This document shows, one piece after another, positions 1 through 64,000 of a stretch of DNA of 64,000 nucleotides; within the stretch, counting starts at the first letter, position 1; each line of letters begins with the position of its first letter. The notes beneath the pieces were generated by a model, which did not search any database, was not told the origin of the DNA, and saw only the letters and a list, made by a program, of their open reading frames with translations. This DNA is from Haliea sp. E1-2-M8 (GTDB lineage: Bacteria > Pseudomonadota > Gammaproteobacteria > Pseudomonadales > Halieaceae): assembly GCF_030649675.1 (NCBI RefSeq), contig NZ_JAUTDR010000015.1, positions 39,029 to 103,028 of the forward strand. Reading direction: 5' to 3'. The translations under genes were made by a program, and so were the position numbers.

Positions 1-4
1 AACC

Positions 5-445
5 ATGAAATACCTGCACACAATGGTCCGCGCCAGCGACCTCGACGCCTCCCTGGACTTCTACTGCAACAAGCTTGGACTGGAGGAAGTGAACCGCCAC
101 GAGAGCGAAGGCGGCCGCTTTACCCTGGTCTACCTGGCCGCGTCCGGAGATGTGACGCGTGGCCGGGAAGAGAGCAGCCCGCTGCTGGAGATCACCTGGA
201 ACTGGGATCCGGAGGAGTACAGCGGCGGCCGCAACTTCGGCCACCTGGCCTACCGGGTCGAGGACATCTACGCCACCTGCCAGCGCCTGCTGGACGCGGG
301 TGTCACCATCAACCGCCCTCCCCGGGACGGCCACATGGCCTTTATTCGCTCACCGGACGGCATTTCCATCGAGCTGCTGCAGGCGAACGCTTCGCTGCCG
401 CCAAAGGAGCCCTGGGCGTCGATGGCGAACACCGGAAGCTGGTAA
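5..445 (+). CDS. gloA: Lactoylglutathione lyase (glyoxalase I)
   Basis: This 146-residue protein is a single-domain VOC-fold enzyme of the glyoxalase I type, which isomerises the glutathione hemithioacetal of methylglyoxal to S-lactoylglutathione in the cytoplasm. The metal ligands are in the expected places: H5 in the first beta strand, E62 in LEITWNW, H80 in NFGHLAY and E123 in ISIELLQ. The length is usual for the small bacterial enzyme. The His/Glu/His/Glu set fits both Ni- and Zn-dependent forms. The ATG lies only four bases into the window, so the upstream region cannot be read. It is convergent with the next gene. Confidence 0.93.
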   Translation: MKYLHTMVRASDLDASLDFYCNKLGLEEVNRHESEGGRFTLVYLAASGDVTRGREESSPLLEITWNWDPEEYSGGRNFGHLAYRVEDIYATCQRLLDAGVTINRPPRDGHMAFIRSPDGISIELLQANASLPPKEPWASMANTGSW

Positions 446-456
446 GCCCTGTTGCC

Positions 457-1197
457 TCAGGCCTTGAGAAACGCGAGTATCCAGCGCCCGATGCGCTCGG
501 TGTCCGGGATTTCTCCCAGGGATGCCACGCCGGCGGCGTAAGTGGGCTCGCCGATAATCTCGCGGCGAAATTCCATGATCTCGCGTGAGTAGGCGGGCAC
601 GAATTCCGGGTGCCCCTGAAAGGTAAGTATGTGCTCACCAATCTGCACGACCGCGTTTTCACAGAACTCACTGCTCGCGAGCACCTCCGCACCCGGTGCG
701 TTTTCAACTACCTGGTCCTGGTGGCTCACCAGGATGGCGAACTCGGCTTCACCCTGGTCGTGCCAGTGAGGCCGGCGCGAGAAGTGGTGCCGGTGCAGCC
801 CCACGCCCCAGCCTTTCGAGGATTTTGCAGTCTCGCCACCCAGGGCATGGGCTACCAACTGGTGGCCAAAGCAGATCCCGACCAGCTTCTTGTTGCGCCG
901 GTCGAGTTCGCGCACGAATTCCATCAGGGTCGCGATCCAGGGCTTGTCGTCGTAGACACTGCTCTTGCTGCCGGTCATCAGGTAGGCATCGACCTCGTCG
1001 ATGTCCTGCGGGTACTCGCCCTGCTCCACATCGTACACGGCGAACTCCAGGGACCGGTCCAGCTGACCCAGCAGGGCGACGAACATATCCGGGTACTCGC
1101 CATAATCCGGCACCCATTCCGGCCGTACCGTGTCAGTCTTGAGAATACCCAGTTTCACCAATAGCCCCCGGTTTCGTTCCAGATCGAAAGACAGCAT
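457..1197 (-). CDS. Class I glutamine amidotransferase-like protein
   Basis: A 246-residue cytoplasmic protein with a single class I glutamine amidotransferase domain. The nucleophile elbow is seen as GICFGHQL with the catalytic Cys at about residue 109, and the His of the triad in FQGHPEF near the C-terminus. Stand-alone members of this family (YfeJ, GMP-synthase-like GATase) have no assigned partner synthase here, so the acceptor is unknown. The frame is open upstream to 1341, but homologous sequence begins at the ATG at 1197. An alternative TTG at 1215 lies 11 bases after a GGAGG and cannot be excluded. It is divergent from the PAP2 gene. Confidence 0.8.
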   Translation of the reverse strand: MLSFDLERNRGLLVKLGILKTDTVRPEWVPDYGEYPDMFVALLGQLDRSLEFAVYDVEQGEYPQDIDEVDAYLMTGSKSSVYDDKPWIATLMEFVRELDRRNKKLVGICFGHQLVAHALGGETAKSSKGWGVGLHRHHFSRRPHWHDQGEAEFAILVSHQDQVVENAPGAEVLASSEFCENAVVQIGEHILTFQGHPEFVPAYSREIMEFRREIIGEPTYAAGVASLGEIPDTERIGRWILAFLKA

Positions 1198-1258
1198 GGT
1201 AGGTAAGCCACCCAAGACTGTCCATACCTCCTTTGGTGGGGCCCTGGCCGGGCGCCTA

Positions 1259-1298
1259 TTGTCATGAAACTGACACGGTTCCGTCATGTTTCTGCCAT
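1259..1298 (+). promoter_or_regulatory. Candidate double Pho box
   Basis: Four seven-base elements TTGTCAT, CTGACAC, CCGTCAT and CTGCCAT start at 1259, 1270, 1281 and 1292, exactly 11 bp apart with four-base spacers. This is the architecture of PhoB binding sites (consensus half-site CTGTCAT, 11-bp period). A weak minus-10-like CAGAAT follows at 1309-1314, 10 bp after the last element, the spacing used at PhoB-activated promoters. It points toward the PAP2 phosphatase and glycosyltransferase genes. The match is by eye only. Confidence 0.6.
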
Positions 1299-1321
1299 GC
1301 AAGCTCCGCAGAATGGGCACC

Positions 1322-1849
1322 ATGAAGATGCTCCTTGCCATCCACAGGCTCGACCTTCAACTGCTGGCCCGCATATTCTCCCAGGGCGAGCGGCGGATGG
1401 TACGCCCCCTGGCGCGGGCACTCTCCCGCTCTGGCGACGGCTACCTGCACCTGCTGGTGCCGCTGCTCCTGTTGCTGCTGGCGGTCGATGGCGCCACCCT
1501 CTTTGCCGGCCTGCTGGCGCTGGCCCTGCTGCTGGAGCGCGGGCTGTACTGGAGCCTGAAGAACAGCCTGAAGCGGCGCCGGCCGCAGGAGGCGGTGCCG
1601 GGTTTCCGCAGCCTGGTCACCGCCGCCGATCAGTTCAGCTTCCCTTCCGGGCACAGCTCCGCTGCCTTCCTGCTGGCGACGGCCCTCGCCGTGGTCTACG
1701 GCGGCCCGGTCATCGCCATGTTCCTGTGGGCCAGCGGCGTCGCCCTGTCGCGGATACTGCTGGGCGTGCACTTCCCCGGTGACACCGTGGCCGGCGCGCT
1801 CATGGGCAGCAGCATCGCCCTGCTCTGTGCCGGCCTGTTGGGCCTGTAG
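1322..1849 (+). CDS. PAP2-family membrane phosphatase
   Basis: A 175-residue membrane protein of the type 2 phosphatidic acid phosphatase (PAP2) family. All three signature motifs are intact: K80-x6-R87-P88, PSGH at 108-111 and SR-x5-H-x3-D at 143-154 with catalytic H111 and H150. Hydrophobic segments lie at about 43-75, 116-138 and 155-175. Likely substrates are lipid phosphates such as phosphatidate or undecaprenyl diphosphate, hydrolysed at the membrane. The chosen ATG at 1322 follows the Pho-box-like region; ATGs at 1313 and 1328 are also possible, and the leader would be very short. Its stop abuts the start of the following glycosyltransferase, so the two are surely co-transcribed. Confidence 0.85.
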   Translation: MKMLLAIHRLDLQLLARIFSQGERRMVRPLARALSRSGDGYLHLLVPLLLLLLAVDGATLFAGLLALALLLERGLYWSLKNSLKRRRPQEAVPGFRSLVTAADQFSFPSGHSSAAFLLATALAVVYGGPVIAMFLWASGVALSRILLGVHFPGDTVAGALMGSSIALLCAGLLGL

Positions 1850-2986
1850 ATGAGGATACTCTACGGGGTTCAGGCCACCGGCAACGGCCATATCAGCCGC
1901 GCCCGGGCGATGGCGGAAGCCTTGAGCGAGCACGCAGTCGACGTCACCTGGCTGTTTTCCGGCCGCGAGCGCAGCCAGCTGTTCGATATGGCGCCCTTTG
2001 GCGACTTTCTACACCGTCGGGGCCTGACCTTCGTCACCCAGGGCGGTTCGGTGCGCCACTGGCAAACGCTGCGAGAGAACCACCTGCCGCAGTTCCTGCG
2101 CGATGTCAGGGCGCTGCCGCTGGCGGGCTTTGACCTCGTGGTCACTGATTTCGAGCCGGTAACTGCCTGGGCGGGCCGTCGCGCCGGGGTACCGACCATC
2201 GGCATCGGCCACCAGTATGCTTTCGGCCCCGCTACCCCGCTGGCAGGCGATCACTGGCTGGCGCGGCAGATCATGCGCCGCTTTGCGCCCGTGGAACGGC
2301 CCGTGGGGCTACACTGGCACCCCTACAGCGACGATGTCCTGCCGCCAATTCTGGACCTGCCGGATTGCGCGGGTGAGGCCCGTAACCACGTCCTGGTGTA
2401 TCTACCCTTCGAGGACCAGGTGGCGGTCAGCGCCCTGCTGCAACAGTTTCCCGCGACCAGCTTCCGGCTCTACGGGCCCGGGCTGAGCATTGGCGAGGAA
2501 AGCAACGTCAGCCTGCGACCCACCAGCGTCGCAACCTTCAAGCGCGACCTCGCCAGCTGCTCCGGGGTTATCTGCAACAGCGGTTTCGAATTGATCAGCG
2601 AGTGTCTGCAATGGCACAAGCCGGTTCTCACCAAGCCCCTGGCCGGGCAGGTGGAGCAGCTCTCCAATGCCCGCGCCCTGGGGGAACTGGGCCATGCCAC
2701 GATCGTGAACCGCCTGGACCGGGACTCGCTCGAGCCTTGGCTGCTGCGGAGACCGGCACCGCCGCTGCTGCGCTACCCGGATGTGGCCGCCGCCCTGGCG
2801 GGCTGGCTGGCCGCCGGCGCCTGCAGTGAACTTGCGACCCTGCAACACCAACTGTGGCGGGACACTGCGCGGGGGTTCCCAGTGAACACCTGCACGCCCG
2901 CCCTGCCAACCCGGTTGTCGACCACCCCACTCTGGCGTCCGGTCCCGCAGCGGCCCGAGTTGGGCAAACTGGCCAGCTTGGGGTAG
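1850..2986 (+). CDS. MJ1255/VC2487-type glycosyltransferase
   Basis: This 378-residue protein has the GT-B look of the MJ1255/VC2487 glycosyltransferase group: a glycine-rich N-terminal loop (GVQATGNGHISRA) near residue 6 and, in the C-terminal half, a donor-site-like segment (VICNSGFELISECL, about 240-254) followed by KPVLTKPL. The family is related to UDP-sugar transferases such as MurG and diacylglycerol glucosyltransferases. The ATG immediately follows the PAP2 stop (TAG-ATG), so translation is coupled. Together with the PAP2 phosphatase and the Pho box this could make a glycolipid from diacylglycerol when phosphate is short; that substrate is an inference. Confidence 0.75.
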   Translation: MRILYGVQATGNGHISRARAMAEALSEHAVDVTWLFSGRERSQLFDMAPFGDFLHRRGLTFVTQGGSVRHWQTLRENHLPQFLRDVRALPLAGFDLVVTDFEPVTAWAGRRAGVPTIGIGHQYAFGPATPLAGDHWLARQIMRRFAPVERPVGLHWHPYSDDVLPPILDLPDCAGEARNHVLVYLPFEDQVAVSALLQQFPATSFRLYGPGLSIGEESNVSLRPTSVATFKRDLASCSGVICNSGFELISECLQWHKPVLTKPLAGQVEQLSNARALGELGHATIVNRLDRDSLEPWLLRRPAPPLLRYPDVAAALAGWLAAGACSELATLQHQLWRDTARGFPVNTCTPALPTRLSTTPLWRPVPQRPELGKLASLG

Positions 2987-3002
2987 CCTGTCGCCTCCAA
3001 CC

Positions 3003-5258
3003 GTGGAGGCCGTCCGCTTGCTATCCCTCGTTTTACTGAGTCTGCTCGCCGCCGGCGCCCAGGCCGAACCATTCGTTGGCACCGAGCGCTGTATCGACTG
3101 CCATCAGGCTGAGCACAGCCTGTGGCGGGACTCGCACCACGATCTGGCCATGCAGGCACCCGCGGAAGCTACGGTACTCGGCGACTTCAACGGGGCGACG
3201 TTCAACCACCGCGGGGCAACTACCACCTTTTCCCGGGACGGCGACAATTTTATTGTCCGCACTGCCGGCGAGGACGGCAGCCTGCAGGACTTTCCGGTGC
3301 GCTACGTGTTCGGGGTCGAACCTCTGCAACAGTACCTGCTGCCGCTGTCTCGTGGCCGCTTGCAGGCCTTCGACATCGCCTGGGATACCCGGCCCGCGGA
3401 GGCGGGTGGCCAGCGCTGGTTTCATCTCAACCCGGAAGAGGTGAGCGACCACAGCGACCCCCTGCACTGGACCGGCCCCTACATGAACTGGAATACCCGC
3501 TGCGCCGAGTGCCACAGCACCAACCTGGAAAAACGCCATGACGCCGACAGCCGCAGCTTTGACACCCGGTTCAGTGAGGTCGACGTCGGCTGCGAGGCCT
3601 GCCACGGCCCCGGCGAGCGGCACCTGCAATTGGTGCAGGAAGACCGCGCCGGCGCAGAGCCCAACAGCGGATTCCCCACCGCGCTGGCGCAGCGGGGTGA
3701 CTGGGTCTTCAGCGAACAGGCCGCCATCGCCCAACGCACGGCACCGCTCAAGTCCAACGCCCAGATCGACGGCTGCGGCCGCTGCCACTCCCGGCGCGGC
3801 AACCTGGGTACCTATCACTACGGCAAACCCCTGCTGGACACCCACCGGCTGGCCCTGCCCGAGGAGCCGCTGTACTACCACGATGGGCAGATCCGCGACG
3901 AAGTCTTCGTCCACGGTTCCTTTATCCAGAGCCGCATGCATCAGGCCGGCGTGGTCTGCAGCAACTGCCATGAACCCCACAGCCTGCAGCTGCGGGCGCC
4001 GGGCAACGGGGTCTGCGCCCAGTGCCACAAGGCGGAAGTCTACGCACAGCCGGAGCACCATCATCACGCACCGGACTCCGCCGGCGCCGACTGCGCCAAC
4101 TGCCACATGCCGGCAACGACCTACATGGTGGTCGATCCCCGTCGGGATCACAGCATGCGCATCCCGCGGCCGGACCTCAGCGTGGTGATGGGTGTACCCA
4201 ACGCCTGCAACCAGTGCCACACGGACCGGGACGCCCAGTGGGCGCTGGATGCGACCCGCGCCTGGGGTGTGCGCTTCAGTGCCACCGCCGATCACCCGGC
4301 CCGCGCCCTGCAGCAGCTGGCGGCGGGCAACCGCTCCGCCGTGCCACGCTTGCAGGACCTGGTCCGGAACTCCGACGCCGCACCGGTGATGCGGGCCACC
4401 GCGCTGGCGGCGATCGGGCGTGCCGGTGAGCAGCCCCCCACTGACGTTCTTGTTGGCTTGCTACAGGGGTCCGACCCACTGCTGCGTCTGGGGGCCGTGC
4501 AAAGTCTGGAGGGGGTGCCGCTGGGCCGCCGGTATCAAATACTGCAACCCCTCATCACCGACAGCGTAACCAGCGTGCGCATGGCCGTGGCCGAGGCGCT
4601 GGCCCCGGTGCCGCTGGCTCAGCTGAACGAGGGAGCGGAACCCCTGCGGACGCTGTTTGCGGAGTACGTCGCGATCCAGGGGCAACACGCGGACATGCCC
4701 GGTGTGCAATTACAGCTTGGCTTGTTCCTGCTGAATCGCGGCGACCTGCCCGCGGCCGAGCGGGCTTACCGGGAGGCGTTGCACCTGAACCCGCAGCTGC
4801 TGCCGGGGCGCCTGAACCTGGCGGACCTGCTGCGCAGCATGCAGCGGGACGATGAGGCCCGAGAGCAATTGCAGGCGGCGCTGGCCGCGGCCCCGGACAG
4901 CGGCGCGGCCCTGCATGCCATGGGGCTGCTGGAAACGCGCACAGGCAACCGGGAACAGGGCCTTGCCTTGCTGCAGCGAGCCGCGGAGCTGGAGCAGCAG
5001 GGGGTGCGCCACCGCTATGTCTATGCCATCGCCCTGCACGACAGCGGCGAGCCGCGGGCCGCGCTCAGCCAGCTGCAGGCCGTGCAGCGGGCCACTCCCG
5101 GGGATCCAGGGGTACTGTTGGCACTGGTGAACTACAGCGAGGAACTCGGGGAGATGGAGCGGGCCCTGCACTGGGCCCGCGAACTGCTGCAGACGGCGCC
5201 GGAAAACCCTGCCTACCAGGCGCTACAGCGTCGGCTGGCCAGGGGCGGCGCCCGCTGA
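3003..5258 (+). CDS. Octaheme c-type cytochrome with HEAT-like and TPR repeats
   Basis: A 751-residue secreted protein with a signal peptide (residues 1-21, hydrophobic LLSLVLLSLLAAG then AQA). Eight CxxCH heme motifs follow, from CIDCH at residue 30 through CAECH, CEACH, CGRCH, CSNCH, CAQCH and CANCH to CNQCH near residue 400. The region around 440-540 looks like HEAT-type helices and the last 200 residues are tetratricopeptide repeats (LNPQLLPGRLNLADLL and similar). It is a periplasmic electron-transfer or redox scaffold protein whose partner is unknown. The GTG at 3003 places the signal peptide correctly. It lies 16 bases after the glycosyltransferase gene and is convergent with yceI. Confidence 0.85.
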   Translation: MEAVRLLSLVLLSLLAAGAQAEPFVGTERCIDCHQAEHSLWRDSHHDLAMQAPAEATVLGDFNGATFNHRGATTTFSRDGDNFIVRTAGEDGSLQDFPVRYVFGVEPLQQYLLPLSRGRLQAFDIAWDTRPAEAGGQRWFHLNPEEVSDHSDPLHWTGPYMNWNTRCAECHSTNLEKRHDADSRSFDTRFSEVDVGCEACHGPGERHLQLVQEDRAGAEPNSGFPTALAQRGDWVFSEQAAIAQRTAPLKSNAQIDGCGRCHSRRGNLGTYHYGKPLLDTHRLALPEEPLYYHDGQIRDEVFVHGSFIQSRMHQAGVVCSNCHEPHSLQLRAPGNGVCAQCHKAEVYAQPEHHHHAPDSAGADCANCHMPATTYMVVDPRRDHSMRIPRPDLSVVMGVPNACNQCHTDRDAQWALDATRAWGVRFSATADHPARALQQLAAGNRSAVPRLQDLVRNSDAAPVMRATALAAIGRAGEQPPTDVLVGLLQGSDPLLRLGAVQSLEGVPLGRRYQILQPLITDSVTSVRMAVAEALAPVPLAQLNEGAEPLRTLFAEYVAIQGQHADMPGVQLQLGLFLLNRGDLPAAERAYREALHLNPQLLPGRLNLADLLRSMQRDDEAREQLQAALAAAPDSGAALHAMGLLETRTGNREQGLALLQRAAELEQQGVRHRYVYAIALHDSGEPRAALSQLQAVQRATPGDPGVLLALVNYSEELGEMERALHWARELLQTAPENPAYQALQRRLARGGAR

Positions 5259-5267
5259 GCGCCGGGA

Positions 5268-5861
5268 TCAGGACCTGGCGGGTACGAACACCAGGTTGAA
5301 GGTGACCGGCACCGCGGTACTGATGGCGTTCAGGCCCGCCACTTCCCGCAGGGCCTCGACACCCGCCCCCAGCTCGAAATCGCCGGCATTGACCACCACC
5401 GGCCGCGCACTGATTACCCGCAGCAGGCTGCCCTCGCCGCCACTCACCAGCACCGGTACCGTGAGGGTAGCCTGCTGGCCGTGCAGGGACAGAACCACTT
5501 CGATGTCAGTAGTGACCACGCCGCCATCCGTGACCACGGCCAGGATGTTGGGATCCACCTCGCTGTGGATATTGGCGGCGGGAAACTCCATGGTCCGGAA
5601 CAGCATCTCGCGCATGCGCTCATTGCGAATCGGGATCATGGTCTCGACGCTGTCCAGGTCAATCCCCAGCTGCACCTTACCCTCGCTGCCGATAAAACCG
5701 ACCATCTCCGTGAAATGATGACTCTCCGCCACTGCGCCGTTCTTGATCGACAGGAAATCCAGGCTGGAACGGCTGTTGTCCAGCTCCCACTGGGCCTGGG
5801 CCGCGGCCGCGCCGGCGAGCAGGGCACACAGGCCCAACAGTCTGGTCAGTTGCAAAAGCAT
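5268..5861 (-). CDS. YceI-family periplasmic protein
   Basis: A 197-residue protein with a signal peptide ending at about AAAQAQ and one YceI domain, the lipocalin-like barrel that binds polyisoprenoid or other apolar ligands in the periplasm. The typical opening WELDNSRSSLDFLSIKNG and closing NLVFVPARS are present. The open frame runs far upstream through gnd in another frame, but the ATG at 5861 has a GGAG six to eight bases before it and begins the signal peptide. It is downstream of gnd on the same strand with its own likely promoter. Ligand and role are not shown by the sequence. Confidence 0.85.
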   Translation of the reverse strand: MLLQLTRLLGLCALLAGAAAAQAQWELDNSRSSLDFLSIKNGAVAESHHFTEMVGFIGSEGKVQLGIDLDSVETMIPIRNERMREMLFRTMEFPAANIHSEVDPNILAVVTDGGVVTTDIEVVLSLHGQQATLTVPVLVSGGEGSLLRVISARPVVVNAGDFELGAGVEALREVAGLNAISTAVPVTFNLVFVPARS

Positions 5862-5898
5862 GGCAATCTCTCCGTCAGGTTCGTATTCAGGGAACCCC

Positions 5899-5927
5899 AC
5901 TATAGGGGGTTTGTACGCAAAAGTTAA
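5899..5927 (-). promoter_or_regulatory. Candidate sigma-70 promoter for the YceI gene
   Basis: Reading the minus strand, TTAACT (5922-5927) is separated by 17 bases from TATAGT (5899-5904), a fair minus 35/minus 10 pair about 40 bases before the YceI start. The minus 35 box overlaps the gnd stop codon at 5924-5926. An imperfect AACCCC/GGGGTT inverted repeat overlaps the minus 10 box. Confidence 0.45.
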
Positions 5928-7399
5928 AAATGGTCCGGAACCTGGCGCGCGCTGATCCAGTCCGTGTGGAATGTTTCGCCCCGGGGCCGGTCGCTGCGCT
6001 CGTAGGTGTGGGCGCCGAAAAAGTCCCGCTGCGCCTGCAGCAGGTTCGCCGGCAGCCGCGCGCTGCGGTAGCCGTCGTACCAGGCCAGCGCCGCGGCAAA
6101 GGCCGGCACGGGCAGGCCCAGTTGCAACGCGGTCACCACCGCGCGCCGCCAGGCCGGCTGCGCCTCGGCTATCGCACTGCGAAAGAAATCGTCCAGCACC
6201 AGGTTCTCCAGGCCCCGCGCGCGCCTGAAGGCGGCGGCGATATCTTCCAGAAACACCGAGCGGATGATACAGCCACCCCGCCACAGCATGGCAACAGCGG
6301 CGTTATCCAGTTCCCAGCCAAACTCCGCGGCCGCCACGTCCAGCTGGGCGAAGCCCTGCGCGTAGCTGACCAGTTTGGAGGCGTACAAGGCCCGGCGCAC
6401 ATCATTGATGAGTTGCTCGCGGTCGCCGTCGAAGGCGGTCTCCGGCCCGGACAGGACAGCGCTGGCGCGAACCCGGGCAGCCTTTTGCGCCGACAGGCAG
6501 CGGGCGAACACCGCCTCGGTGATCAGGGTAGTGGGGACCCCCAGGTCCAGGGCGTGCTGGCTCATCAACTTGCCGGTACCTTTCTGGCCCGCGGCGTCGA
6601 GAATCTGGTCCAGCAGATAGTCGCCGGTTTCAGGGTCCATGACGGTGAATATGTCCCGGGTGATCTCGATCAGGTAGCTGGCCAGTTCGCCCTCGTTCCA
6701 GTCGCGGAATACCTGGTAGAGTTCACCATTGTCGAGCCCGGCGCCCTCGCGCAGCAGGAAATAGGCCTCGCAGATCAGCTGCATGTCACCATACTCAATG
6801 CCGTTATGCACCATTTTCACGTAGTGCCCGGCGCCGCCTTCGCCCACCCACTCACAGCAGGGAATATCGTTGTCTGGCCCCACCTTGGCGGCAATTGCCT
6901 GGAAGATATCGCGCACCGCCGGCCATGCCGCGAAGTGGCCTCCGGGCATGATCGAGGGGCCCTTGAGCGCGCCCTCCTCGCCGCCGGATACCCCGGCGCC
7001 GATAAAGCCGAGGCCTGCCTCGCGCAGGGCAACGGAGCGCCGGTTGCTGTCGCGATAGTCACTGTTGCCGCCATCGATGATGATGTCGCCGGGCTCAAGC
7101 AGCGACTGCAGCTCCGCGATTACCGCATCCACCGGCGCACCGGCCTTGACCATCAGCATCACCCGCCGCGGTCGCTGCAGGGAGTCGACGAATTCCTGCA
7201 GTGAACTGTAGCCGTGAATCCGCTCCGCACTGCCCGCCCAGACCTTGTCCTCCGGCTCATTGATCAGGCCATCGACGAAGTCGCGCATGGTCGCGGCGGT
7301 GCGGTTGTAGACCGCTACCGAGAAACCGTGGTTGGCCATGTTCAGGACCAGGTTCTGTCCCATGACCGCAAGACCGATAAGGCCGATGTCGTTGTGCAT
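5924..7399 (-). CDS. gnd: 6-phosphogluconate dehydrogenase, decarboxylating
   Basis: A 491-residue enzyme oxidising 6-phosphogluconate to ribulose 5-phosphate and CO2 with NADP in the pentose phosphate pathway. The N-terminal Rossmann fingerprint (IGLIGLAVMGQNLVLNMA) and the active-site segment GAGVSGGEEGALKGPSIMPG are intact, and the all-helical C-terminal domain ends in the usual tail. Length matches the long bacterial/eukaryotic form. The frame is open to 8353 but the family starts at the ATG at 7399. It is divergent from the Xre antitoxin gene across 76 bases that carry a palindrome. Confidence 0.96.
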   Translation of the reverse strand: MHNDIGLIGLAVMGQNLVLNMANHGFSVAVYNRTAATMRDFVDGLINEPEDKVWAGSAERIHGYSSLQEFVDSLQRPRRVMLMVKAGAPVDAVIAELQSLLEPGDIIIDGGNSDYRDSNRRSVALREAGLGFIGAGVSGGEEGALKGPSIMPGGHFAAWPAVRDIFQAIAAKVGPDNDIPCCEWVGEGGAGHYVKMVHNGIEYGDMQLICEAYFLLREGAGLDNGELYQVFRDWNEGELASYLIEITRDIFTVMDPETGDYLLDQILDAAGQKGTGKLMSQHALDLGVPTTLITEAVFARCLSAQKAARVRASAVLSGPETAFDGDREQLINDVRRALYASKLVSYAQGFAQLDVAAAEFGWELDNAAVAMLWRGGCIIRSVFLEDIAAAFRRARGLENLVLDDFFRSAIAEAQPAWRRAVVTALQLGLPVPAFAAALAWYDGYRSARLPANLLQAQRDFFGAHTYERSDRPRGETFHTDWISARQVPDHF

Positions 7400-7429
7400 G
7401 TGCTCGCTCCTGAGTGTGCATATCTTACA

Positions 7430-7444
7430 AATATAGACTATATT
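7430..7444. promoter_or_regulatory. Perfect 15-bp palindrome between gnd and the Xre antitoxin gene
   Basis: AATATAG-A-CTATATT is a perfect 7-bp inverted repeat around one base, about 32 bases before the antitoxin start. It is flanked by two direct TGCAT copies (7417-7421 and 7446-7450). Antitoxins of the Xre/ParS type repress their own promoter through such repeats, so this is the likely operator; it could also affect gnd on the other strand. Confidence 0.5.
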
Positions 7445-7475
7445 GTGCATTAGCGACATATAACAGGAAGCCGTA

Positions 7476-7847
7476 ATGACCGCCGCCACCCAGCCCTCAA
7501 CGCAAGCCGACCAGGTCCTGGCCAAAGCCGTCCTGCGGTCAGCGCAACAGCTGGGCCTGAGCCAGGCGGAACTGGGCTCGGTGCTGGGCCTGCACCGCAC
7601 CGGCATCAGCCGCCTCAAGCACAACGGCAGCCTGGCCCCGGACAGCAAGCAGGGCGAGTTGGCCCTGCTGTTGATACGCCTGGCACGGGCCCTGTATGCC
7701 CTGGCCGGGGGTGATGAGCTGTGGATCCGCCACTTCATGCACAGCCCGAACCAGATCACTGGCGGGGTCCCCGCCGCGCAGGTGCAAAGCATCCAGGGCC
7801 TGATCGCCGTGCTGCGCTTCGTCGACGGCATTCGCGGCAAGCTGTGA
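7476..7847 (+). CDS. Xre/MbcA/ParS-type antitoxin
   Basis: A 123-residue protein with an N-terminal helix-turn-helix (QQLGLSQAELGSVLGLHRTGISRLK, about residues 24-49) and a C-terminal MbcA/ParS toxin-binding domain (DELWIRHFMHSPNQITGGVP, about 80-100), the DUF2384 type. Members bind DNA as autorepressors and neutralise RES-domain toxins by covering the active site. The stop codon overlaps the GTG of the following RES toxin gene by four bases (GTGA), which is the normal gene order and coupling for these pairs. A palindrome just upstream is the probable operator. Confidence 0.88.
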   Translation: MTAATQPSTQADQVLAKAVLRSAQQLGLSQAELGSVLGLHRTGISRLKHNGSLAPDSKQGELALLLIRLARALYALAGGDELWIRHFMHSPNQITGGVPAAQVQSIQGLIAVLRFVDGIRGKL

Positions 7848-8599
7848 CACTCTGGGAACGTTGCGCTGGCCCGGCCCACATGGGTCCGGTGCAGGGGCGC
7901 CTGTTCCGGCTGGTGGAAAGCCAGGAGCGCGTCGCCACCCTCGGCTATGTGGACAGCCTGGAAGAGCAGGCCCTGCTCGAGGAACTGCTGGAGAGCAGCA
8001 AACCTGGCTTCCCTGCATACTGCAGGGCCAACCTCCACTACCTTCTCGCCACACCTTTCCGCTACCCACCCCTGGCCTGGGGTTCGCGCTTCGGTGGCAG
8101 GCACGAGCCGGGCATCTTCTACGGCGGTGGCTGCCAACGGGCGACCCTGGCAGAAGCGGCTTTCTACCGGTTCGTGTTCTGGCATTCCATCCAGGCCGAC
8201 CCGCCGGCCGCTGTACTGCACTCCGAGCACACCCTGTTTACCGCGCCCTACCGCTCCGAACGCGGGGTACGGCTCCAGCGGCCGCCCTTCGAGCGCCACC
8301 GTGAGGTTCTGCGCGACCCCGCTGACTACCGGCAAACCCAGGCCCTGGGCCATGCCATGCGCGAGGCGGGCGTTGAAGCCTTCGAATACGTCTCGGCGCG
8401 GGACCCCGAGGGCGGCAACTGTGTGGGGCTGTTCACCCCGGCGCCGTTCACCCGGCGCGCGCCCACGGCGCTGCAGGCCTGGTTCTGTGAACTCAGCGCC
8501 GGAGAGGTCGCCTTCAAGCCCCAGGCCGGCGCCGAGGTGCTGCGGTTTTCCCTGAAGCTGTTTCTGGTCGATGGGCGGCTGCCGCGGCCCGCTGCTTGA
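7844..8599 (+). CDS. RES-domain toxin
   Basis: A 251-residue protein of the RES family, toxins with an ADP-ribosyltransferase-like fold that degrade or use NAD+. The expected landmarks are present: an Arg in SRFGGRHEPGIFYGG (about 80-95), a Glu in TLAEAAFYR (about 102) and a polar triplet in SARDPEGGNCVGLF toward the C-terminus. The start is the GTG at 7844, overlapping the antitoxin stop; the open frame upstream is only a shadow. At about 250 residues it is a little longer than typical RES toxins (150-230). NAD+ hydrolysis is known for the family (for example Res and MbcT) and inferred here. Confidence 0.85.
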   Translation: MTLWERCAGPAHMGPVQGRLFRLVESQERVATLGYVDSLEEQALLEELLESSKPGFPAYCRANLHYLLATPFRYPPLAWGSRFGGRHEPGIFYGGGCQRATLAEAAFYRFVFWHSIQADPPAAVLHSEHTLFTAPYRSERGVRLQRPPFERHREVLRDPADYRQTQALGHAMREAGVEAFEYVSARDPEGGNCVGLFTPAPFTRRAPTALQAWFCELSAGEVAFKPQAGAEVLRFSLKLFLVDGRLPRPAA

Positions 8600-8626
8600 G
8601 CCCGCGAAACAGCGCCAATCCCGGGG

Positions 8627-9541
8627 CTATAAAGCTACCCTTTCCTGCAGGAACCGGACGACCACTGCCGCCAGGGCCTCGCCCTGGTCCTCCTGCAGAA
8701 AGTGGCCGCCTTTTTCAATCGTGACGTGGTCCAGCCCCCGGGCACCCGGGATGAATTTCTGAAAGTAGGTGTCGACACCCGCGGTTACCGGGTCTGAGTC
8801 ACTGAACGCGGTAAGGAACGGCTTCTGCCATTGGCTGAGGACCTCCCACGCTTTGCGGTTGGGTTCAGAAGCTGGATCGTCCGGGCTGGCCGGTACCAGC
8901 ATGGGAAACTGGCGCGCGCCTTCCTTGTAGCTTTCATCCGGGAATGGCGCGTTATAGGCGTCGAGCACCTCCTGGGCCAGGGGCGTGACGGTGCCGCCCT
9001 TGATGACGCCGGCGACGTGAAACTCTGGTGTTTCCTGCGAGAACTGGCGCCATTTCTCGAAGGCCGGACCCAGGTCTTTGTCGCCGGTGGGAAGGAAGGT
9101 GTTGGCGGCTACAACGGAGCCGAAGCGCTCCGGATTCTCCGCGACCAGGCGCAAGCCCAATAGCCCGCCCCAGTCCTGACAAACCAGGTTAATGGCCTGC
9201 AAATCGAGCTGATCCAGCAAGGACTGCATCCAGCCCACATGCCGGGCGTAGGTATAGTCCTTGCGAGCTGCTGGCTTGTCGGAGCGGCCGAAGCCGATCA
9301 GATCCGGCGCAACGGCCCGAAAGCCTGCCGCGGTGATGATGGGAATCATCTTGCGGTAGAGATAGCACCAGGACGGCTCACCGTGCAGCAGCAGGACTAT
9401 CGCTCCGTCCTGTGGCCCCTCATCCAGGTAATGCATGCGCAGCTCACCACCGTCAAAGTCGCTCACTTGCAGATAGTGGGGTTCGTAATCAAAACCGGAA
9501 AGGCGCTCGAAGCGGCTATCGGGAGTTCGCAGGGATTTCAT
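8627..9541 (-). CDS. dhmA: Haloalkane dehalogenase (HLD-I type)
   Basis: A 304-residue alpha/beta hydrolase close to DhlA/DhmA dehalogenases, which release halide from haloalkanes by an alkyl-enzyme ester. The oxyanion segment HGEPSW (53-58), nucleophile D123 within CQDWGG with the halide-binding W124, a late acid at about D250 (SDSDP) and catalytic H280 (KGGHF) fit subfamily I, in which the acid follows strand 7. A related epoxide hydrolase is less likely given Trp after the nucleophile. The ATG at 9541 is used. It sits alone, convergent with the RES toxin gene, in the accessory stretch between gnd and parE. Confidence 0.85.
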   Translation of the reverse strand: MKSLRTPDSRFERLSGFDYEPHYLQVSDFDGGELRMHYLDEGPQDGAIVLLLHGEPSWCYLYRKMIPIITAAGFRAVAPDLIGFGRSDKPAARKDYTYARHVGWMQSLLDQLDLQAINLVCQDWGGLLGLRLVAENPERFGSVVAANTFLPTGDKDLGPAFEKWRQFSQETPEFHVAGVIKGGTVTPLAQEVLDAYNAPFPDESYKEGARQFPMLVPASPDDPASEPNRKAWEVLSQWQKPFLTAFSDSDPVTAGVDTYFQKFIPGARGLDHVTIEKGGHFLQEDQGEALAAVVVRFLQERVAL

Positions 9542-9598
9542 GGACTACTCCTCTACATTGAGTTTTTCTGGCTGTGAGATTCATGAGGTTAAAATACA

Positions 9599-9640
9599 TG
9601 GTTACAGTAAACCAACCGCACTGGTCCCTCCATGTAACCA
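9599..9640. repeat. 8-bp inverted repeat upstream of yefM
   Basis: TGGTTACA (9599-9606) and TGTAACCA (9633-9640) are perfect inverted copies 26 bases apart in the intergenic space between the dehalogenase and the YefM/YoeB pair. It may be an operator for either divergent gene or mark an old junction; nothing more can be said from sequence. Confidence 0.35.
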
Positions 9641-9660
9641 GCCTGTATAAATTGTAGCCA

Positions 9661-9688
9661 TTGACAGGCGTACGCAATAACGTACCAT
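9661..9688 (+). promoter_or_regulatory. Promoter and operator of the yefM-yoeB pair
   Basis: A consensus minus 35 TTGACA (9661-9666) is followed after 16 bases by TACCAT (9683-9688). Between and over the minus 10 lies the inverted repeat GTACG-caataa-CGTAC (9670-9685), resembling the short GTAC-centred palindromes bound by YefM-type antitoxins. A GGAGG at 9707-9711 serves the ATG at 9718. Confidence 0.6.
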
Positions 9689-9717
9689 CTGCTGTGGTAA
9701 TGGACCGGAGGTGCGCC

Positions 9718-9960
9718 ATGACAGGAATCACCGCTACTGAAGCACGCAGTAACCTTTATCGACTTATTGATGAAACGGCAGAATCCCATCAGCCCGTGTT
9801 GATCACAGGCAAACGGAACAAGGCCGTGCTCGTTGCGGAAGAGGACTGGGCGGCCATTCAGGAAACCCTGTTCCTGCTGTCCGTGCCGGGTATGCGCGAA
9901 TCCATCCGGGAAGGCATGCAAACACCGACCAGCGAGTGCGATGAGGAACCGGGCTGGTGA
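9718..9960 (+). CDS. yefM: YefM/Phd-type antitoxin
   Basis: An 80-residue antitoxin of the Phd/YefM family. The N-terminal DNA-binding domain opens with the characteristic MTGITATEARSNLYRLIDET and contains the VLITGKRNKAVLVAEEDW segment; the C-terminal acidic tail (about 55-80) would wrap the toxin. Start chosen at ATG 9718, six bases after a perfect GGAGG; the upstream in-frame codons lie in the promoter. The stop overlaps the GTG of the toxin gene (GTGA). It is expected to repress its own promoter through the GTAC repeat upstream. Confidence 0.92.
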   Translation: MTGITATEARSNLYRLIDETAESHQPVLITGKRNKAVLVAEEDWAAIQETLFLLSVPGMRESIREGMQTPTSECDEEPGW

Positions 9961-10220
9961 CATGGAAGTTGGTTTACACCAAACAGGCACAAAAGGATGC
10001 CAAAAGACTTGCAGCAAGCGGCTTGAAACCGAATGCGAAGGCGCTGTTGGATTTGCTCGCAGAAGACCCCTTCCGCAGACCCCCGGCTTTCGAAAAACTG
10101 GTGGGCGACCTTGCCGGTACCTACTCGCGCAGAATCAACATACAGCGCCGGCTGGTCTATCAGGTTACTGAAGACGAAAAGGTGGTGAAGATATTGCGGC
10201 TCTGGAGTCACTATGACTAG
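9957..10220 (+). CDS. yoeB: YoeB/Txe-type mRNA interferase toxin
   Basis: An 87-residue toxin of the RelE/YoeB superfamily that cleaves mRNA in the ribosomal A site. Family hallmarks are the opening WKLVYTKQAQKDAKRL, the middle DPFRRPPAFEKLVGDL and the ending RRINIQRRLVYQV...LRLWSHYD with the basic and C-terminal His/Tyr residues used in catalysis. It begins at GTG 9957, overlapping the antitoxin stop. The length is standard. The gene ends just before a broken kinase gene on the other strand. Confidence 0.92.
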   Translation: MTWKLVYTKQAQKDAKRLAASGLKPNAKALLDLLAEDPFRRPPAFEKLVGDLAGTYSRRINIQRRLVYQVTEDEKVVKILRLWSHYD

Positions 10221-10242
10221 TGCGGCCCAGACTCTGGTGTTG

Positions 10243-10347
10243 CTACGCGCCAGTACAGAAGCATGGGCAAGGCCGCCAGTCACGCAGCCGCGCCGCGAGT
10301 GTGGACTTGCCGGAGCCGGAGTTGCCGAAGATCAGGATGCTCTGCAT
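10243..10347 (-). pseudogene. N-terminal remnant of a P-loop kinase/ATPase
   Basis: Reading the minus strand from ATG 10347, the first 18 codons give a clean Walker A start (MQSILIFGNSGSGKSTLA), like small adenylate-kinase/topology-modulation-type P-loop proteins that are usually about 170 residues. The frame stops after 34 codons; in another frame the words GLAHASVLARSNTRVW continue the family-like sequence until about 10220, where the YoeB gene begins. So the gene appears frameshifted and cut off. It sits between the toxin gene and the NYN gene and shares their strand orientation with the latter. Confidence 0.6.
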
Positions 10348-10370
10348 TGATCAATCCCTTGACCGGCTGC

Positions 10371-11093
10371 TCACTTGCGTACATCCCTGATGAACATGGC
10401 GGTTCCCCGCATCTCGATTTCAAACAGCTCACTGGCACGTATCAGGTCACCGAGTTTCCTGTAGCCGTAGTTGATAGAGGAAAAAGAACTGTTGTTGGAG
10501 ATGTAGTGCGCCACCCGGCTCATATGGGCCCAGCCGTCATCATCCGAACTCTGCTCCACTGCGGTTCTCAGCAGCTTCACCAGCCCGGCGTCCTGTCGGA
10601 GTTCATTCCGGCTCTTTTTGGCTGATTTCTGCGGGCTGTCCGGCTTGTCTTCCTTGTCTGCAACCAGATTTTCCGTGTAGATGAATGTCGAGCATGCATC
10701 GACGAAGGGCAGGGGGGTCTTTTTTTCTCCGAAGCCAAAAACAGTCAACCCGCTCTCCAGTATTCTCAACACGAGGGGGGTAAAGTCACTGTCGCTGGTC
10801 ATCAGGGCGAAGGCGTCAATCCTGTTGCTGTAGAGCAGGTCCATGGCGTCAATGATCATCGACGCATCGGTGGCGTTCTTGCCCCTGGTGTAGGCGAACT
10901 GCTGGATCGGCCGTATGGCGTGGGGATGCAGGCGCTCTACCCAGCCCGACAGGGAAGGACTTTTCCAATCGCCGTGTGCGTGGCGCACGTTGACCATGCC
11001 GTGTGTGGCCAGCTCCTCCAGCACACCTTCGATGGCGTTGTGACTGACATTATCACAGTCGATGAGAAGTGCTATCCGGTTCTGTTCCGCCAC
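10371..11093 (-). CDS. NYN-domain (PIN-like) RNase with C-terminal OST-HTH/LOTUS domain
   Basis: A 240-residue protein. Residues 6-140 are a NYN/LabA-type PIN-like nuclease domain: the acidic residues are visible in LLIDCDN (about 10-15), TDASMIIDAMD and TSDSDFTPL. After a lysine-rich linker, residues 160-240 resemble an OST-HTH/LOTUS RNA-binding domain (GWAHMSRVAHYISN...YGYRKLGDLI...LFEIE). Such proteins are predicted RNA nucleases. The GTG at 11093 is preferred because AGGAG lies six bases before it; a longer reading from an ATG at 11174 would overlap the pseudogene end. Function in this host is unknown. Confidence 0.78.
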   Translation of the reverse strand: MAEQNRIALLIDCDNVSHNAIEGVLEELATHGMVNVRHAHGDWKSPSLSGWVERLHPHAIRPIQQFAYTRGKNATDASMIIDAMDLLYSNRIDAFALMTSDSDFTPLVLRILESGLTVFGFGEKKTPLPFVDACSTFIYTENLVADKEDKPDSPQKSAKKSRNELRQDAGLVKLLRTAVEQSSDDDGWAHMSRVAHYISNNSSFSSINYGYRKLGDLIRASELFEIEMRGTAMFIRDVRK

Positions 11094-11166
11094 TGCCAAC
11101 TCCTGATTGTCTGCAAAGGTTAATTCCGTGCCTGGAAAGGGTACGGTCGGTCGCGCGCGCTTGCCA

Positions 11167-11629
11167 TCAGTCAATCACAACCGCGGAGTAGCGCTCTGTG
11201 ACCCGCATTTCGCCCCCCGGGAACTGCACAGTCTGCAGCCGCAGGCGAGGCAGGCCCGCAGGGTCCAGTTCCAGCCGCGCGGTCGCCGATGAGTACATCT
11301 CCGGCGCCCAGCGCCATGTATTTATCGTTGGCGGAGAGGATTGCGGAGACCTGCTCGCCAGCAAACTCGCCCCACACCGACAGGCGCATTGTGTCCCGGC
11401 GAGGCTTGGCAGTGCCAACGCTCCACAACTTGCCCTGCAGGTCCGCCGCCAGGGCGCCCGCAGCGGTGATATGGAAGTCGAGGCTCACCGTTTGCGCCTT
11501 CAGCAGCCGCGCTTCCAGCTGCGCGAAGGCTGCGGCGGGCGCTGGCGGCGGGCCCTCTGTTCGCGCCGGCAAGGGCAGCAGCGCAATGACCAGCGCCATC
11601 CAGCCAGTGACACAACCCAACAACTTCAT
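11167..11629 (-). pseudogene. Decayed LolA/DUF2092-like lipoprotein-carrier-type gene
   Basis: The first frame, from ATG 11629, gives a signal peptide and a beta-rich segment (VSLDFHITAAGALAADLQGK to about residue 113), then loses sense. A different frame then supplies a convincing family C-terminus (LDPAGLPRLRLQTVQFPGGEM and on to a stop at 11167). Intact relatives with this type of N- and C-terminus are about 250 residues, so roughly 80-100 central residues seem deleted and the frame is shifted near 11290. It lies 18 bases after parE on the same strand. Family assignment is by recall only. Confidence 0.5.
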
Positions 11630-11647
11630 GCCGGAGCCCTCCCCGGT

Positions 11648-13630
<1,983 letters not shown>

Positions 13631-14476
13631 CTATAAATAGCCGTGGGAATCCAGATCCACCTGAAAGGAGACACCCTCGACCCGGGATACCCCGGATTCA
13701 ATTTCGCCATTCGCGCGCAGCTCAAGCCAGCGGTAGCCCGGCGCGGCCGCATCGGCCCTGAACTCATCGCTGCCGGGGGCAAACTGGACGCAGGTGGAGG
13801 GCGAGGCCATCAGTTTGCGGCCCCCCCAATCGCGGTCGACCTGCTGGTGGATGTGGCCCCAGAGCACTCCGCGCACACCGGGGTAATCGGCGAGCACCGC
13901 AAACAGCTCGTCGGCATCGGCAACCATCTGCTCATCCAGCCAACGACAGCCAATGGCCACCGGCTGATGGTGCAGGCAGACCAGGCTGAACAGCTGCTCG
14001 CGGGCGGCCTCATCCAGCGCCTCGCGCAGCAGCTGCAGCTGGCCCTGACCCAGCCGACCGCCGACTTTCCCCGGCACCTGGGAATCCAGCATCACCAGCT
14101 GCCAGCGGCCGAGGCGGATATCATTGCTCAGCAGGGTGCCGTCGGTGTCAACCTGCTCCATTTTGCTGCGATCGTCATGATTGCCGGGCAGCCAGAATTG
14201 GGCCGGACAGAGCTGGTCAAAATAGCGACGCAGGCGCTGATAGGCCTCGAGGTATCCGTGATTGGACATATCGCCGGTGCCCAACAGGGCATCGATGCGC
14301 GGCTGTTGACTGCGGGCCAGACTGATCACTGCCTGCAGGGAATGATCCGTATCCATGCCCAGCAGGCTGCCGCCGGATTCACGGCACAAATGAGTGTCGG
14401 TAAGCTGCAATACGCGCACCGTATCGCCGCTGACAGCGACCCGGTGACACCGGCGACCAACGGCAGACACGGTCAT
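13631..14476 (-). CDS. cpdA: 3',5'-cyclic-AMP phosphodiesterase-type metallophosphoesterase
   Basis: A 281-residue calcineurin-like phosphoesterase of the CpdA/Icc type, which hydrolyses cyclic AMP. Metal-binding motifs are in order: QLTDTHL, GTGDMSNHG, LPGNHDD, CLHHQPV and WGHIHQ. The ATG at 14476 has a GGAG only two bases before it; a GTG at 14470 has the same GGAG at ideal spacing, so the true start may be there. Upstream is yqiB (gap 10 bases), downstream parE, the conserved neighbourhood of this gene, which supports the assignment over other phosphoesterases. Confidence 0.9.
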   Translation of the reverse strand: MTVSAVGRRCHRVAVSGDTVRVLQLTDTHLCRESGGSLLGMDTDHSLQAVISLARSQQPRIDALLGTGDMSNHGYLEAYQRLRRYFDQLCPAQFWLPGNHDDRSKMEQVDTDGTLLSNDIRLGRWQLVMLDSQVPGKVGGRLGQGQLQLLREALDEAAREQLFSLVCLHHQPVAIGCRWLDEQMVADADELFAVLADYPGVRGVLWGHIHQQVDRDWGGRKLMASPSTCVQFAPGSDEFRADAAAPGYRWLELRANGEIESGVSRVEGVSFQVDLDSHGYL

Positions 14477-14486
14477 CTCCGGTACG

Positions 14487-14951
14487 TCAGCAACCGGCGC
14501 GCCGGGGCAAAACCGGCTGCTGCACACGGCCATTGGCCAGACAGTGCTCCAGCCAGTCGCCCAGAAACTGGTTCTGCTGCAACTTCTCGTCCTGCTGGAA
14601 CATGTTGGCATTGGGGTAGGAGTAGCGAGGCTGGATCTGGTGATGTGCCTGAAACGCGCCTACTTCCAGCATGCCGGCATCGTGATAGGCGCGGACATCA
14701 ATGGTGAGGTGCCTGAGCCAGCGCGCCTCACCGTGACTCTGGTGCAGGCGGAAAAACGTCGTATAACGACTGCGCTCCAGGACCTCGAGGCGAACGCGTG
14801 CCTCGGCGACCGCAAACTCACGGGAGTTGCCCTGTTCGTAGTCGGGAAACAGTCGCAGCAGGCGCGCATAATTGGCCTCGCACAAAGCGTGCAGGCGCGC
14901 CAGATCCATCTTGAACGGCCGTTTTCTGGCCCGCTGTACTGTCATTTTCAT
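14487..14951 (-). CDS. yqiB: DUF1249 (YqiB) family protein
   Basis: A 154-residue cytoplasmic protein of the YqiB/DUF1249 family, function unknown. It has the family pattern DLARLHALCEANYARLLRLFPD near the start, YTTFFRLHQ in the middle and YPNANMFQQDEKLQQNQFLGDWLEHCL at the end. In enteric bacteria this gene lies beside cpdA and nudF; here nudF is missing and cpdA follows directly. The ATG at 14951 gives the usual family length. Confidence 0.88.
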   Translation of the reverse strand: MKMTVQRARKRPFKMDLARLHALCEANYARLLRLFPDYEQGNSREFAVAEARVRLEVLERSRYTTFFRLHQSHGEARWLRHLTIDVRAYHDAGMLEVGAFQAHHQIQPRYSYPNANMFQQDEKLQQNQFLGDWLEHCLANGRVQQPVLPRRAGC

Positions 14952-15053
14952 TCCCGGATTGTGGGGCGGTGATACCGCTGCCGGACCGGTGTTGGCTACT
15001 GACCGGACCCCGAGCGAAACCTGAGTGTAGCATTTGTGCTGGCAAAAACCGTG

Positions 15054-15059
15054 AGTATA
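15054..15059 (-). promoter_or_regulatory. Minus-10 element candidate for yqiB-cpdA
   Basis: TATACT on the minus strand, preceded at 18 bases by TTAAGC, a weak minus 35. It is about 100 bases before the yqiB start in the 203-base space shared with tolC. Confidence 0.35.
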
Positions 15060-15106
15060 TTACCCGTTTTGCGACCTGCTTAACGTATGCGCTGCAGGGC
15101 GCAGAC

Positions 15107-15115
15107 TGCTACACT
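15107..15115 (+). promoter_or_regulatory. Extended minus-10 candidate for tolC
   Basis: TGCTACACT fits an extended minus 10 (TGn-TACACT) about 40 bases before the tolC ATG. No good minus 35 is seen at 17 bases, which is tolerated for extended promoters. Confidence 0.4.
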
Positions 15116-15154
15116 CGCATGCGAGAATTTCCCCGGCAAATTTGAGGATTCAGG

Positions 15155-16576
15155 ATGAACAAGACAGGAGCCGCACTGCTGGTGCTGGCACTCTCCCTGG
15201 GTATTGCGCCGGCAGGGGCTGAATCCCTGCGCGATATTTACGAACTGGCCCTGGCCAACGATGCCCAGCTCAAGGCCGAGGCAGCCCAATACCGCGCCAA
15301 TCTGGAGACCGAGAAACTTGCTCTCGCGGCGCTGCTGCCGCAAGTAAACGCAAACTACGACTACACCGACCGCGACCAGGGCACTACCGGGGAAAGTTTC
15401 TCGCTGGATGGTGGCGTCGACGGCGGGGTGAGCGCGGTACAGACCCAGACCGACATCGACACCAGCCGCGAGGGCTACCAGGTCAACCTGAACCAGGCCC
15501 TGTTTGACCTTCCGGCCTGGTTCACTTTCCAGTCCGGGCAGGAGTTTAGCAAGCAGGCGGAGGCCACTTTTGCCGCCAACCAGCAGAACCTGATCGTGCG
15601 GGTGTCGGAGGCTTACCTGCTGGTCCTGCGCGCCCAGGACAACCTGGAGGCGTCGCGGGCACAGGAACGCGCATTCGAACGGCAGCTGGAGCAAACCCAG
15701 CAGCGTTTTGAAGTCGGCCTGATTGCGATCACCGACGTCTACGAGGCCCAGGCTGCCCGCGACCTGGCTCAGGTTAACCGCATTGTCGACGAGAATAATG
15801 TGGCAGTTGCCCTGGAGCGGCTGTCGGTGCTGACCGGGCGCGAGCACGCCAACCTGAATGTGCTGGAGCCGGATTTCACTGCCACGCCGCCGGTACCCGC
15901 CGACCGCACGGCCTGGGTGGCCTTTGCTCTGGAAAACAACTTCAACCTGCAGGCTGCGCGCTATGCGGAAGAGGCTGCGCGCCAGCTGGCCAAGGCCAAT
16001 CAAATGGAGCACGCGCCCAGGCTCAGTGGCAATTACATCTACTCTGACTACGATACCGACGGCACCCTGCGCCGGACCCCGTCGACCGGCTTTGACACCT
16101 CACCCAATAGCGAGCTGGATGAAAATACCTGGCAGATCCGCCTGGATGTGCCGCTTTTCAGCGGCGGGGCAGTGAGCGCCAACCGCCGCCGGGCAGCGGA
16201 GGAGTTCAACGTCGCCCGCGAAAACCGCATCAATCTCTCGCGCAACACGGTCACCAATGCGCGCTCCCTGCACATGACCGTGATCAGCGATGTGTCGCGG
16301 GTGGCCGCCCGGGAACAGGCCATTGTGTCCTCGCAGAGCGCGCTGGATGCCACCCAGGCCGGGTATGAAGTCGGCACCCGCAACGTGGTGGATGTGCTGA
16401 ACGCCCAGAACACACTGTTTGCCGCCCAGCGCGACTATGCCAACAGCCGCTATGACTACATTCTCAACAGCATGCGGCTGAAAGAACAGGCCGGCCTGCT
16501 GAGCCCCGAGGATATCCAGACGCTGGACGCGGTGCTGGTGCCACCGCCGCCGCCCACCGCCAACACCTCACCCTGA
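15155..16576 (+). CDS. tolC: TolC-family outer membrane channel protein
   Basis: A 473-residue outer membrane efflux channel with a signal peptide (cleavage near AGAES, about residue 24). The two repeated OEP domains are recognisable: ARDNLEASRAQERAFERQLEQTQQRFEVG in the first and YEVGTRNVVDVLNAQNTLF in the second, the typical long periplasmic helices. It would form the trimeric exit duct for type I secretion and RND pumps. Its place beside yqiB/cpdA/parE matches the enteric tolC locus, which makes tolC itself more likely than a dedicated paralogue. The C-terminus ends in a short proline-rich tail. Confidence 0.92.
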   Translation: MNKTGAALLVLALSLGIAPAGAESLRDIYELALANDAQLKAEAAQYRANLETEKLALAALLPQVNANYDYTDRDQGTTGESFSLDGGVDGGVSAVQTQTDIDTSREGYQVNLNQALFDLPAWFTFQSGQEFSKQAEATFAANQQNLIVRVSEAYLLVLRAQDNLEASRAQERAFERQLEQTQQRFEVGLIAITDVYEAQAARDLAQVNRIVDENNVAVALERLSVLTGREHANLNVLEPDFTATPPVPADRTAWVAFALENNFNLQAARYAEEAARQLAKANQMEHAPRLSGNYIYSDYDTDGTLRRTPSTGFDTSPNSELDENTWQIRLDVPLFSGGAVSANRRRAAEEFNVARENRINLSRNTVTNARSLHMTVISDVSRVAAREQAIVSSQSALDATQAGYEVGTRNVVDVLNAQNTLFAAQRDYANSRYDYILNSMRLKEQAGLLSPEDIQTLDAVLVPPPPPTANTSP

Positions 16577-16617
16577 CCAGGAACCGCGCCGGGCCAGTGC
16601 CTGGCGCTGTACACCCC

Positions 16618-17235
16618 ATGATTCCCGACCTTCCCGCCGATATGGACGACATCAAGGGCTTTCTGTTGCCCGCGGAAGCCGAGGCGCTTTATCGCTGGGC
16701 GCTGCTGGGCAGTGAACAGGGCCCGGTGCTTGAAATCGGCAGCTACTGCGGCAAATCCACGATTTACCTGGGCCTGGCCGCGCGGCAGCACAACGGCACT
16801 GTCTTCGCCCTGGACCACCACCGCGGTTCGGAGGAGCACCAGCACGGTGAGATGTTCCACGATCCGGCCCTGTATGACGGCGAACTGGCGGTTGTGGATA
16901 CCTTCCGCGAGTTTCGCCGCAACATCAGCCGCGCCGGTCTCGATGAAGTAGTGGTGCCGCTGGTGGCCGGCTCCGCCGCCGCGGCCCGGCACTGGCAGAC
17001 ACCGCTGTCGATGCTGTTTATCGATGGCGGCCACAGCCTGGATGCCGCGCTGACGGATTACCGCTGCTGGGCCGGCCACCTGCAACGGGGCGGGATCCTC
17101 GCGATCCACGATGTCTACCTGGATGCGGCCGCAGGCGGGCAGGCGCCGCGGGCAATCCATCGCCTGGCATTGCAGTCGGGGTTGTTTGAGCACTGCGAAC
17201 AGGTTGCCAGCCTCGCTGTCCTGCGCAGGCTCTGA
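16618..17235 (+). CDS. Class I SAM-dependent methyltransferase
   Basis: A 205-residue methyltransferase of the Methyltransf_24 type. Motif I is VLEIGSYCGKSTIYLGL near residue 36, followed by the acidic LDHH after strand 2, and FIDGGHSLDAALTDY and GGILAIHDVY farther on; this variant is often linked to glycoconjugate or small-molecule methylation. The ATG at 16618 is preferred over one 21 bases upstream because the domain begins there. It follows tolC by 41 bases and faces the toroid protein gene convergently, so it may be part of the adjacent glycosyl cluster. Substrate unknown. Confidence 0.78.
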   Translation: MIPDLPADMDDIKGFLLPAEAEALYRWALLGSEQGPVLEIGSYCGKSTIYLGLAARQHNGTVFALDHHRGSEEHQHGEMFHDPALYDGELAVVDTFREFRRNISRAGLDEVVVPLVAGSAAAARHWQTPLSMLFIDGGHSLDAALTDYRCWAGHLQRGGILAIHDVYLDAAAGGQAPRAIHRLALQSGLFEHCEQVASLAVLRRL

Positions 17236-17243
17236 GGTGGCCG

Positions 17244-18323
17244 CTACTGATCCCGGCGCAGGCGCTGTTCCGCCGGGGCCGATGGCGCCTGCAGCAGCTC
17301 GACCCGGGTGAACAGGTTGGCGGCGCCGGTGAAGCCGGTGAGGGCATCGGCGGCCAGCAAAATGGCAGCGGCTGTCCAGGTGGGCTGCTCTTCGGGCCAC
17401 AGCAGATCTTCCGCGAACTGGTAGCCAGTCCAGTAGGCACCGTCATCCGTGCGCCACTGATGCAACCAGCTATACAGCTCCACCGCCCGCGCATGGTCGC
17501 CCGCGGCCAGTAGTGCCATGACCAGTTCGCAGGACTCCGCCACCGTGACCCAGGGCTCGTCTGCTACGCAGCGACAGCCGAGACCATGGTGCACAAATTC
17601 GTCCCAGCGCGCCGCCAGCCGAACCCTCGCCGGGGCCCCCTGGACCGCGCCACTGAGCACCGGGTAGAACCAGTCCATGGAGAAGCGGGCCTTGCTCGCC
17701 CAGCCGCGGTCAAAGCGTTCCGGGCGGGAGCGCAGGGCGGCGCCCAGGCTGGTGCGGGCCCGATACCAGTGCGCGCGCTCCTCGCCCAGGGTCAGCGCGA
17801 TATTGCAGGCACACTCGAGGCTTTTGTAGATAGAGCTGCAACCCGTAACCAGGGCATCCCGCAGCGGCGTACCTGCGGTATCAACCGCCCAGTCGATCTC
17901 CCCGTGAACGCTCTGCAGGCCAACAACAAAACCGATCGCGCCGTCGACCACCGGCCACATTTCACGCAGAAAGTCCGTGTCCCCGCTTATCAGGAAGTGA
18001 TGCCAGACACCGGTGGCAATATAGGCGACAAAATTGGTTTCCCGCCGATGGTCGTTGTCGACGATATCGCCCCGATAGGATGCCCACCAGCTACCGTCGG
18101 GCAGCTGCAGGCCCGCCAGCCAGCGATAGGCGCGCACCGCTGCCGCGTGTTCACCACCGATGGACAGACCCATGGCCGCTTCAACGTGGTCCCAGGGGTC
18201 CGTGTAGCCGCCGCTGAACCACGGAATCTCGCCGCCGGGCTTCTGGGTTGCCAGCAGGAAATCGACCGTGGGCCGCAGGAACTCCTGCGGGAACAGGCCG
18301 CGGCTGAGATAGAGCCCGCTCAC
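17244..18323 (-). CDS. Alpha/alpha-toroid protein, terpenoid-cyclase/prenyltransferase-like
   Basis: A 359-residue protein without signal peptide. Repeated QW-like elements are visible: LLATQKPGGEIPWF near residue 24, WLAGLQLPDGSWW at 68-80 and WLHQWRTDDGAYW near the C-terminal third, as in the alpha/alpha barrels of terpenoid cyclases, protein prenyltransferases and some six-hairpin glycosidases. No DxDD cyclase acid motif or clear zinc triad is evident, so catalytic activity is uncertain. The GTG at 18323 overlaps the stop of the upstream methyltransferase (GTGA). Co-transcribed with a methyltransferase and a GT4 enzyme, it probably acts on a lipid-linked or glycosyl intermediate; this is inference. 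Confidence 0.65.
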   Translation of the reverse strand: MSGLYLSRGLFPQEFLRPTVDFLLATQKPGGEIPWFSGGYTDPWDHVEAAMGLSIGGEHAAAVRAYRWLAGLQLPDGSWWASYRGDIVDNDHRRETNFVAYIATGVWHHFLISGDTDFLREMWPVVDGAIGFVVGLQSVHGEIDWAVDTAGTPLRDALVTGCSSIYKSLECACNIALTLGEERAHWYRARTSLGAALRSRPERFDRGWASKARFSMDWFYPVLSGAVQGAPARVRLAARWDEFVHHGLGCRCVADEPWVTVAESCELVMALLAAGDHARAVELYSWLHQWRTDDGAYWTGYQFAEDLLWPEEQPTWTAAAILLAADALTGFTGAANLFTRVELLQAPSAPAEQRLRRDQ

Positions 18324-19036
18324 AGGCTGGCCTCCTGACGAAAGTAAAACACTACGCTCTTGCCCATGATCGGGTTGAGCCACTTCTCCAGGGTTCGGGT
18401 CAGCCATGGCGCGCGCAACATGTCCCAGACCAGCAGCCTGTGATACTGCCGCACCAGCCAGTGCTGCTCGCCCTCGCGCCAGAACAGGCAGCGCAGCCAC
18501 CAGTAGGGTCCGTGCAGGGCGTGGGCACCGTGGCGGTGGAAACCCACAAAACCCAGCTGCTCGACTTCTGCCCACAGGCGCTCGGCGCGGAAGATTCTCA
18601 GGTGCCCGCCCGGAGTCTGGTGATAGCGTTTGCTGAGAGCCCAGCACAGGCGTTCGGGCCAGCGCCGCGGCACACTGACACAGAGCAGGCCAGAGGGCTT
18701 GAGCACCCGGCGGACTTCCCTGAGGGCGGCGCGATAATCGGGAATGTGCTCCAGCACCTCGGAGCAGATCACCTTGTCGAAGCTGGCGTCGGGAAAGGGC
18801 AGCGCCAGCGCCGACGCCTCGGTGAGATCCAGCTGCTTGCGCTCGTTGCCAGGCTCTGCAAACTCCGCGAATCGCTGCTGCGCTTTTCTCAGATCCTCGC
18901 CGGAGAGATCCACACCGACCGCGTGCACCTCGCCCAGGATGTAGGCGGCGATCACGTGCCGGCCTTCGCCGCAGCCGAGATCCAGCACACGCTCTCCCCG
19001 ATGCAGGGCAAAGTAGCGGAAATCAACGGTTTGCAT
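18320..19036 (-). CDS. Class I SAM-dependent methyltransferase (UbiE/Methyltransf_11 type)
   Basis: A 238-residue methyltransferase. Motif I is VLDLGCGEGRHVIAA near residue 16, the acidic end of strand 2 is VGVDLSGEDL, and motifs DKVICSEVLEHIPDY and LKPSGLLCVSVPRRWPE follow, typical of Methyltransf_11. A basic, aromatic C-terminal half (LHGPYWWLRCLFWREGEQHWL) suggests membrane contact. The ATG at 19036 lies within the end of the GT4 gene and its own stop overlaps the next gene, so three genes are translationally coupled. The substrate is probably a glycan or glycolipid. Confidence 0.8.
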   Translation of the reverse strand: MQTVDFRYFALHRGERVLDLGCGEGRHVIAAYILGEVHAVGVDLSGEDLRKAQQRFAEFAEPGNERKQLDLTEASALALPFPDASFDKVICSEVLEHIPDYRAALREVRRVLKPSGLLCVSVPRRWPERLCWALSKRYHQTPGGHLRIFRAERLWAEVEQLGFVGFHRHGAHALHGPYWWLRCLFWREGEQHWLVRQYHRLLVWDMLRAPWLTRTLEKWLNPIMGKSVVFYFRQEASL

Positions 19037-20261
19037 CGGCAATAACCCTGCGATAGTAGTCGTCCATGGCCTGCGCGCAAACCTGCCAGCTGAAGCGCTC
19101 CAGAATGCGCTGGCGCCCGGCCACGCCCAGCTGTTCGCGGCGCTGGGGGTCAAGTAGTAACGATTCGATAGCTTGTTCCAAAGCGTCGGCATCTCGGACC
19201 GGAACGATAATGCCCGCATCGCCCACGACTTCCGGCAGCGCGCCGCCATCGGTAGAGACCACGGGCACCCCGCAGGCCATGGCCTCGCCCGCCGGCAGGC
19301 CGAAGCCTTCATAAATAGAGGGAACTACGGCAATGCTGGCCTCGGCGTAGTAGTGGACCATCTCGGCAGTGGATATACCGTTGACGAAGCGAATATTCCC
19401 GGCAATATCCAGGCGCTTGATCAGGCGCTCGGTGCGCCCGCCCGGCTGGGGCTTGCTGACCAGCAGCAATTCCAGCTCGGGGTACCGCGGCAGCAGGCGG
19501 GCAAAGGCCTGCAGCAGGTAACGCAGGCCTTTCAGCGGAGCGTCGGCCGACGCCGTGGCCATGATACGCAGCGGCTTGCGGATTACCCCGGGCAGTGGGC
19601 GGAACTCCTCCGTATCTATACCATTGTGGACCAGGGCGATACCGGCAGGCTGCAGGCCGAAGTCCCGGGCGATATCCTGCCGCGAGTAGTCCGAGACCGT
19701 GACCACGTGGTGCAGTTGCTTGATTACCTTCCTCTGCATTTGCAGGAACCAGTGCCAGCGCCGGATCAGCAGACGCTGGTGCCAGCGCGGCGCAGCGCTC
19801 AGGGCGATGCGCAGATCGCTGGTAATGGGGTGGTGCACCGTGGTCACCAGCGGCAGTCCCATGGCCTGTAGCTGGACCATGCCATGGCTGAGGCTCTGGT
19901 TGTCATGAATCAGGTCGTAGTCCTGGCGGTGCCGGCGCAGATAGCGCACCGCGCGACGCCCGAAGGTGTAGGGCTCGGCAAAGCCCCCGGTGAGCTTGCT
20001 GGTCCACTCGATGATATTGCTCAAGGAGCGCAGGTGATGCGGCCGCAATGACCACAGGCCGTTTTCGTACAGGTCCAGGCTCGGCAGCTCGATGAGGCGC
20101 ACCCGGGGGTCGACCTCGGGATAGGGCGGGCCGGAAATCACGTCCACCCTGTGCCCGGCATCTACCAGCGCCTTGCTCAGATATTTGATGTAGACGCCCT
20201 GGCCTCCGGCGTGGGGCTTGCTGCGATAGCCCAGCAGCGCAATCCGCAGCGACGGCCGCAC
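19023..20261 (-). CDS. GT4-family glycosyltransferase
   Basis: A GT-B retaining glycosyltransferase of about 412 residues. The N-terminal domain opens with LRIALLGYRSKPHAGGQGVYI, the glycine-rich acceptor loop, and the donor domain has PSIYEGFGLPAGEAMACGVPV with the E-x7-E motif. The start is uncertain: the frame is open to 20552, but homology begins near the GTG at 20261; a GTG at 20402 is another candidate. It heads a minus-strand operon with a methyltransferase and a toroid protein and is divergent from the dTDP-glucose gene rfbA, so a surface glycan or glycolipid is the likely product. Confidence 0.82.
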   Translation of the reverse strand: MRPSLRIALLGYRSKPHAGGQGVYIKYLSKALVDAGHRVDVISGPPYPEVDPRVRLIELPSLDLYENGLWSLRPHHLRSLSNIIEWTSKLTGGFAEPYTFGRRAVRYLRRHRQDYDLIHDNQSLSHGMVQLQAMGLPLVTTVHHPITSDLRIALSAAPRWHQRLLIRRWHWFLQMQRKVIKQLHHVVTVSDYSRQDIARDFGLQPAGIALVHNGIDTEEFRPLPGVIRKPLRIMATASADAPLKGLRYLLQAFARLLPRYPELELLLVSKPQPGGRTERLIKRLDIAGNIRFVNGISTAEMVHYYAEASIAVVPSIYEGFGLPAGEAMACGVPVVSTDGGALPEVVGDAGIIVPVRDADALEQAIESLLLDPQRREQLGVAGRQRILERFSWQVCAQAMDDYYRRVIADANR

Positions 20262-20532
20262 TGCTGCCAGTGCTGCCGGCGCGGGAGAACTGGCCTCCGC
20301 CACCGCTGTGCTGGCAGCCAACTCGCTCGCTGCTGTGTCCAGATGCCTGATAGCGGCGTCCCTTTTTTTGGTCAACAGAGGGGGATACGGGCTGCCGATC
20401 ACGCAAGGTAGACAAATGTGCAGCGCCCAGGATACGAATTCTAGCAGCGAACTGCGCCGCAGCACCAGCCCCGCAACCGGCTTGGCAGGCTCCAATGCCC
20501 GCGGCTTATCGTAATTTGGCGGCCTTTTCCCG
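20262..20532. other. Intergenic region between GT4 gene and rfbA
   Basis: About 270 bases between the divergent GT4 gene and rfbA. On the minus strand the GT4 frame stays open through most of it but shows an alanine/serine-rich, low-complexity translation with no domain, so it may be a variable N-terminal tail or untranslated leader. Apart from the rfbA minus 10 at the edge I see no RNA or repeat structure. Confidence 0.4.
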
Positions 20533-20538
20533 TATAAT
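20533..20538 (+). promoter_or_regulatory. Consensus minus-10 box for rfbA
   Basis: A perfect TATAAT lies 29 bases before the rfbA ATG. The expected minus 35 position (about 20510-20515) reads CGTAAT, a poor match, so activity would depend on another factor or on weak contacts. Confidence 0.5.
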
Positions 20539-20566
20539 CGCCGCTTTTCCATCGACCGGGGTTGGT

Positions 20567-21472
20567 ATGGAAACGACCAGATACAAAGGCATCATCCTCG
20601 CGGGCGGGTCCGGAACGCGGTTGCACCCGCTGACCAGCACGGTGAGCAAGCAATTGATGCCGGTGTACGACAAACCGATGATTTATTATCCGCTGGCAAC
20701 CCTGATGCTGGCGGGCATTCGCGATGTCCTGATCATCACCACGCCGCGTGACCAAACCGCCTTCGCCGACCTGCTGGGCGATGGCAGTCGCTGGGGAATC
20801 AGCATCAGCTACACCGTGCAGCCCAGCCCGGATGGCCTCGCCCAGGCATTCCTGCTGGGAGCGGAATTTATCGGCCCCAATCCGGTGGCACTGGTACTCG
20901 GGGACAACATTTTCTACGGTGGAGGCTTTACCCAGAGCCTGCGCAGCGCCGCCCGGCGGGAACACGGCGCCTCGGTGTTTGCCTACTATGTGCAGGACCC
21001 GGAACGCTATGGGGTGGTCAGTTTCGATGCCGCGGGCGTGGCAGTTGATATCGAGGAAAAGCCGGCCCGGCCGAAATCCCACTACGCGGTGACCGGCCTC
21101 TATTTCTACGACAATGATGTCGTCGACATAGCCCGCAGCATCCGTCCTTCCACCCGCGGGGAACTGGAAATCACTGACATCAATACCGCCTACCTGGCCC
21201 GCGGCGACCTGCGGGTGGAAGTGATGAGCCGCGGCACCGCCTGGCTGGACACGGGCACCCACAATTCCCTGCTGGATGCCGCCAACTTCATTCGCGTGGT
21301 GGAGGAACGCCAGGGCCTCAAGATTGCCTGCCCGGAGGAAGTCGCGTTTCGCATGGGCTACATTGACGCCGAGCAGCTGCTGGCGCTGGCGGCGCCGCTG
21401 GAAAAAAGCGGCTACGGTCTGTACCTGCGGCAACTGCTGGAACAGGACGGAGTGTTGAGCAATGATCTTTGA
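20567..21472 (+). CDS. rfbA: Glucose-1-phosphate thymidylyltransferase
   Basis: A 301-residue enzyme making dTDP-glucose from dTTP and glucose 1-phosphate, the first step of dTDP-L-rhamnose synthesis. The nucleotide-binding signature [11 protein letters not shown] is near residue 14, followed by [26 protein letters not shown] and the sugar-binding [14 protein letters not shown]. Length matches RmlA. ATG 20567 is chosen because the family starts there ([14 protein letters not shown]); the upstream in-frame codons lie in the promoter. It overlaps rfbC by 11 bases. Confidence 0.97.
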
Positions 21473-22010
21473 GCCAACCCCCCTGGCGGGCCTGTACCTG
21501 CTGCAACCCAAAGTTTTCGGTGACGAACGGGGCTTTTTCCTGGAGAGCTGGAACGCCGAGACCTTTCGCGAAGCGGGCTTTGATCTGGACTTCGTGCAGG
21601 ATAACCACAGTCGCTCGGCCCGCGGCATCCTGCGCGGCCTGCACTTTCAGACCGAGCACCCCCAGGGCAAGCTGGTGCGGGTGACCTCCGGCGCCGTGTT
21701 CGATATCGCGGTGGATCTGCGCCGCTCCTCACCTACCCTGGGCCAGTGGTACGGGGTTGAACTCAACGCGGCGAACCACCGGATGCTGTGGGTGCCCCCC
21801 GGGTTTGCCCACGGATTCTATGTGCTGTCCGAGTACGCCGACTTTCAGTACAAGTGCACGGACTACTATCACCCGGCCAGCGAAGTGTCCCTCGCCTGGG
21901 ACGACAGCACCGTAGGCGTCAACTGGCCGATCCCCGCGGGGGAACAGCCGCGCCTGTCGGCCAAGGATGCGGCGGGGCTGGCCTGGGCGGACCTGCCCCT
22001 GTTCGACTGA
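21462..22010 (+). CDS. rfbC: dTDP-4-dehydrorhamnose 3,5-epimerase
   Basis: A 182-residue cupin-type epimerase of the dTDP-L-rhamnose pathway. Key features are [16 protein letters not shown], the QDNHSRS segment, LRGLHFQ with the catalytic His, and the Tyr region [21 protein letters not shown]. Length is standard. The start overlaps the end of rfbA by 11 bases, so expression is coupled. The partner genes rfbB and rfbD lie 2-4 kb away on the other strand. Confidence 0.97.
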
Positions 22011-22055
22011 GGCCCCGGCAACGACTTGCCACACCCAAACCGAAAAGGAACCAGC

Positions 22056-22832
22056 ATGGCCAGAGATTATTTCCAGCTACAGGGCAAGACCGCGCTGATT
22101 ACCGGGGCCTCCAGCGGACTCGGCGTACACTTTGCCCGGGTACTGGCCGAGGCGGGAGCGACAGTCATCCTGGCGGCCCGACGTGCGGACAAGCTTGCTG
22201 CGGAGGTCGCTGCACTACGTGCTACAGGCGCGCAAGCCAGCGCCGTCGCCATGGACGTCACCGATCCCGCCAGTGTCGACAGTGCATTCGCCGAGATCAC
22301 CGGCGACAGCGGCAACATCGACATCCTGGTCAACAATGCGGGCGTCGCCGACGATCCGATCCGGTTTCTGGATACCGGCGAGGAGGAGTGGCACCGGGTA
22401 ATCGATACCAACCTCAACGGCGCCTGGCGCGTGGCGCGCGCCGGAGCACGACACATGGCCGAAGCAGGAATCCCGGGCAGCATCGTCAATATCGGCTCAA
22501 TCTACGGCTTGCGGACCGGGGCGATGAAGGTCGCCTACAACGTGTCCAAAGCCGGTGTCGTGCAGCTCACCAAAGCCATGGCCATAGAGCTTTGCCGCCA
22601 GCAGATCCGGGTCAATGCCTTGTGCCCGGGCTGGTTCCTGACCGACATCAACAAAGAATACTTTGAGAGTGAGCGCGGGGAGCGCTATATCAAGACCATC
22701 CCGGCGCGGCGGATGGGCGCGATGGAGGACCTGACCGCGCCGCTGCTGCTGCTCGCGAGCAATGCGGCCGCGGGCTACATGACCGGCAGCGTGCTGACGG
22801 TAGATGGCGGCATCGCCGAATCGCCGATCTGA
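22056..22832 (+). CDS. SDR-family oxidoreductase
   Basis: A 258-residue classical short-chain dehydrogenase/reductase. The cofactor motif TGASSGLG is at 16-23, NNAG at 93-96, and the catalytic S148, Y161 and K165 (GSIYG and YNVSKAG) are intact; the ending GYMTGSVLTVDGG is typical. NAD(P) and substrate cannot be told. ATG 22056 follows an AAGGA seven bases away. It is 45 bases after rfbC and may be read through from it, but nothing ties it to rhamnose synthesis. Its stop codon forms part of a hairpin shared with the convergent antiporter gene. Confidence 0.85.
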   Translation: MARDYFQLQGKTALITGASSGLGVHFARVLAEAGATVILAARRADKLAAEVAALRATGAQASAVAMDVTDPASVDSAFAEITGDSGNIDILVNNAGVADDPIRFLDTGEEEWHRVIDTNLNGAWRVARAGARHMAEAGIPGSIVNIGSIYGLRTGAMKVAYNVSKAGVVQLTKAMAIELCRQQIRVNALCPGWFLTDINKEYFESERGERYIKTIPARRMGAMEDLTAPLLLLASNAAAGYMTGSVLTVDGGIAESPI

Positions 22833-22853
22833 GCGGCCGCACACAACCGCTCA
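22830..22853. terminator. Hairpin spanning the stops of two convergent genes
   Basis: TGAGCGG (22830-22836) and CCGCTCA (22847-22853) form a perfect 7-bp stem with a 10-base loop. The left arm contains the SDR stop codon and the right arm the antiporter stop codon. There is no proper T-tract (only TTTCT on the plus side), so termination would be weak. Confidence 0.35.
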
Positions 22854-24020
22854 TTTCTCGGTTGTTTGCTGGTCTGCTTGTGCCCGCAGCGACCAGCGCA
22901 CCGCCAGAGGTCCGAGCAGCTCGAACACTACCGTGGATGCAAGCACGATGGTCAGCAGCAATTCGCCATGGTCGGGGAAGGCGTTGCTTGCAGTCAGGGC
23001 CATGGCCACGGCAACACCCGCTTGCGACAGCATGGCAACGCCAGTTCTGGCTCCCTCCACCGGATTGCGCCAGACTGCTCCGGTCAGGTAGCCACCCGCG
23101 ACCCTGCCGGCAATGCGCAGCAGGAAGTAGGCGATCCCGACCAGCCCGCCCGCAAGCAAGGAGGACATTTCCAGGGACGCCCCCGCCAGAATGAAAAAAA
23201 GCAGCAGAAAGGGCCACTTGATCCCCTCGATAGCGTGAAAGGGGCGTGTGTGGTGTTGCGCCAGATTGGTCACCGTCGCCCCCATCACCACCGATGCCAA
23301 CAGGAAGGAGACTTCCAGCTTCATCGCCAGCCCGGCGCACAGGAACACCAGACCCAGTGCTTCAACCAGAATTGGCTCGCCGTCGCGGATGCGACCGGTG
23401 AGAAAAGCCATCGGCAGCCCAATTCCAAATCCAAGGGCAACAGCGCCACCGATTTCCCACAGCCCTGTCAGCAACGAGACGTCAGTACTGGTGCTTTGGA
23501 TCCCAGCTGCAATCACCATGCAGAGACTGAAGATTATCAGCCCCCAGGCGTCGTCAACGGCAACGATGCCGAGCAGCCGACGCCCGAACCGGGAGTGCTC
23601 GCAGCCTTCCTCAAGCACAACATCAGTCGTTGCGGCAGGGTCTGTTGCGGTGGCAATCGCAGCCAGAAGCAGCGCCAGCACCAGCCCCTCGCCCAGCGCC
23701 AGGATGCCGAAAAAGACTACCGCAAATGTACCGGCGGCAACGCCGAGGGAGAGTACAAGAATTTGCTTGCCCTGCTCGCGGAAGAGCCGGGTTGTCATGG
23801 AGCCGCCAATAAGAAACCCGAGCATCGTCAGCGCAACATCAGACACCATCGGAAACCAGTCCTCCCGTGCCTCGGCAAAGACATTCAGGGCCGAAGGGCC
23901 CATGACGATGCCGGCGAGAATGAGAAGAGTCACACGGGGCAGCGGTGTTTTCAAACACAGCAGATGCACGCCCAGTCCGACGAGGAAAAAGGCGGCAAGC
24001 GTCAGAAAGGTGTCTGCCAT
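22851..24020 (-). CDS. Cation:proton antiporter (CPA2/Kef-type membrane domain)
   Basis: A 389-residue inner membrane protein with about 12 hydrophobic segments, of the Na+/H+ or K+/H+ exchanger family. Family features include an early LILAGIVMGPSALNVF and the conserved charged pair region AIATATDPAATTDVVLEEG and VDDAWGLIIFSL. It lacks the C-terminal TrkA-N and TrkA-C regulatory domains of KefB/KefC. It lies 21 bases downstream of rfbB on the same strand, and could share that transcript. Ion specificity is not visible. Confidence 0.85.
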   Translation of the reverse strand: MADTFLTLAAFFLVGLGVHLLCLKTPLPRVTLLILAGIVMGPSALNVFAEAREDWFPMVSDVALTMLGFLIGGSMTTRLFREQGKQILVLSLGVAAGTFAVVFFGILALGEGLVLALLLAAIATATDPAATTDVVLEEGCEHSRFGRRLLGIVAVDDAWGLIIFSLCMVIAAGIQSTSTDVSLLTGLWEIGGAVALGFGIGLPMAFLTGRIRDGEPILVEALGLVFLCAGLAMKLEVSFLLASVVMGATVTNLAQHHTRPFHAIEGIKWPFLLLFFILAGASLEMSSLLAGGLVGIAYFLLRIAGRVAGGYLTGAVWRNPVEGARTGVAMLSQAGVAVAMALTASNAFPDHGELLLTIVLASTVVFELLGPLAVRWSLRAQADQQTTEK

Positions 24021-24041
24021 ACATCTCCAGTCCGTTTATCG

Positions 24042-25109
24042 TTAGCGATGTAACAGTGGCCGCCACCAGTTTTCATTGGCCAGATACCAGTCGATAGTGC
24101 GGCGAATACCGGTTTCAAAGGTCTCGACGGGGGAATAACCCAGCTCCCGGGTGATTTTGTTCGCATCAATGGCATAGCGCCAATCGTGGCCGGCGCGGTC
24201 TTCGACAAAGCGGATCAGGTCGCGGGCACTGCCACCGCTGGCGGCAGGGGCCTGGGGAAAGCGTTCACCCAGGGCACTCTCAGCGCGAAAACGGCGGTCC
24301 AACTCATCGCACAGCAGTTCGACAATGGCCAGATTGCGCCATTCATTGTTGCCGCCGATGTTGTAGGTTTCCCCGACAACTCCATCCTGTAACACCAGTT
24401 CGATGCCCCGGCAGTGGTCCTCGACATACAGCCAGTCGCGGATATTGCTGCCGTCGCCGTAGACCGGCAGCGGCAGGCCGCGCAGAATATTGGTCAGGCA
24501 CAGGGGAATCAGCTTTTCCGGGAAGTGGTAGGGGCCGTAGTTGTTGGAGCAGTTGCTGGTAGTTACCTGCAGGCCGTAGGTGTGGTGGTAGGCGCGCACC
24601 AGATGGTCCGACGCGGCCTTGCTGGCGGAGTAGGGCGAGTTGGGCTGATACTGCTGGGCCTCGTGGAAGCCCGGATCCTCCGGCGCCAGCGAGCCATAGA
24701 CTTCATCCGTGGAGACATGGTGAAAGCGGTGCGGCGGCGGCTCGGCGCCACCCAGCCAGTATTCCCGCGCCGCCTGCAGCAGGCTGTGGGTGCCCACGAC
24801 ATTCGTTTCAATAAAGGCGTCGGGGGCGGTGATGGAGCGGTCGACATGGCTCTCTGCAGCGAAATGCACCAGCGTGTCCACCCGGTGCTCCTGCAGAATG
24901 GCGAGCACCCGTGGGTTGTCGCAGATATTGGCCTGCACGAAGTGAAAGCCCGCGGACCCTTCCAGGCCGGCGAGATTCGCGCGATTGCCGGCATAGGTCA
25001 GCGCATCCAGCGCCACGATGCAATCATCGGGATATTTTCGACGCCAGTAGTGGACAAAGTTGGCGCCGATAAAGCCGGCGGCGCCGGTCACCAACAGGGA
25101 TCTAGCCAT
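24042..25109 (-). CDS. rfbB: dTDP-glucose 4,6-dehydratase
   Basis: A 355-residue extended SDR enzyme, second step of dTDP-L-rhamnose synthesis. The NAD motif TGAAGFIGANF is at the N-terminus, with HFAAESHVDRSI, the catalytic THR/Asp/Glu region STDEVYGSL, and the YSASKAASDH with Tyr and Lys. SNNYGPYHFPEKLIP confirms the RmlB type. ATG 25109 is the family start and overlaps the end of rfbD by eight bases. The open frame upstream is an rfbD shadow. Confidence 0.97.
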   Translation of the reverse strand: MARSLLVTGAAGFIGANFVHYWRRKYPDDCIVALDALTYAGNRANLAGLEGSAGFHFVQANICDNPRVLAILQEHRVDTLVHFAAESHVDRSITAPDAFIETNVVGTHSLLQAAREYWLGGAEPPPHRFHHVSTDEVYGSLAPEDPGFHEAQQYQPNSPYSASKAASDHLVRAYHHTYGLQVTTSNCSNNYGPYHFPEKLIPLCLTNILRGLPLPVYGDGSNIRDWLYVEDHCRGIELVLQDGVVGETYNIGGNNEWRNLAIVELLCDELDRRFRAESALGERFPQAPAASGGSARDLIRFVEDRAGHDWRYAIDANKITRELGYSPVETFETGIRRTIDWYLANENWWRPLLHR

Positions 25110-25983
25110 CACCGTGTTCCTTGAGGTCCTGCAACATGGCGCGCAATTGTACCCTCCAGTGAACCGGCGCAATAGCCAGATCCCGCCAGCTCTGCTGCTT
25201 GTCCAGCACGCTGCAGGCGGGCCGCCGGGCCGGTGTTGGATACTCGCTGCCGGGGATCGGGCGCACCTCCGGGCTGCGGGCGAGCAAACCCGCCGCCAGA
25301 CCCTCCTCGGCAATTGCTACCGCAAAGTCATACCAGCTGCAGACACCGGCATCGCTCCAGTGGTAGATACCCTGCAGCAGGGGCCTGTCCACCGCAGCCC
25401 ACAGTGCCTGGGCCAGGCTTCGGGCCCAGGTTGGAGTGCCGATCTGGTCGCAGACCACCGCGAGGCTGTCGCGCTCCGCCATCAGGCGCAGCATGGTCTT
25501 GACGAAATTGCCGCCAAAGCGCGAATACACCCAGCCGGTGCGCACGATCAGCGCCCGGGGATGCGCCGCCAGCACCGCGCGCTCCCCCTCCAGCTTGCTG
25601 CGGCCATAAGCCCCCAGCGGTGCCGGCGCGGCATCGGGCGCGTAGGGATGACCGGATTCACCATCGAAAACAAAATCGGTGGAGACGTGCACCAGGCCAG
25701 TACCGGTACTGGCGCAGGCGGCGGCGAGGTGCCCCGCCCCCTCGGCGTTGATGCGCAAGGCCAGGGCCTCTTCCCCTTCGGCCCGGTCCACCGCGGTGTA
25801 AGCCGCCGCATTGAGAACCCAGTCCGGCCTCAGTTCCCCCAAAACCTGGCGCAGGTCCTGCGGTTCGGTAATATCCAGGGCGGCGCGGTCGAGGCTCACG
25901 ACGCGCAAATCCTCTGGGGCAAGCAGCTGTAACTCGCGACCAAGCTGGCCGCCGGCGCCGGTAATGAGGACGGTTGGGGTCAC
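25102..25983 (-). CDS. rfbD: dTDP-4-dehydrorhamnose reductase
   Basis: A 293-residue SDR enzyme for the last step of dTDP-L-rhamnose synthesis. It shows TGAGGQLGRELQ at the N-terminus, NAAAYTAVDRAE, VHVSTDFVFDGE and the YGRSKLEGER catalytic Tyr/Lys motif. Length is standard. It leads a minus-strand operon with rfbB. Just upstream in the leader is a short GC hairpin (26000-26017). Together with rfbA and rfbC the full pathway is present. Confidence 0.96.
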   Translation of the reverse strand: MTPTVLITGAGGQLGRELQLLAPEDLRVVSLDRAALDITEPQDLRQVLGELRPDWVLNAAAYTAVDRAEGEEALALRINAEGAGHLAAACASTGTGLVHVSTDFVFDGESGHPYAPDAAPAPLGAYGRSKLEGERAVLAAHPRALIVRTGWVYSRFGGNFVKTMLRLMAERDSLAVVCDQIGTPTWARSLAQALWAAVDRPLLQGIYHWSDAGVCSWYDFAVAIAEEGLAAGLLARSPEVRPIPGSEYPTPARRPACSVLDKQQSWRDLAIAPVHWRVQLRAMLQDLKEHGDG

Positions 25984-25999
25984 GCAATCTCCTTTGTGG

Positions 26000-26017
26000 G
26001 CGCGGCGCGGGCCGCGC
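26000..26017. other. GC hairpin upstream of rfbD
   Basis: GCGCGGC (26000-26006) and GCCGCGC (26011-26017) form a 7-bp stem with a four-base loop, 17-34 bases before the rfbD start on the minus strand. It may be a leader structure or chance in GC-rich DNA. The rest of the 219-base space to 26203 shows no gene that I can support. Confidence 0.3.
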
Positions 26018-26202
26018 AGAATGGCGCACTATGGTAAAGGCTGGCGAGGGAGATGCCCAGCGTCAGCAGGACCGCCGCAGGGCGAAAGCAGCGCGATTGC
26101 AGCAATGTTTGTGAGGGCCACAGCAGACCTGCAAGCATCAATTTGAGATTTCCTCACTTTCTGGTTACTCTCGGACAAAACAATTCACATCTGGGGAAAA
26201 TC

Positions 26203-26850
26203 ATGCCAAACCTGCTTTACACTTGTTCCTGGCGCTGCTCGCGCGCCGCACTCACCATTTTTGGACTCACCGCCCTCGCGGCGAGCAGCGGCGCCTGGGC
26301 AGGTGCGCCCATAGGCGGCACTATCACCCACGGCCCGCTCTCGGCAACCGCGGTTCCGACGACGGGCGGTTTTGCGCTGATCCTGCTGGCGGCGCTGATG
26401 CTGGTGGCAGTGGCGCGGGTGATCAAGTCCCGGCAGCTGAACGGAGGCCAGTTCATGCTGGCGGCGCTGGTAACCGGCGCCATCGCCAGCGGTGCCAGCG
26501 GCATCAAATTGGTGTCGGAAGCTCACGCATTGCGACTACTACCCAACGCGGTCTCCCTCAGCGATCCTGCGGGCGGCACCCTTAACCTGGTCCAGAATTT
26601 GAACTGCGTTAGCAACGAGACCGGGGTCGCCCAGCAAATTCTCGATATCCAGATCAATGTGCCTGTTGCCAATAACGGTGGCCAGGCGAATGGCGGCGCA
26701 CCTACCTGTCCCGACGGTCCGATAACCAATGGGGGCAGCTTCGTGGCTGTGCCGGAATGTTCCGATAATCCCCCCACCGTGCTGCAGCCCGATGGAACCT
26801 GCGCGGTCGATATTTCCCTCACCTCAAACGACCAGCTTCCCCTGGGTTAG
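26203..26850 (+). CDS. Membrane protein with internal exosortase-type (midcut-by-XrtH-like) sorting signal
   Basis: A 215-residue protein with an N-terminal signal peptide (about 1-34, ending AWAGAP). At 51-77 it has VPTTGG, then a hydrophobic stretch ALILLAALMLVAVARV and basic residues (KSR), which looks like the IPTL-CTERM signal of exosortase XrtH but lies mid-protein; a second hydrophobic segment at 84-100 follows. The C-terminal half is a secreted-looking domain with Cys at about 135, 184, 194 and 206. This matches my memory of midcut-by-XrtH proteins. No exosortase is in the window. Start is the ATG at 26203. Confidence 0.55.
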   Translation: MPNLLYTCSWRCSRAALTIFGLTALAASSGAWAGAPIGGTITHGPLSATAVPTTGGFALILLAALMLVAVARVIKSRQLNGGQFMLAALVTGAIASGASGIKLVSEAHALRLLPNAVSLSDPAGGTLNLVQNLNCVSNETGVAQQILDIQINVPVANNGGQANGGAPTCPDGPITNGGSFVAVPECSDNPPTVLQPDGTCAVDISLTSNDQLPLG

Positions 26851-26857
26851 GATGCCA

Positions 26858-26880
26858 CGCTCCCGGCGCAACCGGGAGCG
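26858..26880. terminator. Strong hairpin between convergent genes
   Basis: CGCTCCCGG (26858-26866) and CCGGGAGCG (26872-26880) form a perfect 9-bp stem with a five-base loop, between the convergent sorting-signal gene (stop 26848-26850) and the SdrB-like gene (stop at 26884). It has no U-tract on either side, but its place suggests a bidirectional terminator or transcript-end stabiliser. Confidence 0.45.
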
Positions 26881-26883
26881 CGG

Positions 26884-28119
26884 TCACTGCCCCTGCGGCA
26901 GACGGAACGCCATATCATCCGCAGTGAACTGCCAGTAGTGCAGGGTATGTAGCCGCAGTTCATCAATCCCGCGATAGTCGGCCTGCAACCAGACCGGGCC
27001 CAGATGAGACAGGGGCAGTTCGTCCCGGTACATCTGCCGGCCTGCGCGCCAGCCTTCCACCACCAGGGTCTCGCCCTCGGCCTGCTCCCAGGCGACGCCG
27101 AAATAGGCGCCGACAAAATCGAACACTTCACCCGGGTACAGGCTGGTCACGGTAGCCGGATACCCGGAACTGTTGTAAGCCACACCCTCGCCGCTGGCGA
27201 GCACATTGACGTATCCCGGCCCACGGTAGTGCTGGTTGTCGATGGCAAGCAGATAATCGAAGGCGAGACCGCGATAACCCACCGCCAACTTCTCGATTAC
27301 TGAGCGCTCCAGGTCGTCGAAATCCAGCACCAGCGGCGCCGGCTGCGGTGTCGTGGCGGCGCGGGCATCGTTGATGGCGCCCAGCACCACCGGGGCATCC
27401 CGCACCGCGAACTGGTGCAAACCGGCGCCAGCGGACCCCGCAGCCTGTTCCAGCCGCCAGTCACCGGGGTACGCAGGGAAGCTGAATCGGCCCGCTGCAT
27501 CCGCGACGACTGCGCTGCGGCTGCCGTCCGGCGCAACCGCCACCAGAGCGTCGGCGCCCACTGCCTGACTGCCGCTCACCGCAAGCAGCTGGGCCAAGCC
27601 GATCACCGGTGGCGGTGACGCGGTCACCATGCCGGCGGGTGTACCGGGGCGCTTTTCAAAGCGGGTGGTATGGGAACCGGTGCCGCTGGTGATCTCCCAG
27701 CCGGGGGGCAGCTGCAGTTCGAAGCGATAGTCCCGGTCGGGCTCGCCGATATCGGCGCTGGAGCTGTCCAGGTGGACAGCAAAATTGGCATAGCCGTTGA
27801 TGTTGGTGCGCGTCATGCGCAGGCTGCCATCCGGACGTTCCAGCAGGATGGCGACCGCGGCCATCGGCACATCATCCGGGTCGAGCACGCCGTCCCGGTT
27901 GCGATCCCGATAGGCAAAAACCGAGATATTCATGTTACCCGGGCTGTTCTGCTGCCAGTTGCGGCGGGGATACCAGTCCGTATCGCGGCTGATCTCGGGA
28001 ACCGCGGCGGGGACGGGGGCGGAGGGAGCGCTGATTTCCGCCGGTCGCGCCAGGAATACGTACCACAGCAGGGCCGCCGAAGCGGCGAAGATCAGAATAG
28101 CAACGATGACACGGCCCAT
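26884..28119 (-). CDS. Membrane-anchored SdrB-like and jelly-roll domain protein
   Basis: A 411-residue protein with an N-terminal membrane anchor (about 4-22) and a Pro/Ala linker. Residues 63-165 look like an SdrB/Cna-B-type domain with a calcium-loop-like motif (DRNRDGVLDPDD) and TRTNINGYANF. Residues 280-411 resemble the beta-sandwich of many PEP-CTERM-type surface proteins (YRGPGYVNVLASGEGVAYN, FDFVGAYFGVAW, YRGIDELRL, FTADDMAFRL). The ATG at 28119 is chosen for its GGAG six bases upstream and for starting the anchor; an ATG at 28287 gives a longer version. Likely exported and facing the outside. Convergent with the sorting-signal protein, suggesting a shared surface role. Confidence 0.6.
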   Translation of the reverse strand: MGRVIVAILIFAASAALLWYVFLARPAEISAPSAPVPAAVPEISRDTDWYPRRNWQQNSPGNMNISVFAYRDRNRDGVLDPDDVPMAAVAILLERPDGSLRMTRTNINGYANFAVHLDSSSADIGEPDRDYRFELQLPPGWEITSGTGSHTTRFEKRPGTPAGMVTASPPPVIGLAQLLAVSGSQAVGADALVAVAPDGSRSAVVADAAGRFSFPAYPGDWRLEQAAGSAGAGLHQFAVRDAPVVLGAINDARAATTPQPAPLVLDFDDLERSVIEKLAVGYRGLAFDYLLAIDNQHYRGPGYVNVLASGEGVAYNSSGYPATVTSLYPGEVFDFVGAYFGVAWEQAEGETLVVEGWRAGRQMYRDELPLSHLGPVWLQADYRGIDELRLHTLHYWQFTADDMAFRLPQGQ

Positions 28120-28285
28120 GCCGGACTCCAGAACCAGCGCCAGCAGAAGGCCCAGCTGGCAGACAAAGTATGTTAAGTGCTGAAGCGGCTTGTGCCCACC
28201 CCGTGGCAACAGCGCGCAGCCGGGCAGAAGTTGCATGTGGCGTTGCCAGCGTTCATCATCCGGCCCGAACAAAAAGGGAAGGGTC

Positions 28286-29509
28286 ATGGAAATAGCCTCA
28301 ATCACAGACTTCTGGGAACTGCTGGTAACGGTCTGGCAACACGGCGTGTACGGGATCGATTTCGTCCATATCCTGGTGGCGTTACTGGTTTTTCTGATCG
28401 CCCTGGCGATTCGCAATCTGTTTACGCGCCATGTACTCGGTGCCCTGCAGCGAAGGGCGCAAAAAACCGATTCCCAGATCGACGATGTTCTGCTGGAAGC
28501 CATTCGCAAGCCGCTGCGCTTTGTACCCGTTGTGCTGGGCGTGTTTTTCGCCACCAGTGTGCTCAAGGTAGACGACTCACTGGCGGCCTTTCTCTATAAT
28601 ATCAACCGGTCACTGGTGGTCTTCACCCTGTTCTGGACTTTTCATCAGCTCACCGGCCCGCTGGGCGTGGTATTGCAAAGGACCAATCGCTTCCTGACCG
28701 AAGCCATGATCGACTGGATCGTAAAGCTCTCCAGAGTGCTGTTCATCGTCGTTGGTGTGGCCACCATTCTGGAACTCTGGGGCATTGCGGTCGGCCCGGT
28801 CATTGCGGGCCTGGGCCTGTTCGGGGTCGCGGTCGCGCTGGGGGCACAGGACCTGTTCAAGAACCTGATCGCCGGTTTTTTTGTCATCGGCGAGCGTCGG
28901 TTCCAGCCGGGGGACTGGATCAACGTCGAGGGAATAGTCGAGGGGACGGTGCTGCAGATCGGCTTTCGCACCACCACTGTACGACGCTTCGACCGGGCGC
29001 CGGTCTATGTCCCCAATGCAAGACTGGCAGACAACGCAGTCACCAACTTTTCCCGCATGACGCACCGCCGCATTCGCTGGATGCTGGGCCTTGAGTACAG
29101 GACCAGTCTCGAGCAGCTCCGGGAAATCCGCGATGCCATTGAGCGCTACATCCTCGACAGCGACGAGTTCGCCAAACCCGACGAGGTAGCCACCTTCGTA
29201 CGCATCGACTCTTTCAATGACAGCTCCATCGATATTCTCCTGTACTGTTTCACCCACACTACCGTCTGGGGAGAATGGTTGGAGATCAAGGAGCACCTTG
29301 CCTACAGGATCAAGGAGATTGTCGAGGCTGCGGGAGCCGGTTTCGCCTTCCCGAGCCGCTCCCTGTACCTGGAAAACCAGGCCGACGCGCCCGAGGTGTA
29401 TCCGCTTTCGCCGCCCCGGGATTCGGTTGAATCACCTGCGGCTACGGCAGACGCTGCTGCAGCCACTGATCGAGATCAGCCAGCACCTGCAGGCGCTCAG
29501 GCTCGTTGA
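28286..29509 (+). CDS. MscS-family mechanosensitive ion channel
   Basis: A 407-residue inner membrane channel. Four hydrophobic segments lie at about 25-45, 75-95, 107-125 and 140-180; the pore helix region GLGLFGVAVALGAQDLFKN and the following beta domain (GERRFQPGDWINVEGIVEGTVLQIGFRTTTVR) are the MscS signature, and RNA-like C-terminal alpha/beta domain follows. It opens under membrane tension at low osmolarity. A disordered Ala-rich tail (about 380-407) is unusual and overlaps the convergent lipase gene by 68 bases. ATG 28286 follows GGGAAGGGTC, a fair ribosome site. Confidence 0.88.
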   Translation: MEIASITDFWELLVTVWQHGVYGIDFVHILVALLVFLIALAIRNLFTRHVLGALQRRAQKTDSQIDDVLLEAIRKPLRFVPVVLGVFFATSVLKVDDSLAAFLYNINRSLVVFTLFWTFHQLTGPLGVVLQRTNRFLTEAMIDWIVKLSRVLFIVVGVATILELWGIAVGPVIAGLGLFGVAVALGAQDLFKNLIAGFFVIGERRFQPGDWINVEGIVEGTVLQIGFRTTTVRRFDRAPVYVPNARLADNAVTNFSRMTHRRIRWMLGLEYRTSLEQLREIRDAIERYILDSDEFAKPDEVATFVRIDSFNDSSIDILLYCFTHTTVWGEWLEIKEHLAYRIKEIVEAAGAGFAFPSRSLYLENQADAPEVYPLSPPRDSVESPAATADAAAATDRDQPAPAGAQAR

Positions 29510-30305
29510 AAATCTCGTGGTACAGGCCGGGATAAAGGCGCAGGCTGTTATCCGCGGAGCCGACCCCTGCGCTGAAAGCCTGTGAGCCCGCGGGTGCCGT
29601 CATCACGTCCGCCTCGCCATGCAGCAGCAGCAGCGGCAGGGTGATTTCCGCGCGGCGCGCATTGACCTGCGCCATGGTGGCAAACAGCTCCGCCACCAGC
29701 CGCGCGCTGACCTTGCCGTGGTGCACCAGAGGATCCGCCTGGTAATCTGCGACCACCTGCGGATCCCGACTGACCTGGCTGGCGTCCAGCTTGAGCATCC
29801 CGAGGGTAGGCCAGACACGGGCGAGAAGACGATTGATCCACAGCAGGACGGGGGAGGGCGGCTCCGGCACCGCCAGGGCGGGTGCAGACAGGACCGCGCC
29901 ACTGAACTGGCCCTGGGCATCCAGCAGCAAGCGGGCGGCAATCAGGCCGCCGAGACTGTGGCCCACCAGAAAACAGGGCGTCGCGGGATACCACTCGCCA
30001 ATCAGCGCCCGCAGCTGCAACAGGGGCTGCAGGAACTCGGCGAAACTGCCGGTGTGAGCCCTGTGGCCCGGGGAGCAGCCGTGACCAATATGGTCGGGGG
30101 CAACCACCGCAAAGCCCCGGGGGCAGAAAAAGTCGGCGAACCCCTGGTAGCGACCGCTGTGCTCGCCGAGACCGTGGGCCAGCAGAATTACGCCGCGGCG
30201 GCTGCCACTGGCCCGCCAGTGGCGGTAGAACACGCCACCGGCAAGCTTTGCTTCCTGCGCCGGGACCACAGCGGTACCCGCTGTACTTGCGCCAGCATCA
30301 TTCAT
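29442..30305 (-). CDS. Alpha/beta hydrolase, monoacylglycerol-lipase-like
   Basis: A 287-residue hydrolase of the Hydrolase_4 (monoacylglycerol lipase/lysophospholipase) type. The oxyanion segment LLAHGLGEHSGRY, the nucleophile elbow GHSLGG at about residue 118, and the late Asp (LLLHGEADVMT) and His (LYPGLYHEIFNE) complete the triad. No signal peptide. ATG 30305 has GAGG seven bases upstream; a TTG two codons earlier is possible. It overlaps the end of the MscS gene and follows ilvE by 35 bases on the same strand. Confidence 0.85.
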   Translation of the reverse strand: MNDAGASTAGTAVVPAQEAKLAGGVFYRHWRASGSRRGVILLAHGLGEHSGRYQGFADFFCPRGFAVVAPDHIGHGCSPGHRAHTGSFAEFLQPLLQLRALIGEWYPATPCFLVGHSLGGLIAARLLLDAQGQFSGAVLSAPALAVPEPPSPVLLWINRLLARVWPTLGMLKLDASQVSRDPQVVADYQADPLVHHGKVSARLVAELFATMAQVNARRAEITLPLLLLHGEADVMTAPAGSQAFSAGVGSADNSLRLYPGLYHEIFNEPERLQVLADLDQWLQQRLP

Positions 30306-30339
30306 GGACAACCCTCGTCAGTGCTGGGGAGACTGCGCT

Positions 30340-31278
30340 TCAGGCAACGGGCGTCAGCCACTCCGGATGCTGCGGCCGGTTACCGCGCACCGAATCGAAG
30401 TACATGCTTTGCAATTGTTCCGTCAGCGGGCCGCGGGAGCCGCTGCCGACCCGGCGCCCGTCCAGCTCGCGGATCGGTACCACTTCCGCGGCAGTACCGG
30501 TGAAGAAGGCCTCGTCGGCGATGTAGACCTCGTCGCGGGTAATACGCCGCTCGCGGATTTCGTAACCGAGTTCCGCCGCCAGGGCGAAGATCGTGTTGCG
30601 GGTGATCCCGTCGAGGCAGGAGGTCAGGTCCGGAGTGAAGATCTGGCCGTCGCGCACCAGGAACACGTTCTCACCGCTGCCTTCGGCTACGTAGCCTTCG
30701 TTATCCAGCATCAGCGCTTCTTCTGCGCCGCTGTCCAGCGCCTCGCGCAGGGCGAGCATGGAATTGATGTAGTTGCCGTTCGCCTTGGCCTTGCACATGG
30801 TGATATTGACGTGATGGCGGGTGTAGGAAGAGGTGCGCACCTTGATGCCGCGATTGCGCGCTTCCGGATCCATGTAGGACGGCCATTCCCAGGCCGCCAC
30901 CATGACGTGGGTCTTGAGGCCGTCCGCGCGCAGGCCCATGCCCTCGGAGCCGAGGAAGCACATGGGGCGCAGGTAGGCCTCGGTGAGACCGTTTTCCCGC
31001 ACCACCGTACGCTGGGCCTCGTTCAGGGTGTCCTTGTCGAAAGGCATGTCCATGCCCAGGATATGGGCCGAGCGAAACAGCCGGTCAGTGTGCTCCCTGA
31101 GCCGGAACACGGCGGTGCCGCGATCGGGGGTCAGGTAAGCCCGCACCCCCTCGAACACGCCCAATCCGTAGTGCAGGGTGTGAGTGAGGACGTGGACCTT
31201 GGCTTCCCGCCACGGCACCAGCTCGCCGTCCAGCCAGATAACGCCATCCCGGTCTGCAAAATTCGGTGTTGCACTCAT
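30340..31278 (-). CDS. ilvE: Branched-chain amino acid aminotransferase
   Basis: A 312-residue fold-type IV PLP transaminase for the last step of Val, Leu and Ile synthesis. The N-terminal GVIWLDGELVPWREAKVHVLTH and HTLHYGLGVFEGVRAY, the catalytic Lys at about 165 in CKAKANGNYINS, and the C-terminal EVYIADEAFFTGTAAEVVPI are typical of IlvE. Length fits. ATG 31278 is the family start, two bases after glnE, so the pair is coupled; the frame upstream overlaps glnE and is not used. Confidence 0.96.
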   Translation of the reverse strand: MSATPNFADRDGVIWLDGELVPWREAKVHVLTHTLHYGLGVFEGVRAYLTPDRGTAVFRLREHTDRLFRSAHILGMDMPFDKDTLNEAQRTVVRENGLTEAYLRPMCFLGSEGMGLRADGLKTHVMVAAWEWPSYMDPEARNRGIKVRTSSYTRHHVNITMCKAKANGNYINSMLALREALDSGAEEALMLDNEGYVAEGSGENVFLVRDGQIFTPDLTSCLDGITRNTIFALAAELGYEIRERRITRDEVYIADEAFFTGTAAEVVPIRELDGRRVGSGSRGPLTEQLQSMYFDSVRGNRPQHPEWLTPVA

Positions 31279-31280
31279 CT

Positions 31281-34175
31281 TCAGTCCTGCTGTTCTGTAG
31301 GTTTGTCCTGCGCCGGGAAAAGGCGCTGCCATGCGGCTTCCACACTGGCTCTCTGTTCGCGATACTCGTCGCCGGGCACCCTGCCCGGCAGTTGTTGCAG
31401 CGCCAGTTGGTGAGCGACTGACCGGAACGCCAGGTAGGCTTCGATCAGCGCCTTGCTCTCGCGCTGCGCAACCAGCCCGGCCCCGGCCAGGGTTTCCAGA
31501 ATGCGGATGTTGTCCGACCAGCGCGCCAGCTCGGGCACGCGGTGGGACCACGCCAGAACCGCATATTGCACCATAAATTCAATATCAACGATACCACCAG
31601 CGCTCTGCTTGAGGTCAAATTCCTGCCCCTCTGGCAGCTTCTTCGGCAGCAGCTCCTTGCGCATGCGCTCGCGCATGGCGACCACTTCAGTCGCCAGGGC
31701 CTGCTCGTCCCGGGCCCGGCAGAGGATATCCCGGCGCACTGCATCCACCCCGGCTCCAACCGCGGGGTCACCGGCCACCAATCGCGCCCGCACCAGGGCC
31801 TGGTGCTCCCAGGTCCAGGCGGTGTCCTCCTGGTAACTGCGAAACCCCTTGAGGCTGCTGACCAGCAGGCCGGAAGCGCCGGAGGGCCGCAGGCGCATGT
31901 CAACATCGTACAGCTGGCCCATGGCCATGCGGGTTTCCAGGATATGGATAATGCGCTGGCCCAGGCGGGTATAGAACTTGACGTTGTCGATGCTGCGCTC
32001 GCCGTCGGTTACGCCCTGCACATCCGCGTCGTAGACGAATACGAGATCCAGGTCGGAGGCGTAGCTGAGCTCTATGCCGCCCAGCTTGCCGTAGCCGAAC
32101 AGGGCAAAACCATAACCGTCCGGGTCGCGCTGCGGCTGGCCAAAGCGGGCGCTGATGTCGGTCCAGGCCACGGCCAGCACCTGCTCGAGAATTACCTCGG
32201 CTATCCAGGTGAGGTTGTCGCTGACCCGCATCAGGGGCAGGCGCCCGACCAGCTCACTGGCGGCAACCCGCAGTACCTGGGAGGCCTTGAAGTAGCGCAG
32301 GGCATCCATCTGCGCCTCCAGGTCGCCCGGTTGCAGGCGCGCTACCTGCTGGCGCAGCTCGGTGGCCAGCAGGGCCTTGTCCGGAGCGGTGTAGAGGCTG
32401 CCGCGGTCCAGCAGTTCATCCAGCAGCACCGGGTGCCGCTCCAGCTGCTCCGCAATCCAGGGACTGGCATTGCACAGCAGGACCAGCTCCGCCAGCGCCG
32501 GCGGGTTCTCCAGCAGCAGGGCCAGATAGGCGCTGCGCCGCAGCACGGCAGTGACAAAGGGCAGGGTGCGCAGCAGGGCCCGGTCGGGGTTATCGGCCTC
32601 GGCGCAGGCGAGCAGCAGGCGCGGCATGAACTGCTGCAGCCGCTCCTGCCCCTCTGCCTGCAGCGTGGCAACCCGGGTACTGCGCTGCAGAGCCTGCAGC
32701 CGCTCCAGGCTGGCCGCAGGCTCGCGGTATCCGACCTCCGCAAGGGCTTCTGCGTCCAGATCATCGCCCCAGGGCGGCAACTCATCCTCCGCGTCGTCAT
32801 GTTCGTCCTCGGGCGCCGCGATCAGGTCGCGAAAGTGCGCCGTGACCCGCTCGCGGTGCCCCGCCAGCTCTACCAGGTAGCTGTCCCAGTCCGCGAAGCC
32901 CATCACCGTCGCCAGTGCCAGGCGCTGCTGCGGGTCCGCGGGCAGCGCCTGGGTCTGCTGATCCTGATAGCCCTGAATCGCGTGCTCGCTGTCGCGCAGG
33001 AACAGGTAGGCAGCGCGCAGCTCGGCGACTGCTGCCGCGGGCAGACAGCCGAGCTCGACACACTCGTCGAGAACCCGCAGCAGCTCCCGCTGCTGCAGGC
33101 CGAGATCGCGGCCGCCGCGGATCAGCTGGAAGCACTGGGCGATAAACTCCACTTCGCGGATACCGCCACTGCCCAGCTTGACGTCTTCCTGCAAACCGCG
33201 GCGGCGCACTTCACTGTTGATCATCTGCTTCATGCTGCGCAGGCTTTCGATGACCCCAAAGTCCACGTAGCGGCGGAACACGAACGGGCGCAGCATTGCC
33301 ATCAGCTCCGCACCGTGGGCAGCGCTCCCGCTCACGGGCCTGGCCTTGATCAACGCATAGCGCTCCCAGTCCCGGCCCTGGTCCTGGTAGTACTCTTCCA
33401 GCGCGGCAAAATTGAGTGCCAGCGAGCCACTCTCGCCATAGGGCCGCAGGCGCATGTCGACCCGAAACACAAAGCCGTCGGCGGTTACCTGGTCCAGGGC
33501 GGTGATCAGGCCCTGGCCCAGCTTGGTGAAGAACTCGGTATTACTGATTCTGCGGCGCTCGCCGTCGGTTTCACCGGATTCGGGATAGGCAAAGATGAGG
33601 TCGATGTCCGAGGAGACATTCAGCTCCCGGGCGCCCAGTTTGCCCATGGCTATGACGATCAGCTGCTGGGCTTCCCCACTGCGGCGCCCGCGGGGCACGC
33701 CGAAGCGTGCCTCCAGCTGTTGCTGCAAATGCGCCTGGGCCAGGGTAATGCAGGCTTCCGCCAGCGCCGAGGTATCCTGCATCGTTTCCAGGGTGTCAGC
33801 GTCACGGCAGAAGTCGCGCCAGACGATGCGCAACATGTGGCGCGCGCGAAAGCGCCGCAGGACCGGATGGAGTTCCGCCCCCGGCTCCGCCAGCCGCTGC
33901 TGCAGTTCCGCCTGCAACTCGCCAGGCTGCAGGCTGCGCTGTAACAGCCCATCTTCCAGCAATGCGGCCAGCAGCCGCGGCTGACGCCGGATCAGGCCGG
34001 CGACAAAGGGGCTGCAGGCCAGCACCCGGGCCAGCGCGCCCGCGATTGCGGGATGCGCCTCCAGCGCCCCGGTCAGATCGGCGAGCGCAGCGGCGTCATG
34101 ATGGTCCAGAACATGCCGCCAGGCGGTAGCGGCGGCGCCGGCGAGGTCCTTGGGTAAACTATCGATGGCAATCAT
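31281..34175 (-). CDS. glnE: Bifunctional glutamine synthetase adenylyltransferase/adenylyl-removing enzyme
   Basis: A 964-residue enzyme that adenylylates and deadenylylates glutamine synthetase in nitrogen control, responding to PII. Two nucleotidyltransferase domains are visible: LGARELNVSSDIDLIFAY near residue 190 in the N-terminal half (adenylyl-removing) and LGGIELSYASDLDLVFVYD near residue 700 (adenylylating), each with the GS-x-x-D-x-D type site and linked by helical domains. Length matches GlnE. It lies between the GspE-like gene (26-base gap) and ilvE (2-base gap) on one strand. Confidence 0.97.
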   Translation of the reverse strand: MIAIDSLPKDLAGAAATAWRHVLDHHDAAALADLTGALEAHPAIAGALARVLACSPFVAGLIRRQPRLLAALLEDGLLQRSLQPGELQAELQQRLAEPGAELHPVLRRFRARHMLRIVWRDFCRDADTLETMQDTSALAEACITLAQAHLQQQLEARFGVPRGRRSGEAQQLIVIAMGKLGARELNVSSDIDLIFAYPESGETDGERRRISNTEFFTKLGQGLITALDQVTADGFVFRVDMRLRPYGESGSLALNFAALEEYYQDQGRDWERYALIKARPVSGSAAHGAELMAMLRPFVFRRYVDFGVIESLRSMKQMINSEVRRRGLQEDVKLGSGGIREVEFIAQCFQLIRGGRDLGLQQRELLRVLDECVELGCLPAAAVAELRAAYLFLRDSEHAIQGYQDQQTQALPADPQQRLALATVMGFADWDSYLVELAGHRERVTAHFRDLIAAPEDEHDDAEDELPPWGDDLDAEALAEVGYREPAASLERLQALQRSTRVATLQAEGQERLQQFMPRLLLACAEADNPDRALLRTLPFVTAVLRRSAYLALLLENPPALAELVLLCNASPWIAEQLERHPVLLDELLDRGSLYTAPDKALLATELRQQVARLQPGDLEAQMDALRYFKASQVLRVAASELVGRLPLMRVSDNLTWIAEVILEQVLAVAWTDISARFGQPQRDPDGYGFALFGYGKLGGIELSYASDLDLVFVYDADVQGVTDGERSIDNVKFYTRLGQRIIHILETRMAMGQLYDVDMRLRPSGASGLLVSSLKGFRSYQEDTAWTWEHQALVRARLVAGDPAVGAGVDAVRRDILCRARDEQALATEVVAMRERMRKELLPKKLPEGQEFDLKQSAGGIVDIEFMVQYAVLAWSHRVPELARWSDNIRILETLAGAGLVAQRESKALIEAYLAFRSVAHQLALQQLPGRVPGDEYREQRASVEAAWQRLFPAQDKPTEQQD

Positions 34176-34201
34176 TGCGCTAGCGGAGTCCTGTGCGGTT
34201 A

Positions 34202-35983
34202 TCAGGCGTCGAACATGGGAGCCACACGCATGACCTCCTCGACAGTGGTCTGGCCGGAGGCAACCCGGGCGGCGCCGGCCAGGCGCAGAGTGCGCATGCC
34301 TTCGGCCATGGCAACCCTGCGCACCTCGCGCGCCTCCATCTGCGGCGTAATGCAGGCCGCCACGGCGGGGCTGTTGACCAGCAGTTCATAGATCCCCTGG
34401 CGGCCCATGTAGCCGGTATCCCGACAGGCCTTGCAGCCCACCGGGCGCGCCGTGCGCTCGGGGGCGGGCAGCTCGAAGGGTTGTATCAGCTGCTCCCAGG
34501 CATCCGGATCCGTGGGGGCAAAAACCTTGCAGGTGGTGCAGAGGATGCGCACCAGGCGCTGGGACATGATGCCGCGCAGGGTGGCCTTGATCAGGTACGC
34601 TGGCATCCCCAGCTCCAGCAGGCGGGCCACGGAGCCGGGGGAGTCGTTGGTGTGCAGGGTCGACAGCACCAGATGGCCGGTGAGGGCCGCCTGTACCGCC
34701 ATGTGGGCGGTCTCCAGGTCGCGGATCTCGCCGACCATGATGATGTCCGGGTCCTGCCGCATCAGCGCGCGTACGCCGGAGGAAAAATCCAGCTTGATGC
34801 CGTGGTTGACCTGCATCTGGTTGAAGGCGTCTTCCACCATTTCGATCGGGTCCTCGATGGTGCAGACGTTGACCTCTGGCGTCGCCAGCCGGCGCAGGGT
34901 GGAATACAGAGTGGTGGTCTTGCCGGAGCCGGTGGGGCCGGTGACCAGTACGATGCCGTTGCCGGCAGCGGTCATCGCCTGCCAGCGACGCAGATCCTCG
35001 TCTTCCAGCCCCAGTTCGGCAAAGCTTTTCTGCAGCAGATCGGGGTCGAAGATCCGCATCACCAGCTTCTCCCCGAATGCCGTCGGCAGGGTGGACAGGC
35101 GCAGCTCCACCTCGCCACCGCCGTGGGGTGAACGGGTCTTCAGTCGCCCGTCCTGGGGCCGGCGCTTTTCCGCCACATCCATGCGCCCGAGGATCTTGAT
35201 CCGGCTGGTGACCGCGGCGCACACCTGCTGCGGTAAATCGTAGACACTATGGAGGACACCATCGATACGGAACCGCACATGGCCCTGGCTGCGCCGGGGC
35301 TCAAGGTGAATGTCCGAGGCGCGCTGCTCGAAGGCATACTGCAGCAGCCAGTCGACAATATTGACGATGTGCTGGTCATTGGCATCGGGCTCCTGCATCG
35401 ACCCCAATTCCAGCATCTGCTCCAGGTTGGCGACGCCGGGCGCAGCGCCGGGGGCCGGGCCACTGCTGCGGGCACCGCGCACCGAGCGCGCCATGCTGTA
35501 GAACTCCGCGGTGTGACGAATGATGTCCCGCGGGTCGGCCAGCACGCGGCGGATGCGCTTGCGCAGGACGTGCTCCAGGTTGCGCTCCCAGGCACGAATC
35601 CAGGGCTCGGCGCTGGCTACCACCACTTCGTCTTCGGTAACTTCCACCGCCAGAATGCGGTGACGCTGGGCAAAGGCCCTGGACATGACCTCGCTGATCG
35701 CGCCGACATTGATTTTCAGCGGGTCGATTTCGTAAACCGCCTGACCGGTGCGCTCCCCCTGCCAACGCAACAACGCCTCCATGTCCAGGGTCTGGCCCGG
35801 GCGCGAGGGATCGGGAATTTTCTGTTCTGCCAGGAAGACCAGCGGGTGCACGCTGCCGATGCCGAGCCTTGCCAGCCGCTCGTGATCGGCGGCGTCGAGG
35901 TGGCCCGTGGCGTGCAGCTCCGTCACCAGGGAATACAGGTCCAGGGGCCGCTCGGCGTACTCCGGGCCGAATTTCGCGTTCAT
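34202..35983 (-). CDS. GspE/PulE-family secretion ATPase
   Basis: A 593-residue ATPase of type II secretion/type IV pilus assembly. Residues 30-155 look like the MshEN/T2SSE N-terminal domain, followed by the hexameric ATPase domain with Walker A GPTGSGKTTT at 349-358, the Asp box RIKILGRMDVAEKRRPQDGR and Walker B DPDIIMVGEIRD; a zinc-binding CxxC pair (CTTC and CKAC) is near the C-terminus. No other secretion or pilus gene is near, so the assembly system it serves is not shown. Upstream of glnE on the same strand; ATG 35983 is used. Confidence 0.88.
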   Translation of the reverse strand: MNAKFGPEYAERPLDLYSLVTELHATGHLDAADHERLARLGIGSVHPLVFLAEQKIPDPSRPGQTLDMEALLRWQGERTGQAVYEIDPLKINVGAISEVMSRAFAQRHRILAVEVTEDEVVVASAEPWIRAWERNLEHVLRKRIRRVLADPRDIIRHTAEFYSMARSVRGARSSGPAPGAAPGVANLEQMLELGSMQEPDANDQHIVNIVDWLLQYAFEQRASDIHLEPRRSQGHVRFRIDGVLHSVYDLPQQVCAAVTSRIKILGRMDVAEKRRPQDGRLKTRSPHGGGEVELRLSTLPTAFGEKLVMRIFDPDLLQKSFAELGLEDEDLRRWQAMTAAGNGIVLVTGPTGSGKTTTLYSTLRRLATPEVNVCTIEDPIEMVEDAFNQMQVNHGIKLDFSSGVRALMRQDPDIIMVGEIRDLETAHMAVQAALTGHLVLSTLHTNDSPGSVARLLELGMPAYLIKATLRGIMSQRLVRILCTTCKVFAPTDPDAWEQLIQPFELPAPERTARPVGCKACRDTGYMGRQGIYELLVNSPAVAACITPQMEAREVRRVAMAEGMRTLRLAGAARVASGQTTVEEVMRVAPMFDA

Positions 35984-36068
35984 AGGTCAGAGCCTCACGG
36001 GTCCGTCTGCGGTTTTCGGGCCATGCTATCACAGCCGCACGGCCGGGCGAGGGCGACCCGAGGGCGGT

Positions 36069-36097
36069 GTGACAGACGCCCACCCCTCCCCTATACT
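36069..36097 (+). promoter_or_regulatory. Sigma-70 promoter for the phosphate transport pair
   Basis: GTGACA (36069-36074), a one-mismatch minus 35, is followed after exactly 17 bases by TATACT (36092-36097). The start of the PhoU-like gene is 28 bases beyond, so the leader is short. No Pho box is seen next to it. Confidence 0.6.
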
Positions 36098-36124
36098 TCG
36101 CGCCTGCATCCAGGGGAGCACCTC

Positions 36125-36805
36125 ATGCCCAGCTCGAATCCGCTAAGCACTCTCTTCGGCAGATCGCCGATCAGGCCGATCCAGGAACACATGCAGGTCG
36201 CCAACGATGCTGCCCAACTCTTGCCTGAGTTTATTGAAGCCGCCCAGAACGACGACTGGGAAAGCGCCAAAGAGATCTTCAAGCGCATAGGCAAGGCCGA
36301 GCAGGAAGCCGACAAGCTCAAGCGCTCCGTGCGCCGCCATCTTCCCAACAGCCTGTTCCTGCCCGTACCCCGCACCGATCTGCTGGAGCTGGTTACCATC
36401 CAGGACCATGTCGCCAACACCGCCAAGGATGTCGCCGGCCTGATGCTGGGGCGGCAGATGCAGTTTCCCGAAGCCCTGGAGAAACCTCTGCTGGAGTTCG
36501 TCCGCGCGTGCACCGCCACCTGCGAACAGGCCCTGGTGGCGATTCGCGAGCTGGATGAATTGCTGGAGGTGGGTTTCAGTGGCCGCGAGGTAGTCCACGT
36601 CGAGGGCCTGATCAAGGAACTGGACAAGCTGGAAGGTCGCACCGACAAGCAGTCCCAGGCCCTGCGGGCGCAGCTGTTCAAGCTGGAGAAAGATCTCTAC
36701 CCGGTGGATGTAATGTTCTATTACAAGATCATTGAACTGCTCGCCGGCCTTGCCGACTCCGCTGAGCGGGTGGGGCACCGCCTGCAGATCCTCATAGCCA
36801 AATAG
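36125..36805 (+). CDS. TIGR00153 (DUF47, PhoU-like) accessory protein
   Basis: A 226-residue all-helical cytoplasmic protein of the DUF47/PhoU-like group. It begins LSTLFGRSPIRPIQEHM and has repeated amphipathic helices such as QEADKLKRSVRRHLPNSLFLPVPR and LLELVTIQDHVANTAKDVAG. Members regulate low-affinity Pit phosphate transporters by a mechanism that is not settled. It is nine bases before the pit gene, the usual pairing. ATG 36125 follows GGGGAGC; the long open frame upstream is a shadow of the GspE gene. Confidence 0.9.
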   Translation: MPSSNPLSTLFGRSPIRPIQEHMQVANDAAQLLPEFIEAAQNDDWESAKEIFKRIGKAEQEADKLKRSVRRHLPNSLFLPVPRTDLLELVTIQDHVANTAKDVAGLMLGRQMQFPEALEKPLLEFVRACTATCEQALVAIRELDELLEVGFSGREVVHVEGLIKELDKLEGRTDKQSQALRAQLFKLEKDLYPVDVMFYYKIIELLAGLADSAERVGHRLQILIAK

Positions 36806-36814
36806 GAACCACTG

Positions 36815-38092
36815 ATGGAGATTATCGCGGAATACGGCACCATTCTGCTGGTCCTGGCCTGCCTGTTCGGGTTCTTCATGGCCTGGGGCGTGGGCGCCAA
36901 CGACGTCGCCAATGCCATGGGCACCTCGGTTGGCTCCCGGGCGCTGACCCTCAAGCAGGCTATCCTGGTGGCGATGATCTTCGAGTTTCTCGGCGCCTAT
37001 CTGGCCGGCGGGGAGGTCACCTCCACTATTCGAAAGGGCATTATCGATGCCGAGTCCATGGAAGGCCGGCCAGAGCTCATGGTCTACGGGATGCTGTCCG
37101 CGCTGCTTGCCGCGGGCACCTGGCTGATGATCGCGAGCATCAAGGGCTGGCCGGTCTCCACCACCCACTCGATCATCGGTGCCATTGTCGGCTTCGCGGC
37201 GGTCGGTATCGGCGTGGAGGCGGTGCACTGGGCCAAGGTCGGGACAATTGCTGCCAGCTGGCTCGTCTCACCCCTGCTGGCGGGCACGATTTCCTATGGT
37301 CTCTTCATGAGCGTAAAGATACTGATCCTCGATACTGAAGACCCTTTCCATCGTGCGAAAAAATTCATCCCCGTGTACATGTGGATGGTGGGCTTCATGA
37401 TCTCCATGGTTACCCTGTTAAAGGGTTTGAAGCATGTTGGCCTGGACCTGGATCTGGGGCTGGGCAGCAGCTTTGCCAACGCGCTGCCAGTGGCGGTGGT
37501 GATAGGCCTGGCTGTGGCCGGTGTCGGCAGCCTGCTGCTGCGCCGGGTCAGGGAACTGCCCAACCAGGAGCACCGCTACACCAACGTGGAACGGGTGTTC
37601 GGCATCCTGATGATCTTTACCGCCTGCGCCATGGCCTTTGCCCACGGTTCCAACGATGTCGCCAATGCGGTCGGCCCGCTGGCAGCAGTGGCCAACACCG
37701 TCATGTCCGGCGGCATTATTTCCTCCCAGGCGCCGCTGCCCTGGTGGATCCTGATGGTCGGCGCGCTTGGGATCGTGGTGGGCCTTGTCACCTATGGCTG
37801 GAAAGTAATCCTGACCGTGGGCCGCAAGATTACCGAGCTGACTCCCAGCCGCGGTTTTGCCGCGGAACTGGGTGCGGCCTCCACCGTGGTGCTGGCCTCG
37901 GGTACCGGCCTGCCGATCTCTACCACCCACACCCTGGTCGGAGCCGTGCTCGGCGTCGGTTTTGCCCGCGGCATCGCCGCGCTCAACCTGCGCACCATAG
38001 GTACAATATTCATGTCCTGGGTGATCACCCTGCCCGCAGGCGCGGGTCTGGCAATCCTGTTCTTCTTCATGTTCAAGGGCATATTCGGCTAG
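36815..38092 (+). CDS. pit: Inorganic phosphate transporter, Pit family
   Basis: A 425-residue inner membrane symporter for phosphate (metal-phosphate with H+ or Na+). The two inverted-repeat signatures are clear: GANDVANAMG near residue 29 and GSNDVANAVG in the C-terminal half, each followed by VSTTHS or ISTTHT-type segments. About ten membrane segments, with a central charged loop (about 165-190). The preceding DUF47 gene is its usual partner. Low-affinity uptake complements the Pho-type response suggested at 1.3 kb. Confidence 0.94.
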   Translation: MEIIAEYGTILLVLACLFGFFMAWGVGANDVANAMGTSVGSRALTLKQAILVAMIFEFLGAYLAGGEVTSTIRKGIIDAESMEGRPELMVYGMLSALLAAGTWLMIASIKGWPVSTTHSIIGAIVGFAAVGIGVEAVHWAKVGTIAASWLVSPLLAGTISYGLFMSVKILILDTEDPFHRAKKFIPVYMWMVGFMISMVTLLKGLKHVGLDLDLGLGSSFANALPVAVVIGLAVAGVGSLLLRRVRELPNQEHRYTNVERVFGILMIFTACAMAFAHGSNDVANAVGPLAAVANTVMSGGIISSQAPLPWWILMVGALGIVVGLVTYGWKVILTVGRKITELTPSRGFAAELGAASTVVLASGTGLPISTTHTLVGAVLGVGFARGIAALNLRTIGTIFMSWVITLPAGAGLAILFFFMFKGIFG

Positions 38093-38105
38093 GTCCGGGA
38101 GAGCG

Positions 38106-39257
38106 ATGAGCCAACACGAGCAGCAGATCATCCGTCAGCTCCGGGCCCTGGTCGGCACGGCGTCGGTCAGCTCCACCGACCCCTCATGGGATCAGGGTAA
38201 TCGCGGCGTGGTCGAACTGCTGGCAGGCTGGCTGGGCGACCTGGGTTTTGCAACCGAGATCAGTGCTGTCTCGAACGACGGCCGCAAGGCCAATCTGATT
38301 GCCACCCTCGGCAGCGGCCCCGGTGGCCTGGTGCTGGCGGGGCATACTGATACGGTGCCCTTTGACGAGGGCCGCTGGCGCTCTGACCCGCTGCAGCTCA
38401 CCGAGCGCGACCACCGTCTTTACGGGCTCGGCAGCACCGACATGAAAGGCTTTTTTCCCATCGCCATTGCCGCCGCCCAGGCCTTTGTCGACAGGCCGCT
38501 GCAACAGCCGCTGATCATCCTCGCCACCGCTGACGAGGAGAGCTCGATGAACGGCGCGCGCACACTCGCCGCCGCCGGGCAGCCACGGGGGCGGGCGGCG
38601 ATCATCGGCGAGCCCACCTCGCTGGTACCGGTGCGCCTGCACAAGGGCATCATGATGGAGTCAATCCAGGTCACCGGCAGCGCTGGCCACTCCTCCAATC
38701 CCGCGCTCGGCGTGAATGCCATTGATGTCATGCACGGCATCCTGTCCGAGCTGATGCTATTCCGGCAGGAACTGGCCCAGCGCTACAGCAACAGCGCCTT
38801 CGAGGTGGCATTTCCCACTCTCAATCTGGGCTGTATCCACGGCGGCGACAGCCCCAACCGGATCTGCGGCGGCTGCGAGCTGCACTTCGACCTGCGCCTG
38901 ACCCCGGCTGCGGCGGCAGCGGGCGTGCGCGAGGACCTGGAACAGCGGCTGCAGCGCATCGCCGTCGAGCGCGGCGCCGGCATCGTCTTGCGGCCTCTGG
39001 TTGAGCCCGTGCCGCCCTTCGAGCAGGCCGCGGACAGCGAGCTGGTGCGGCTGGCGGAACAGCTCACCGGCCACAGCGCCACGGCCGTTGGCTTCGCTAC
39101 TGAAGCGCCGTTCCTGCAGGCGCTGGGCATGGAGACGATCGTGATGGGGCCGGGCTCCATCGACCGCGCCCACCAGCCCGACGAGTACCTGGAGCTGGAC
39201 CAGATCCAGCCCTGCATCGACCTGCTGGAGCAGTGCATCGCCCGCTACTGCCTGTAA
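38106..39257 (+). CDS. argE: Acetylornithine deacetylase
   Basis: A 383-residue M20-family metallohydrolase that releases ornithine from N-acetylornithine in arginine synthesis. Zinc ligands and catalytic residues appear in order: LAGHTDTVP, GLGSTDMKGF, ATADEESSMNGA and PTSLVPVRLHKG, with the C-terminal MGPGSIDRAHQPDEYL supplying the last His. The dimerisation domain is in the middle. Length matches ArgE, and the adjacent gene is argA. ATG 38106 is used, with GGAG upstream of the start. Confidence 0.94.
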   Translation: MSQHEQQIIRQLRALVGTASVSSTDPSWDQGNRGVVELLAGWLGDLGFATEISAVSNDGRKANLIATLGSGPGGLVLAGHTDTVPFDEGRWRSDPLQLTERDHRLYGLGSTDMKGFFPIAIAAAQAFVDRPLQQPLIILATADEESSMNGARTLAAAGQPRGRAAIIGEPTSLVPVRLHKGIMMESIQVTGSAGHSSNPALGVNAIDVMHGILSELMLFRQELAQRYSNSAFEVAFPTLNLGCIHGGDSPNRICGGCELHFDLRLTPAAAAAGVREDLEQRLQRIAVERGAGIVLRPLVEPVPPFEQAADSELVRLAEQLTGHSATAVGFATEAPFLQALGMETIVMGPGSIDRAHQPDEYLELDQIQPCIDLLEQCIARYCL

Positions 39258-39330
39258 ATATTCCATTAGTCCCGGGAGCGCGCTTTCGGTACCCTTGACG
39301 CCCATTGCAAGTGAAACCGGAAGCATCGAC

Positions 39331-40635
39331 GTGACCACCCCCGGCCGCAACCATATCCGCTGGTTCAGGAATACGGCGCCCTATATCAACGCCCACCGAT
39401 CCCGGACTTTTGTCCTGATGCTGGGAGGCGATGGCGCCCAGGACCCCAACTTTGCCACCATCCTCCACGACATGGCCCTGCTGCACAGCCTGGGGGTACG
39501 CCTGGTACTGGTACACGGTAACCGGCCCCAGATTGACGCCCGCCTGGAACAGGCCGGTATCCCCAGCCGCTTCCACGACAACATGCGCATAACCGACAGT
39601 GCCAGCATGCACCATGTGACCGATGCCGCCGCCTCCCTGCGGGCGCAGATCGAGGCCCTGCTGTCGATGGGCCTGCCCAACTCTCCCATGCAGGGGGCGG
39701 GAATACGGGTCTGCTCGGGCAACTTTGTTACCGCCAGGCCGCTGGGGGTCGTGGACGGCGTGGATTATCAGCACACCGGTCGCGTGCGCCGTATCGACAG
39801 CGCGGGTATCCAGCAGCAGCTGGCGGCGGGCTCCATTGTGCTGCTGTCCCCGCTGGGCTACTCGCCCACCGGGGAAATCTTCAACCTGATGCTGGAGGAC
39901 ATCGCGGTGCACTGCGCCGCCAGCATCGGCGCCGACAAGCTGCTGCTGTTCGGCGCCGCAGCCGGTATCAGCGGCAGTGACGGCAGTTTGCTGCGGCAGC
40001 TCACGGTAGCGGACCTGGCGGGCCTGGAAGTCCAGGACCCGGAACAGGCGCAGCTGCTGGCAACCGCACGCCGCGCCTGCATCGCCGGAGTGTCACGCTG
40101 CCACATCATCAGCTATCGCGACGACTGTGCCTTGCTGGAGGAACTGTTCACCCACGATGGCAACGGCACCCTGGTGGCCAAGGACGATTTCGAGCAGACC
40201 CGCAGCGCCACTATCGACGATGTGGGCGGTATTCTCGAGCTGATCGCGCCGCTGGAGCGGGACGGGGTATTGCTGAAGCGATCCCGCGAGCTGCTGGAAA
40301 ACGAAATCCGCCAGTTTCGCATTATTGAGCGGGATGGCCGCATCATCGCCTGCGCGGCTCTCTACCCTTTCCTCGACGAGGGCTGTGGCGAAGTCGCCTG
40401 CATCGTCTCGCATCCGGACTATCGCGGCGGCCGCCGCGGCCAGCGCCTGTTGCAGGAGCTGGAGCGGGAGGCCCGCAAACAGGGCCTGGACCGTGTCTTT
40501 GTGCTGACCACCCAGACCGCGCACTGGTTTCTGGAGCAGGGCTTCGAAGAGTGGCCACGGGATGCGCTGCCGGCGCAGAAGCAGGCGCTGTACAATCTAC
40601 AACGCAACTCCAAGGTCTTTTTCAAGACCCTTTAG
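39331..40635 (+). CDS. argA: Amino-acid N-acetyltransferase (N-acetylglutamate synthase)
   Basis: A 434-residue fusion of an N-terminal amino acid kinase domain (FVLMLGGDGAQDPNF, LVLVHGNRPQIDARL), used for arginine sensing, and a C-terminal GNAT acetyltransferase domain (acetyl-CoA loop at SHPDYRGGRRGQRLL). It makes N-acetylglutamate, the first step in arginine synthesis. The GTG at 39331 has GGAAG seven bases upstream and gives a length near E. coli ArgA (443); a TTG at 39295 would add 12 residues. It follows argE by 73 bases. Confidence 0.94.
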   Translation: MTTPGRNHIRWFRNTAPYINAHRSRTFVLMLGGDGAQDPNFATILHDMALLHSLGVRLVLVHGNRPQIDARLEQAGIPSRFHDNMRITDSASMHHVTDAAASLRAQIEALLSMGLPNSPMQGAGIRVCSGNFVTARPLGVVDGVDYQHTGRVRRIDSAGIQQQLAAGSIVLLSPLGYSPTGEIFNLMLEDIAVHCAASIGADKLLLFGAAAGISGSDGSLLRQLTVADLAGLEVQDPEQAQLLATARRACIAGVSRCHIISYRDDCALLEELFTHDGNGTLVAKDDFEQTRSATIDDVGGILELIAPLERDGVLLKRSRELLENEIRQFRIIERDGRIIACAALYPFLDEGCGEVACIVSHPDYRGGRRGQRLLQELEREARKQGLDRVFVLTTQTAHWFLEQGFEEWPRDALPAQKQALYNLQRNSKVFFKTL

Positions 40636-40650
40636 GACTAGGATACAAAC

Positions 40651-42495
40651 ATGCCCGCATACCGCTCCAAAACCTCCACCCACGGCCGCAACATGGCGGG
40701 CGCCCGCGCTCTCTGGCGAGCCACCGGCATGCAGGACGGCGACTTCGGCAAGCCGATCATCGCCGTGGTCAATTCCTTCACCCAGTTCGTGCCTGGCCAT
40801 GTACACCTGAAGGACATGGGCCAGCTGGTGGCGCGGGAGATAGAGGCCGCCGGCGGCGTGGCCAAGGAGTTCAACACCATCGCCGTGGACGACGGTATCG
40901 CCATGGGCCACGACGGCATGCTCTACAGCCTGCCCAGCCGGGACATCATTTCCGACTCGGTGGAGTATATGGTCAACGCCCACTGCGCCGACGCCATGGT
41001 ATGCATTTCCAACTGCGACAAGATCACCCCCGGCATGCTCAATGCCGCGCTGCGCCTGAATATCCCGGTGGTGTTCGTGTCCGGCGGGCCGATGGAAGCG
41101 GGCAAGACCAAACTGTCCGAGCACAAGCTGGACCTGGTCGACGCCATGGTCATCGCCGCCGACACCGACGCCAGCGACGAGGACGTGGCCGAGTACGAAC
41201 GCTCGGCCTGCCCCACCTGTGGGTCCTGCTCGGGCATGTTCACCGCCAATTCGATGAACTGCCTGACCGAGGCCCTGGGGCTTTCCCTGCCCGGCAACGG
41301 CTCCACCCTTGCCACCCACGCCGACCGGGAGCAGCTGTTCCTGCGCGCGGGCCGGGTGGTAGTGGATCTGTGCAAACGCTACTACGAACAGGACGATGCC
41401 AGCGTACTGCCGCGCAACATCGCCAATTTCCAGGCCTTCGAGAACGCCATCAGCCTCGACATCGCCATGGGTGGCTCCACCAACACCATCCTGCACCTGC
41501 TGGCAGCCGCGCAGGAGGCGGAGCTGGACTTCAATCTGCAGGACATCGACCGGCTCTCGCGCCAGGTGCCGCAGCTGTGCAAGGTAGCGCCCAACACGCC
41601 GCTCTACCACATGGAAGATGTGCACCGGGCGGGGGGCATCATGGCCATTCTCGGCGAACTGGACCGCGCCGGGCTGCTGCACCGGGACTGCCCGACAGTG
41701 CACAGCTCCAGCATGGCTGCGGCGCTGGAGGAGTGGGACATCGTGCAAACCCGGAATGACGCAGTGCATACCTTCTACAAGGCCGGCCCCGCGGGCATTC
41801 CCACCCAGACCGCGTTCAGCCAGAGTACCCGCTGGCCGAGCCTGGACCTGGACCGGGAGGGTGGCTGTATCCGCAACCTGGCGCACGCCTTCTCCAGCGA
41901 GGGCGGGCTGGCGGTGCTGTTCGGCAACATTGCCCTGGACGGCTGCGTAGTGAAGACCTCCGGCGTCGATGAGAGCATCCTCAAATTTTCCGGGCCTGCC
42001 TACATCTGCGAAAGTCAGGAGGGCGCCGTGGAAGATATCCTCGCCGACAAGGTCAAGCCCGGTGACGTGGTGATCATCCGCTACGAGGGGCCGCGCGGGG
42101 GCCCCGGCATGCAGGAAATGCTCTATCCCACCAGCTACCTGAAATCCAGGGGCCTGGGCAAGGACTGTGCCCTGCTCACCGACGGCCGCTTTTCCGGCGG
42201 CACCTCGGGGCTGTCTATCGGCCACGTCTCCCCTGAAGCGGCAGCGGGTGGTGCCATTGCGCTGGTGGAGCAGGGTGACATCATCGAGATCGACATTCCC
42301 AGCCGCAGCATCAACGCGAAGTTGAGCGACGCGGAGCTGGCGGCGCGCCGGCAGACTATGGACGGCAGGGGCAGGGAGGGGTGGAAACCGGCTGTGCAGC
42401 GGCCGCGCAAGGTCAGCACCGCGCTCAAGGTTTACGCCAGCATGGTCACCAGCGCAGACAAGGGCGCTGTGCGAGACCTGTCACTGCTCGATTAG
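40651..42495 (+). CDS. ilvD: Dihydroxy-acid dehydratase
   Basis: A 614-residue iron-sulfur enzyme converting dihydroxy acids to the keto acids of Val and Ile. The cluster cysteines are in [12 protein letters not shown] and [19 protein letters not shown], and the C-terminal [18 protein letters not shown] and [21 protein letters not shown] are family hallmarks. Length is that of the long, E. coli-type enzyme with a [4Fe-4S] cluster. It is 15 bases after argA and three bases before an MFS gene. Confidence 0.97.
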
Positions 42496-42498
42496 GAG

Positions 42499-43716
42499 AT
42501 GGCAACCGCGGCGCGCGTATCGGCCTTTGCCGAGCCCGCCTTCAGACGCTACTTCTGGTCTACCTGCCTGTCGACGCTGGGCACCTGGGTGCTGCGCTTC
42601 CTGCTGGGCTGGAGCGCCTGGGCGCTCACCGGCACCGCCACCTGGGTGGGTATTGTCAGCGCTGCAATGCTGCTGCCCACCTTCCTGCTGTCCCCCGTGT
42701 TCGGGGTGGTCTCGGATCGCATCAATCCCCGCAATGGCATGCTGCTCACCCTGTTGGGCCAGGGCCTGGTGGCCGCTGCGGCGGGCAGCGCCGAGTTGCT
42801 GGGGGTGTTTGGCCTGGGGCCGCTGCTGTTGCTGTTGCTGGCCATGGTCGCCGGCGCCATCACCGCAGCCCACCAGCCCCTGCGCCTTGCATTACTGCCG
42901 CTGTTGGTGCCCCGGGGTGTACTGCCGGGCGCGATCGGCGTCTCCGCCATTGTGTTCAACAGCTCCCGCATAATCGGCCCGGCCCTGGGGGGCTGGCTGC
43001 TTACCCGGGCATCGGCCGGGACCGCGTTCCTGGTCGCCGCCGGTCTGTTCGCGGCGGGGCTGCTGTTGCTGGCGCGGATACGGCTGGCGCCCCGCGCTGC
43101 GGCAGAGGCGGGCTCTACGCTGCTGGGAGAAATGCTCGCGGGGCTGCGCTTTGTGCGCTCGCATCAGGGAATTCGGGTCATTCTCGCCTTTACCCTGCTC
43201 AACGGCCTGCTCGGCCGCACGGTGATCGAGCTGCTACCGGCTATTTCCGGGAAATTGCTGACGGGTGATGCCGGCACCCTGGCGACCCTGACCGCGACGG
43301 CCGGGGCCGGGGCTATCGTCGGCGGGCTGCTGCTGGCGCGGCGCCGTAATGCCGGCGACGGCCTGCTGCGGCTGGTGGTGTGGAGCCAGGTCGCAGGGTC
43401 GCTGTCGCTGCTGCCGATCGCCTGGGCCGCAAGCACGTTGCGGCTGGGTGCGATCATATTCGCCCTGAGCATGGCGATGACGGTCGCCGGCATCGGCAGC
43501 CAGGCACTGGCGCAGCTGTCGACAACAGACGCCTTCCGCGGCCGGGTGATGAGCCTGTGGGTAATGGTGACCATGGGCGCCCCGGCGCTGGGTGCACTGG
43601 CGCTGGGCCCGGCGGCGGACCGGCTCGGTTTTCCGCCCATCCTGCTGGCCGCCGCGCTGCTGGTGGCGGGTGCCAGTATCTGGCTTTACCAGCGGGACGG
43701 CGCCCGGGCGCTGTAG
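42499..43716 (+). CDS. MFS transporter (DHA3/EntS-like)
   Basis: A 405-residue inner membrane transporter with about 12 hydrophobic helices. The loop after helix 2 has PVFGVVSDRINPRNGML, the major-facilitator cytoplasmic signature, and the layout resembles the EntS/DHA3 exporters. Starts at ATG 42499, only three bases after the ilvD stop, so it is probably translated from the same mRNA. Substrate unknown; a role in amino acid export is possible but not shown. Convergent with the cytochrome b gene. Confidence 0.82.
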   Translation: MATAARVSAFAEPAFRRYFWSTCLSTLGTWVLRFLLGWSAWALTGTATWVGIVSAAMLLPTFLLSPVFGVVSDRINPRNGMLLTLLGQGLVAAAAGSAELLGVFGLGPLLLLLLAMVAGAITAAHQPLRLALLPLLVPRGVLPGAIGVSAIVFNSSRIIGPALGGWLLTRASAGTAFLVAAGLFAAGLLLLARIRLAPRAAAEAGSTLLGEMLAGLRFVRSHQGIRVILAFTLLNGLLGRTVIELLPAISGKLLTGDAGTLATLTATAGAGAIVGGLLLARRRNAGDGLLRLVVWSQVAGSLSLLPIAWAASTLRLGAIIFALSMAMTVAGIGSQALAQLSTTDAFRGRVMSLWVMVTMGAPALGALALGPAADRLGFPPILLAAALLVAGASIWLYQRDGARAL

Positions 43717-43719
43717 TAC

Positions 43720-44469
43720 CTAGTCCCGGGGCTTGCGGGGGAAAACCTTGGCGCCAGTGAACATCGCTGAAATCAGGCCGCTTCGCTCGCGAATCTCGCC
43801 CACGACCACCGCTGCGATATGAATCGGTATAAGGGCCATCAGGGCAAAGAAAGACCACTTGTGGACGGTGATGAAGGGGGTGCGCAACTCGCGCATGGCA
43901 GCATAACCTTCGGGATCCAGCAATTCCTTCTCCCCGGGTTTCAGGCCCACCAGTTTGCTGTGGTCCTCCCCCGCCCCGGTCGCCCACTCGGCAAATTCGT
44001 GCCCGAACGGCGGCAGATAGAGATCGGTGCCCGCGAGCACCAGCCCGGTAATCATTTGCGCGCTGAGGAGGAGGAACAACAGTCCCACCATCAGCCGCCC
44101 CAGCGGATTGTGACCGCGATAATGCGGTGCATCACCGGACCTCAGGCTGCGCAGGTACAGCTTGAGTTCGCGGAACCAGGCACCTCCAAAGGGCAGGGCT
44201 GCGCCCCAGCGCGCATAGCGGTTGCCGAAAAAACCCCAGACGAAACGCCAGCACAGGTTCAGCGCAAAGACGTAGCCGGTCCAGGCATGGATGGTCTTCA
44301 GCGTGACCTTGCCGTCGCTGCTGACTCCCAGGGCACCGGCGTTCAGGATCACCACACCTATTCCTGCCAGCAGCAGCACGCACAGCACATTGATCCAGTG
44401 GAACCAGCGTGTGGTCGCATCCCAGACCGGATAGGCCTGCAACGTCTCCCCGGAAACTTCCCTGACCAT
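43720..44469 (-). CDS. Cytochrome b/b6-type (b561) membrane protein
   Basis: A 249-residue inner membrane protein of the Ni/Fe-hydrogenase cytochrome b or cytochrome b561 fold, with four to five membrane helices. Heme-ligand His residues are in WDATTRWFHWINV, KTIHAWTGYVF and the late HKWSFFALMALIPIHI. It likely passes electrons between quinone and a periplasmic c-type protein; no partner is adjacent. ATG 44469 has GGAGG six bases upstream. It has its own transcription unit, with 115 bases to the convergent lipoprotein gene on its far side. Confidence 0.85.
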   Translation of the reverse strand: MVREVSGETLQAYPVWDATTRWFHWINVLCVLLLAGIGVVILNAGALGVSSDGKVTLKTIHAWTGYVFALNLCWRFVWGFFGNRYARWGAALPFGGAWFRELKLYLRSLRSGDAPHYRGHNPLGRLMVGLLFLLLSAQMITGLVLAGTDLYLPPFGHEFAEWATGAGEDHSKLVGLKPGEKELLDPEGYAAMRELRTPFITVHKWSFFALMALIPIHIAAVVVGEIRERSGLISAMFTGAKVFPRKPRD

Positions 44470-44583
44470 AACTATCCTCCGTGTCCCTGCGTATCTGCAC
44501 GCGCCCGTAGACAAGGATAATGCAACAAAATGAAGCTGGCATTAAGAAACCGGCACAGTCCTGTCCTGAATCAATGCTCCGGT

Positions 44584-45480
44584 TCAGTTTGCCTGCAGCA
44601 CGACGGCTTCAGCTTCTTGTTCACCCTGCTCCACCAGCGCCACCAGATCCCGGCGCAACTTGCCCAGTTCCCGCCGCAGGTGTGCATCCTGGCGTTCGGT
44701 GCGGCTGTTGAGCAGGCCTGCGACGGCCAGTTGGATGACCAGGGTATTGTGGTCGTAGGTGCTGCGGTAATCGGCGGACACCGTCTCGCCACGCGTCTCC
44801 AGAGCCTCGCGCAGATCTGCCTGCCAACCGGGCTCTCGCTGCAGAATAAGGTCCAGCCGCCCAATCCACTGGGCGCGGGCTTCCAGCCAGAGACTGTCGG
44901 AGCGCCGCAGCTCAGCGCAAGCGGCAGCCAGCCCCGCTTTCTGCTCGCGCTGCAGACGCCCGATATACTTGCGCGCGTTATCCCGCAAGCGCTCACAGGC
45001 ATCGTCCCGGTACTCGGCCTCGTCCCGCTCCAGGTATTCTTCCTCATACTCGTCCTGCTGCTCCCGCAGACCGGCTATGAACTCGGCCATTTGCTGATCC
45101 CGCAAATCCTCGCCCAAAGCCAGCATCCAGTCCAGGGCCCGGTCCTGCAGGCGGTAGATAGCCACTTCGGCCTCCTCCGTCAGGATGCGCATATCCGCCG
45201 CGGTCAGTTCCCGGTCGAGCTTGCCCTCAACCCGGTCGAGCAGAGCGATGTAGCGGGGCAGCTCCTGCTGTCGGTGCCAGGCCAGAAAAGCCTGTAGCTC
45301 GGACTTGAGTAGACGTCCCTGGTCGCGGTCGAGGCTGACGTAATCGCCCAGGTACCAGGGCACCAGGAAGTCCAGGCGGTTGTAGGCGAATCGGGTGCTG
45401 CTGCAGCCGGCCAGGCAGACCAGCAGCAGCGCCAGGATCCAGAGCCGCGCCCCGGCGCGGGCAGGCAAGGCGGTAGTCAT
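44584..45480 (-). CDS. DUF6279-family lipoprotein
   Basis: A 298-residue predicted lipoprotein with a lipobox LAGC at about residues 23-26. The mature part is highly charged and helical (EEEYLERDEAEYRDDACERLRD), with FAYNRLDFLVPWYLGDYVSL near its start, a pattern I associate with DUF6279 proteins of gammaproteobacteria. Function unknown. It overlaps the end of the VOC gene (ATGA), so it is the last gene of a four-gene operon. Confidence 0.78.
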   Translation of the reverse strand: MTTALPARAGARLWILALLLVCLAGCSSTRFAYNRLDFLVPWYLGDYVSLDRDQGRLLKSELQAFLAWHRQQELPRYIALLDRVEGKLDRELTAADMRILTEEAEVAIYRLQDRALDWMLALGEDLRDQQMAEFIAGLREQQDEYEEEYLERDEAEYRDDACERLRDNARKYIGRLQREQKAGLAAACAELRRSDSLWLEARAQWIGRLDLILQREPGWQADLREALETRGETVSADYRSTYDHNTLVIQLAVAGLLNSRTERQDAHLRRELGKLRRDLVALVEQGEQEAEAVVLQAN

Positions 45481-45926
45481 GGATAGTCGAGACCATCGGT
45501 GGCAAACAGCATCTCCATGTTACGGAATGCCTTGAACTCCAGATGATTGCCGGCCGGGTCGCGGATGAAACAGGTCTGCTGTTCGCCCCGGCGCCCGGCG
45601 AAGCGCACCGTGGGCTCGATGACAAACGGAATGTCCTGCTGCCGGAGCCGTGCGATCAGGGCGTCGAGGTCCACCCAGGGGAGAATGACCCCGAAGTGCG
45701 CCGCCGGCACCTCCTCCCCATCCACCGGATTGCGCGACACCGACGGCATGGCCTCAGCGGGCACCAGGTGGGCCACCAGTTGATGGCCCCAGAAGTCGTA
45801 GTCAATCCAGCGGCTGGCAGCGCGGCCGCGGGGGCAGCCGAGCAGATCGCCATAAAAATGGTCTGCTGCCACCAGGTCGTCCACGGGCAGGGCGAGGTGG
45901 AAACGGGGGTAGTCCATGCTGTTCAC
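45477..45926 (-). CDS. VOC-family (glyoxalase-fold) protein
   Basis: A 149-residue protein of the vicinal oxygen chelate fold, with two beta-alpha-beta-beta-beta modules (FHLALPVDDLVAADHFY and FGVILPWVDLDALIARL). Possible metal ligands are the His in FHLALP and the late Glu in NHLEFKAF. It is not the glyoxalase I of the window start and its reaction is unknown. The GTG at 45926 overlaps the stop of the dehydratase gene (GTGA); an ATG three codons later (45917) is an alternative. Confidence 0.82.
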   Translation of the reverse strand: MNSMDYPRFHLALPVDDLVAADHFYGDLLGCPRGRAASRWIDYDFWGHQLVAHLVPAEAMPSVSRNPVDGEEVPAAHFGVILPWVDLDALIARLRQQDIPFVIEPTVRFAGRRGEQQTCFIRDPAGNHLEFKAFRNMEMLFATDGLDYP

Positions 45927-46873
45927 CAGGGTAGTCTGTCGAGGTCGAGATTACCGCCACTGATGACCGTCACCACGCGGCGACCGCGGAACCGCTCCGG
46001 ATGCTCCAGCAGGGCGGCAAAACTGACCGCGCCGGAGGGCTCGACCACGGTCTTCAGCCGGGTCCACTGCAGGCGCATGGCGGCGACGATATTGGCATCG
46101 GTCACGGTGACGATGGTATCCACATACTGCTGGATCAGGGCGAAATTCAGCGCGCCGAGACCGGCCAGCAAGCCGTCGGCAATAGTATTGGGGGCAATCG
46201 AGGGCTGCAGTTCCCCCAGGCCGAAAGAGCGAAAGGCGTCATCCGCTCCTTCCGGCTCGGCGGCGACCACCTCCACCTCCGGGCGCAGGCTCTTGATAGC
46301 CACGGCGACCCCGGCCAGCAGGCCACCGCCGCCCACCGGCACCACAATCACCTCCAGGTCCGGTACCTGCTCCAGGATCTCCAGGGCCACTGTGCCCTGG
46401 CCGGCGATGACCCGCGGGTCGGCGTAGGGATGGACAACGTGCGCGCCGGTGCCGGCGACCACACGCTCCAGGGTCGCCTCGCGGGCGGCCAGGGTCGGCT
46501 CGCAGCTAATGACCAGGCCACCGTAAGCGGCCACCGCGTCCTGTTTGGCCGACGGCGCATTCGCCGGCATCACGATATGGGCGGCGATCCCGCGCCGTCG
46601 CGCCGCCATGGCGAGGGCGGCACCGTGGTTGCCCGAAGAGTGGGTGGCGACACCACCTGCAGCTTCCTCGTCAGACAGGCTGAACACCGCATTGCTGGCA
46701 CCGCGGGCCTTGAAGGCGCCAACCTTTTGCAGGTTCTCGCACTTGAAGTGCACCCGCGCGCCGGTATGCGCGTCCAGCAATTCGCTGCTGTAGACCGGGG
46801 TAACATGGACATGGGCGGCGATGCGCTCACGCGCGGCGGCGATATCGGCGAGGCTGGGGGCGGAACTGGCCAT
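45923..46873 (-). CDS. Threonine/serine dehydratase-like PLP enzyme
   Basis: A 316-residue fold-type II PLP enzyme like the catabolic threonine dehydratase (TdcB) or serine racemase. The PLP-binding K55 lies in KVGAFKARGA, the glycine loop is VGGGGLLAG, and SSGNHGAALAMAARRRG is the phosphate/substrate site. It lacks the C-terminal ACT-like regulatory domain of biosynthetic IlvA. It overlaps the upstream membrane protein gene by one base (TAATG) and the VOC gene downstream. Dehydratase or racemase activity cannot be decided from sequence. Confidence 0.85.
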   Translation of the reverse strand: MASSAPSLADIAAARERIAAHVHVTPVYSSELLDAHTGARVHFKCENLQKVGAFKARGASNAVFSLSDEEAAGGVATHSSGNHGAALAMAARRRGIAAHIVMPANAPSAKQDAVAAYGGLVISCEPTLAAREATLERVVAGTGAHVVHPYADPRVIAGQGTVALEILEQVPDLEVIVVPVGGGGLLAGVAVAIKSLRPEVEVVAAEPEGADDAFRSFGLGELQPSIAPNTIADGLLAGLGALNFALIQQYVDTIVTVTDANIVAAMRLQWTRLKTVVEPSGAVSFAALLEHPERFRGRRVVTVISGGNLDLDRLPW

Positions 46874-47592
46874 TACTGTTTTCCCTGATTAACTGAAGTG
46901 CGCGGCACCGGCTTGGGCTGGACGAACTGCAGCTGCCAGCCCGCCCGGCGCCAGACCAGGTAGCCCAACAGAAAGTTGGCTTGCAGCAGCAGACTCAACA
47001 CCCACTCGAAAGCGTCCTCCACCGTGTCGTACCATACGCCATCCCGGGCCTGCAGAACCACTGTCAGCACACCCAATGCCAGCAACAGGCAGCACAGCCA
47101 CCACATGCCCCGGGCCAGGCCCTGCACTTGCGGCAACCGCGCTGCCAGACCCCGCAGTTGCATACTGAGCAGCAGCTGGGCGAGAAAAGTGAAGGAGAAG
47201 AACAGCACCGTGCCCGCCCGCCGCTGCAAGCGCCAGGCAGTACCGGCCTCGCCCAGCACGCTCACATACAGCACCAGCCCCAGGCAGGCGAGCAGGCCCA
47301 GCACCAGCATCCAGCGCAGGCTCTGCATACTGCCTGCCGCGGGCTGCAACCCGCGCAGCCAACTGTAATTGCACCACCAGTACAGCGCCAGCACTACCGC
47401 CGCCGGCAGCATGATACCCCGGAACACATAGCTGGCCGGTGGCTGGCGCCCGGTAGCGCTGATCGAGGTACAACTGTCGATATAGGGGTTGCACCATTCC
47501 ACCAACCCATGGCTCGCCGCTACCAGCCAGGTCAGGTGGACCGCAGCGAACGGCAGGACCGCTGCCAGCAGAGCGAGAATGCGCAGGTTCAT
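46873..47592 (-). CDS. Membrane protein, DRAM/Frag1-like
   Basis: A 239-residue integral membrane protein with about six hydrophobic helices (about 5-25, 56-74, 92-112, 127-146, 163-182 and 195-215). The loop after the first helix, EWCNPYIDSCTSISATGR, contains Cys and Asp/Ser residues seen in the Frag1/DRAM/Sfk1 family, and the protein ends in a basic tail. Function unknown. First gene of a four-gene operon, divergent from the AGCS symporter, with a 10-bp inverted repeat between them. Confidence 0.6.
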   Translation of the reverse strand: MNLRILALLAAVLPFAAVHLTWLVAASHGLVEWCNPYIDSCTSISATGRQPPASYVFRGIMLPAAVVLALYWWCNYSWLRGLQPAAGSMQSLRWMLVLGLLACLGLVLYVSVLGEAGTAWRLQRRAGTVLFFSFTFLAQLLLSMQLRGLAARLPQVQGLARGMWWLCCLLLALGVLTVVLQARDGVWYDTVEDAFEWVLSLLLQANFLLGYLVWRRAGWQLQFVQPKPVPRTSVNQGKQ

Positions 47593-47604
47593 GGCGCCAA
47601 GTCT

Positions 47605-47649
47605 AGTACCCTGCCTCCTGGATATCGATACATTCTGACGCAGGGTACT
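47605..47649. repeat. 10-bp perfect inverted repeat in a divergent promoter region
   Basis: AGTACCCTGC (47605-47614) and GCAGGGTACT (47640-47649) are perfect inverted copies with a 25-base spacer that itself contains GATATCGAT. They sit 13-57 bases upstream of the DRAM-like gene and 52-96 bases upstream of the AGCS symporter, so they could be an operator for both units or a leader hairpin. No riboswitch-like structure is seen around it. Confidence 0.5.
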
Positions 47650-47700
47650 GGCATTGCCCTGTGCTATCCTCGCCCATTTGCCAAAGGATCAGCAGCCACC

Positions 47701-49047
47701 ATGGAGCAATTGCAGCACCTCTCGGCGAGCTTTGCCAACGCAGTGTGGGGCACACCCCTGGTGCTTCTGCTGCTGGGCGGGGGCCTGTTTTTCGCCATTT
47801 ACTCGCGCTTCATGCCCTACCGCCACTTCGGCCACGCCTTCGGCATCATGCTGGGACGCCACGACACCCCCGACCAGCCCGGAGAGCTGAGCCACGCCCA
47901 GGCCCTGGCGGCCGCGCTGTCCGGCACCATGGGCCTGGGCAATATCTCCGGCGTGGCCCTGGCCATTGTCGCCGGCGGCCCCGGCGCCGTGTTCTGGATG
48001 TGGATGTCCGCGCTGGTCGGGATTGCGACCAAGTTTTTCACCTGCACCCTCGGGGTCATGTACCGGGGCAAGGACAGCGAGGGCAAGCTGCAGGGCGGGC
48101 CCATGTACATCATCCGCGAGGCCCTGCCGCGGGGCTTTTACCCGCTGGCAATCCTGTTTTCCCTGGCCGGGCTGGTCGGCACCCTGCCAATCTTCCAGGC
48201 CAACCAGTTGACGGCGCTGGTGCGGGAAAACCTGTTCCCCGGCGGCGAGCCTTTGCTGACCAGCTTCCTGATCGGCTGCGCCATGGCCGCGGTGGTCGCC
48301 TTGGTCATTTTCGGCGGCCTGCAGCGGGTGGCCAAAGTCGCCATCGCGCTGCTGCCGATCATGGTCATCACCTATCTCGCCATGACCTTGTACCTGTTGC
48401 TACTGCACTACGCCCAGGTACCCGGTCTGTTGGCCAGTATTGTCACCGACGCCTTCAACCCGCAGGCCGTGGGCGGCGGCCTGCTGGGGGTAATCCTCAT
48501 CGGAGTCAGCCGTGGCGCCTTCTCCAATGAGGCCGGGGTGGGCACCGAGGTGATGGCCCACGGCGCCGCCAAAACCAATGAGCCAATCAGGGAGGGCCTG
48601 GTGGCGATGATGGGGCCGGTGGCGGATACGCTGATTGTCTGCACCTGTACCGCGCTGGTCATCCTGCTGGCGGGCACCTGGACCGACCCCGGCGACCTGA
48701 CCGGCATCACCCTGACCGCCAACGCCTTCCGCGCGGACCTGGGCACGCTGGGAGTGGGCCTGCTGCTGTTTGTCACCCTGATCCTCGCCAGCACCACCAT
48801 GTTCACCATGTGGTACTACGGCGCCAAATGCTTCGGCTTTCTGTTCGGCGCCCGTCTGCAGCACTATTACCGCTGGTTCTTTGTGCTGGCGGTGGTGTTT
48901 GGCGCCAGCGTCAGTATCGACGTGGTGTTCAACCTGATTTCCGGCTCCTACGGCCTGATGGCGATACCCACCATGCTCGCCACCCTCATGCTGGCCGGTC
49001 GGGTCAAGGCAGCCGCGAAGGAATACTTTCACCGCCACCCCTACTAG
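47701..49047 (+). CDS. Alanine/glycine:cation symporter (AGCS) family protein
   Basis: A 448-residue inner membrane amino acid:Na+ symporter with about 11 helices. The signatures SGTMGLGNISGVALAI, GAVFWMWMSALVGIATKFFTC and YRGKDSEGKLQGGPMYI are those of the AGCS (AgcS/DagA) family, and ISRGAFSNEAGVG is conserved near the C-terminus. Members take up alanine, glycine or D-alanine. ATG 47701 is the family start; the open frame back to 46981 is a shadow. Followed closely by a racemase and D-cysteine desulfhydrase, so its substrate may be a D-amino acid. Confidence 0.9.
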   Translation: MEQLQHLSASFANAVWGTPLVLLLLGGGLFFAIYSRFMPYRHFGHAFGIMLGRHDTPDQPGELSHAQALAAALSGTMGLGNISGVALAIVAGGPGAVFWMWMSALVGIATKFFTCTLGVMYRGKDSEGKLQGGPMYIIREALPRGFYPLAILFSLAGLVGTLPIFQANQLTALVRENLFPGGEPLLTSFLIGCAMAAVVALVIFGGLQRVAKVAIALLPIMVITYLAMTLYLLLLHYAQVPGLLASIVTDAFNPQAVGGGLLGVILIGVSRGAFSNEAGVGTEVMAHGAAKTNEPIREGLVAMMGPVADTLIVCTCTALVILLAGTWTDPGDLTGITLTANAFRADLGTLGVGLLLFVTLILASTTMFTMWYYGAKCFGFLFGARLQHYYRWFFVLAVVFGASVSIDVVFNLISGSYGLMAIPTMLATLMLAGRVKAAAKEYFHRHPY

Positions 49048-49065
49048 CTACCAGGAGCACCAGGC

Positions 49066-49788
49066 ATGTCCGGCAGCAGCAAGCGCAGCCTCACCGTTGG
49101 CGTCCTTGGCGGGATGGGGCCAGAGGCCACGGTGGACTTCATGGCCCGGGTGCTCGCGGCCACTCCCGCCCGCGTCGACCAGGAACATATCCGCATGCTG
49201 GTGGACCACAATCCCGGGGTCCCCGATCGCCACGCCGCCATTGCCGGCACCGGAGCGGACATTGGCCCCGAGCTGGCGGCGATGGCGCGGGGGCTGGAGA
49301 CCGCCGGGGCGGACTTCCTGGTCATGGTCTGCAACACTGCGCACGCCTATACTGACGCTATCCGCGCCGCAGTCCGCATTCCCTTCGTCAGTATTGTCGA
49401 TGTGGTCATGGCGGCGGTGGCCGAACACCCGGCCCGCGTGGTCGGTGTAATGGCCGCGGACGGTTGTCTGCAGGCGGGCCTGTACCAGCAGGCATTGGCG
49501 GCGGCGGGGCGCGAGCCTCTGCTGTGGACGGCGGCGGAGCAGGAGCGGTTCATGGCGTTGCTTTGGCGGCTCAAGGCAGGCGAGCGCGGGCCCGCGGTAC
49601 GCTCCGGCCTGCAGGCGCTGGCCGCCAGTCTGGAGTTTGCCGGCGCCGAACTGCTGCTTGCCGGCTGTACCGAGATCCCCCTGGTCCTGGAGCAGGGGGA
49701 CACCGGGGTCAGGTTGCTGTCCTCAACCGACCTGCTGGTACGACATACGGTGGCACTGGCTCTCACTACATCAATCCAAGAGGAATAA
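49066..49788 (+). CDS. Aspartate/glutamate racemase-family protein
   Basis: A 240-residue PLP-independent racemase of the Asp/Glu/hydantoin superfamily. The two catalytic cysteines are in LVMVCNTAHAY (about residue 88) and LLLAGCTEIPL (about 205), and the N-terminus is VGVLGGMGPEATVDFMARVL. It could convert an L- to a D-amino acid or the reverse, but the residues that set substrate choice cannot be read. Lies 18 bases after the symporter gene and 3 bases before the desulfhydrase, so all three share a transcript. Confidence 0.88.
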   Translation: MSGSSKRSLTVGVLGGMGPEATVDFMARVLAATPARVDQEHIRMLVDHNPGVPDRHAAIAGTGADIGPELAAMARGLETAGADFLVMVCNTAHAYTDAIRAAVRIPFVSIVDVVMAAVAEHPARVVGVMAADGCLQAGLYQQALAAAGREPLLWTAAEQERFMALLWRLKAGERGPAVRSGLQALAASLEFAGAELLLAGCTEIPLVLEQGDTGVRLLSSTDLLVRHTVALALTTSIQEE

Positions 49789-49791
49789 CCC

Positions 49792-50787
49792 ATGCATCTG
49801 GCCCGTTTTCCCCGCATCAAACTGGCGCACCTGCCCACCCCGCTGGAGTACCTGCCACGGCTCAGCGAACACTTGGGCGGGCCGAAAATCTTCGTCAAGC
49901 GGGACGACTGCACCGGCCTGGCCAGCGGTGGCAACAAGACCCGCAAGCTCGAGTTCCTGCTCGCCGATGCCCGCCAGCAGGGCGCCGATACCGTTATTAC
50001 CCAGGGCGCGGTGCAGTCCAACCACGCCCGCCAGACCGCCGCCGCGGCCGCTCGCCTGGGCATGGCCTGCGAGCTGTTGTTCGAGAACCGCATAGCCGAA
50101 CCCAGCGAGGTCTACCTGAACTCCGGCAATGTCTTCCTCGACCACCTGCTCGGTGCCAAGACCCGCCATTATCCCGGCGGGGCTGACATGAACGCAGCCA
50201 TGGAAGAGGTGGCCGCGGAAGTGCGCAGCCGCGGCGGGGCGCCCTACATCATTCCGGGGGGCGGCTCCAACCCCATCGGCGCCCTCGGCTACGTCGACTG
50301 CGCGCTGGAGCTGCTGCAGCAGGTCAACCAGGCGCAGCTGCACGTCGACTGCGTAGTGCATGCCACCGGCAGCGCCGGCACCCAGGCCGGGCTGGTCACC
50401 GGCCTGCGCGCCACCCATTCGGACATCCCGGTGCTGGGAATCGGGGTCAATGCCCCCAAAGAGATACAGGAAGAGCGGGTCTACAAGCTGGCGACGGCCA
50501 CGGCGGACCTTATCGGCGCCGGCAACTGCGTGCGGCGGGAAGACGTGGTCGCCAACTGCGACTACATCGGCGCCGGCTACGGCGTCCCCACCGAGGCCAT
50601 GCGTGACGCCCTGGTGCTGCTGGCGCGGCTGGAGGGCCTGTTGTTCGATCCGGTCTACAGCGGCAAGGCGCTGGCGGGCCTGATCGACCTGGTAAAGCAG
50701 CGGCATTTCCGGGCCGAACAGAACATCGTGTTCCTGCACACGGGCGGCTCCGCCGGACTGTTCGGTTACCGCAACGACCTGCTCTGA
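49792..50787 (+). CDS. dcyD: D-cysteine desulfhydrase
   Basis: A 331-residue fold-type II PLP enzyme of the D-cysteine desulfhydrase/ACC deaminase type. The PLP Lys is in [12 protein letters not shown] (about K49), [16 protein letters not shown] binds the carboxylate, and [14 protein letters not shown] and AGLVTGL follow. D-cysteine would give pyruvate, ammonia and sulfide. Length fits DcyD. Third gene of the symporter-racemase operon, which suggests uptake and use of a D-amino acid, possibly D-cysteine as a sulfur source. Convergent with leuA. Confidence 0.9.
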
Positions 50788-50804
50788 CGCCGTCGCTGTG
50801 CGCG

Positions 50805-52478
50805 TCAGGCCGCGGCGGTCTGGCCCTGCTCCGCGGCCTTGTTGATGGCGCCCAGGATCCCCTCCAGTGAGGCCTGGATAATATCCGGGCTGCGGCCGAC
50901 ACCACAGTAGCGCTCGCCGTCTATGTTGAGCTGGATATAGCACACCGCTTCCGCATCCGCGCTCTGGCTCAGGGCATGCTCACTGTACTCCACCAGCACG
51001 ATCTGCCGGCCGGTAAAGCGCTGCATGGCGTCGACAAAGGACGCTACCACGCCATTCCCGGTGCCGTTCAGTGTGCTGCGACTGCTGCCCTCCAGCAGTT
51101 CCGCGCGCAGCTGGTCGACGTTGTCGGCGCGGCTGACCTGATAGTCACCCAGGCGCCAGCGGCCGGCGCCGGACAGGTAGGTGCGCTGGAACAGGTCGTG
51201 GATGGCCTGCGGCGACAGCTCCGACTCCTGCTCCTCGGCATGGGCCTGCACCACCGGGCTGAAGTCGATCTGCAGCCAGCGCGGCAGCGCGTAGCCGAAG
51301 TTGCTCTCCAGCACATAGGCAACGCCGCCCTTGCCGGACTGGCTGTTGATGCGGATTACCTCCTGGTAGGAGCGGCCGATGTCCGCCGGGTCTATGGGCA
51401 GGTAGGCGACCTGCCAGGGGGCGCGCTCATCGCGTCGCGCCAGGCATTTCTTGATCGCATCCTGGTGGCTGCCGGAGAAAGCGGTGAACACCAGTTCGCC
51501 GGCGTAGGGGTGGCGGGGATGAATCGGCAGCCGGGTGCATTCCTTCACGGTCTGGATGATTTCGTCCATATGGCCCAGCTGCAGCTTGGGGTCCACGCCC
51601 TGGCTGTAGAGGTTCATGGCCATGGTGACGATATCCATGTTGCCGGTGCGCTCACCGTTGCCCATCAGGGTGCCCTCCACCCGGTCGGCGCCCGCCAGCA
51701 CGCCCAGCTCCGCCGCCGCCACGCCACAGCCGCGGTCGTTGTGGGTGTGCAGGGAAATCAGCAGGGACTCCCGGTTGGCCACGTGATCGCAGAACCACTC
51801 GATCTGGTCCGCGTAGACGTTGGGGGTGCTCATCTCCACGGTAGCCGGCAAATTGATGATCACCGGCTTTGCCGGGGTGGGCTGCCAGACGGCGGTCACC
51901 GCATCGACCACCTCCACGGCGAAGTCCAGCTCGGTGCCGGTGAAACTTTCCGGGGAATACTCGAAGACCCACTCGGTTTCCGGGTAGTGCGCCGCGGTGT
52001 CGCGCACCAACTGGGCGCCCTGGGCGGCAATATCAATGATTCCGGCCCGGTCGAGGCCGAACACCTGCTCCCGCTGCACGGTGGAGGTGGAATTGTAGAC
52101 GTGCACGATCGCGCGCCGGGCCCCGCGCAGGGCCTCGAAGGTCTTCTCGATCAATTCGGGGCGGGCCTGGGTCAGCACCTGGATGGTGACATCATCCGGA
52201 ATCCGGCCCTTTTCAATCAACTCGCGGCAGAAGTTGAAATCATGGCTGGAGGCGGAGGGAAAGCCGACCTCGATCTCCTTGAAACCGATCTTGACCAGCT
52301 GGTCCCAGAGGCGGGACTTCTGGCGCCCGGTCATGGGCTCGATCAGCGCCTGGTTACCGTCGCGCAGGTCCACACTGCACCAGCTTGGGGCGCGGGTGAT
52401 CTCCCGATCCGGCCAGCGCCGGGAGGTCATCCGGATGGGCTCGAACGCCTGGTATTTTCGGTAATCAAACTGGCTCAT
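50805..52478 (-). CDS. leuA: 2-isopropylmalate synthase (long form)
   Basis: A 557-residue enzyme condensing acetyl-CoA with 2-ketoisovalerate, the first committed step to leucine. The catalytic domain opens with CSVDLRDGNQALIEPM and has LHTHNDRGCGVAAAELG with metal-binding His residues; the C-terminal allosteric domain runs from about 430 to the end. The length and sequence fit the LeuA2 subgroup rather than the 520-residue enteric type. ATG 52478 follows GGACAGGCGAGC; the frame upstream lacks homology. A minus-10-like TATACT is about 160 bases upstream. Confidence 0.96.
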   Translation of the reverse strand: MSQFDYRKYQAFEPIRMTSRRWPDREITRAPSWCSVDLRDGNQALIEPMTGRQKSRLWDQLVKIGFKEIEVGFPSASSHDFNFCRELIEKGRIPDDVTIQVLTQARPELIEKTFEALRGARRAIVHVYNSTSTVQREQVFGLDRAGIIDIAAQGAQLVRDTAAHYPETEWVFEYSPESFTGTELDFAVEVVDAVTAVWQPTPAKPVIINLPATVEMSTPNVYADQIEWFCDHVANRESLLISLHTHNDRGCGVAAAELGVLAGADRVEGTLMGNGERTGNMDIVTMAMNLYSQGVDPKLQLGHMDEIIQTVKECTRLPIHPRHPYAGELVFTAFSGSHQDAIKKCLARRDERAPWQVAYLPIDPADIGRSYQEVIRINSQSGKGGVAYVLESNFGYALPRWLQIDFSPVVQAHAEEQESELSPQAIHDLFQRTYLSGAGRWRLGDYQVSRADNVDQLRAELLEGSSRSTLNGTGNGVVASFVDAMQRFTGRQIVLVEYSEHALSQSADAEAVCYIQLNIDGERYCGVGRSPDIIQASLEGILGAINKAAEQGQTAAA

Positions 52479-52769
52479 GCTCGCCTGTCCTCTGGTGCTG
52501 TTTGCTTTGGTGAAACATGGAGGCTGTTCACCTGCGGGTCGCGCGGATTGTAGCCCGCCTGACCGGCCCTCGTGAGGCCTCGCTCTGTTACACGGCGCCG
52601 GGGTGGTGCGGCGTGCGGCGGCGACAGGTGATGCTTCAGCCGAGTGCACAGTATAGGCGCATACCCGTGGTGTTTTGCTGCAAATAACCAAGCGCAAGCG
52701 GCTATTATTGGTTTATTATTGTTCATTAATAGATATTTCTGAGATTATTCTCCACGGAGGGCGCAAACA
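52479..52769. promoter_or_regulatory. Divergent promoter region of leuA and the EVE gene
   Basis: About 290 bases, very AT-rich at 52700-52745. On the minus strand TATACT lies about 160 bases before leuA, with no good minus 35. A short open frame there has no run of leucine codons and no attenuator hairpin with a T-tract, so leucine attenuation is not supported. On the plus side the AT-rich stretch (with CTATTA/TAATAG arms) is the likely promoter for the EVE gene, whose start follows a GGAGG at about 52756. Confidence 0.4.
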
Positions 52770-53249
52770 ATGGCCTGTTGGTTGCTCAAAACCGAACCCG
52801 ATACCTTCAGCATTGATGACCTGGCGTCGCGCCCGCAGCAAACCGAGCCCTGGGACGGTATACGCAATTACCAGGCACGCAACTTCATTCGCGACGGCAT
52901 GCAGGTGGGTGATGACGTGCTGGTCTACCATTCCAGCTGTGCCGTGCCGGCGGTGGTCGGCCTGGCCCGTGTGGCCAGCGAGGCGCGCCCGGACCCGAGC
53001 CAGTTCGACCCCGAATCCCCCTACTGCGACGCCGGCAGTGACCCCGATAATCCACGCTGGCTGCTGGTGGATGTCCACTATGAACGTCACCTGTCGCGGC
53101 CGCTGCCACTGGCGGAACTGAAGCAGCACGCCGAAGCCCTGGGCGACTTCGCCCTGCTCAAACGCAGCCGCCTGTCGGTGATGCCGGTCAGCGCTGCCCA
53201 GCGGGATTTCATTCTGGCGCTCGCTGTGGACGGGAGTGCCGGCGCATGA
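52770..53249 (+). CDS. EVE-domain protein
   Basis: A 159-residue protein made of one EVE domain, a PUA-like fold that binds modified bases in RNA or DNA. The conserved N-terminal WLLKTEPDTFSIDDL and WDGIRNYQARNFIRDGM, and VGDDVLVYHS, are plain. In other bacteria such proteins are tied to tRNA modification reading or to modified-DNA restriction; here no modification gene is adjacent. It overlaps the Lrp gene by four bases (ATGA). Confidence 0.9.
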   Translation: MACWLLKTEPDTFSIDDLASRPQQTEPWDGIRNYQARNFIRDGMQVGDDVLVYHSSCAVPAVVGLARVASEARPDPSQFDPESPYCDAGSDPDNPRWLLVDVHYERHLSRPLPLAELKQHAEALGDFALLKRSRLSVMPVSAAQRDFILALAVDGSAGA

Positions 53250-53734
53250 AACTGGACCGCACCGACCGCCGCATCCTCGACATCCTGCAACGGGACGGGC
53301 GCATCAGCAACCTGGAACTGGCCGAGCGCATCGGCCTGTCAGCCACACCCTGCTCCCGGCGGGTGAAGCGGCTGGAGGAATCCGGGCTGATCCGCGGCAC
53401 CGCCACTCTGCTGGACCAGTCGCGGCTGGGGCTCAAGCTGACCGCCTACATCGGGATCAGCATGGACCGCCACACCCCCGACCGCTTCGACGCCTTCGAG
53501 GCCCGGGTCAGCGAGTTTCCCGAGGTCATGGAGTGTTCCGTGGTAACCGGGCAGAGCGCGGACTATCTGCTCAAGGCAGTGGTGCCGGATATGCAGTACT
53601 ACGAGCGCTTTCTGCTCGGCAAGCTGACGCGGATACCCGGCGTGACCGGGGTGCACTCCAGCTTTGAACTGCGGCGCGTGGTGCAGAACACGGCCCTGCC
53701 CCTGGACCATATCAGCAACGAAACCGAAGTCTGA
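53246..53734 (+). CDS. Lrp/AsnC-family transcriptional regulator
   Basis: A 162-residue regulator with an N-terminal winged HTH (LDRTDRRILDILQRDGRISNLELAERIGLS, about 2-35) and a C-terminal RAM/AsnC ligand-binding domain (about 65-150). Regulators of this family respond to amino acids and other small ligands. It starts inside the EVE gene's stop and is followed by an SDR gene 111 bases away on the same strand. Target genes are unknown; leuA across the way is a reasonable guess. Confidence 0.9.
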   Translation: MKLDRTDRRILDILQRDGRISNLELAERIGLSATPCSRRVKRLEESGLIRGTATLLDQSRLGLKLTAYIGISMDRHTPDRFDAFEARVSEFPEVMECSVVTGQSADYLLKAVVPDMQYYERFLLGKLTRIPGVTGVHSSFELRRVVQNTALPLDHISNETEV

Positions 53735-53845
53735 GCAGGTGCCGCCGCCCGCGACACAATCCGGCCACATTTGCTGGCCGCTGCGGGGCTTGCCCGCCCG
53801 CCGTGCTTGCGGGCATTATCGAATAAAACCCAACGGAGCTGTGGC

Positions 53846-54628
53846 ATGAAGGCAATGAAGGACAAGGTGGCGCTGGTCACCGGCGGCGCCAGCGGCATGG
53901 GCCGCATCATCGCCCTGCGACTGGCGGGCAATGGCGCGCGGGTTGCCATCTTTGACGTGAACGAAGAAGGGCTGGAGGCCACGGCCGCCGGGCACGACAA
54001 TATCACCGCCATCCGCTGTGACATCGGCGATCTGGCGGATGTCGAGGCCAAAGTTGCGCAGGTGCAGGAGACCCTGGGGCCCATCGACCTGCTGGTCCAC
54101 GCGGCAGCGCTGATGCCCAGCCACAAGCTGGTCGACCACACCCACGCGGGCATGGAGCGCCTGTTCCGGATCAACTATTTCGGCACCACCTACATGGTGC
54201 AGGCGGTCCTCCCGGAGATGCGCAAGCGGCGCAGCGGACGGGTTATCGCTTTCGGCTCCATCGCGGGCCATGCGCTGGTAACTCACATGGGCGGCTACTG
54301 CGCCACCAAGTCCGCGGTCAACACCTATATGGAAGTACTGCAGAATGAATTGCGCAACTCCGGGGTTCGGATCCACCTGGTCTGCCCACCCGCGGTCAAC
54401 ACGCCCCTGATCGATCAGACGCTCGCCACCGACAGCCCCGGCAGCCTCATCGAAGCGAAAAAGTCCGGTCGGCTCTCAGACCCGGAAAAAATTGTCGACG
54501 CCATAGAAAAGGGCGTCGACCGGGACAAGGACATTATCTACCCTGGCGAAGCCCGTCTGCTGATGCTGTGGCACGCCCTGTTCCCGCGCCTGTGGTGGAA
54601 GACCGTGCTCAAGTTCGAGAAAGACTGA
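53846..54628 (+). CDS. SDR-family oxidoreductase
   Basis: A 260-residue short-chain dehydrogenase. The cofactor loop TGGASGMG lies at 12-19 and the catalytic S138, Y151 and K155 (GSIAGH, YCATKSA) are intact. The normally conserved NNAG is replaced by HAAA at 85-88, a feature of some divergent SDRs, so the substrate may be unusual. The C-terminal tail (MLWHALFPRLWWKTVLKFEKD) is aromatic and basic, suggesting membrane contact. ATG 53846 follows ACGGAG. An octamer tandem repeat lies just after its stop. Confidence 0.83.
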   Translation: MKAMKDKVALVTGGASGMGRIIALRLAGNGARVAIFDVNEEGLEATAAGHDNITAIRCDIGDLADVEAKVAQVQETLGPIDLLVHAAALMPSHKLVDHTHAGMERLFRINYFGTTYMVQAVLPEMRKRRSGRVIAFGSIAGHALVTHMGGYCATKSAVNTYMEVLQNELRNSGVRIHLVCPPAVNTPLIDQTLATDSPGSLIEAKKSGRLSDPEKIVDAIEKGVDRDKDIIYPGEARLLMLWHALFPRLWWKTVLKFEKD

Positions 54629-54654
54629 ACCGGAGCGCCGGCCGCCGCAGCGGC

Positions 54655-54718
54655 GGACCGTCGGACCGTCGGAGCGCCGGAACGCCGGAACGCCGGAACG
54701 CCGGAACGCCGGACCGCG
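54655..54718. repeat. Tandem repeat of eight 8-bp units
   Basis: Eight octamers in a row: two copies of GGACCGTC, one GGAGCGCC, four GGAACGCC and one GGACCGCG. They fill most of the space between the SDR gene stop (54628) and the Bcr/CflA-type gene (54757), and end about 38 bases before its ATG. The unit is not a multiple of three and the tract is non-coding, so changes in copy number would shift promoter or leader spacing rather than a protein. Confidence 0.85.
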
Positions 54719-54756
54719 TATGCCACCGGGGGTGCCCGTGTTAGCATCCCCGCCCC

Positions 54757-55977
54757 ATGACAAACCGACACCTCACCGCTGACTCCCGCTGGCTGCTGGT
54801 GCTGCTCGCGGCGCTGGTTGCGCTCGGGCCGCTCAGCGTGGACATGTACCTGCCCGCCATGCCGGCCATGCGCGCCGCGCTCGACACCAGCGTCGGCAAC
54901 ATCCAGCTGACCCTGAGCGTATACCTCGCCGGTTTTGCGCTATTCCACCTGGCGTGCGGGCCCCTGGCAGACCGCTACGGACGCAAACCGGTGATTATCG
55001 CCGGCACCCTGTTGTTTGTCCTCGGCTGCATCGGCTGCAGCCTGGCGACCACGGTGGAGGAGCTGCTGCTGTACCGGTTTTTGCAGGGTATTGGCGCCTG
55101 TGTCGGGCCCACCCTGGCGCGCACCATCACCCGCGACCTGTTTGGTCCCAGGCGGGCGGCACGGGCGCTCTCACTTATTGCCATGCTGATGGCACTGGCG
55201 CCCGCGGTGGCGCCGAGCCTGGGCGGCCTGCTGATGCTGGTGTTTCCCTGGCCGAGTATCTTTGTCTTCCTCGGGAGTTACGGTGCCCTGATGCTGCTGC
55301 TGGTGCAGCGCTACCTCGGCGAATCCCTGCCCGCCCCGCAAAGCCTGCACCCGCGCACCATTCTGCGCAATTACAGCACTTTGCTGCACAGCGGCCCCTT
55401 CATGACGGTGGTGGTCACCAGTTCCCTGGGCTACGCGGGCCTGATGGTCTACCTCGCCTCAGCCGGGTTCGTCTACCTGGAGATGCTGAATGTACCGGTG
55501 CTCTACTTCGGGCCGATATTCCTGACCACCGTAGCTGGCTATATCAGCGGCAGCGCGCTCAGCGCCCGCCTGGCGAGCCGCCTGGAATCTCCCAGTGTGC
55601 TGCTGCTGGGGACGGCGCTGGCGGCGACTGCGAGCATCTGCATGGGCGCGGCCGCCAGCGTTTTTCCGCAGAGCATACTTGCCCTGATGCTGCCGATGAT
55701 GCTCTTCACCGCAGGGTTGGGGCTGACTCTGCCCCACGCCATGAGTCTGGCCCTGCTGCCGTACCCCCACATGGCGGGCACCGCCTCGGCCCTGCTGGGG
55801 TTTATCCAGATGGCAATCGCAGCTTCCGCCGGCGCGCTGGTCAGCCTGTTTCTGGAGGATTCGCCCCGGCCGATGCTGATCGCCATGGCGGTGCTGGCGT
55901 TGCTCGCGCTGGCCCTGGCGCAGCGGGTCCGCAGGCAAAGCTTCACTGTCCCGGAGCCGGCTCCGCGTCGGCAATGA
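54757..55977 (+). CDS. Bcr/CflA-family MFS drug exporter
   Basis: A 406-residue inner membrane transporter with 12 predicted helices, of the DHA1 Bcr/CflA type. The family opening LLVLLAALVALGPLSVDMYLPAMPAM, the loop ADRYGRKPVIIAG and helix 5 GPTLARTITRDLFG are characteristic. It would expel drugs or small amphiphiles with H+. It begins 38 bases after the octamer tandem repeat, which could alter its expression. Convergent or near-overlapping genes are absent; the cysteine synthase gene follows 37 bases later. Confidence 0.9.
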   Translation: MTNRHLTADSRWLLVLLAALVALGPLSVDMYLPAMPAMRAALDTSVGNIQLTLSVYLAGFALFHLACGPLADRYGRKPVIIAGTLLFVLGCIGCSLATTVEELLLYRFLQGIGACVGPTLARTITRDLFGPRRAARALSLIAMLMALAPAVAPSLGGLLMLVFPWPSIFVFLGSYGALMLLLVQRYLGESLPAPQSLHPRTILRNYSTLLHSGPFMTVVVTSSLGYAGLMVYLASAGFVYLEMLNVPVLYFGPIFLTTVAGYISGSALSARLASRLESPSVLLLGTALAATASICMGAAASVFPQSILALMLPMMLFTAGLGLTLPHAMSLALLPYPHMAGTASALLGFIQMAIAASAGALVSLFLEDSPRPMLIAMAVLALLALALAQRVRRQSFTVPEPAPRRQ

Positions 55978-56014
55978 GCTGAACCGCCACGTTGGCGGCA
56001 AACAAGGGGAGGCT

Positions 56015-57061
56015 ATGGCATACTGCGGCGACCCCGCCACGGAGACTACCGCCTTGCACAGCGCCGCAGATGTAACCCAGCTGATCGGCAATACGCCGTT
56101 GCTTTACCTGCGCGAGGTCTCGGAGCGCACCGGCTGCCGTATCCTCGGCAAGGCCGAGTTCCTGAACCCGGGCGGCTCGGTCAAGGACCGTACCGCACTG
56201 GGCATTATCCGCGCCGCCGAGGCCAGTGGCGAACTCCGCCCGGGCGGCCGGATTGTTGAGGGCACCGCGGGCAACACCGGCATCGGCCTGACCCTGCTGG
56301 CGAATGCGCTGGGCTACAAAAGCACGGTTGTCATGCCGATCAGCCAGAGCAAGGAGAAGATCGACACCCTGGAACTGCTCGGGGCCGACCTGCACCTGGT
56401 TCCCGCGACCTCCTACAGCGAACCGGGGCATTACATTCACACTGCCCAGCGGCTGGCGGAAAAATGCGCCTGCTCCGAAGCCGCGGGCGCCATCTGGGCC
56501 CGCCAGTTCGACAACCTTGCCAACATGGCCATTCACCGCGACACCACCGGTGAAGAGATCTGGACCCAGACCGGCGGCGAAGTTGACGGCTTCATCTGTG
56601 CGGTAGGAACCGGGGGCACACTGGCGGGCGTCTCCCACGCCCTCAAGTCCCATCGGCCTGACATCACCATCGGTCTGGCGGATCCACAGGGCGCATCCCT
56701 CTACCACTATTTCAACGATGGGAGTCTGGCCGCCAGCGCGGGCAATTCCATCGTCGAAGGCATTGGCATCAACCATATCACCGGGAATATCGCCGAGGCT
56801 CAAGTGGACACCGCGTTCATTATTAGCGATGAAGAGGCTCTGCCGCTACTGTTCGACCTGCTGCAACACGAGGGACTGTGCCTGGGCGGTTCGGCCGGCA
56901 TCAACATCGCCGGCGCGGTACGGCTGGCGGAGCAAATGGGGCCTGGACACACCATCGTCACCATCCTCTGCGACTACGGCAACCGCTACCAGAGCAAGCT
57001 GTTCAATCCCGCATTCCTGCACAACAAGGGCCTGCCGGTGCCGGCCTGGCTCGATATCTGA
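56015..57061 (+). CDS. cysK: Cysteine synthase A-type enzyme
   Basis: A 348-residue fold-type II PLP enzyme resembling CysK. The PLP Lys K57 is in NPGGSVKDRTALG, the phosphate loop is VGTGGTLAG, and GTAGNTGIGLTLL is the substrate loop. It would make cysteine from O-acetylserine and sulfide. It is longer than typical CysK (about 310), with an extra C-terminal segment (FNPAFLHNKGLPVPAWLDI), more like Cys-synthase-related proteins with a cystathionine-type tail. ATG 56015 is only two bases from GGGAGG; a TTG at 56054 has better spacing and may be the true start. Confidence 0.82.
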   Translation: MAYCGDPATETTALHSAADVTQLIGNTPLLYLREVSERTGCRILGKAEFLNPGGSVKDRTALGIIRAAEASGELRPGGRIVEGTAGNTGIGLTLLANALGYKSTVVMPISQSKEKIDTLELLGADLHLVPATSYSEPGHYIHTAQRLAEKCACSEAAGAIWARQFDNLANMAIHRDTTGEEIWTQTGGEVDGFICAVGTGGTLAGVSHALKSHRPDITIGLADPQGASLYHYFNDGSLAASAGNSIVEGIGINHITGNIAEAQVDTAFIISDEEALPLLFDLLQHEGLCLGGSAGINIAGAVRLAEQMGPGHTIVTILCDYGNRYQSKLFNPAFLHNKGLPVPAWLDI

Positions 57062-57082
57062 CTCCAATCCATGAGGAACGCA

Positions 57083-57703
57083 ATGAAGATAGGCATCATC
57101 AGCGGCAGCCACCGACCGGACTCCCAGAGCAGCAAGGTCGGGCGTCACATTGAGCAGACCCTGACGCAGCAGGCGCTGTGCGAGAGTTGCTGGTTCTACG
57201 ACCTGGGCGGCAACCCACTGCCGCTGTGGGACGAAGGGGTGTGGGATCAGGACAACCAACACTGGCAGCAGCAGCTGGAACCCCTGCGGCAGGAACTACA
57301 CAGTTGCGACGGCTTTGTCATGATCTCACCGGAGTGGCACGGCATGGTGCCGGCGGGATTGAAGAACTTTCTGCTGATGTGGGCGGCGGGTGGCGAACTG
57401 GCGCACAAGCCGGCCCTGATTGTGTCGGTCTCGGCCTCGCTAGGCGGCGCCTATCCAGTGGCGGAGCTGCGCATGAGCGGGTACAAAAACAGCCGTCTTT
57501 GCTTCCTGCCCGAGCATCTGATCGTGCGCAATGTCGGGTCTGTGTTCAACGCCGACAGCAAGGATAATGACCCGAAGTCGCAGCAGTACCTGAGCGACCG
57601 CCTGCTTTATTGCCTGCAGCTGTTGCGGGAATATGCCCTGGCCCTGCGCCAGGTACGGCAGAGTGGCAAGGCATCCCTGGAGGTCTACAGCACGGGGATG
57701 TAG
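57083..57703 (+). CDS. NADPH-dependent FMN reductase-family protein
   Basis: A 206-residue flavodoxin-like oxidoreductase of the NADPH-dependent FMN reductase family. The FMN phosphate loop is IISGSHRPDSQSSKVG at 4-19, and SPEWHGMVPAGLKNFLLMW is the flavin-side segment. It could reduce FMN, azo compounds or quinones. It starts 22 bases after the cysteine synthase gene, so the two are in one operon. ATG 57083 follows GAGG seven bases upstream. Convergent with dsbA. Confidence 0.85.
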   Translation: MKIGIISGSHRPDSQSSKVGRHIEQTLTQQALCESCWFYDLGGNPLPLWDEGVWDQDNQHWQQQLEPLRQELHSCDGFVMISPEWHGMVPAGLKNFLLMWAAGGELAHKPALIVSVSASLGGAYPVAELRMSGYKNSRLCFLPEHLIVRNVGSVFNADSKDNDPKSQQYLSDRLLYCLQLLREYALALRQVRQSGKASLEVYSTGM

Positions 57704-57741
57704 CCGAGCCGTGCTGCGCCCGGCCCAGCAACCTGGTTACT

Positions 57742-58395
57742 TCAGGAAGCGCTGGCCGTTGCGGCGATTGCGGCGCGTTCCTTTGCAATGAGGAAATCGG
57801 CGATTTTCAGCATGTTGGCCTGGCTGCCGGCCTTGCGAGTGCTGATGCGATACTTGCCGTTCACCATCATCTCTGGCGTACCGGTGATCTTGGCTGCCCG
57901 CGCCCGGCTGTTGGCCTGGCGCACCTGGCTTTCGACCCCGAAGGCACTGAACGCCTTGTCAAATTTCTCGCCGCTGACCCCGTTGTCAGTAAACAGCTTG
58001 CGGATCTCCGCTTCCGAGGCGAGGCGTTTGCCATCGACATTCATGGCCTGGAACATCACCGTGTGCATGGAGTCGAGCACCCCCAGCACGTCTGCGGCAT
58101 AGTACATTGCCGCGTGCAATTCCATGGGCTTGTTCCAGACTGCCGGGGAACCCACGAAAGTGACATCGTCACCTAGCGATTCCTTCCACCGACTTACCAG
58201 CGGCTCAAACGTGTAGCAATGGCCACAGCCGTACCAGAAGAACTCCACCACCTCGACCTTGCCCGGGTCAGCGGTGCGGATAGCCGGCGTGATCAGGTCG
58301 TAGTGGGTGCCTTCTTCCCAGGTTTGTGCGTCCTGGGCAGTAGCCGCCAGCGGGGCCAGTATCATCAGGGCAAGAACAAGGAAACGCTTGAGCAT
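57742..58395 (-). CDS. dsbA: Thiol:disulfide interchange protein DsbA
   Basis: A 217-residue periplasmic thioredoxin-fold oxidase with a signal peptide (about 1-24, LAATAQ). The active site is CGHC at 57-60, and TGTPEMMV carries the cis-proline. Helical insert between strands is as in DsbA. It introduces disulfides into exported proteins. ATG 58395 is chosen with GGAGAGACCC before it. It is downstream of cytochromes c4 and c5 in the order seen in Pseudomonas, but an intrinsic terminator lies between c4 and dsbA. Confidence 0.94.
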   Translation of the reverse strand: MLKRFLVLALMILAPLAATAQDAQTWEEGTHYDLITPAIRTADPGKVEVVEFFWYGCGHCYTFEPLVSRWKESLGDDVTFVGSPAVWNKPMELHAAMYYAADVLGVLDSMHTVMFQAMNVDGKRLASEAEIRKLFTDNGVSGEKFDKAFSAFGVESQVRQANSRARAAKITGTPEMMVNGKYRISTRKAGSQANMLKIADFLIAKERAAIAATASAS

Positions 58396-58460
58396 GGGTC
58401 TCTCCATGATTGTATGTTGTTAGTCAGACCATGAATCCGGCGCGGCGTTCTGCCCCTGAC

Positions 58461-58484
58461 AAAAAAGGTGGCCGGGGCCACCTT
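58461..58484 (-). terminator. Intrinsic terminator between cytochrome c4 and dsbA
   Basis: On the minus strand a stem AAGGTGGCC/GGCCACCTT (58465-58484, nine base pairs at most) is followed by a run of six Ts. This is a good factor-independent terminator that would end the cytochrome c5-c4 transcript 22-45 bases after the c4 stop and leave dsbA with its own start. Confidence 0.75.
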
Positions 58485-58505
58485 GCAGGGGGCTGCGCGA
58501 ACTGT

Positions 58506-59141
58506 CTATCTGAGACCAGCGGCGTAGCTGGCGACGGCTTCTATTTCCATATCGCTGAGGCCAAATGCGTTGCTGCGCATGATCCTGGTATCGCCGTCGT
58601 TGGTACGGCCGGTCGGATCCTCATAGCCTTTGCGGTACTCACGCAACTGGGTGGCAATATATTCCGGATGCTGGCCCGCCAGCGCCGGATACCCCGCCAG
58701 GGCATTGCCCTTGCCAGCAGGTGAGTGGCAGCCGGTACAGGCCGCCACTTTGCGCTCGGCGACGCCGGCACGGTAGACCTTCTCACCGAGAGCCACCAGG
58801 TCGGGATCAGTCTGGCTGCCACTGATTTGCTTGGCAGCGTAAAAAGCCGCGATATCAGCCAACTGCTGGTCGGACTTGCCGTCGAGCAGGCCAGCCATGG
58901 TCGGGACCGGGCGGGCACCGTCGCGAATATCCATCAGCTGCTTGTACAGATAGCGCGCACCCAGCCCCGCGATCTTGGGGAAGGTTGGAGCCATGCTGTT
59001 GCCGTCGGCGCCATGGCAGGCTGCGCAGACGGCCGTCTGTGCCTCTCCCGAGGCGGCATCGCCCTCGACAAAGGGTACCGCCGCACCGGCCGTGTGAGCG
59101 AAACCCAGCAGGGCGCCGCAGAGAACAAGAACTTTCTTCAT
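58506..59141 (-). CDS. Cytochrome c4 (diheme)
   Basis: A 211-residue periplasmic diheme cytochrome with a signal peptide (about 1-21). It has two class I heme domains, CAACHGADG near residue 37 and CTGCHSPAG near residue 137, and a Met in the second half of each (MAPTFPKIAG and MRSNAFG regions) for axial ligation. It passes electrons to a terminal oxidase. It follows cytochrome c5 by 35 bases. A terminator lies after its stop. Confidence 0.93.
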   Translation of the reverse strand: MKKVLVLCGALLGFAHTAGAAVPFVEGDAASGEAQTAVCAACHGADGNSMAPTFPKIAGLGARYLYKQLMDIRDGARPVPTMAGLLDGKSDQQLADIAAFYAAKQISGSQTDPDLVALGEKVYRAGVAERKVAACTGCHSPAGKGNALAGYPALAGQHPEYIATQLREYRKGYEDPTGRTNDGDTRIMRSNAFGLSDMEIEAVASYAAGLR

Positions 59142-59176
59142 GACACTTCCAGATCTGGCTAGGTAAGACCGGCAGA

Positions 59177-59470
59177 TTACTCTGCGGGTGTGGACATGTA
59201 GGTGATCAGGGCGGCGTAGTCTTCATCGCTGCAATCAAAACACATGCCCTTGGGTGGCATGGCGTTGAGGCCGTTCTTGACCGACTGCACAAGCGCATCC
59301 ATGCCTTTTTCCATCCTGGGCGCCCAGGCAGCTGCATCACCAGTCTTGGCAGCCCCGGCGACACCCGCGTTATGGCACACCGCACAACTCTTGTTGTACT
59401 TGTCCATGGGCGGCTGCGCCATGGCACTGGCGGCAAACAACATTGCACTGACCGCTAACAATTTCTTCAT
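59177..59470 (-). CDS. Cytochrome c5
   Basis: A 97-residue periplasmic monoheme cytochrome with a signal peptide ending near SAMAQ. The heme motif is CAVCHNAG at about residue 28 and the extra cysteine pair MCFDCSDEDY near the C-terminus is the mark of cytochrome c5. The Met ligand is likely in MPPKGM. ATG 59470 starts the signal peptide; the frame upstream is not part of the gene. It is divergent from engB and precedes c4. Confidence 0.94.
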   Translation of the reverse strand: MKKLLAVSAMLFAASAMAQPPMDKYNKSCAVCHNAGVAGAAKTGDAAAWAPRMEKGMDALVQSVKNGLNAMPPKGMCFDCSDEDYAALITYMSTPAE

Positions 59471-59542
59471 TCTACACCTCGGCTGATCGCTGGGTTGTGC
59501 TGGCGCGGGAGAATTTCCCACGGCCAGTAAAAAAGCTGTAGC

Positions 59543-59548
59543 ATTATA
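59543..59548 (-). promoter_or_regulatory. Minus-10 candidate for the cytochrome c5-c4 unit
   Basis: TATAAT on the minus strand, about 73 bases before the cytochrome c5 start. The minus 35 position is T-rich and does not match well. The same AT-rich block probably also serves engB on the plus strand. Confidence 0.4.
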
Positions 59549-59584
59549 TACGACTTACCCAACGCAAAAAAGGCAACTCCCCCA

Positions 59585-60262
59585 ATGCAGACCCCGGCCC
59601 CGGCCAATCCCGACTATCGCAGCGCCAACTTTCTCACCAGCGCCAGCAAGCTGTCCCAATGCCCTGAAGACGACGGCTGGGAGGTTGCGTTCGCCGGCCG
59701 CTCCAATGCAGGAAAATCTTCTGCAATCAATAGCTTGACCGAAAACACCAAGCTCGCCCGGACCTCCAAGACACCGGGCCGCACCCAGTTGATCAACTTC
59801 TTTTCCCTGAGTGAACAGCAACGCCTGGTGGACCTGCCGGGGTATGGCTTTGCCAAAGTGCCGTTGGCGGTGAAGCGGGAGTGGGTCCGACAACTGGAAA
59901 ATTACCTGCAAAAAAGGCAGAGCCTGCGCGGGCTGGTACTGTTGATGGACGTGCGCCACCCTTTGCAGACCTTCGACCAGCAGATGCTTACCTGGGCAAT
60001 CACCGCCGGAATGCCGGTACACATACTCCTTACCAAGGCCGACAAGCTCAAGAACGGGCCCGCCCGGAGCACCCTGCTGCAGGTGCAAAAGGAGTTGCGA
60101 CAGTACGGCGACCTGGTAAGCGTGCAGCTGTTCTCAGCGCTCAAGCACAGCGGCCACAAGGAACTCATCGCGGTCCTCAATGCCTGGCTCACGCAGCCCG
60201 GAACGCCCGATGAAGGTGGCAGTCTGGAAGAGGAGGGTGGCGAGGCGGAACCCGGGGCATAA
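59585..60262 (+). CDS. engB: Ribosome biogenesis GTPase EngB (YihA/YsxC)
   Basis: A 225-residue P-loop GTPase needed for large-subunit assembly. G1 is [17 protein letters not shown]2 KTPGRTQL, G3 VDLPGYG and G4 LTKADKL. Length is as in gammaproteobacteria, with an acidic Glu/Gly tail (about 205-225). ATG 59585 is used. It is convergent with the polA side and separated from it by the sRNA/terminator region, the gene order known from E. coli and Pseudomonas. Confidence 0.96.
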
Positions 60263-60298
60263 AAAACCCGGTTGCCCGTAGGGGGACAGGCAACCGGG
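60261..60298 (-). terminator. Intrinsic terminator downstream of polA
   Basis: On the minus strand, CCCGGTTGCC (60298-60289) and GGCAACCGGG (60276-60267) form a perfect 10-bp stem with a 12-base loop, followed by TTTTTT (60266-60261). A strong factor-independent terminator; it would end either polA transcripts or a separate small RNA. Confidence 0.85.
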
Positions 60299-60356
60299 AC
60301 AGCTTGGGTCTCTGGGGAAGAGACATGCCCCGCGAAAGGTCTATGGAGAGAAACCT
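60261..60356 (-). ncRNA. Candidate small RNA at the Spot 42/ErsA locus
   Basis: About 96 bases between the polA stop and engB, on the polA strand, where Spot 42 (E. coli) and ErsA (Pseudomonas) are encoded. Reading the minus strand there is a minus-10-like TACAGT at 60367-60362, a pyrimidine-rich start (TTTCTCTCC), a hairpin GTCTC/GAGAC (60324-60308) with a C-rich loop (TTCCCCA), and the strong terminator stem with six Ts. The C-rich loop and pyrimidine stretch are typical of regions that pair with ribosome-binding sites. Sequence identity to known RNAs is not shown; the start is a guess. Confidence 0.45.
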
Positions 60357-60364
60357 GCGGGACT

Positions 60365-60379
60365 GTAGCAGCATGCTAC
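60365..60379. promoter_or_regulatory. Inverted repeat over the candidate small RNA promoter
   Basis: GTAGCA (60365-60370) and TGCTAC (60374-60379) are perfect inverted copies with a three-base spacer. They overlap the minus-10-like TACAGT of the candidate small RNA, so this may be a regulator site. The stretch lies between the polA stop (60419) and the RNA start. Confidence 0.4.
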
Positions 60380-60418
60380 GGTAAGTGAGACCGGCCCTGC
60401 TGGGAAAGGTTCCGCGCT

Positions 60419-63142
60419 TCAGTGCGCTTCATCCCAATTTTTTCCAACACCGGCTTCGACCAGCAACGGAACTGCCAGCTCCGCCGCCTCGCTCATCAGC
60501 CTGCAGAGGGTCTCGCGAACCTCGGGCACCGCATCGGCCGCCACCTCCAGTACCAGTTCGTCGTGTACCTGCATGATGGTGCGGGCATCCACAGAGGACT
60601 GCTGCAGCCAGCCATCGACCCGCAGCATCGCCTTTTTGATGATGTCCGCCGCCGTGCCCTGCATGGGCGCATTGATCGCGGTGCGCTCCGCGGCCTGGGC
60701 CCGCATCTTGTTGCGGGCGTTGATCTCCGGCAGGTAGAGCCGGCGCCCGAACAGGGTTTCCACATAGCCCTGCTCCCGGGCGCTGGCCCGGGTTCTGTCC
60801 ATATACTCCTGCACCCCCGGGTAGCGCTCAAAGTAGCGCTGGATGTATTCCTGGGCTTCGCTGCGGCCCAAATGCAACTGGCGCGCGAGGCCAAAGGCGG
60901 ACATACCGTAAATGAGCCCGAAATTGATGGCCTTCGCCTTGCGCCGCTGGTCTCCGGATACCGATTCCAGGGACACGCCAAACACCTCGGCCGCGGTCGC
61001 GCGGTGGACATCGAGGCCGTCGCGGAACGCCCGCAACAGGCCCGCATCCGCAGACAGATGCGCCATGATGCGCAATTCAATCTGGGAGTAGTCGGCAGCA
61101 ACAATCAGGTAGCCTTCGGGGGCAATGAAAGCCTGGCGGATGCGGCGACCCTCTTCGGTCCGGATCGGGATATTCTGCAGATTCGGGTCGGAGGAGGACA
61201 GGCGACCGGTCGCGGTCACGGCCTGGTGGTAGGACGTGTGCACACGGCCGGTCGCGGGATTGACCATATCCGGCAGCTTGTCGGTATAGGTGGACTTCAG
61301 CTTGCTGAGTCCGCGGTATTCCAAAAGCAGCTTGGGCAGGGGGTAGTCCAGCGCCAGTTCCGCCAGCACTTCCTCGGCGGTGGAGGGGGCGCCTTTGGGC
61401 GTCTTGCGCAGGACCGGTAGCTCCAGCTTGTCGAACAGGATTTCGCCGAGCTGTTTGGGGGAGCCGAGATTGAACGCCTGGCCGGCGAGGTCGTGAGCAT
61501 CGGTCTCCAGTTGCCGCAGGCGCTCGCCCAATTGCCCGCTCTGCTGCCGCAACAGCCCCGTGGAGAGCAGCGCACCCGTGCGTTCAATCCGCGACAGCAC
61601 CGGCACCAGCGGCAACTCGATGTCAGTGTAGACCGAACTCGGACCGGGCAGGGCCTGCAGGCGCGGCCACAGGTTCTGGTGCAGGCGCAGGGTGACATCT
61701 GCGTCCTCGGCCGCGTAGGGCCCCGCTTCCTCCAGCTTGATCTGGTTGAACGTCAACTGCTTTGAACCCTTGCCGGCGATGTCCTCGAAATGGATGGTCT
61801 TGTGGCCCAGGTACTTGAGCGCCAGGCTGTCCATGTCGTGGCGGGTGGCGGTGGAGTCCAGGATGTAGGATTCCAGCATGGTGTCGTGGCGGATGCCACG
61901 CAGAGTAATGCCGTGATTGGCCAGCACGCTGGTATCGTACTTCAGGTTCTGGCCCACCTTGCCCAGCTGCTCGTCCTCCAGCAGTGGCTGCAGCTGCGCC
62001 AGCACCGATTCCCGATCCAGCTGCTCCGGCACCCCAAGGTAGTCGTGGGCGAGGGGAACATAGGCTGCCTCTCCCGGCGCCACGGCAAAAGACACGCCGA
62101 CAATTCGCGCCTCCATGTAGTTGAGGCTGGTGGTTTCAGTGTCGAAGGCGAACAGTTCGGCGCTCTGTAAACGCGTCAGCCACCGGTCCAGCTCATCCTG
62201 GCTGGTGACGATCTCCCAGGCGCCGGCAGTCTGCCCGGAAAGTTCGGACTCGGCCGCGGCACCCGTATCCAGCAGCTCTTCCAGCCAACTGCGAAATTCG
62301 AGACGGCTGAACCACTCGCGCAGCACCTCCGGGTCGGGCTCCCCGTTGTGCAGGTCCGCAATGGTTTCCGCGAGCGGCACGTCGGTCTTGATAGTGGCGA
62401 GTTGATAGGACAGGTAGGCGCGGTCCCTCTCCGCCTCCAGCTTGGCAGCCATGGATTTGGCGCCGCGAAACTCCAGTTGCGCCACCTTGTCCAGCGCCGC
62501 GTAGATTTCGTCCAGCCCACCGAGGCCCTGCAGCAGGGCGAGGGCGGTTTTCTCGCCGACCCCCGGAACACCGGGAATGTTGTCGATTTTGTCCCCCATC
62601 AGGGCGAGGAAATCGATGATCCGCGCCGGCGGAATGCCAAACTTCTCCTCCACCCCGGCCTCGTCCAGGCGGAGGTCGGTCATGGTGTTGACCAGGGTCG
62701 TGTTTGAATCCACCAGCTGCGCCATATCCTTGTCGCCGGTAGATATCACCACCGGGCGGCCCTGGCGGCTGGCCTCACGTGACAGGGTGCCAATGACATC
62801 GTCCGCCTCCACCCCCGGCTCGCAGATCAGCGGCAGGCCCATGGCGCGAACAATGGCGTGGATCGGCTCAACCTGGCTGCGCAGCTCATCGGGCATGGGC
62901 GGGCGCTGGGCCTTGTACTCCGCGAACAGTTCGTCGCGAAAGGTCTTGCCCTTGGCATCGAAGACCACCGCAATGGGGCTTTCGGGGTAGTCCTTGCGCA
63001 GGCGCCGCAACATGCTGATCACACCCTTGATCGCGCCGGTAGGCTCGCCAGTGGAGGTATTCAGCGGGGGCAGGGCGTGAAAGGCCCGATACAGGTAGGA
63101 AGAGCCGTCAACCAGGACGATCGGCACGGTGTGGTCAGCCAT
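60419..63142 (-). CDS. polA: DNA polymerase I
   Basis: A 907-residue enzyme with all three domains: 5'-3' exonuclease (about 1-290, with [12 protein letters not shown] and [19 protein letters not shown]), 3'-5' exonuclease with its [10 protein letters not shown] motif near residue 335 and ALKYLGHKT farther on, and the polymerase domain (motif [15 protein letters not shown], motif [16 protein letters not shown], motif [10 protein letters not shown]). It fills Okazaki gaps and repair patches. It starts six bases after the sco stop, so may be read from the same transcript, and ends before the terminator near engB. Confidence 0.98.
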
Positions 63143-63148
63143 GGTCGG

Positions 63149-63811
63149 CTAGCGATCCCACAAAACGCGGATTGAGCGGTACGTAACTTTCATCTGGGCG
63201 AGGTCCAGCGGTGCCTTGAAAAAGGCATGGTAATCGCCCCGGGGGTTGATGAGTACCACATTGGCGCTGTGATCCACGAGGTAGTCTTCACCCTGTCCCG
63301 GCACCTTGCGGAACGGAGTATTGAGCGCGGTGGCGAAGCGGTGGATATCGAGAAACTCTCCGGTGACGCCGATGAATTCCGGGTTGAAGAACGGCACATA
63401 GCTGGCCAGTTGCTCCACACTGTCGCGCGCCGGGTCAACCGACACCATGATCACCTGGGTATCTGCGACCTCGGTTCCTTCCAACTGCTGCATGAACTGG
63501 TCGAGAAAGGCCATGGTGGTGGGGCAGATGTCGGGGCAGTAAGTGAAGCCGAAAAACAGCAGTGACCACTGGCCCTCCAGGGTTGCGGGTACAAAGGGCT
63601 GGCCGCGGTGGTCAATCAACTCGAAATCGCCGATGTCCCGGGGCGTTTGCAGCAGAAAGGCGCCGTTGGCCTGCATCTCGGCCGCCGACATTACCCGCGG
63701 CTGGCCGATACGGTTCACGAAGCCGGCGATGATCACCAACATGAATACCACTACACCGATAACCGTGAACCGGATACCGCGGGTCTGGCTGGCTGTCTTG
63801 CTGTTGCTCAT
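63149..63811 (-). CDS. SCO1/SenC-family copper chaperone
   Basis: A 220-residue membrane-anchored thioredoxin-fold protein with one N-terminal helix (about 15-33). The copper ligands are C92 and C96 in FTYCPDICPTT and H181 in YLVDHSANVVL. It helps build the CuA site of cytochrome c oxidase. It lies 13 bases after the heme O synthase gene, the usual order in cytochrome oxidase assembly clusters, and leads into polA. Confidence 0.94.
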   Translation of the reverse strand: MSNSKTASQTRGIRFTVIGVVVFMLVIIAGFVNRIGQPRVMSAAEMQANGAFLLQTPRDIGDFELIDHRGQPFVPATLEGQWSLLFFGFTYCPDICPTTMAFLDQFMQQLEGTEVADTQVIMVSVDPARDSVEQLASYVPFFNPEFIGVTGEFLDIHRFATALNTPFRKVPGQGEDYLVDHSANVVLINPRGDYHAFFKAPLDLAQMKVTYRSIRVLWDR

Positions 63812-63824
63812 GGGTAGTGGGGCC

Positions 63825-64000
63825 TCAGGCAGTGGTCATCGGAAACAGGTAGTGATCGGCCAGCATGATCACAAACAGGGCCATCAGGTAGACAATCGAA
63901 TATTTGAAAGTCTCCATCGGTGCCCGGGGATTCCTGTTGCGCATCAATTCCACCGCCCAATACAGGAAACCCGCGCCCAGTACCACGGCACCGAGCAGGT
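63825..64000 (-). CDS. ctaB: Heme O synthase (protoheme IX farnesyltransferase), C-terminal part
   Basis: The minus strand gives the last 58 codons of an integral membrane protein that ends in FKYSIVYLMALFVIMLADHY and a short tail before TGA, which matches the C-terminus of CtaB/CyoE prenyltransferases. The 5' part lies outside the window. The enzyme makes heme O for cytochrome oxidase. The sco gene follows 13 bases on, as in oxidase assembly operons. Confidence 0.85.
   Translation of the reverse strand, partial: LLGAVVLGAGFLYWAVELMRNRNPRAPMETFKYSIVYLMALFVIMLADHYLFPMTTA

Follow-up and report, generated by a model that had tools for sequence, protein, structure and literature searches.

The 64,000-nucleotide stretch of Haliea sp. 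E1-2-M8 DNA analyzed here (the window) carries two abutting genes preceded by a putative Pho box. The first gene (1322..1849, forward strand) codes for a 175-aa membrane phosphatase of the PAP2 superfamily, and the second (1850..2986, forward strand) codes for a 378-aa GT-B type glycosyltransferase (GT) of the MJ1255/VC2487 family (TIGR00661, PF13528). As the first-pass annotation had stated, the stop codon of the PAP2 gene (TAG, 1847-1849) directly adjoins the ATG codon of the GT gene at 1850, and four CTGTCAT-like elements with an exact period of 11 bp stand before PAP2. A gene for a multihaem cytochrome c/HEAT/TPR protein (3003..5258, forward strand) begins 16 bp past the GT gene, and homologues of it were found 3' of GT in 20 of 81 loci (L001-L081). 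This gene may be read through from the PAP2-GT unit; we found nothing that ties it to a lipid pathway. A divergent class-I glutamine amidotransferase gene (457..1197, reverse strand) borders the same intergenic region as the box, but is outside the unit, the box facing the other way.

The four units of the box, recognized by sequence and by a trained matrix, occupy positions 1259..1269 (TTGTCATGAAA), 1270..1280 (CTGACACGGTT), 1281..1291 (CCGTCATGTTT), and 1292..1302 (CTGCCATGCAA) of the forward strand. They match CTGTCAT at 6, 5, 6, and 6 of 7 positions, respectively. With a sum of 23/28, 1259-1302 outscores every other four-unit site on either strand of the window, the next non-overlapping one having 17; a score of 23 was reached by none of 1660 random 260-bp segments drawn from related loci. 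Scoring of the region with a weight matrix, as the first-pass annotation had suggested, gave 42.0 bits, versus 2.8 bits for the runner-up non-overlapping site in the 64 kb. This matrix was derived from 58 PAP2-upstream sites, all from outside the genus, with the window site not among them. The training sites were picked for a score of at least 17, and hence the box columns are selected, while the -10 columns were not used in picking. The latter columns (1.66 bits for A and 1.29 bits for T) define TAnnnT as the conserved -10 form across the 58 sites. The predicted -10 hexamer of the window is CAGAAT (1309..1314, forward strand), located 10 nt past the seventh base of unit 4. This spacing equals that of Escherichia coli phoA, the sequence of which was compared. 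PhoB would bind to this four-unit box, and unit 4 would stand in for the -35 element. As a genome-wide detector, a two-unit Pho consensus was unselective, with 225 matches (3 or fewer mismatches) versus 200 for a reversed control in the 4.8-Mb genome.

Loss of the 11-bp repeat from orthologues had been named beforehand as grounds for abandoning the idea of a phosphate-starvation lipid-remodeling unit. The repeat is kept. PAP2-upstream regions had a mean score of 18.34 at period 11 versus 13.53-14.00 at nine other periods; of the ten tested, only period 11 was enriched. A score of at least 18 was attained by 52 of 83 upstream regions at this period versus at most one of 83 at any other, and 31 of 83 were below 18 at period 11. 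Shuffling gave p values of at least 0.1 at seven loci (L012, L017, L027, L043, L064, L077, and L110) and of 0.05-0.1 at ten further loci. Identical upstream regions were collapsed before the period counts and the matrix training; several whole-genome loci duplicate named loci (for example, L017 = G080, L002 = G023, and L004 = G017). PAP2 lies no more than 700 bp 5' of GT in 73 of 80 named loci, an adjacency that points to one pathway. The box and the PAP2-GT pair are shared by many aquatic bacteria, and in several of these they are clustered with genes already known for phosphorus-saving lipids. On these comparative grounds, PhoB very likely controls the pair.

The start codon common to the PAP2 orthologues is at 1322; the longest open reading frame opens at 1286, within the box. 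The protein matches PF01569 (E 3.1e-20; 72.7 bits, cut-off 27.2) and contains the motifs KX6RP, PSGH, and SRX5HX3D that define the superfamily. In an alignment of 40 sequences, K80, R87, S109-G110-H111, R144, H150, and D154 are invariant, and P88 and S143 are almost so. The closest solved structure is that of LpxE of Aquifex (6ebu; profile E 1.3e-20, fold TM 0.78/0.82); the nearest solved relative is a lipid A phosphatase, not a phosphatidate phosphatase. The NCBIfam LpxE model, which may not span all LpxE proteins, also matches weakly (E 0.0066; 16.2 bits, below the cut-off of 177). These matches favor the main rival explanation, in which phosphate is saved on lipopolysaccharide: an LpxE-like lipid A phosphatase would act together with a GT that (with Ugd) puts a sugar or uronic acid on lipid A or the core instead of phosphate. 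Some bacteria do replace lipid A phosphate by uronic acid. Nonetheless, we regard this explanation as unlikely. LpxE works on the periplasmic face, whereas UDP-sugar GT-B enzymes should work in the cytosol; diacylglycerol can cross the membrane, but lipid A requires MsbA. Moreover, in two beta-proteobacterial loci (L048 and L068) where PAP2 was not found, a gene upstream of GT codes for a homologue of PlcP, a diacylglycerol-making family. The window PAP2 has the fold and intact catalytic motifs in common with the lipid phosphatases LpxE and PgpB; unlike these, it scores under the NCBIfam cut-offs and is partnered with a GT and, elsewhere, with genes for phosphorus-free lipids.

The GT scores 211.3 bits with TIGR00661, above the curated cut-off of 195.9. 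Structure comparison revealed a generic GT-B likeness alone (TM about 0.5), and the nearest relative of known structure by sequence is MurG (E 0.006), a weak match to the C-terminal half, so that neither donor nor acceptor is readable from the protein. While a GT-B-like fold and this C-terminal match are common to MurG or other GT-B transferases and the window GT, the latter differs in that PF13528 and TIGR00661 were the only families to match it at E 0.01 in family profile searches. MurG acts on a polyprenyl lipid, and the NCBIfam models hit by PAP2, each with a score well under its cut-off, include those of the undecaprenyl-diphosphatase SepP (E 3.5e-12) and of PgpB (E 9.2e-11); Ugd, in addition, also supports exopolysaccharides. 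Such matches would suit a PAP2 acting as an undecaprenyl-pyrophosphate or PGP phosphatase, with the GT making a polyprenyl-linked sugar or exopolysaccharide under phosphate stress. This possibility appears quite improbable to us, however, as the recurring neighbors of the pair are OlsF and PlcP, and no polysaccharide cluster was recognized by eye near the pair in 25 loci, most neighbors there being without a family scan.

Within the flanks examined, a PlcP homologue was found in 16 of 80 loci and OlsF in 11 of 80. For example, PlcP, OlsF, PAP2, and GT follow one another on a single strand in Colwellia (L039; OlsF 856 bits, cut-off 620), and a PlcP homologue adjoins PAP2-GT in three Methylovulum loci (L066, L070, and L078). 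In four Halieaceae genomes, Ugd is immediately 3' of GT, with PlcP and OlsF adjoining. Five PlcP homologues share 40-49% identity with one Sinorhizobium meliloti gene, which we take to be PlcP. PlcP homologues of Spongiibacteraceae have a four-unit box of their own, with 22/28 (L042) and 23/28 (L044) matches; when regions before olsF and plcP were pooled, enrichment at period 11 was modest (means 15.0-16.0 versus 13.2-14.2).

Among 78 good genomes, 37 contain both GT and OlsF, 7 GT only, 3 OlsF only, and 31 neither; OlsF is absent from 7 of the 44 with GT. GT is less closely associated with Ugd: 29 genomes have both, 15 have GT without Ugd, 10 have Ugd without GT, and 24 have neither. Fisher tests on these counts ignore phylogeny. 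In the OlsF tally, 51 matches are over cut-off, and four more (G017, G053, G069, and G076) are partial or split. Some rows were removed ahead of counting. For GT, this was the match in G109 (E 9.7e-4); for PlcP, it was every match above about E 1e-30, a contig-edge fragment in G005 (59% identity, E 2.6e-10) among them; and for ugd, it was the matches with no more than about 44% identity, as well as the partial ones of G092 and G107. A strict GT-Ugd link was rejected: Ugd lies behind GT in four genomes only, and the co-occurrence is moderate. In the genus Haliea, Ugd is not adjacent to the pair. The co-occurrence of GT with OlsF is strong and no weaker than that with PlcP, which would also fit separate roles within the Pho regulon, PAP2 just recovering phosphate from lipid phosphates and the GT glycosylating a different phosphorus-free lipid, for example, ornithine lipid. 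We give this explanation a low chance, since PAP2 would be unnecessary for a glycosylated ornithine lipid, and the two genes are adjacent in all but 7 of the 80 loci.

The PhoB protein of this genome scores over its family cut-off. Further boxes were ranked with the matrix over selected stretches of the genome, many of which had been chosen for box-like patterns. Scores of 38.9, 29.4, 26.9, and 20.7 bits were obtained before a Porin_5 gene adjoining phoU, a TonB-receptor-like gene, gspC, and an operon of a small open reading frame and olsF (ornithine lipid), respectively. No box stands immediately before olsF; a weak one (16/28) lies about 335 bp upstream, before the small open reading frame. 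The two-unit sites of phoB (19.4 bits) and pstS (11.6 bits; named by eye) are much weaker than the PAP2 box, and ppk is likewise preceded by a two-unit Pho site. A Pho-type box of 18.6 bits was found upstream of ugd, whose protein exceeds no cut-off but that of the general nucleotide-sugar-dehydrogenase model, its matches to UDP-glucose 6-dehydrogenase models falling short (TuaD 437.6 bits, cut-off 700).

Searches of this genome and of 7 congeners revealed no PlcP homologue, the best matches being 25-28% identical. This genome encodes 7 Metallophos proteins, all of which fail to match PlcP at 1e-6; its best PlcP match is LpxH-like (E 9.4e-4). A single Agt-like query, a GT that a Sphingomonas plasmid encodes beside a PlcP homologue, retrieved no clear Agt orthologue from this genome (best match 34% identity, E 4.7e-20). 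The lipid-remodeling role put forward in the first-pass annotation gains support from the co-location of OlsF, PlcP, and Ugd elsewhere, from the Pho-type box of ugd, and from the failure to find a PlcP homologue here. At the level of sequence, comparison supports the box, the promoter geometry, the conservation of the pair, the association with OlsF, PlcP, and Ugd, and the apparent lack of PlcP in the genus.

Our preferred reading, to which we assign a probability of roughly 0.6, is that the unit is a PhoB-activated, PlcP-independent operon that swaps phospholipid for glycolipid (glyco-diacylglycerol). When phosphate is low, phosphorylated PhoB would bind to the four 11-bp units and recruit sigma-70 polymerase to the -10 hexamer, with transcription expected to start at or beside the PAP2 start codon. 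PAP2 would dephosphorylate phosphatidate (or a related lipid phosphate) to diacylglycerol, one phosphate being saved, and the GT, for which we propose diacylglycerol as the acceptor, would move a sugar from a UDP-sugar onto this PAP2 product. The link between ugd and a Pho box suggests glucuronic acid, which at least part of the product would carry as an anionic stand-in for phosphatidylglycerol. OlsF would provide the other phosphorus-free lipid. What we infer here is the binding of PhoB, both reactions with their acceptor and sugar, and UDP-glucuronate as the donor.

Remodeling by PlcP and Agt is known from Sinorhizobium, roseobacters, SAR11, and Pseudomonas aeruginosa (PA3219-PA3218/PA0842), and the products in the last are glucosyl- and glucuronosyl-diacylglycerol (PMC8528852; PMC4796936). 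As described there, that system, like the unit proposed here, combines a Pho-box-controlled enzyme of lipid-dephosphorylating type with a GT and occurs alongside ornithine lipids. On the other hand, a metallophosphoesterase phospholipase C acts there, whereas a PAP2 membrane enzyme is found here, and the window GT belongs to TIGR00661/PF13528. In Methylobacter tundripaludum and Crenothrix, "another putative DAG glycosyltransferase" adjoins plcP (PMC9239053), and this may be the same GT as here, given the PlcP homologues beside PAP2-GT in Methylovulum. The available portion of that paper likens the enzyme to one of Bacillus subtilis, gives no family, and leaves PAP2 unmentioned. No prior description of a Pho-controlled PAP2-TIGR00661 pair was found among the open-licence PMC papers listed by our searches.

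PlcP has served as a tracer of bacterial lipid remodeling in marine metagenomes (PMC4796936) and was proposed as a phosphorus-stress biomarker in methanotrophs (PMC9239053). PlcP-based surveys would miss genomes such as this one, because no PlcP homologue was found, and yet a Pho-controlled phosphatase-GT pair is present. As a tentative extension, against which the odds lie somewhat, PhoB may drive PAP2, the TIGR00661 GT, and a UDP-glucose dehydrogenase (either co-transcribed with them or under a separate Pho box), such that marine Halieaceae make glucuronosyl-diacylglycerol under phosphate stress, and the PAP2-GT unit, with transcripts that are partly leaderless, may serve many other aquatic gamma-proteobacteria. 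For Halieaceae, the findings connect the phosphate regulon with ugd, and they give the MJ1255/VC2487 family a testable role, which would be the first function for this family if the glucuronosyl-diacylglycerol reading is true.

The first-pass annotation had placed four CTGTCAT-like elements with an exact 11-bp period before a PAP2 phosphatase gene, and these are read directly at 1259-1302 as TTGTCATGAAA CTGACACGGTT CCGTCATGTTT CTGCCATGCAA, matching CTGTCAT at 6, 5, 6 and 6 of 7 positions. With both strands of the window (C7:39029-103028 of a 4.84-Mb genome, 98.8% complete) scanned, this is the top four-unit period-11 site, scoring 23/28 versus 17 for the best non-overlapping one. A two-unit consensus is unselective in the genome (225 matches versus 200 with a reversed control), so it is the four units in register that give the site its strength. 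The PAP2 gene (PF01569; 1322-1849, +) begins at the start common to its orthologues, and its stop directly abuts, as the annotation had it, the ATG of GT (1850-2986, +), a glycosyltransferase scoring above the TIGR00661 cut-off. When the box region was scored with a weight matrix, a check that the annotation had proposed, the site reached 42.0 bits; the matrix was built from 58 sites outside the genus, out of 66 scoring at least 17. Further values in the window were 7.4, 4.6 and 3.0, each overlapping the 1259-1302 site, then 2.8 for the best non-overlapping site. A multihaem cytochrome c/HEAT/TPR gene (3003-5258) lies 16 bp 3' of GT, and its homologues are found 3' of GT in 20 of 81 loci, mainly Halieaceae. 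An inverted repeat (L113:1-46), with 22-base arms (AGGTCCATTATTGTAGCATTCG / CGAATGCTACAATAATGGACCT) and 2 bases between them, lies some 220 bp ahead of the window.

Pattern matching yielded at least 591 stretches, 570 of which encode a GT relative, and the best 80 of these 570 serve as the named loci. A PAP2 homologue lies on the same strand within 700 bp 5' of GT in 73 of these 80; none was found in that interval in L048, L052, L054, L057, L059, L062 and L068, a count that includes L059, which has no 5' flank. The loci come from Halieaceae, Thalassotalea, Colwellia, Psychromonas, Spongiibacteraceae, Microbulbifer, Salinivibrio and methanotrophs. Within the family, GT matches at E <=1e-3 occur in 65 of 140 genomes, one match being very weak, and 64 of 140 were taken as GT-positive for co-occurrence. 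Sequence comparison thus shows PAP2-GT as a conserved two-gene unit. In the accessible text of the literature on lipid remodelling and VC2487, no description of the pair was found, nor in that of PMC5193443, PMC6445935, PMC13157583 and PMC11828411. Across all these papers VC2487 has a single mention, where it is called a putative glycosyltransferase and lies 3' of a ChiS ChIP peak (PMC11856585).

The 11-bp repeat is conserved before orthologous PAP2 genes, whereas its absence there was one of the outcomes that the annotation had named as refuting its reading. Among 83 non-identical upstreams of at least 150 bp, from 103 loci with a PAP2 homologue, the mean best four-unit score was 18.34 at period 11 versus 13.53 to 14.00 at the other nine periods (7 to 16), and scores of at least 18 occurred in 52/83 versus at most 1/83 at every other period. 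On the opposite strand, period 11 gave a mean of 14.72 and 3/83 such scores, and 1.2% of 1660 random windows from the loci reached 18. By simple shuffles, boxes are weak (p >=0.1) in seven loci (L012, L017, L027, L043, L064, L077 and L110), and p is 0.05 to 0.1 in ten more. Moreover, a hexamer TAnnnT begins 10 nt past the fourth 7-mer in the 58 sites, its A carrying 1.66 bits and its final T 1.29 bits, these columns having had no role in site selection; in the E. coli phoA sequence, TATAGT likewise stands 10 nt past the last 7-mer. The comparison thus shows a candidate four-unit Pho promoter, whose predicted -10 hexamer in the window is CAGAAT (1309-1314). Since the PAP2 start lies only 6 or 7 nt past the hexamer in 28 of 66 sites, a leaderless or nearly leaderless mRNA is predicted in Halieaceae and several Colwellia/Thalassotalea relatives. 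A longer distance of about 19-22 nt separates the two in L036, L038, L042, L046 and L047, where a Shine-Dalgarno-like GAGGAT or AGGAG precedes the PAP2 start.

The Haliea genome encodes PhoB (332.6 bits; cut-off 296.2) in a stretch with apparent phoR, pstS, pstC, pstA, pstB and phoU, named by eye. Pho-type sites in stretches chosen by us, whose scores are therefore not a genome-wide ranking, precede a Porin_5 gene adjoining phoU (38.9 bits), a TonB-receptor-like gene, named by eye (29.4), gspC (a four-unit box, L156:2132-2175 on contig C3; 26.9), a small ORF in front of olsF (20.7), phoB (19.4), ugd (18.6) and pstS (11.6); a two-unit site lies 5' of ppk. The gspC box suggests phosphate control of the type II secretion system. 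At L215:4043-4166 (contig C10), back-to-back boxes face the small ORF-olsF operon and the TonB-receptor-like gene. The small ORF (about 65 aa, before olsF at 2003-3751(-)) is matched in position by a 74-aa ORF in L017, and ornithine-lipid operons may thus share a conserved small protein. Another box-like site (L161:3501-3544, contig C10; 18.9 bits) lies about 400 bp before a 200-aa lipoprotein-like ORF.

The product of the gene here called ugd scores 455 bits with TIGR03026 (nucleotide sugar dehydrogenase), above the cut-off of 189.8, the next best models being UDP-glucose 6-dehydrogenases, below their cut-offs. Its upstream carries a CTGTATTATTTCTGTCATCTTT site followed 10 nt on by TACAGT or TATAGT, conserved in Haliea and near relatives; over 30 upstreams the three-unit mean was 15.23 at period 11 versus 11.47 to 12.47 at six other periods, the site being barely visible in L180, L188, L189, L192 and L198. 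In G068, G080 (the genome of L017), G090 and G101, the Ugd match starts 12 to 14 bp past the end of the GT match, with the G068 start extrapolated from a partial match and GT in G101 cut by a contig end. All four have PlcP and OlsF beside GT on the same contig.

Comparison further shows a phosphorus-free-lipid context of the pair. Within the flanks covered, PlcP homologues occur in 16 and OlsF in 11 of the best 80 loci. For example, in L017 (Luminiphilus) a PAP2-GT-Ugd-DgkA series is followed by PlcP and OlsF on the opposite strand, and L039 (Colwellia) reads PlcP-OlsF-PAP2-GT on a single strand, with a short PlcP frame. Five PlcP homologues share 40-49% identity across 241-278 aa with one Sinorhizobium meliloti gene, which adjoins an acyl-homoserine-lactone synthase and a LuxR-type regulator and is presumably SMc00171, the PlcP that has been characterised. 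Spongiibacteraceae PlcP homologues have four-unit boxes of their own (22/28 in L042, 23/28 in L044), and those of L036, L038, L046 and L047 score 19-20/28. For the 31 plcP upstreams taken together, period 11 averaged 15.16 versus 13.45-13.74 at other periods, and for 33 olsF upstreams 15.97 versus 13.64-14.18, modest values perhaps because many are not first genes. In 78 good family genomes, with hand-set thresholds and p values that ignore phylogeny, GT and OlsF gave 37 both, 7 GT only, 3 OlsF only and 31 neither (p 1.3e-11); GT and PlcP, 24, 20, 1 and 33 (p 4e-7); and GT and this genome's ugd type, 29, 15, 10 and 24 (p 2.7e-3). No PlcP homologue was found in the Haliea genome and seven congeners, where the best matches are 25-28% identical; the genome's single match to the PlcP query is LpxH-like, and its seven Metallophos proteins all lack a PlcP match at 1e-6. 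One Metallophos protein, at L163:2338-3893 (contig C23), is not a PlcP homologue; it adjoins a DAGK_cat lipid kinase, whose best NCBIfam match is MamU, below cut-off, and an alternative-oxidase-like ORF (by eye).

The PAP2 model (pLDDT 92.0) is closest to Aquifex LpxE (TM 0.78/0.82) and Bacillus PGP phosphatase, and a profile search places LpxE first (E 1.3e-20). This likeness favours the main, though less likely, alternative, in which PAP2 is an LpxE-like lipid A phosphatase and GT decorates lipid A or core. The GT model (pLDDT 88.5) resembles UDP-/TDP-sugar GT-B transferases and MurG at TM about 0.5, MurG alone being near by sequence (E 0.006), and the fold indicates no acceptor. PlcP-Agt remodelling and its Pho boxes are described in PMC4796936; the P. 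aeruginosa enzymes Agt1 and Agt2 use UDP-glucose and UDP-glucuronate, respectively (PMC8528852). Some type Ia methanotrophs have another putative DAG glycosyltransferase near plcP (PMC9239053), which, from the accessible text, may belong to GT's family. In the remodelling reading, PhoB would bind the four-unit box, PAP2 would convert phosphatidate to diacylglycerol, and GT would glycosylate it, with glucuronate as one proposed donor. In two beta-proteobacterial loci, L048 and L068 (the latter from Nitrosomonas), GT has on its 5' side a PlcP homologue and a patatin-type phospholipase and on its 3' side a DAG-kinase-type gene, the patatin and kinase families having been scanned in L068 only. That a PlcP homologue stands 5' of GT in loci with no PAP2 found is the best clue that PlcP and PAP2 may both supply diacylglycerol to GT.
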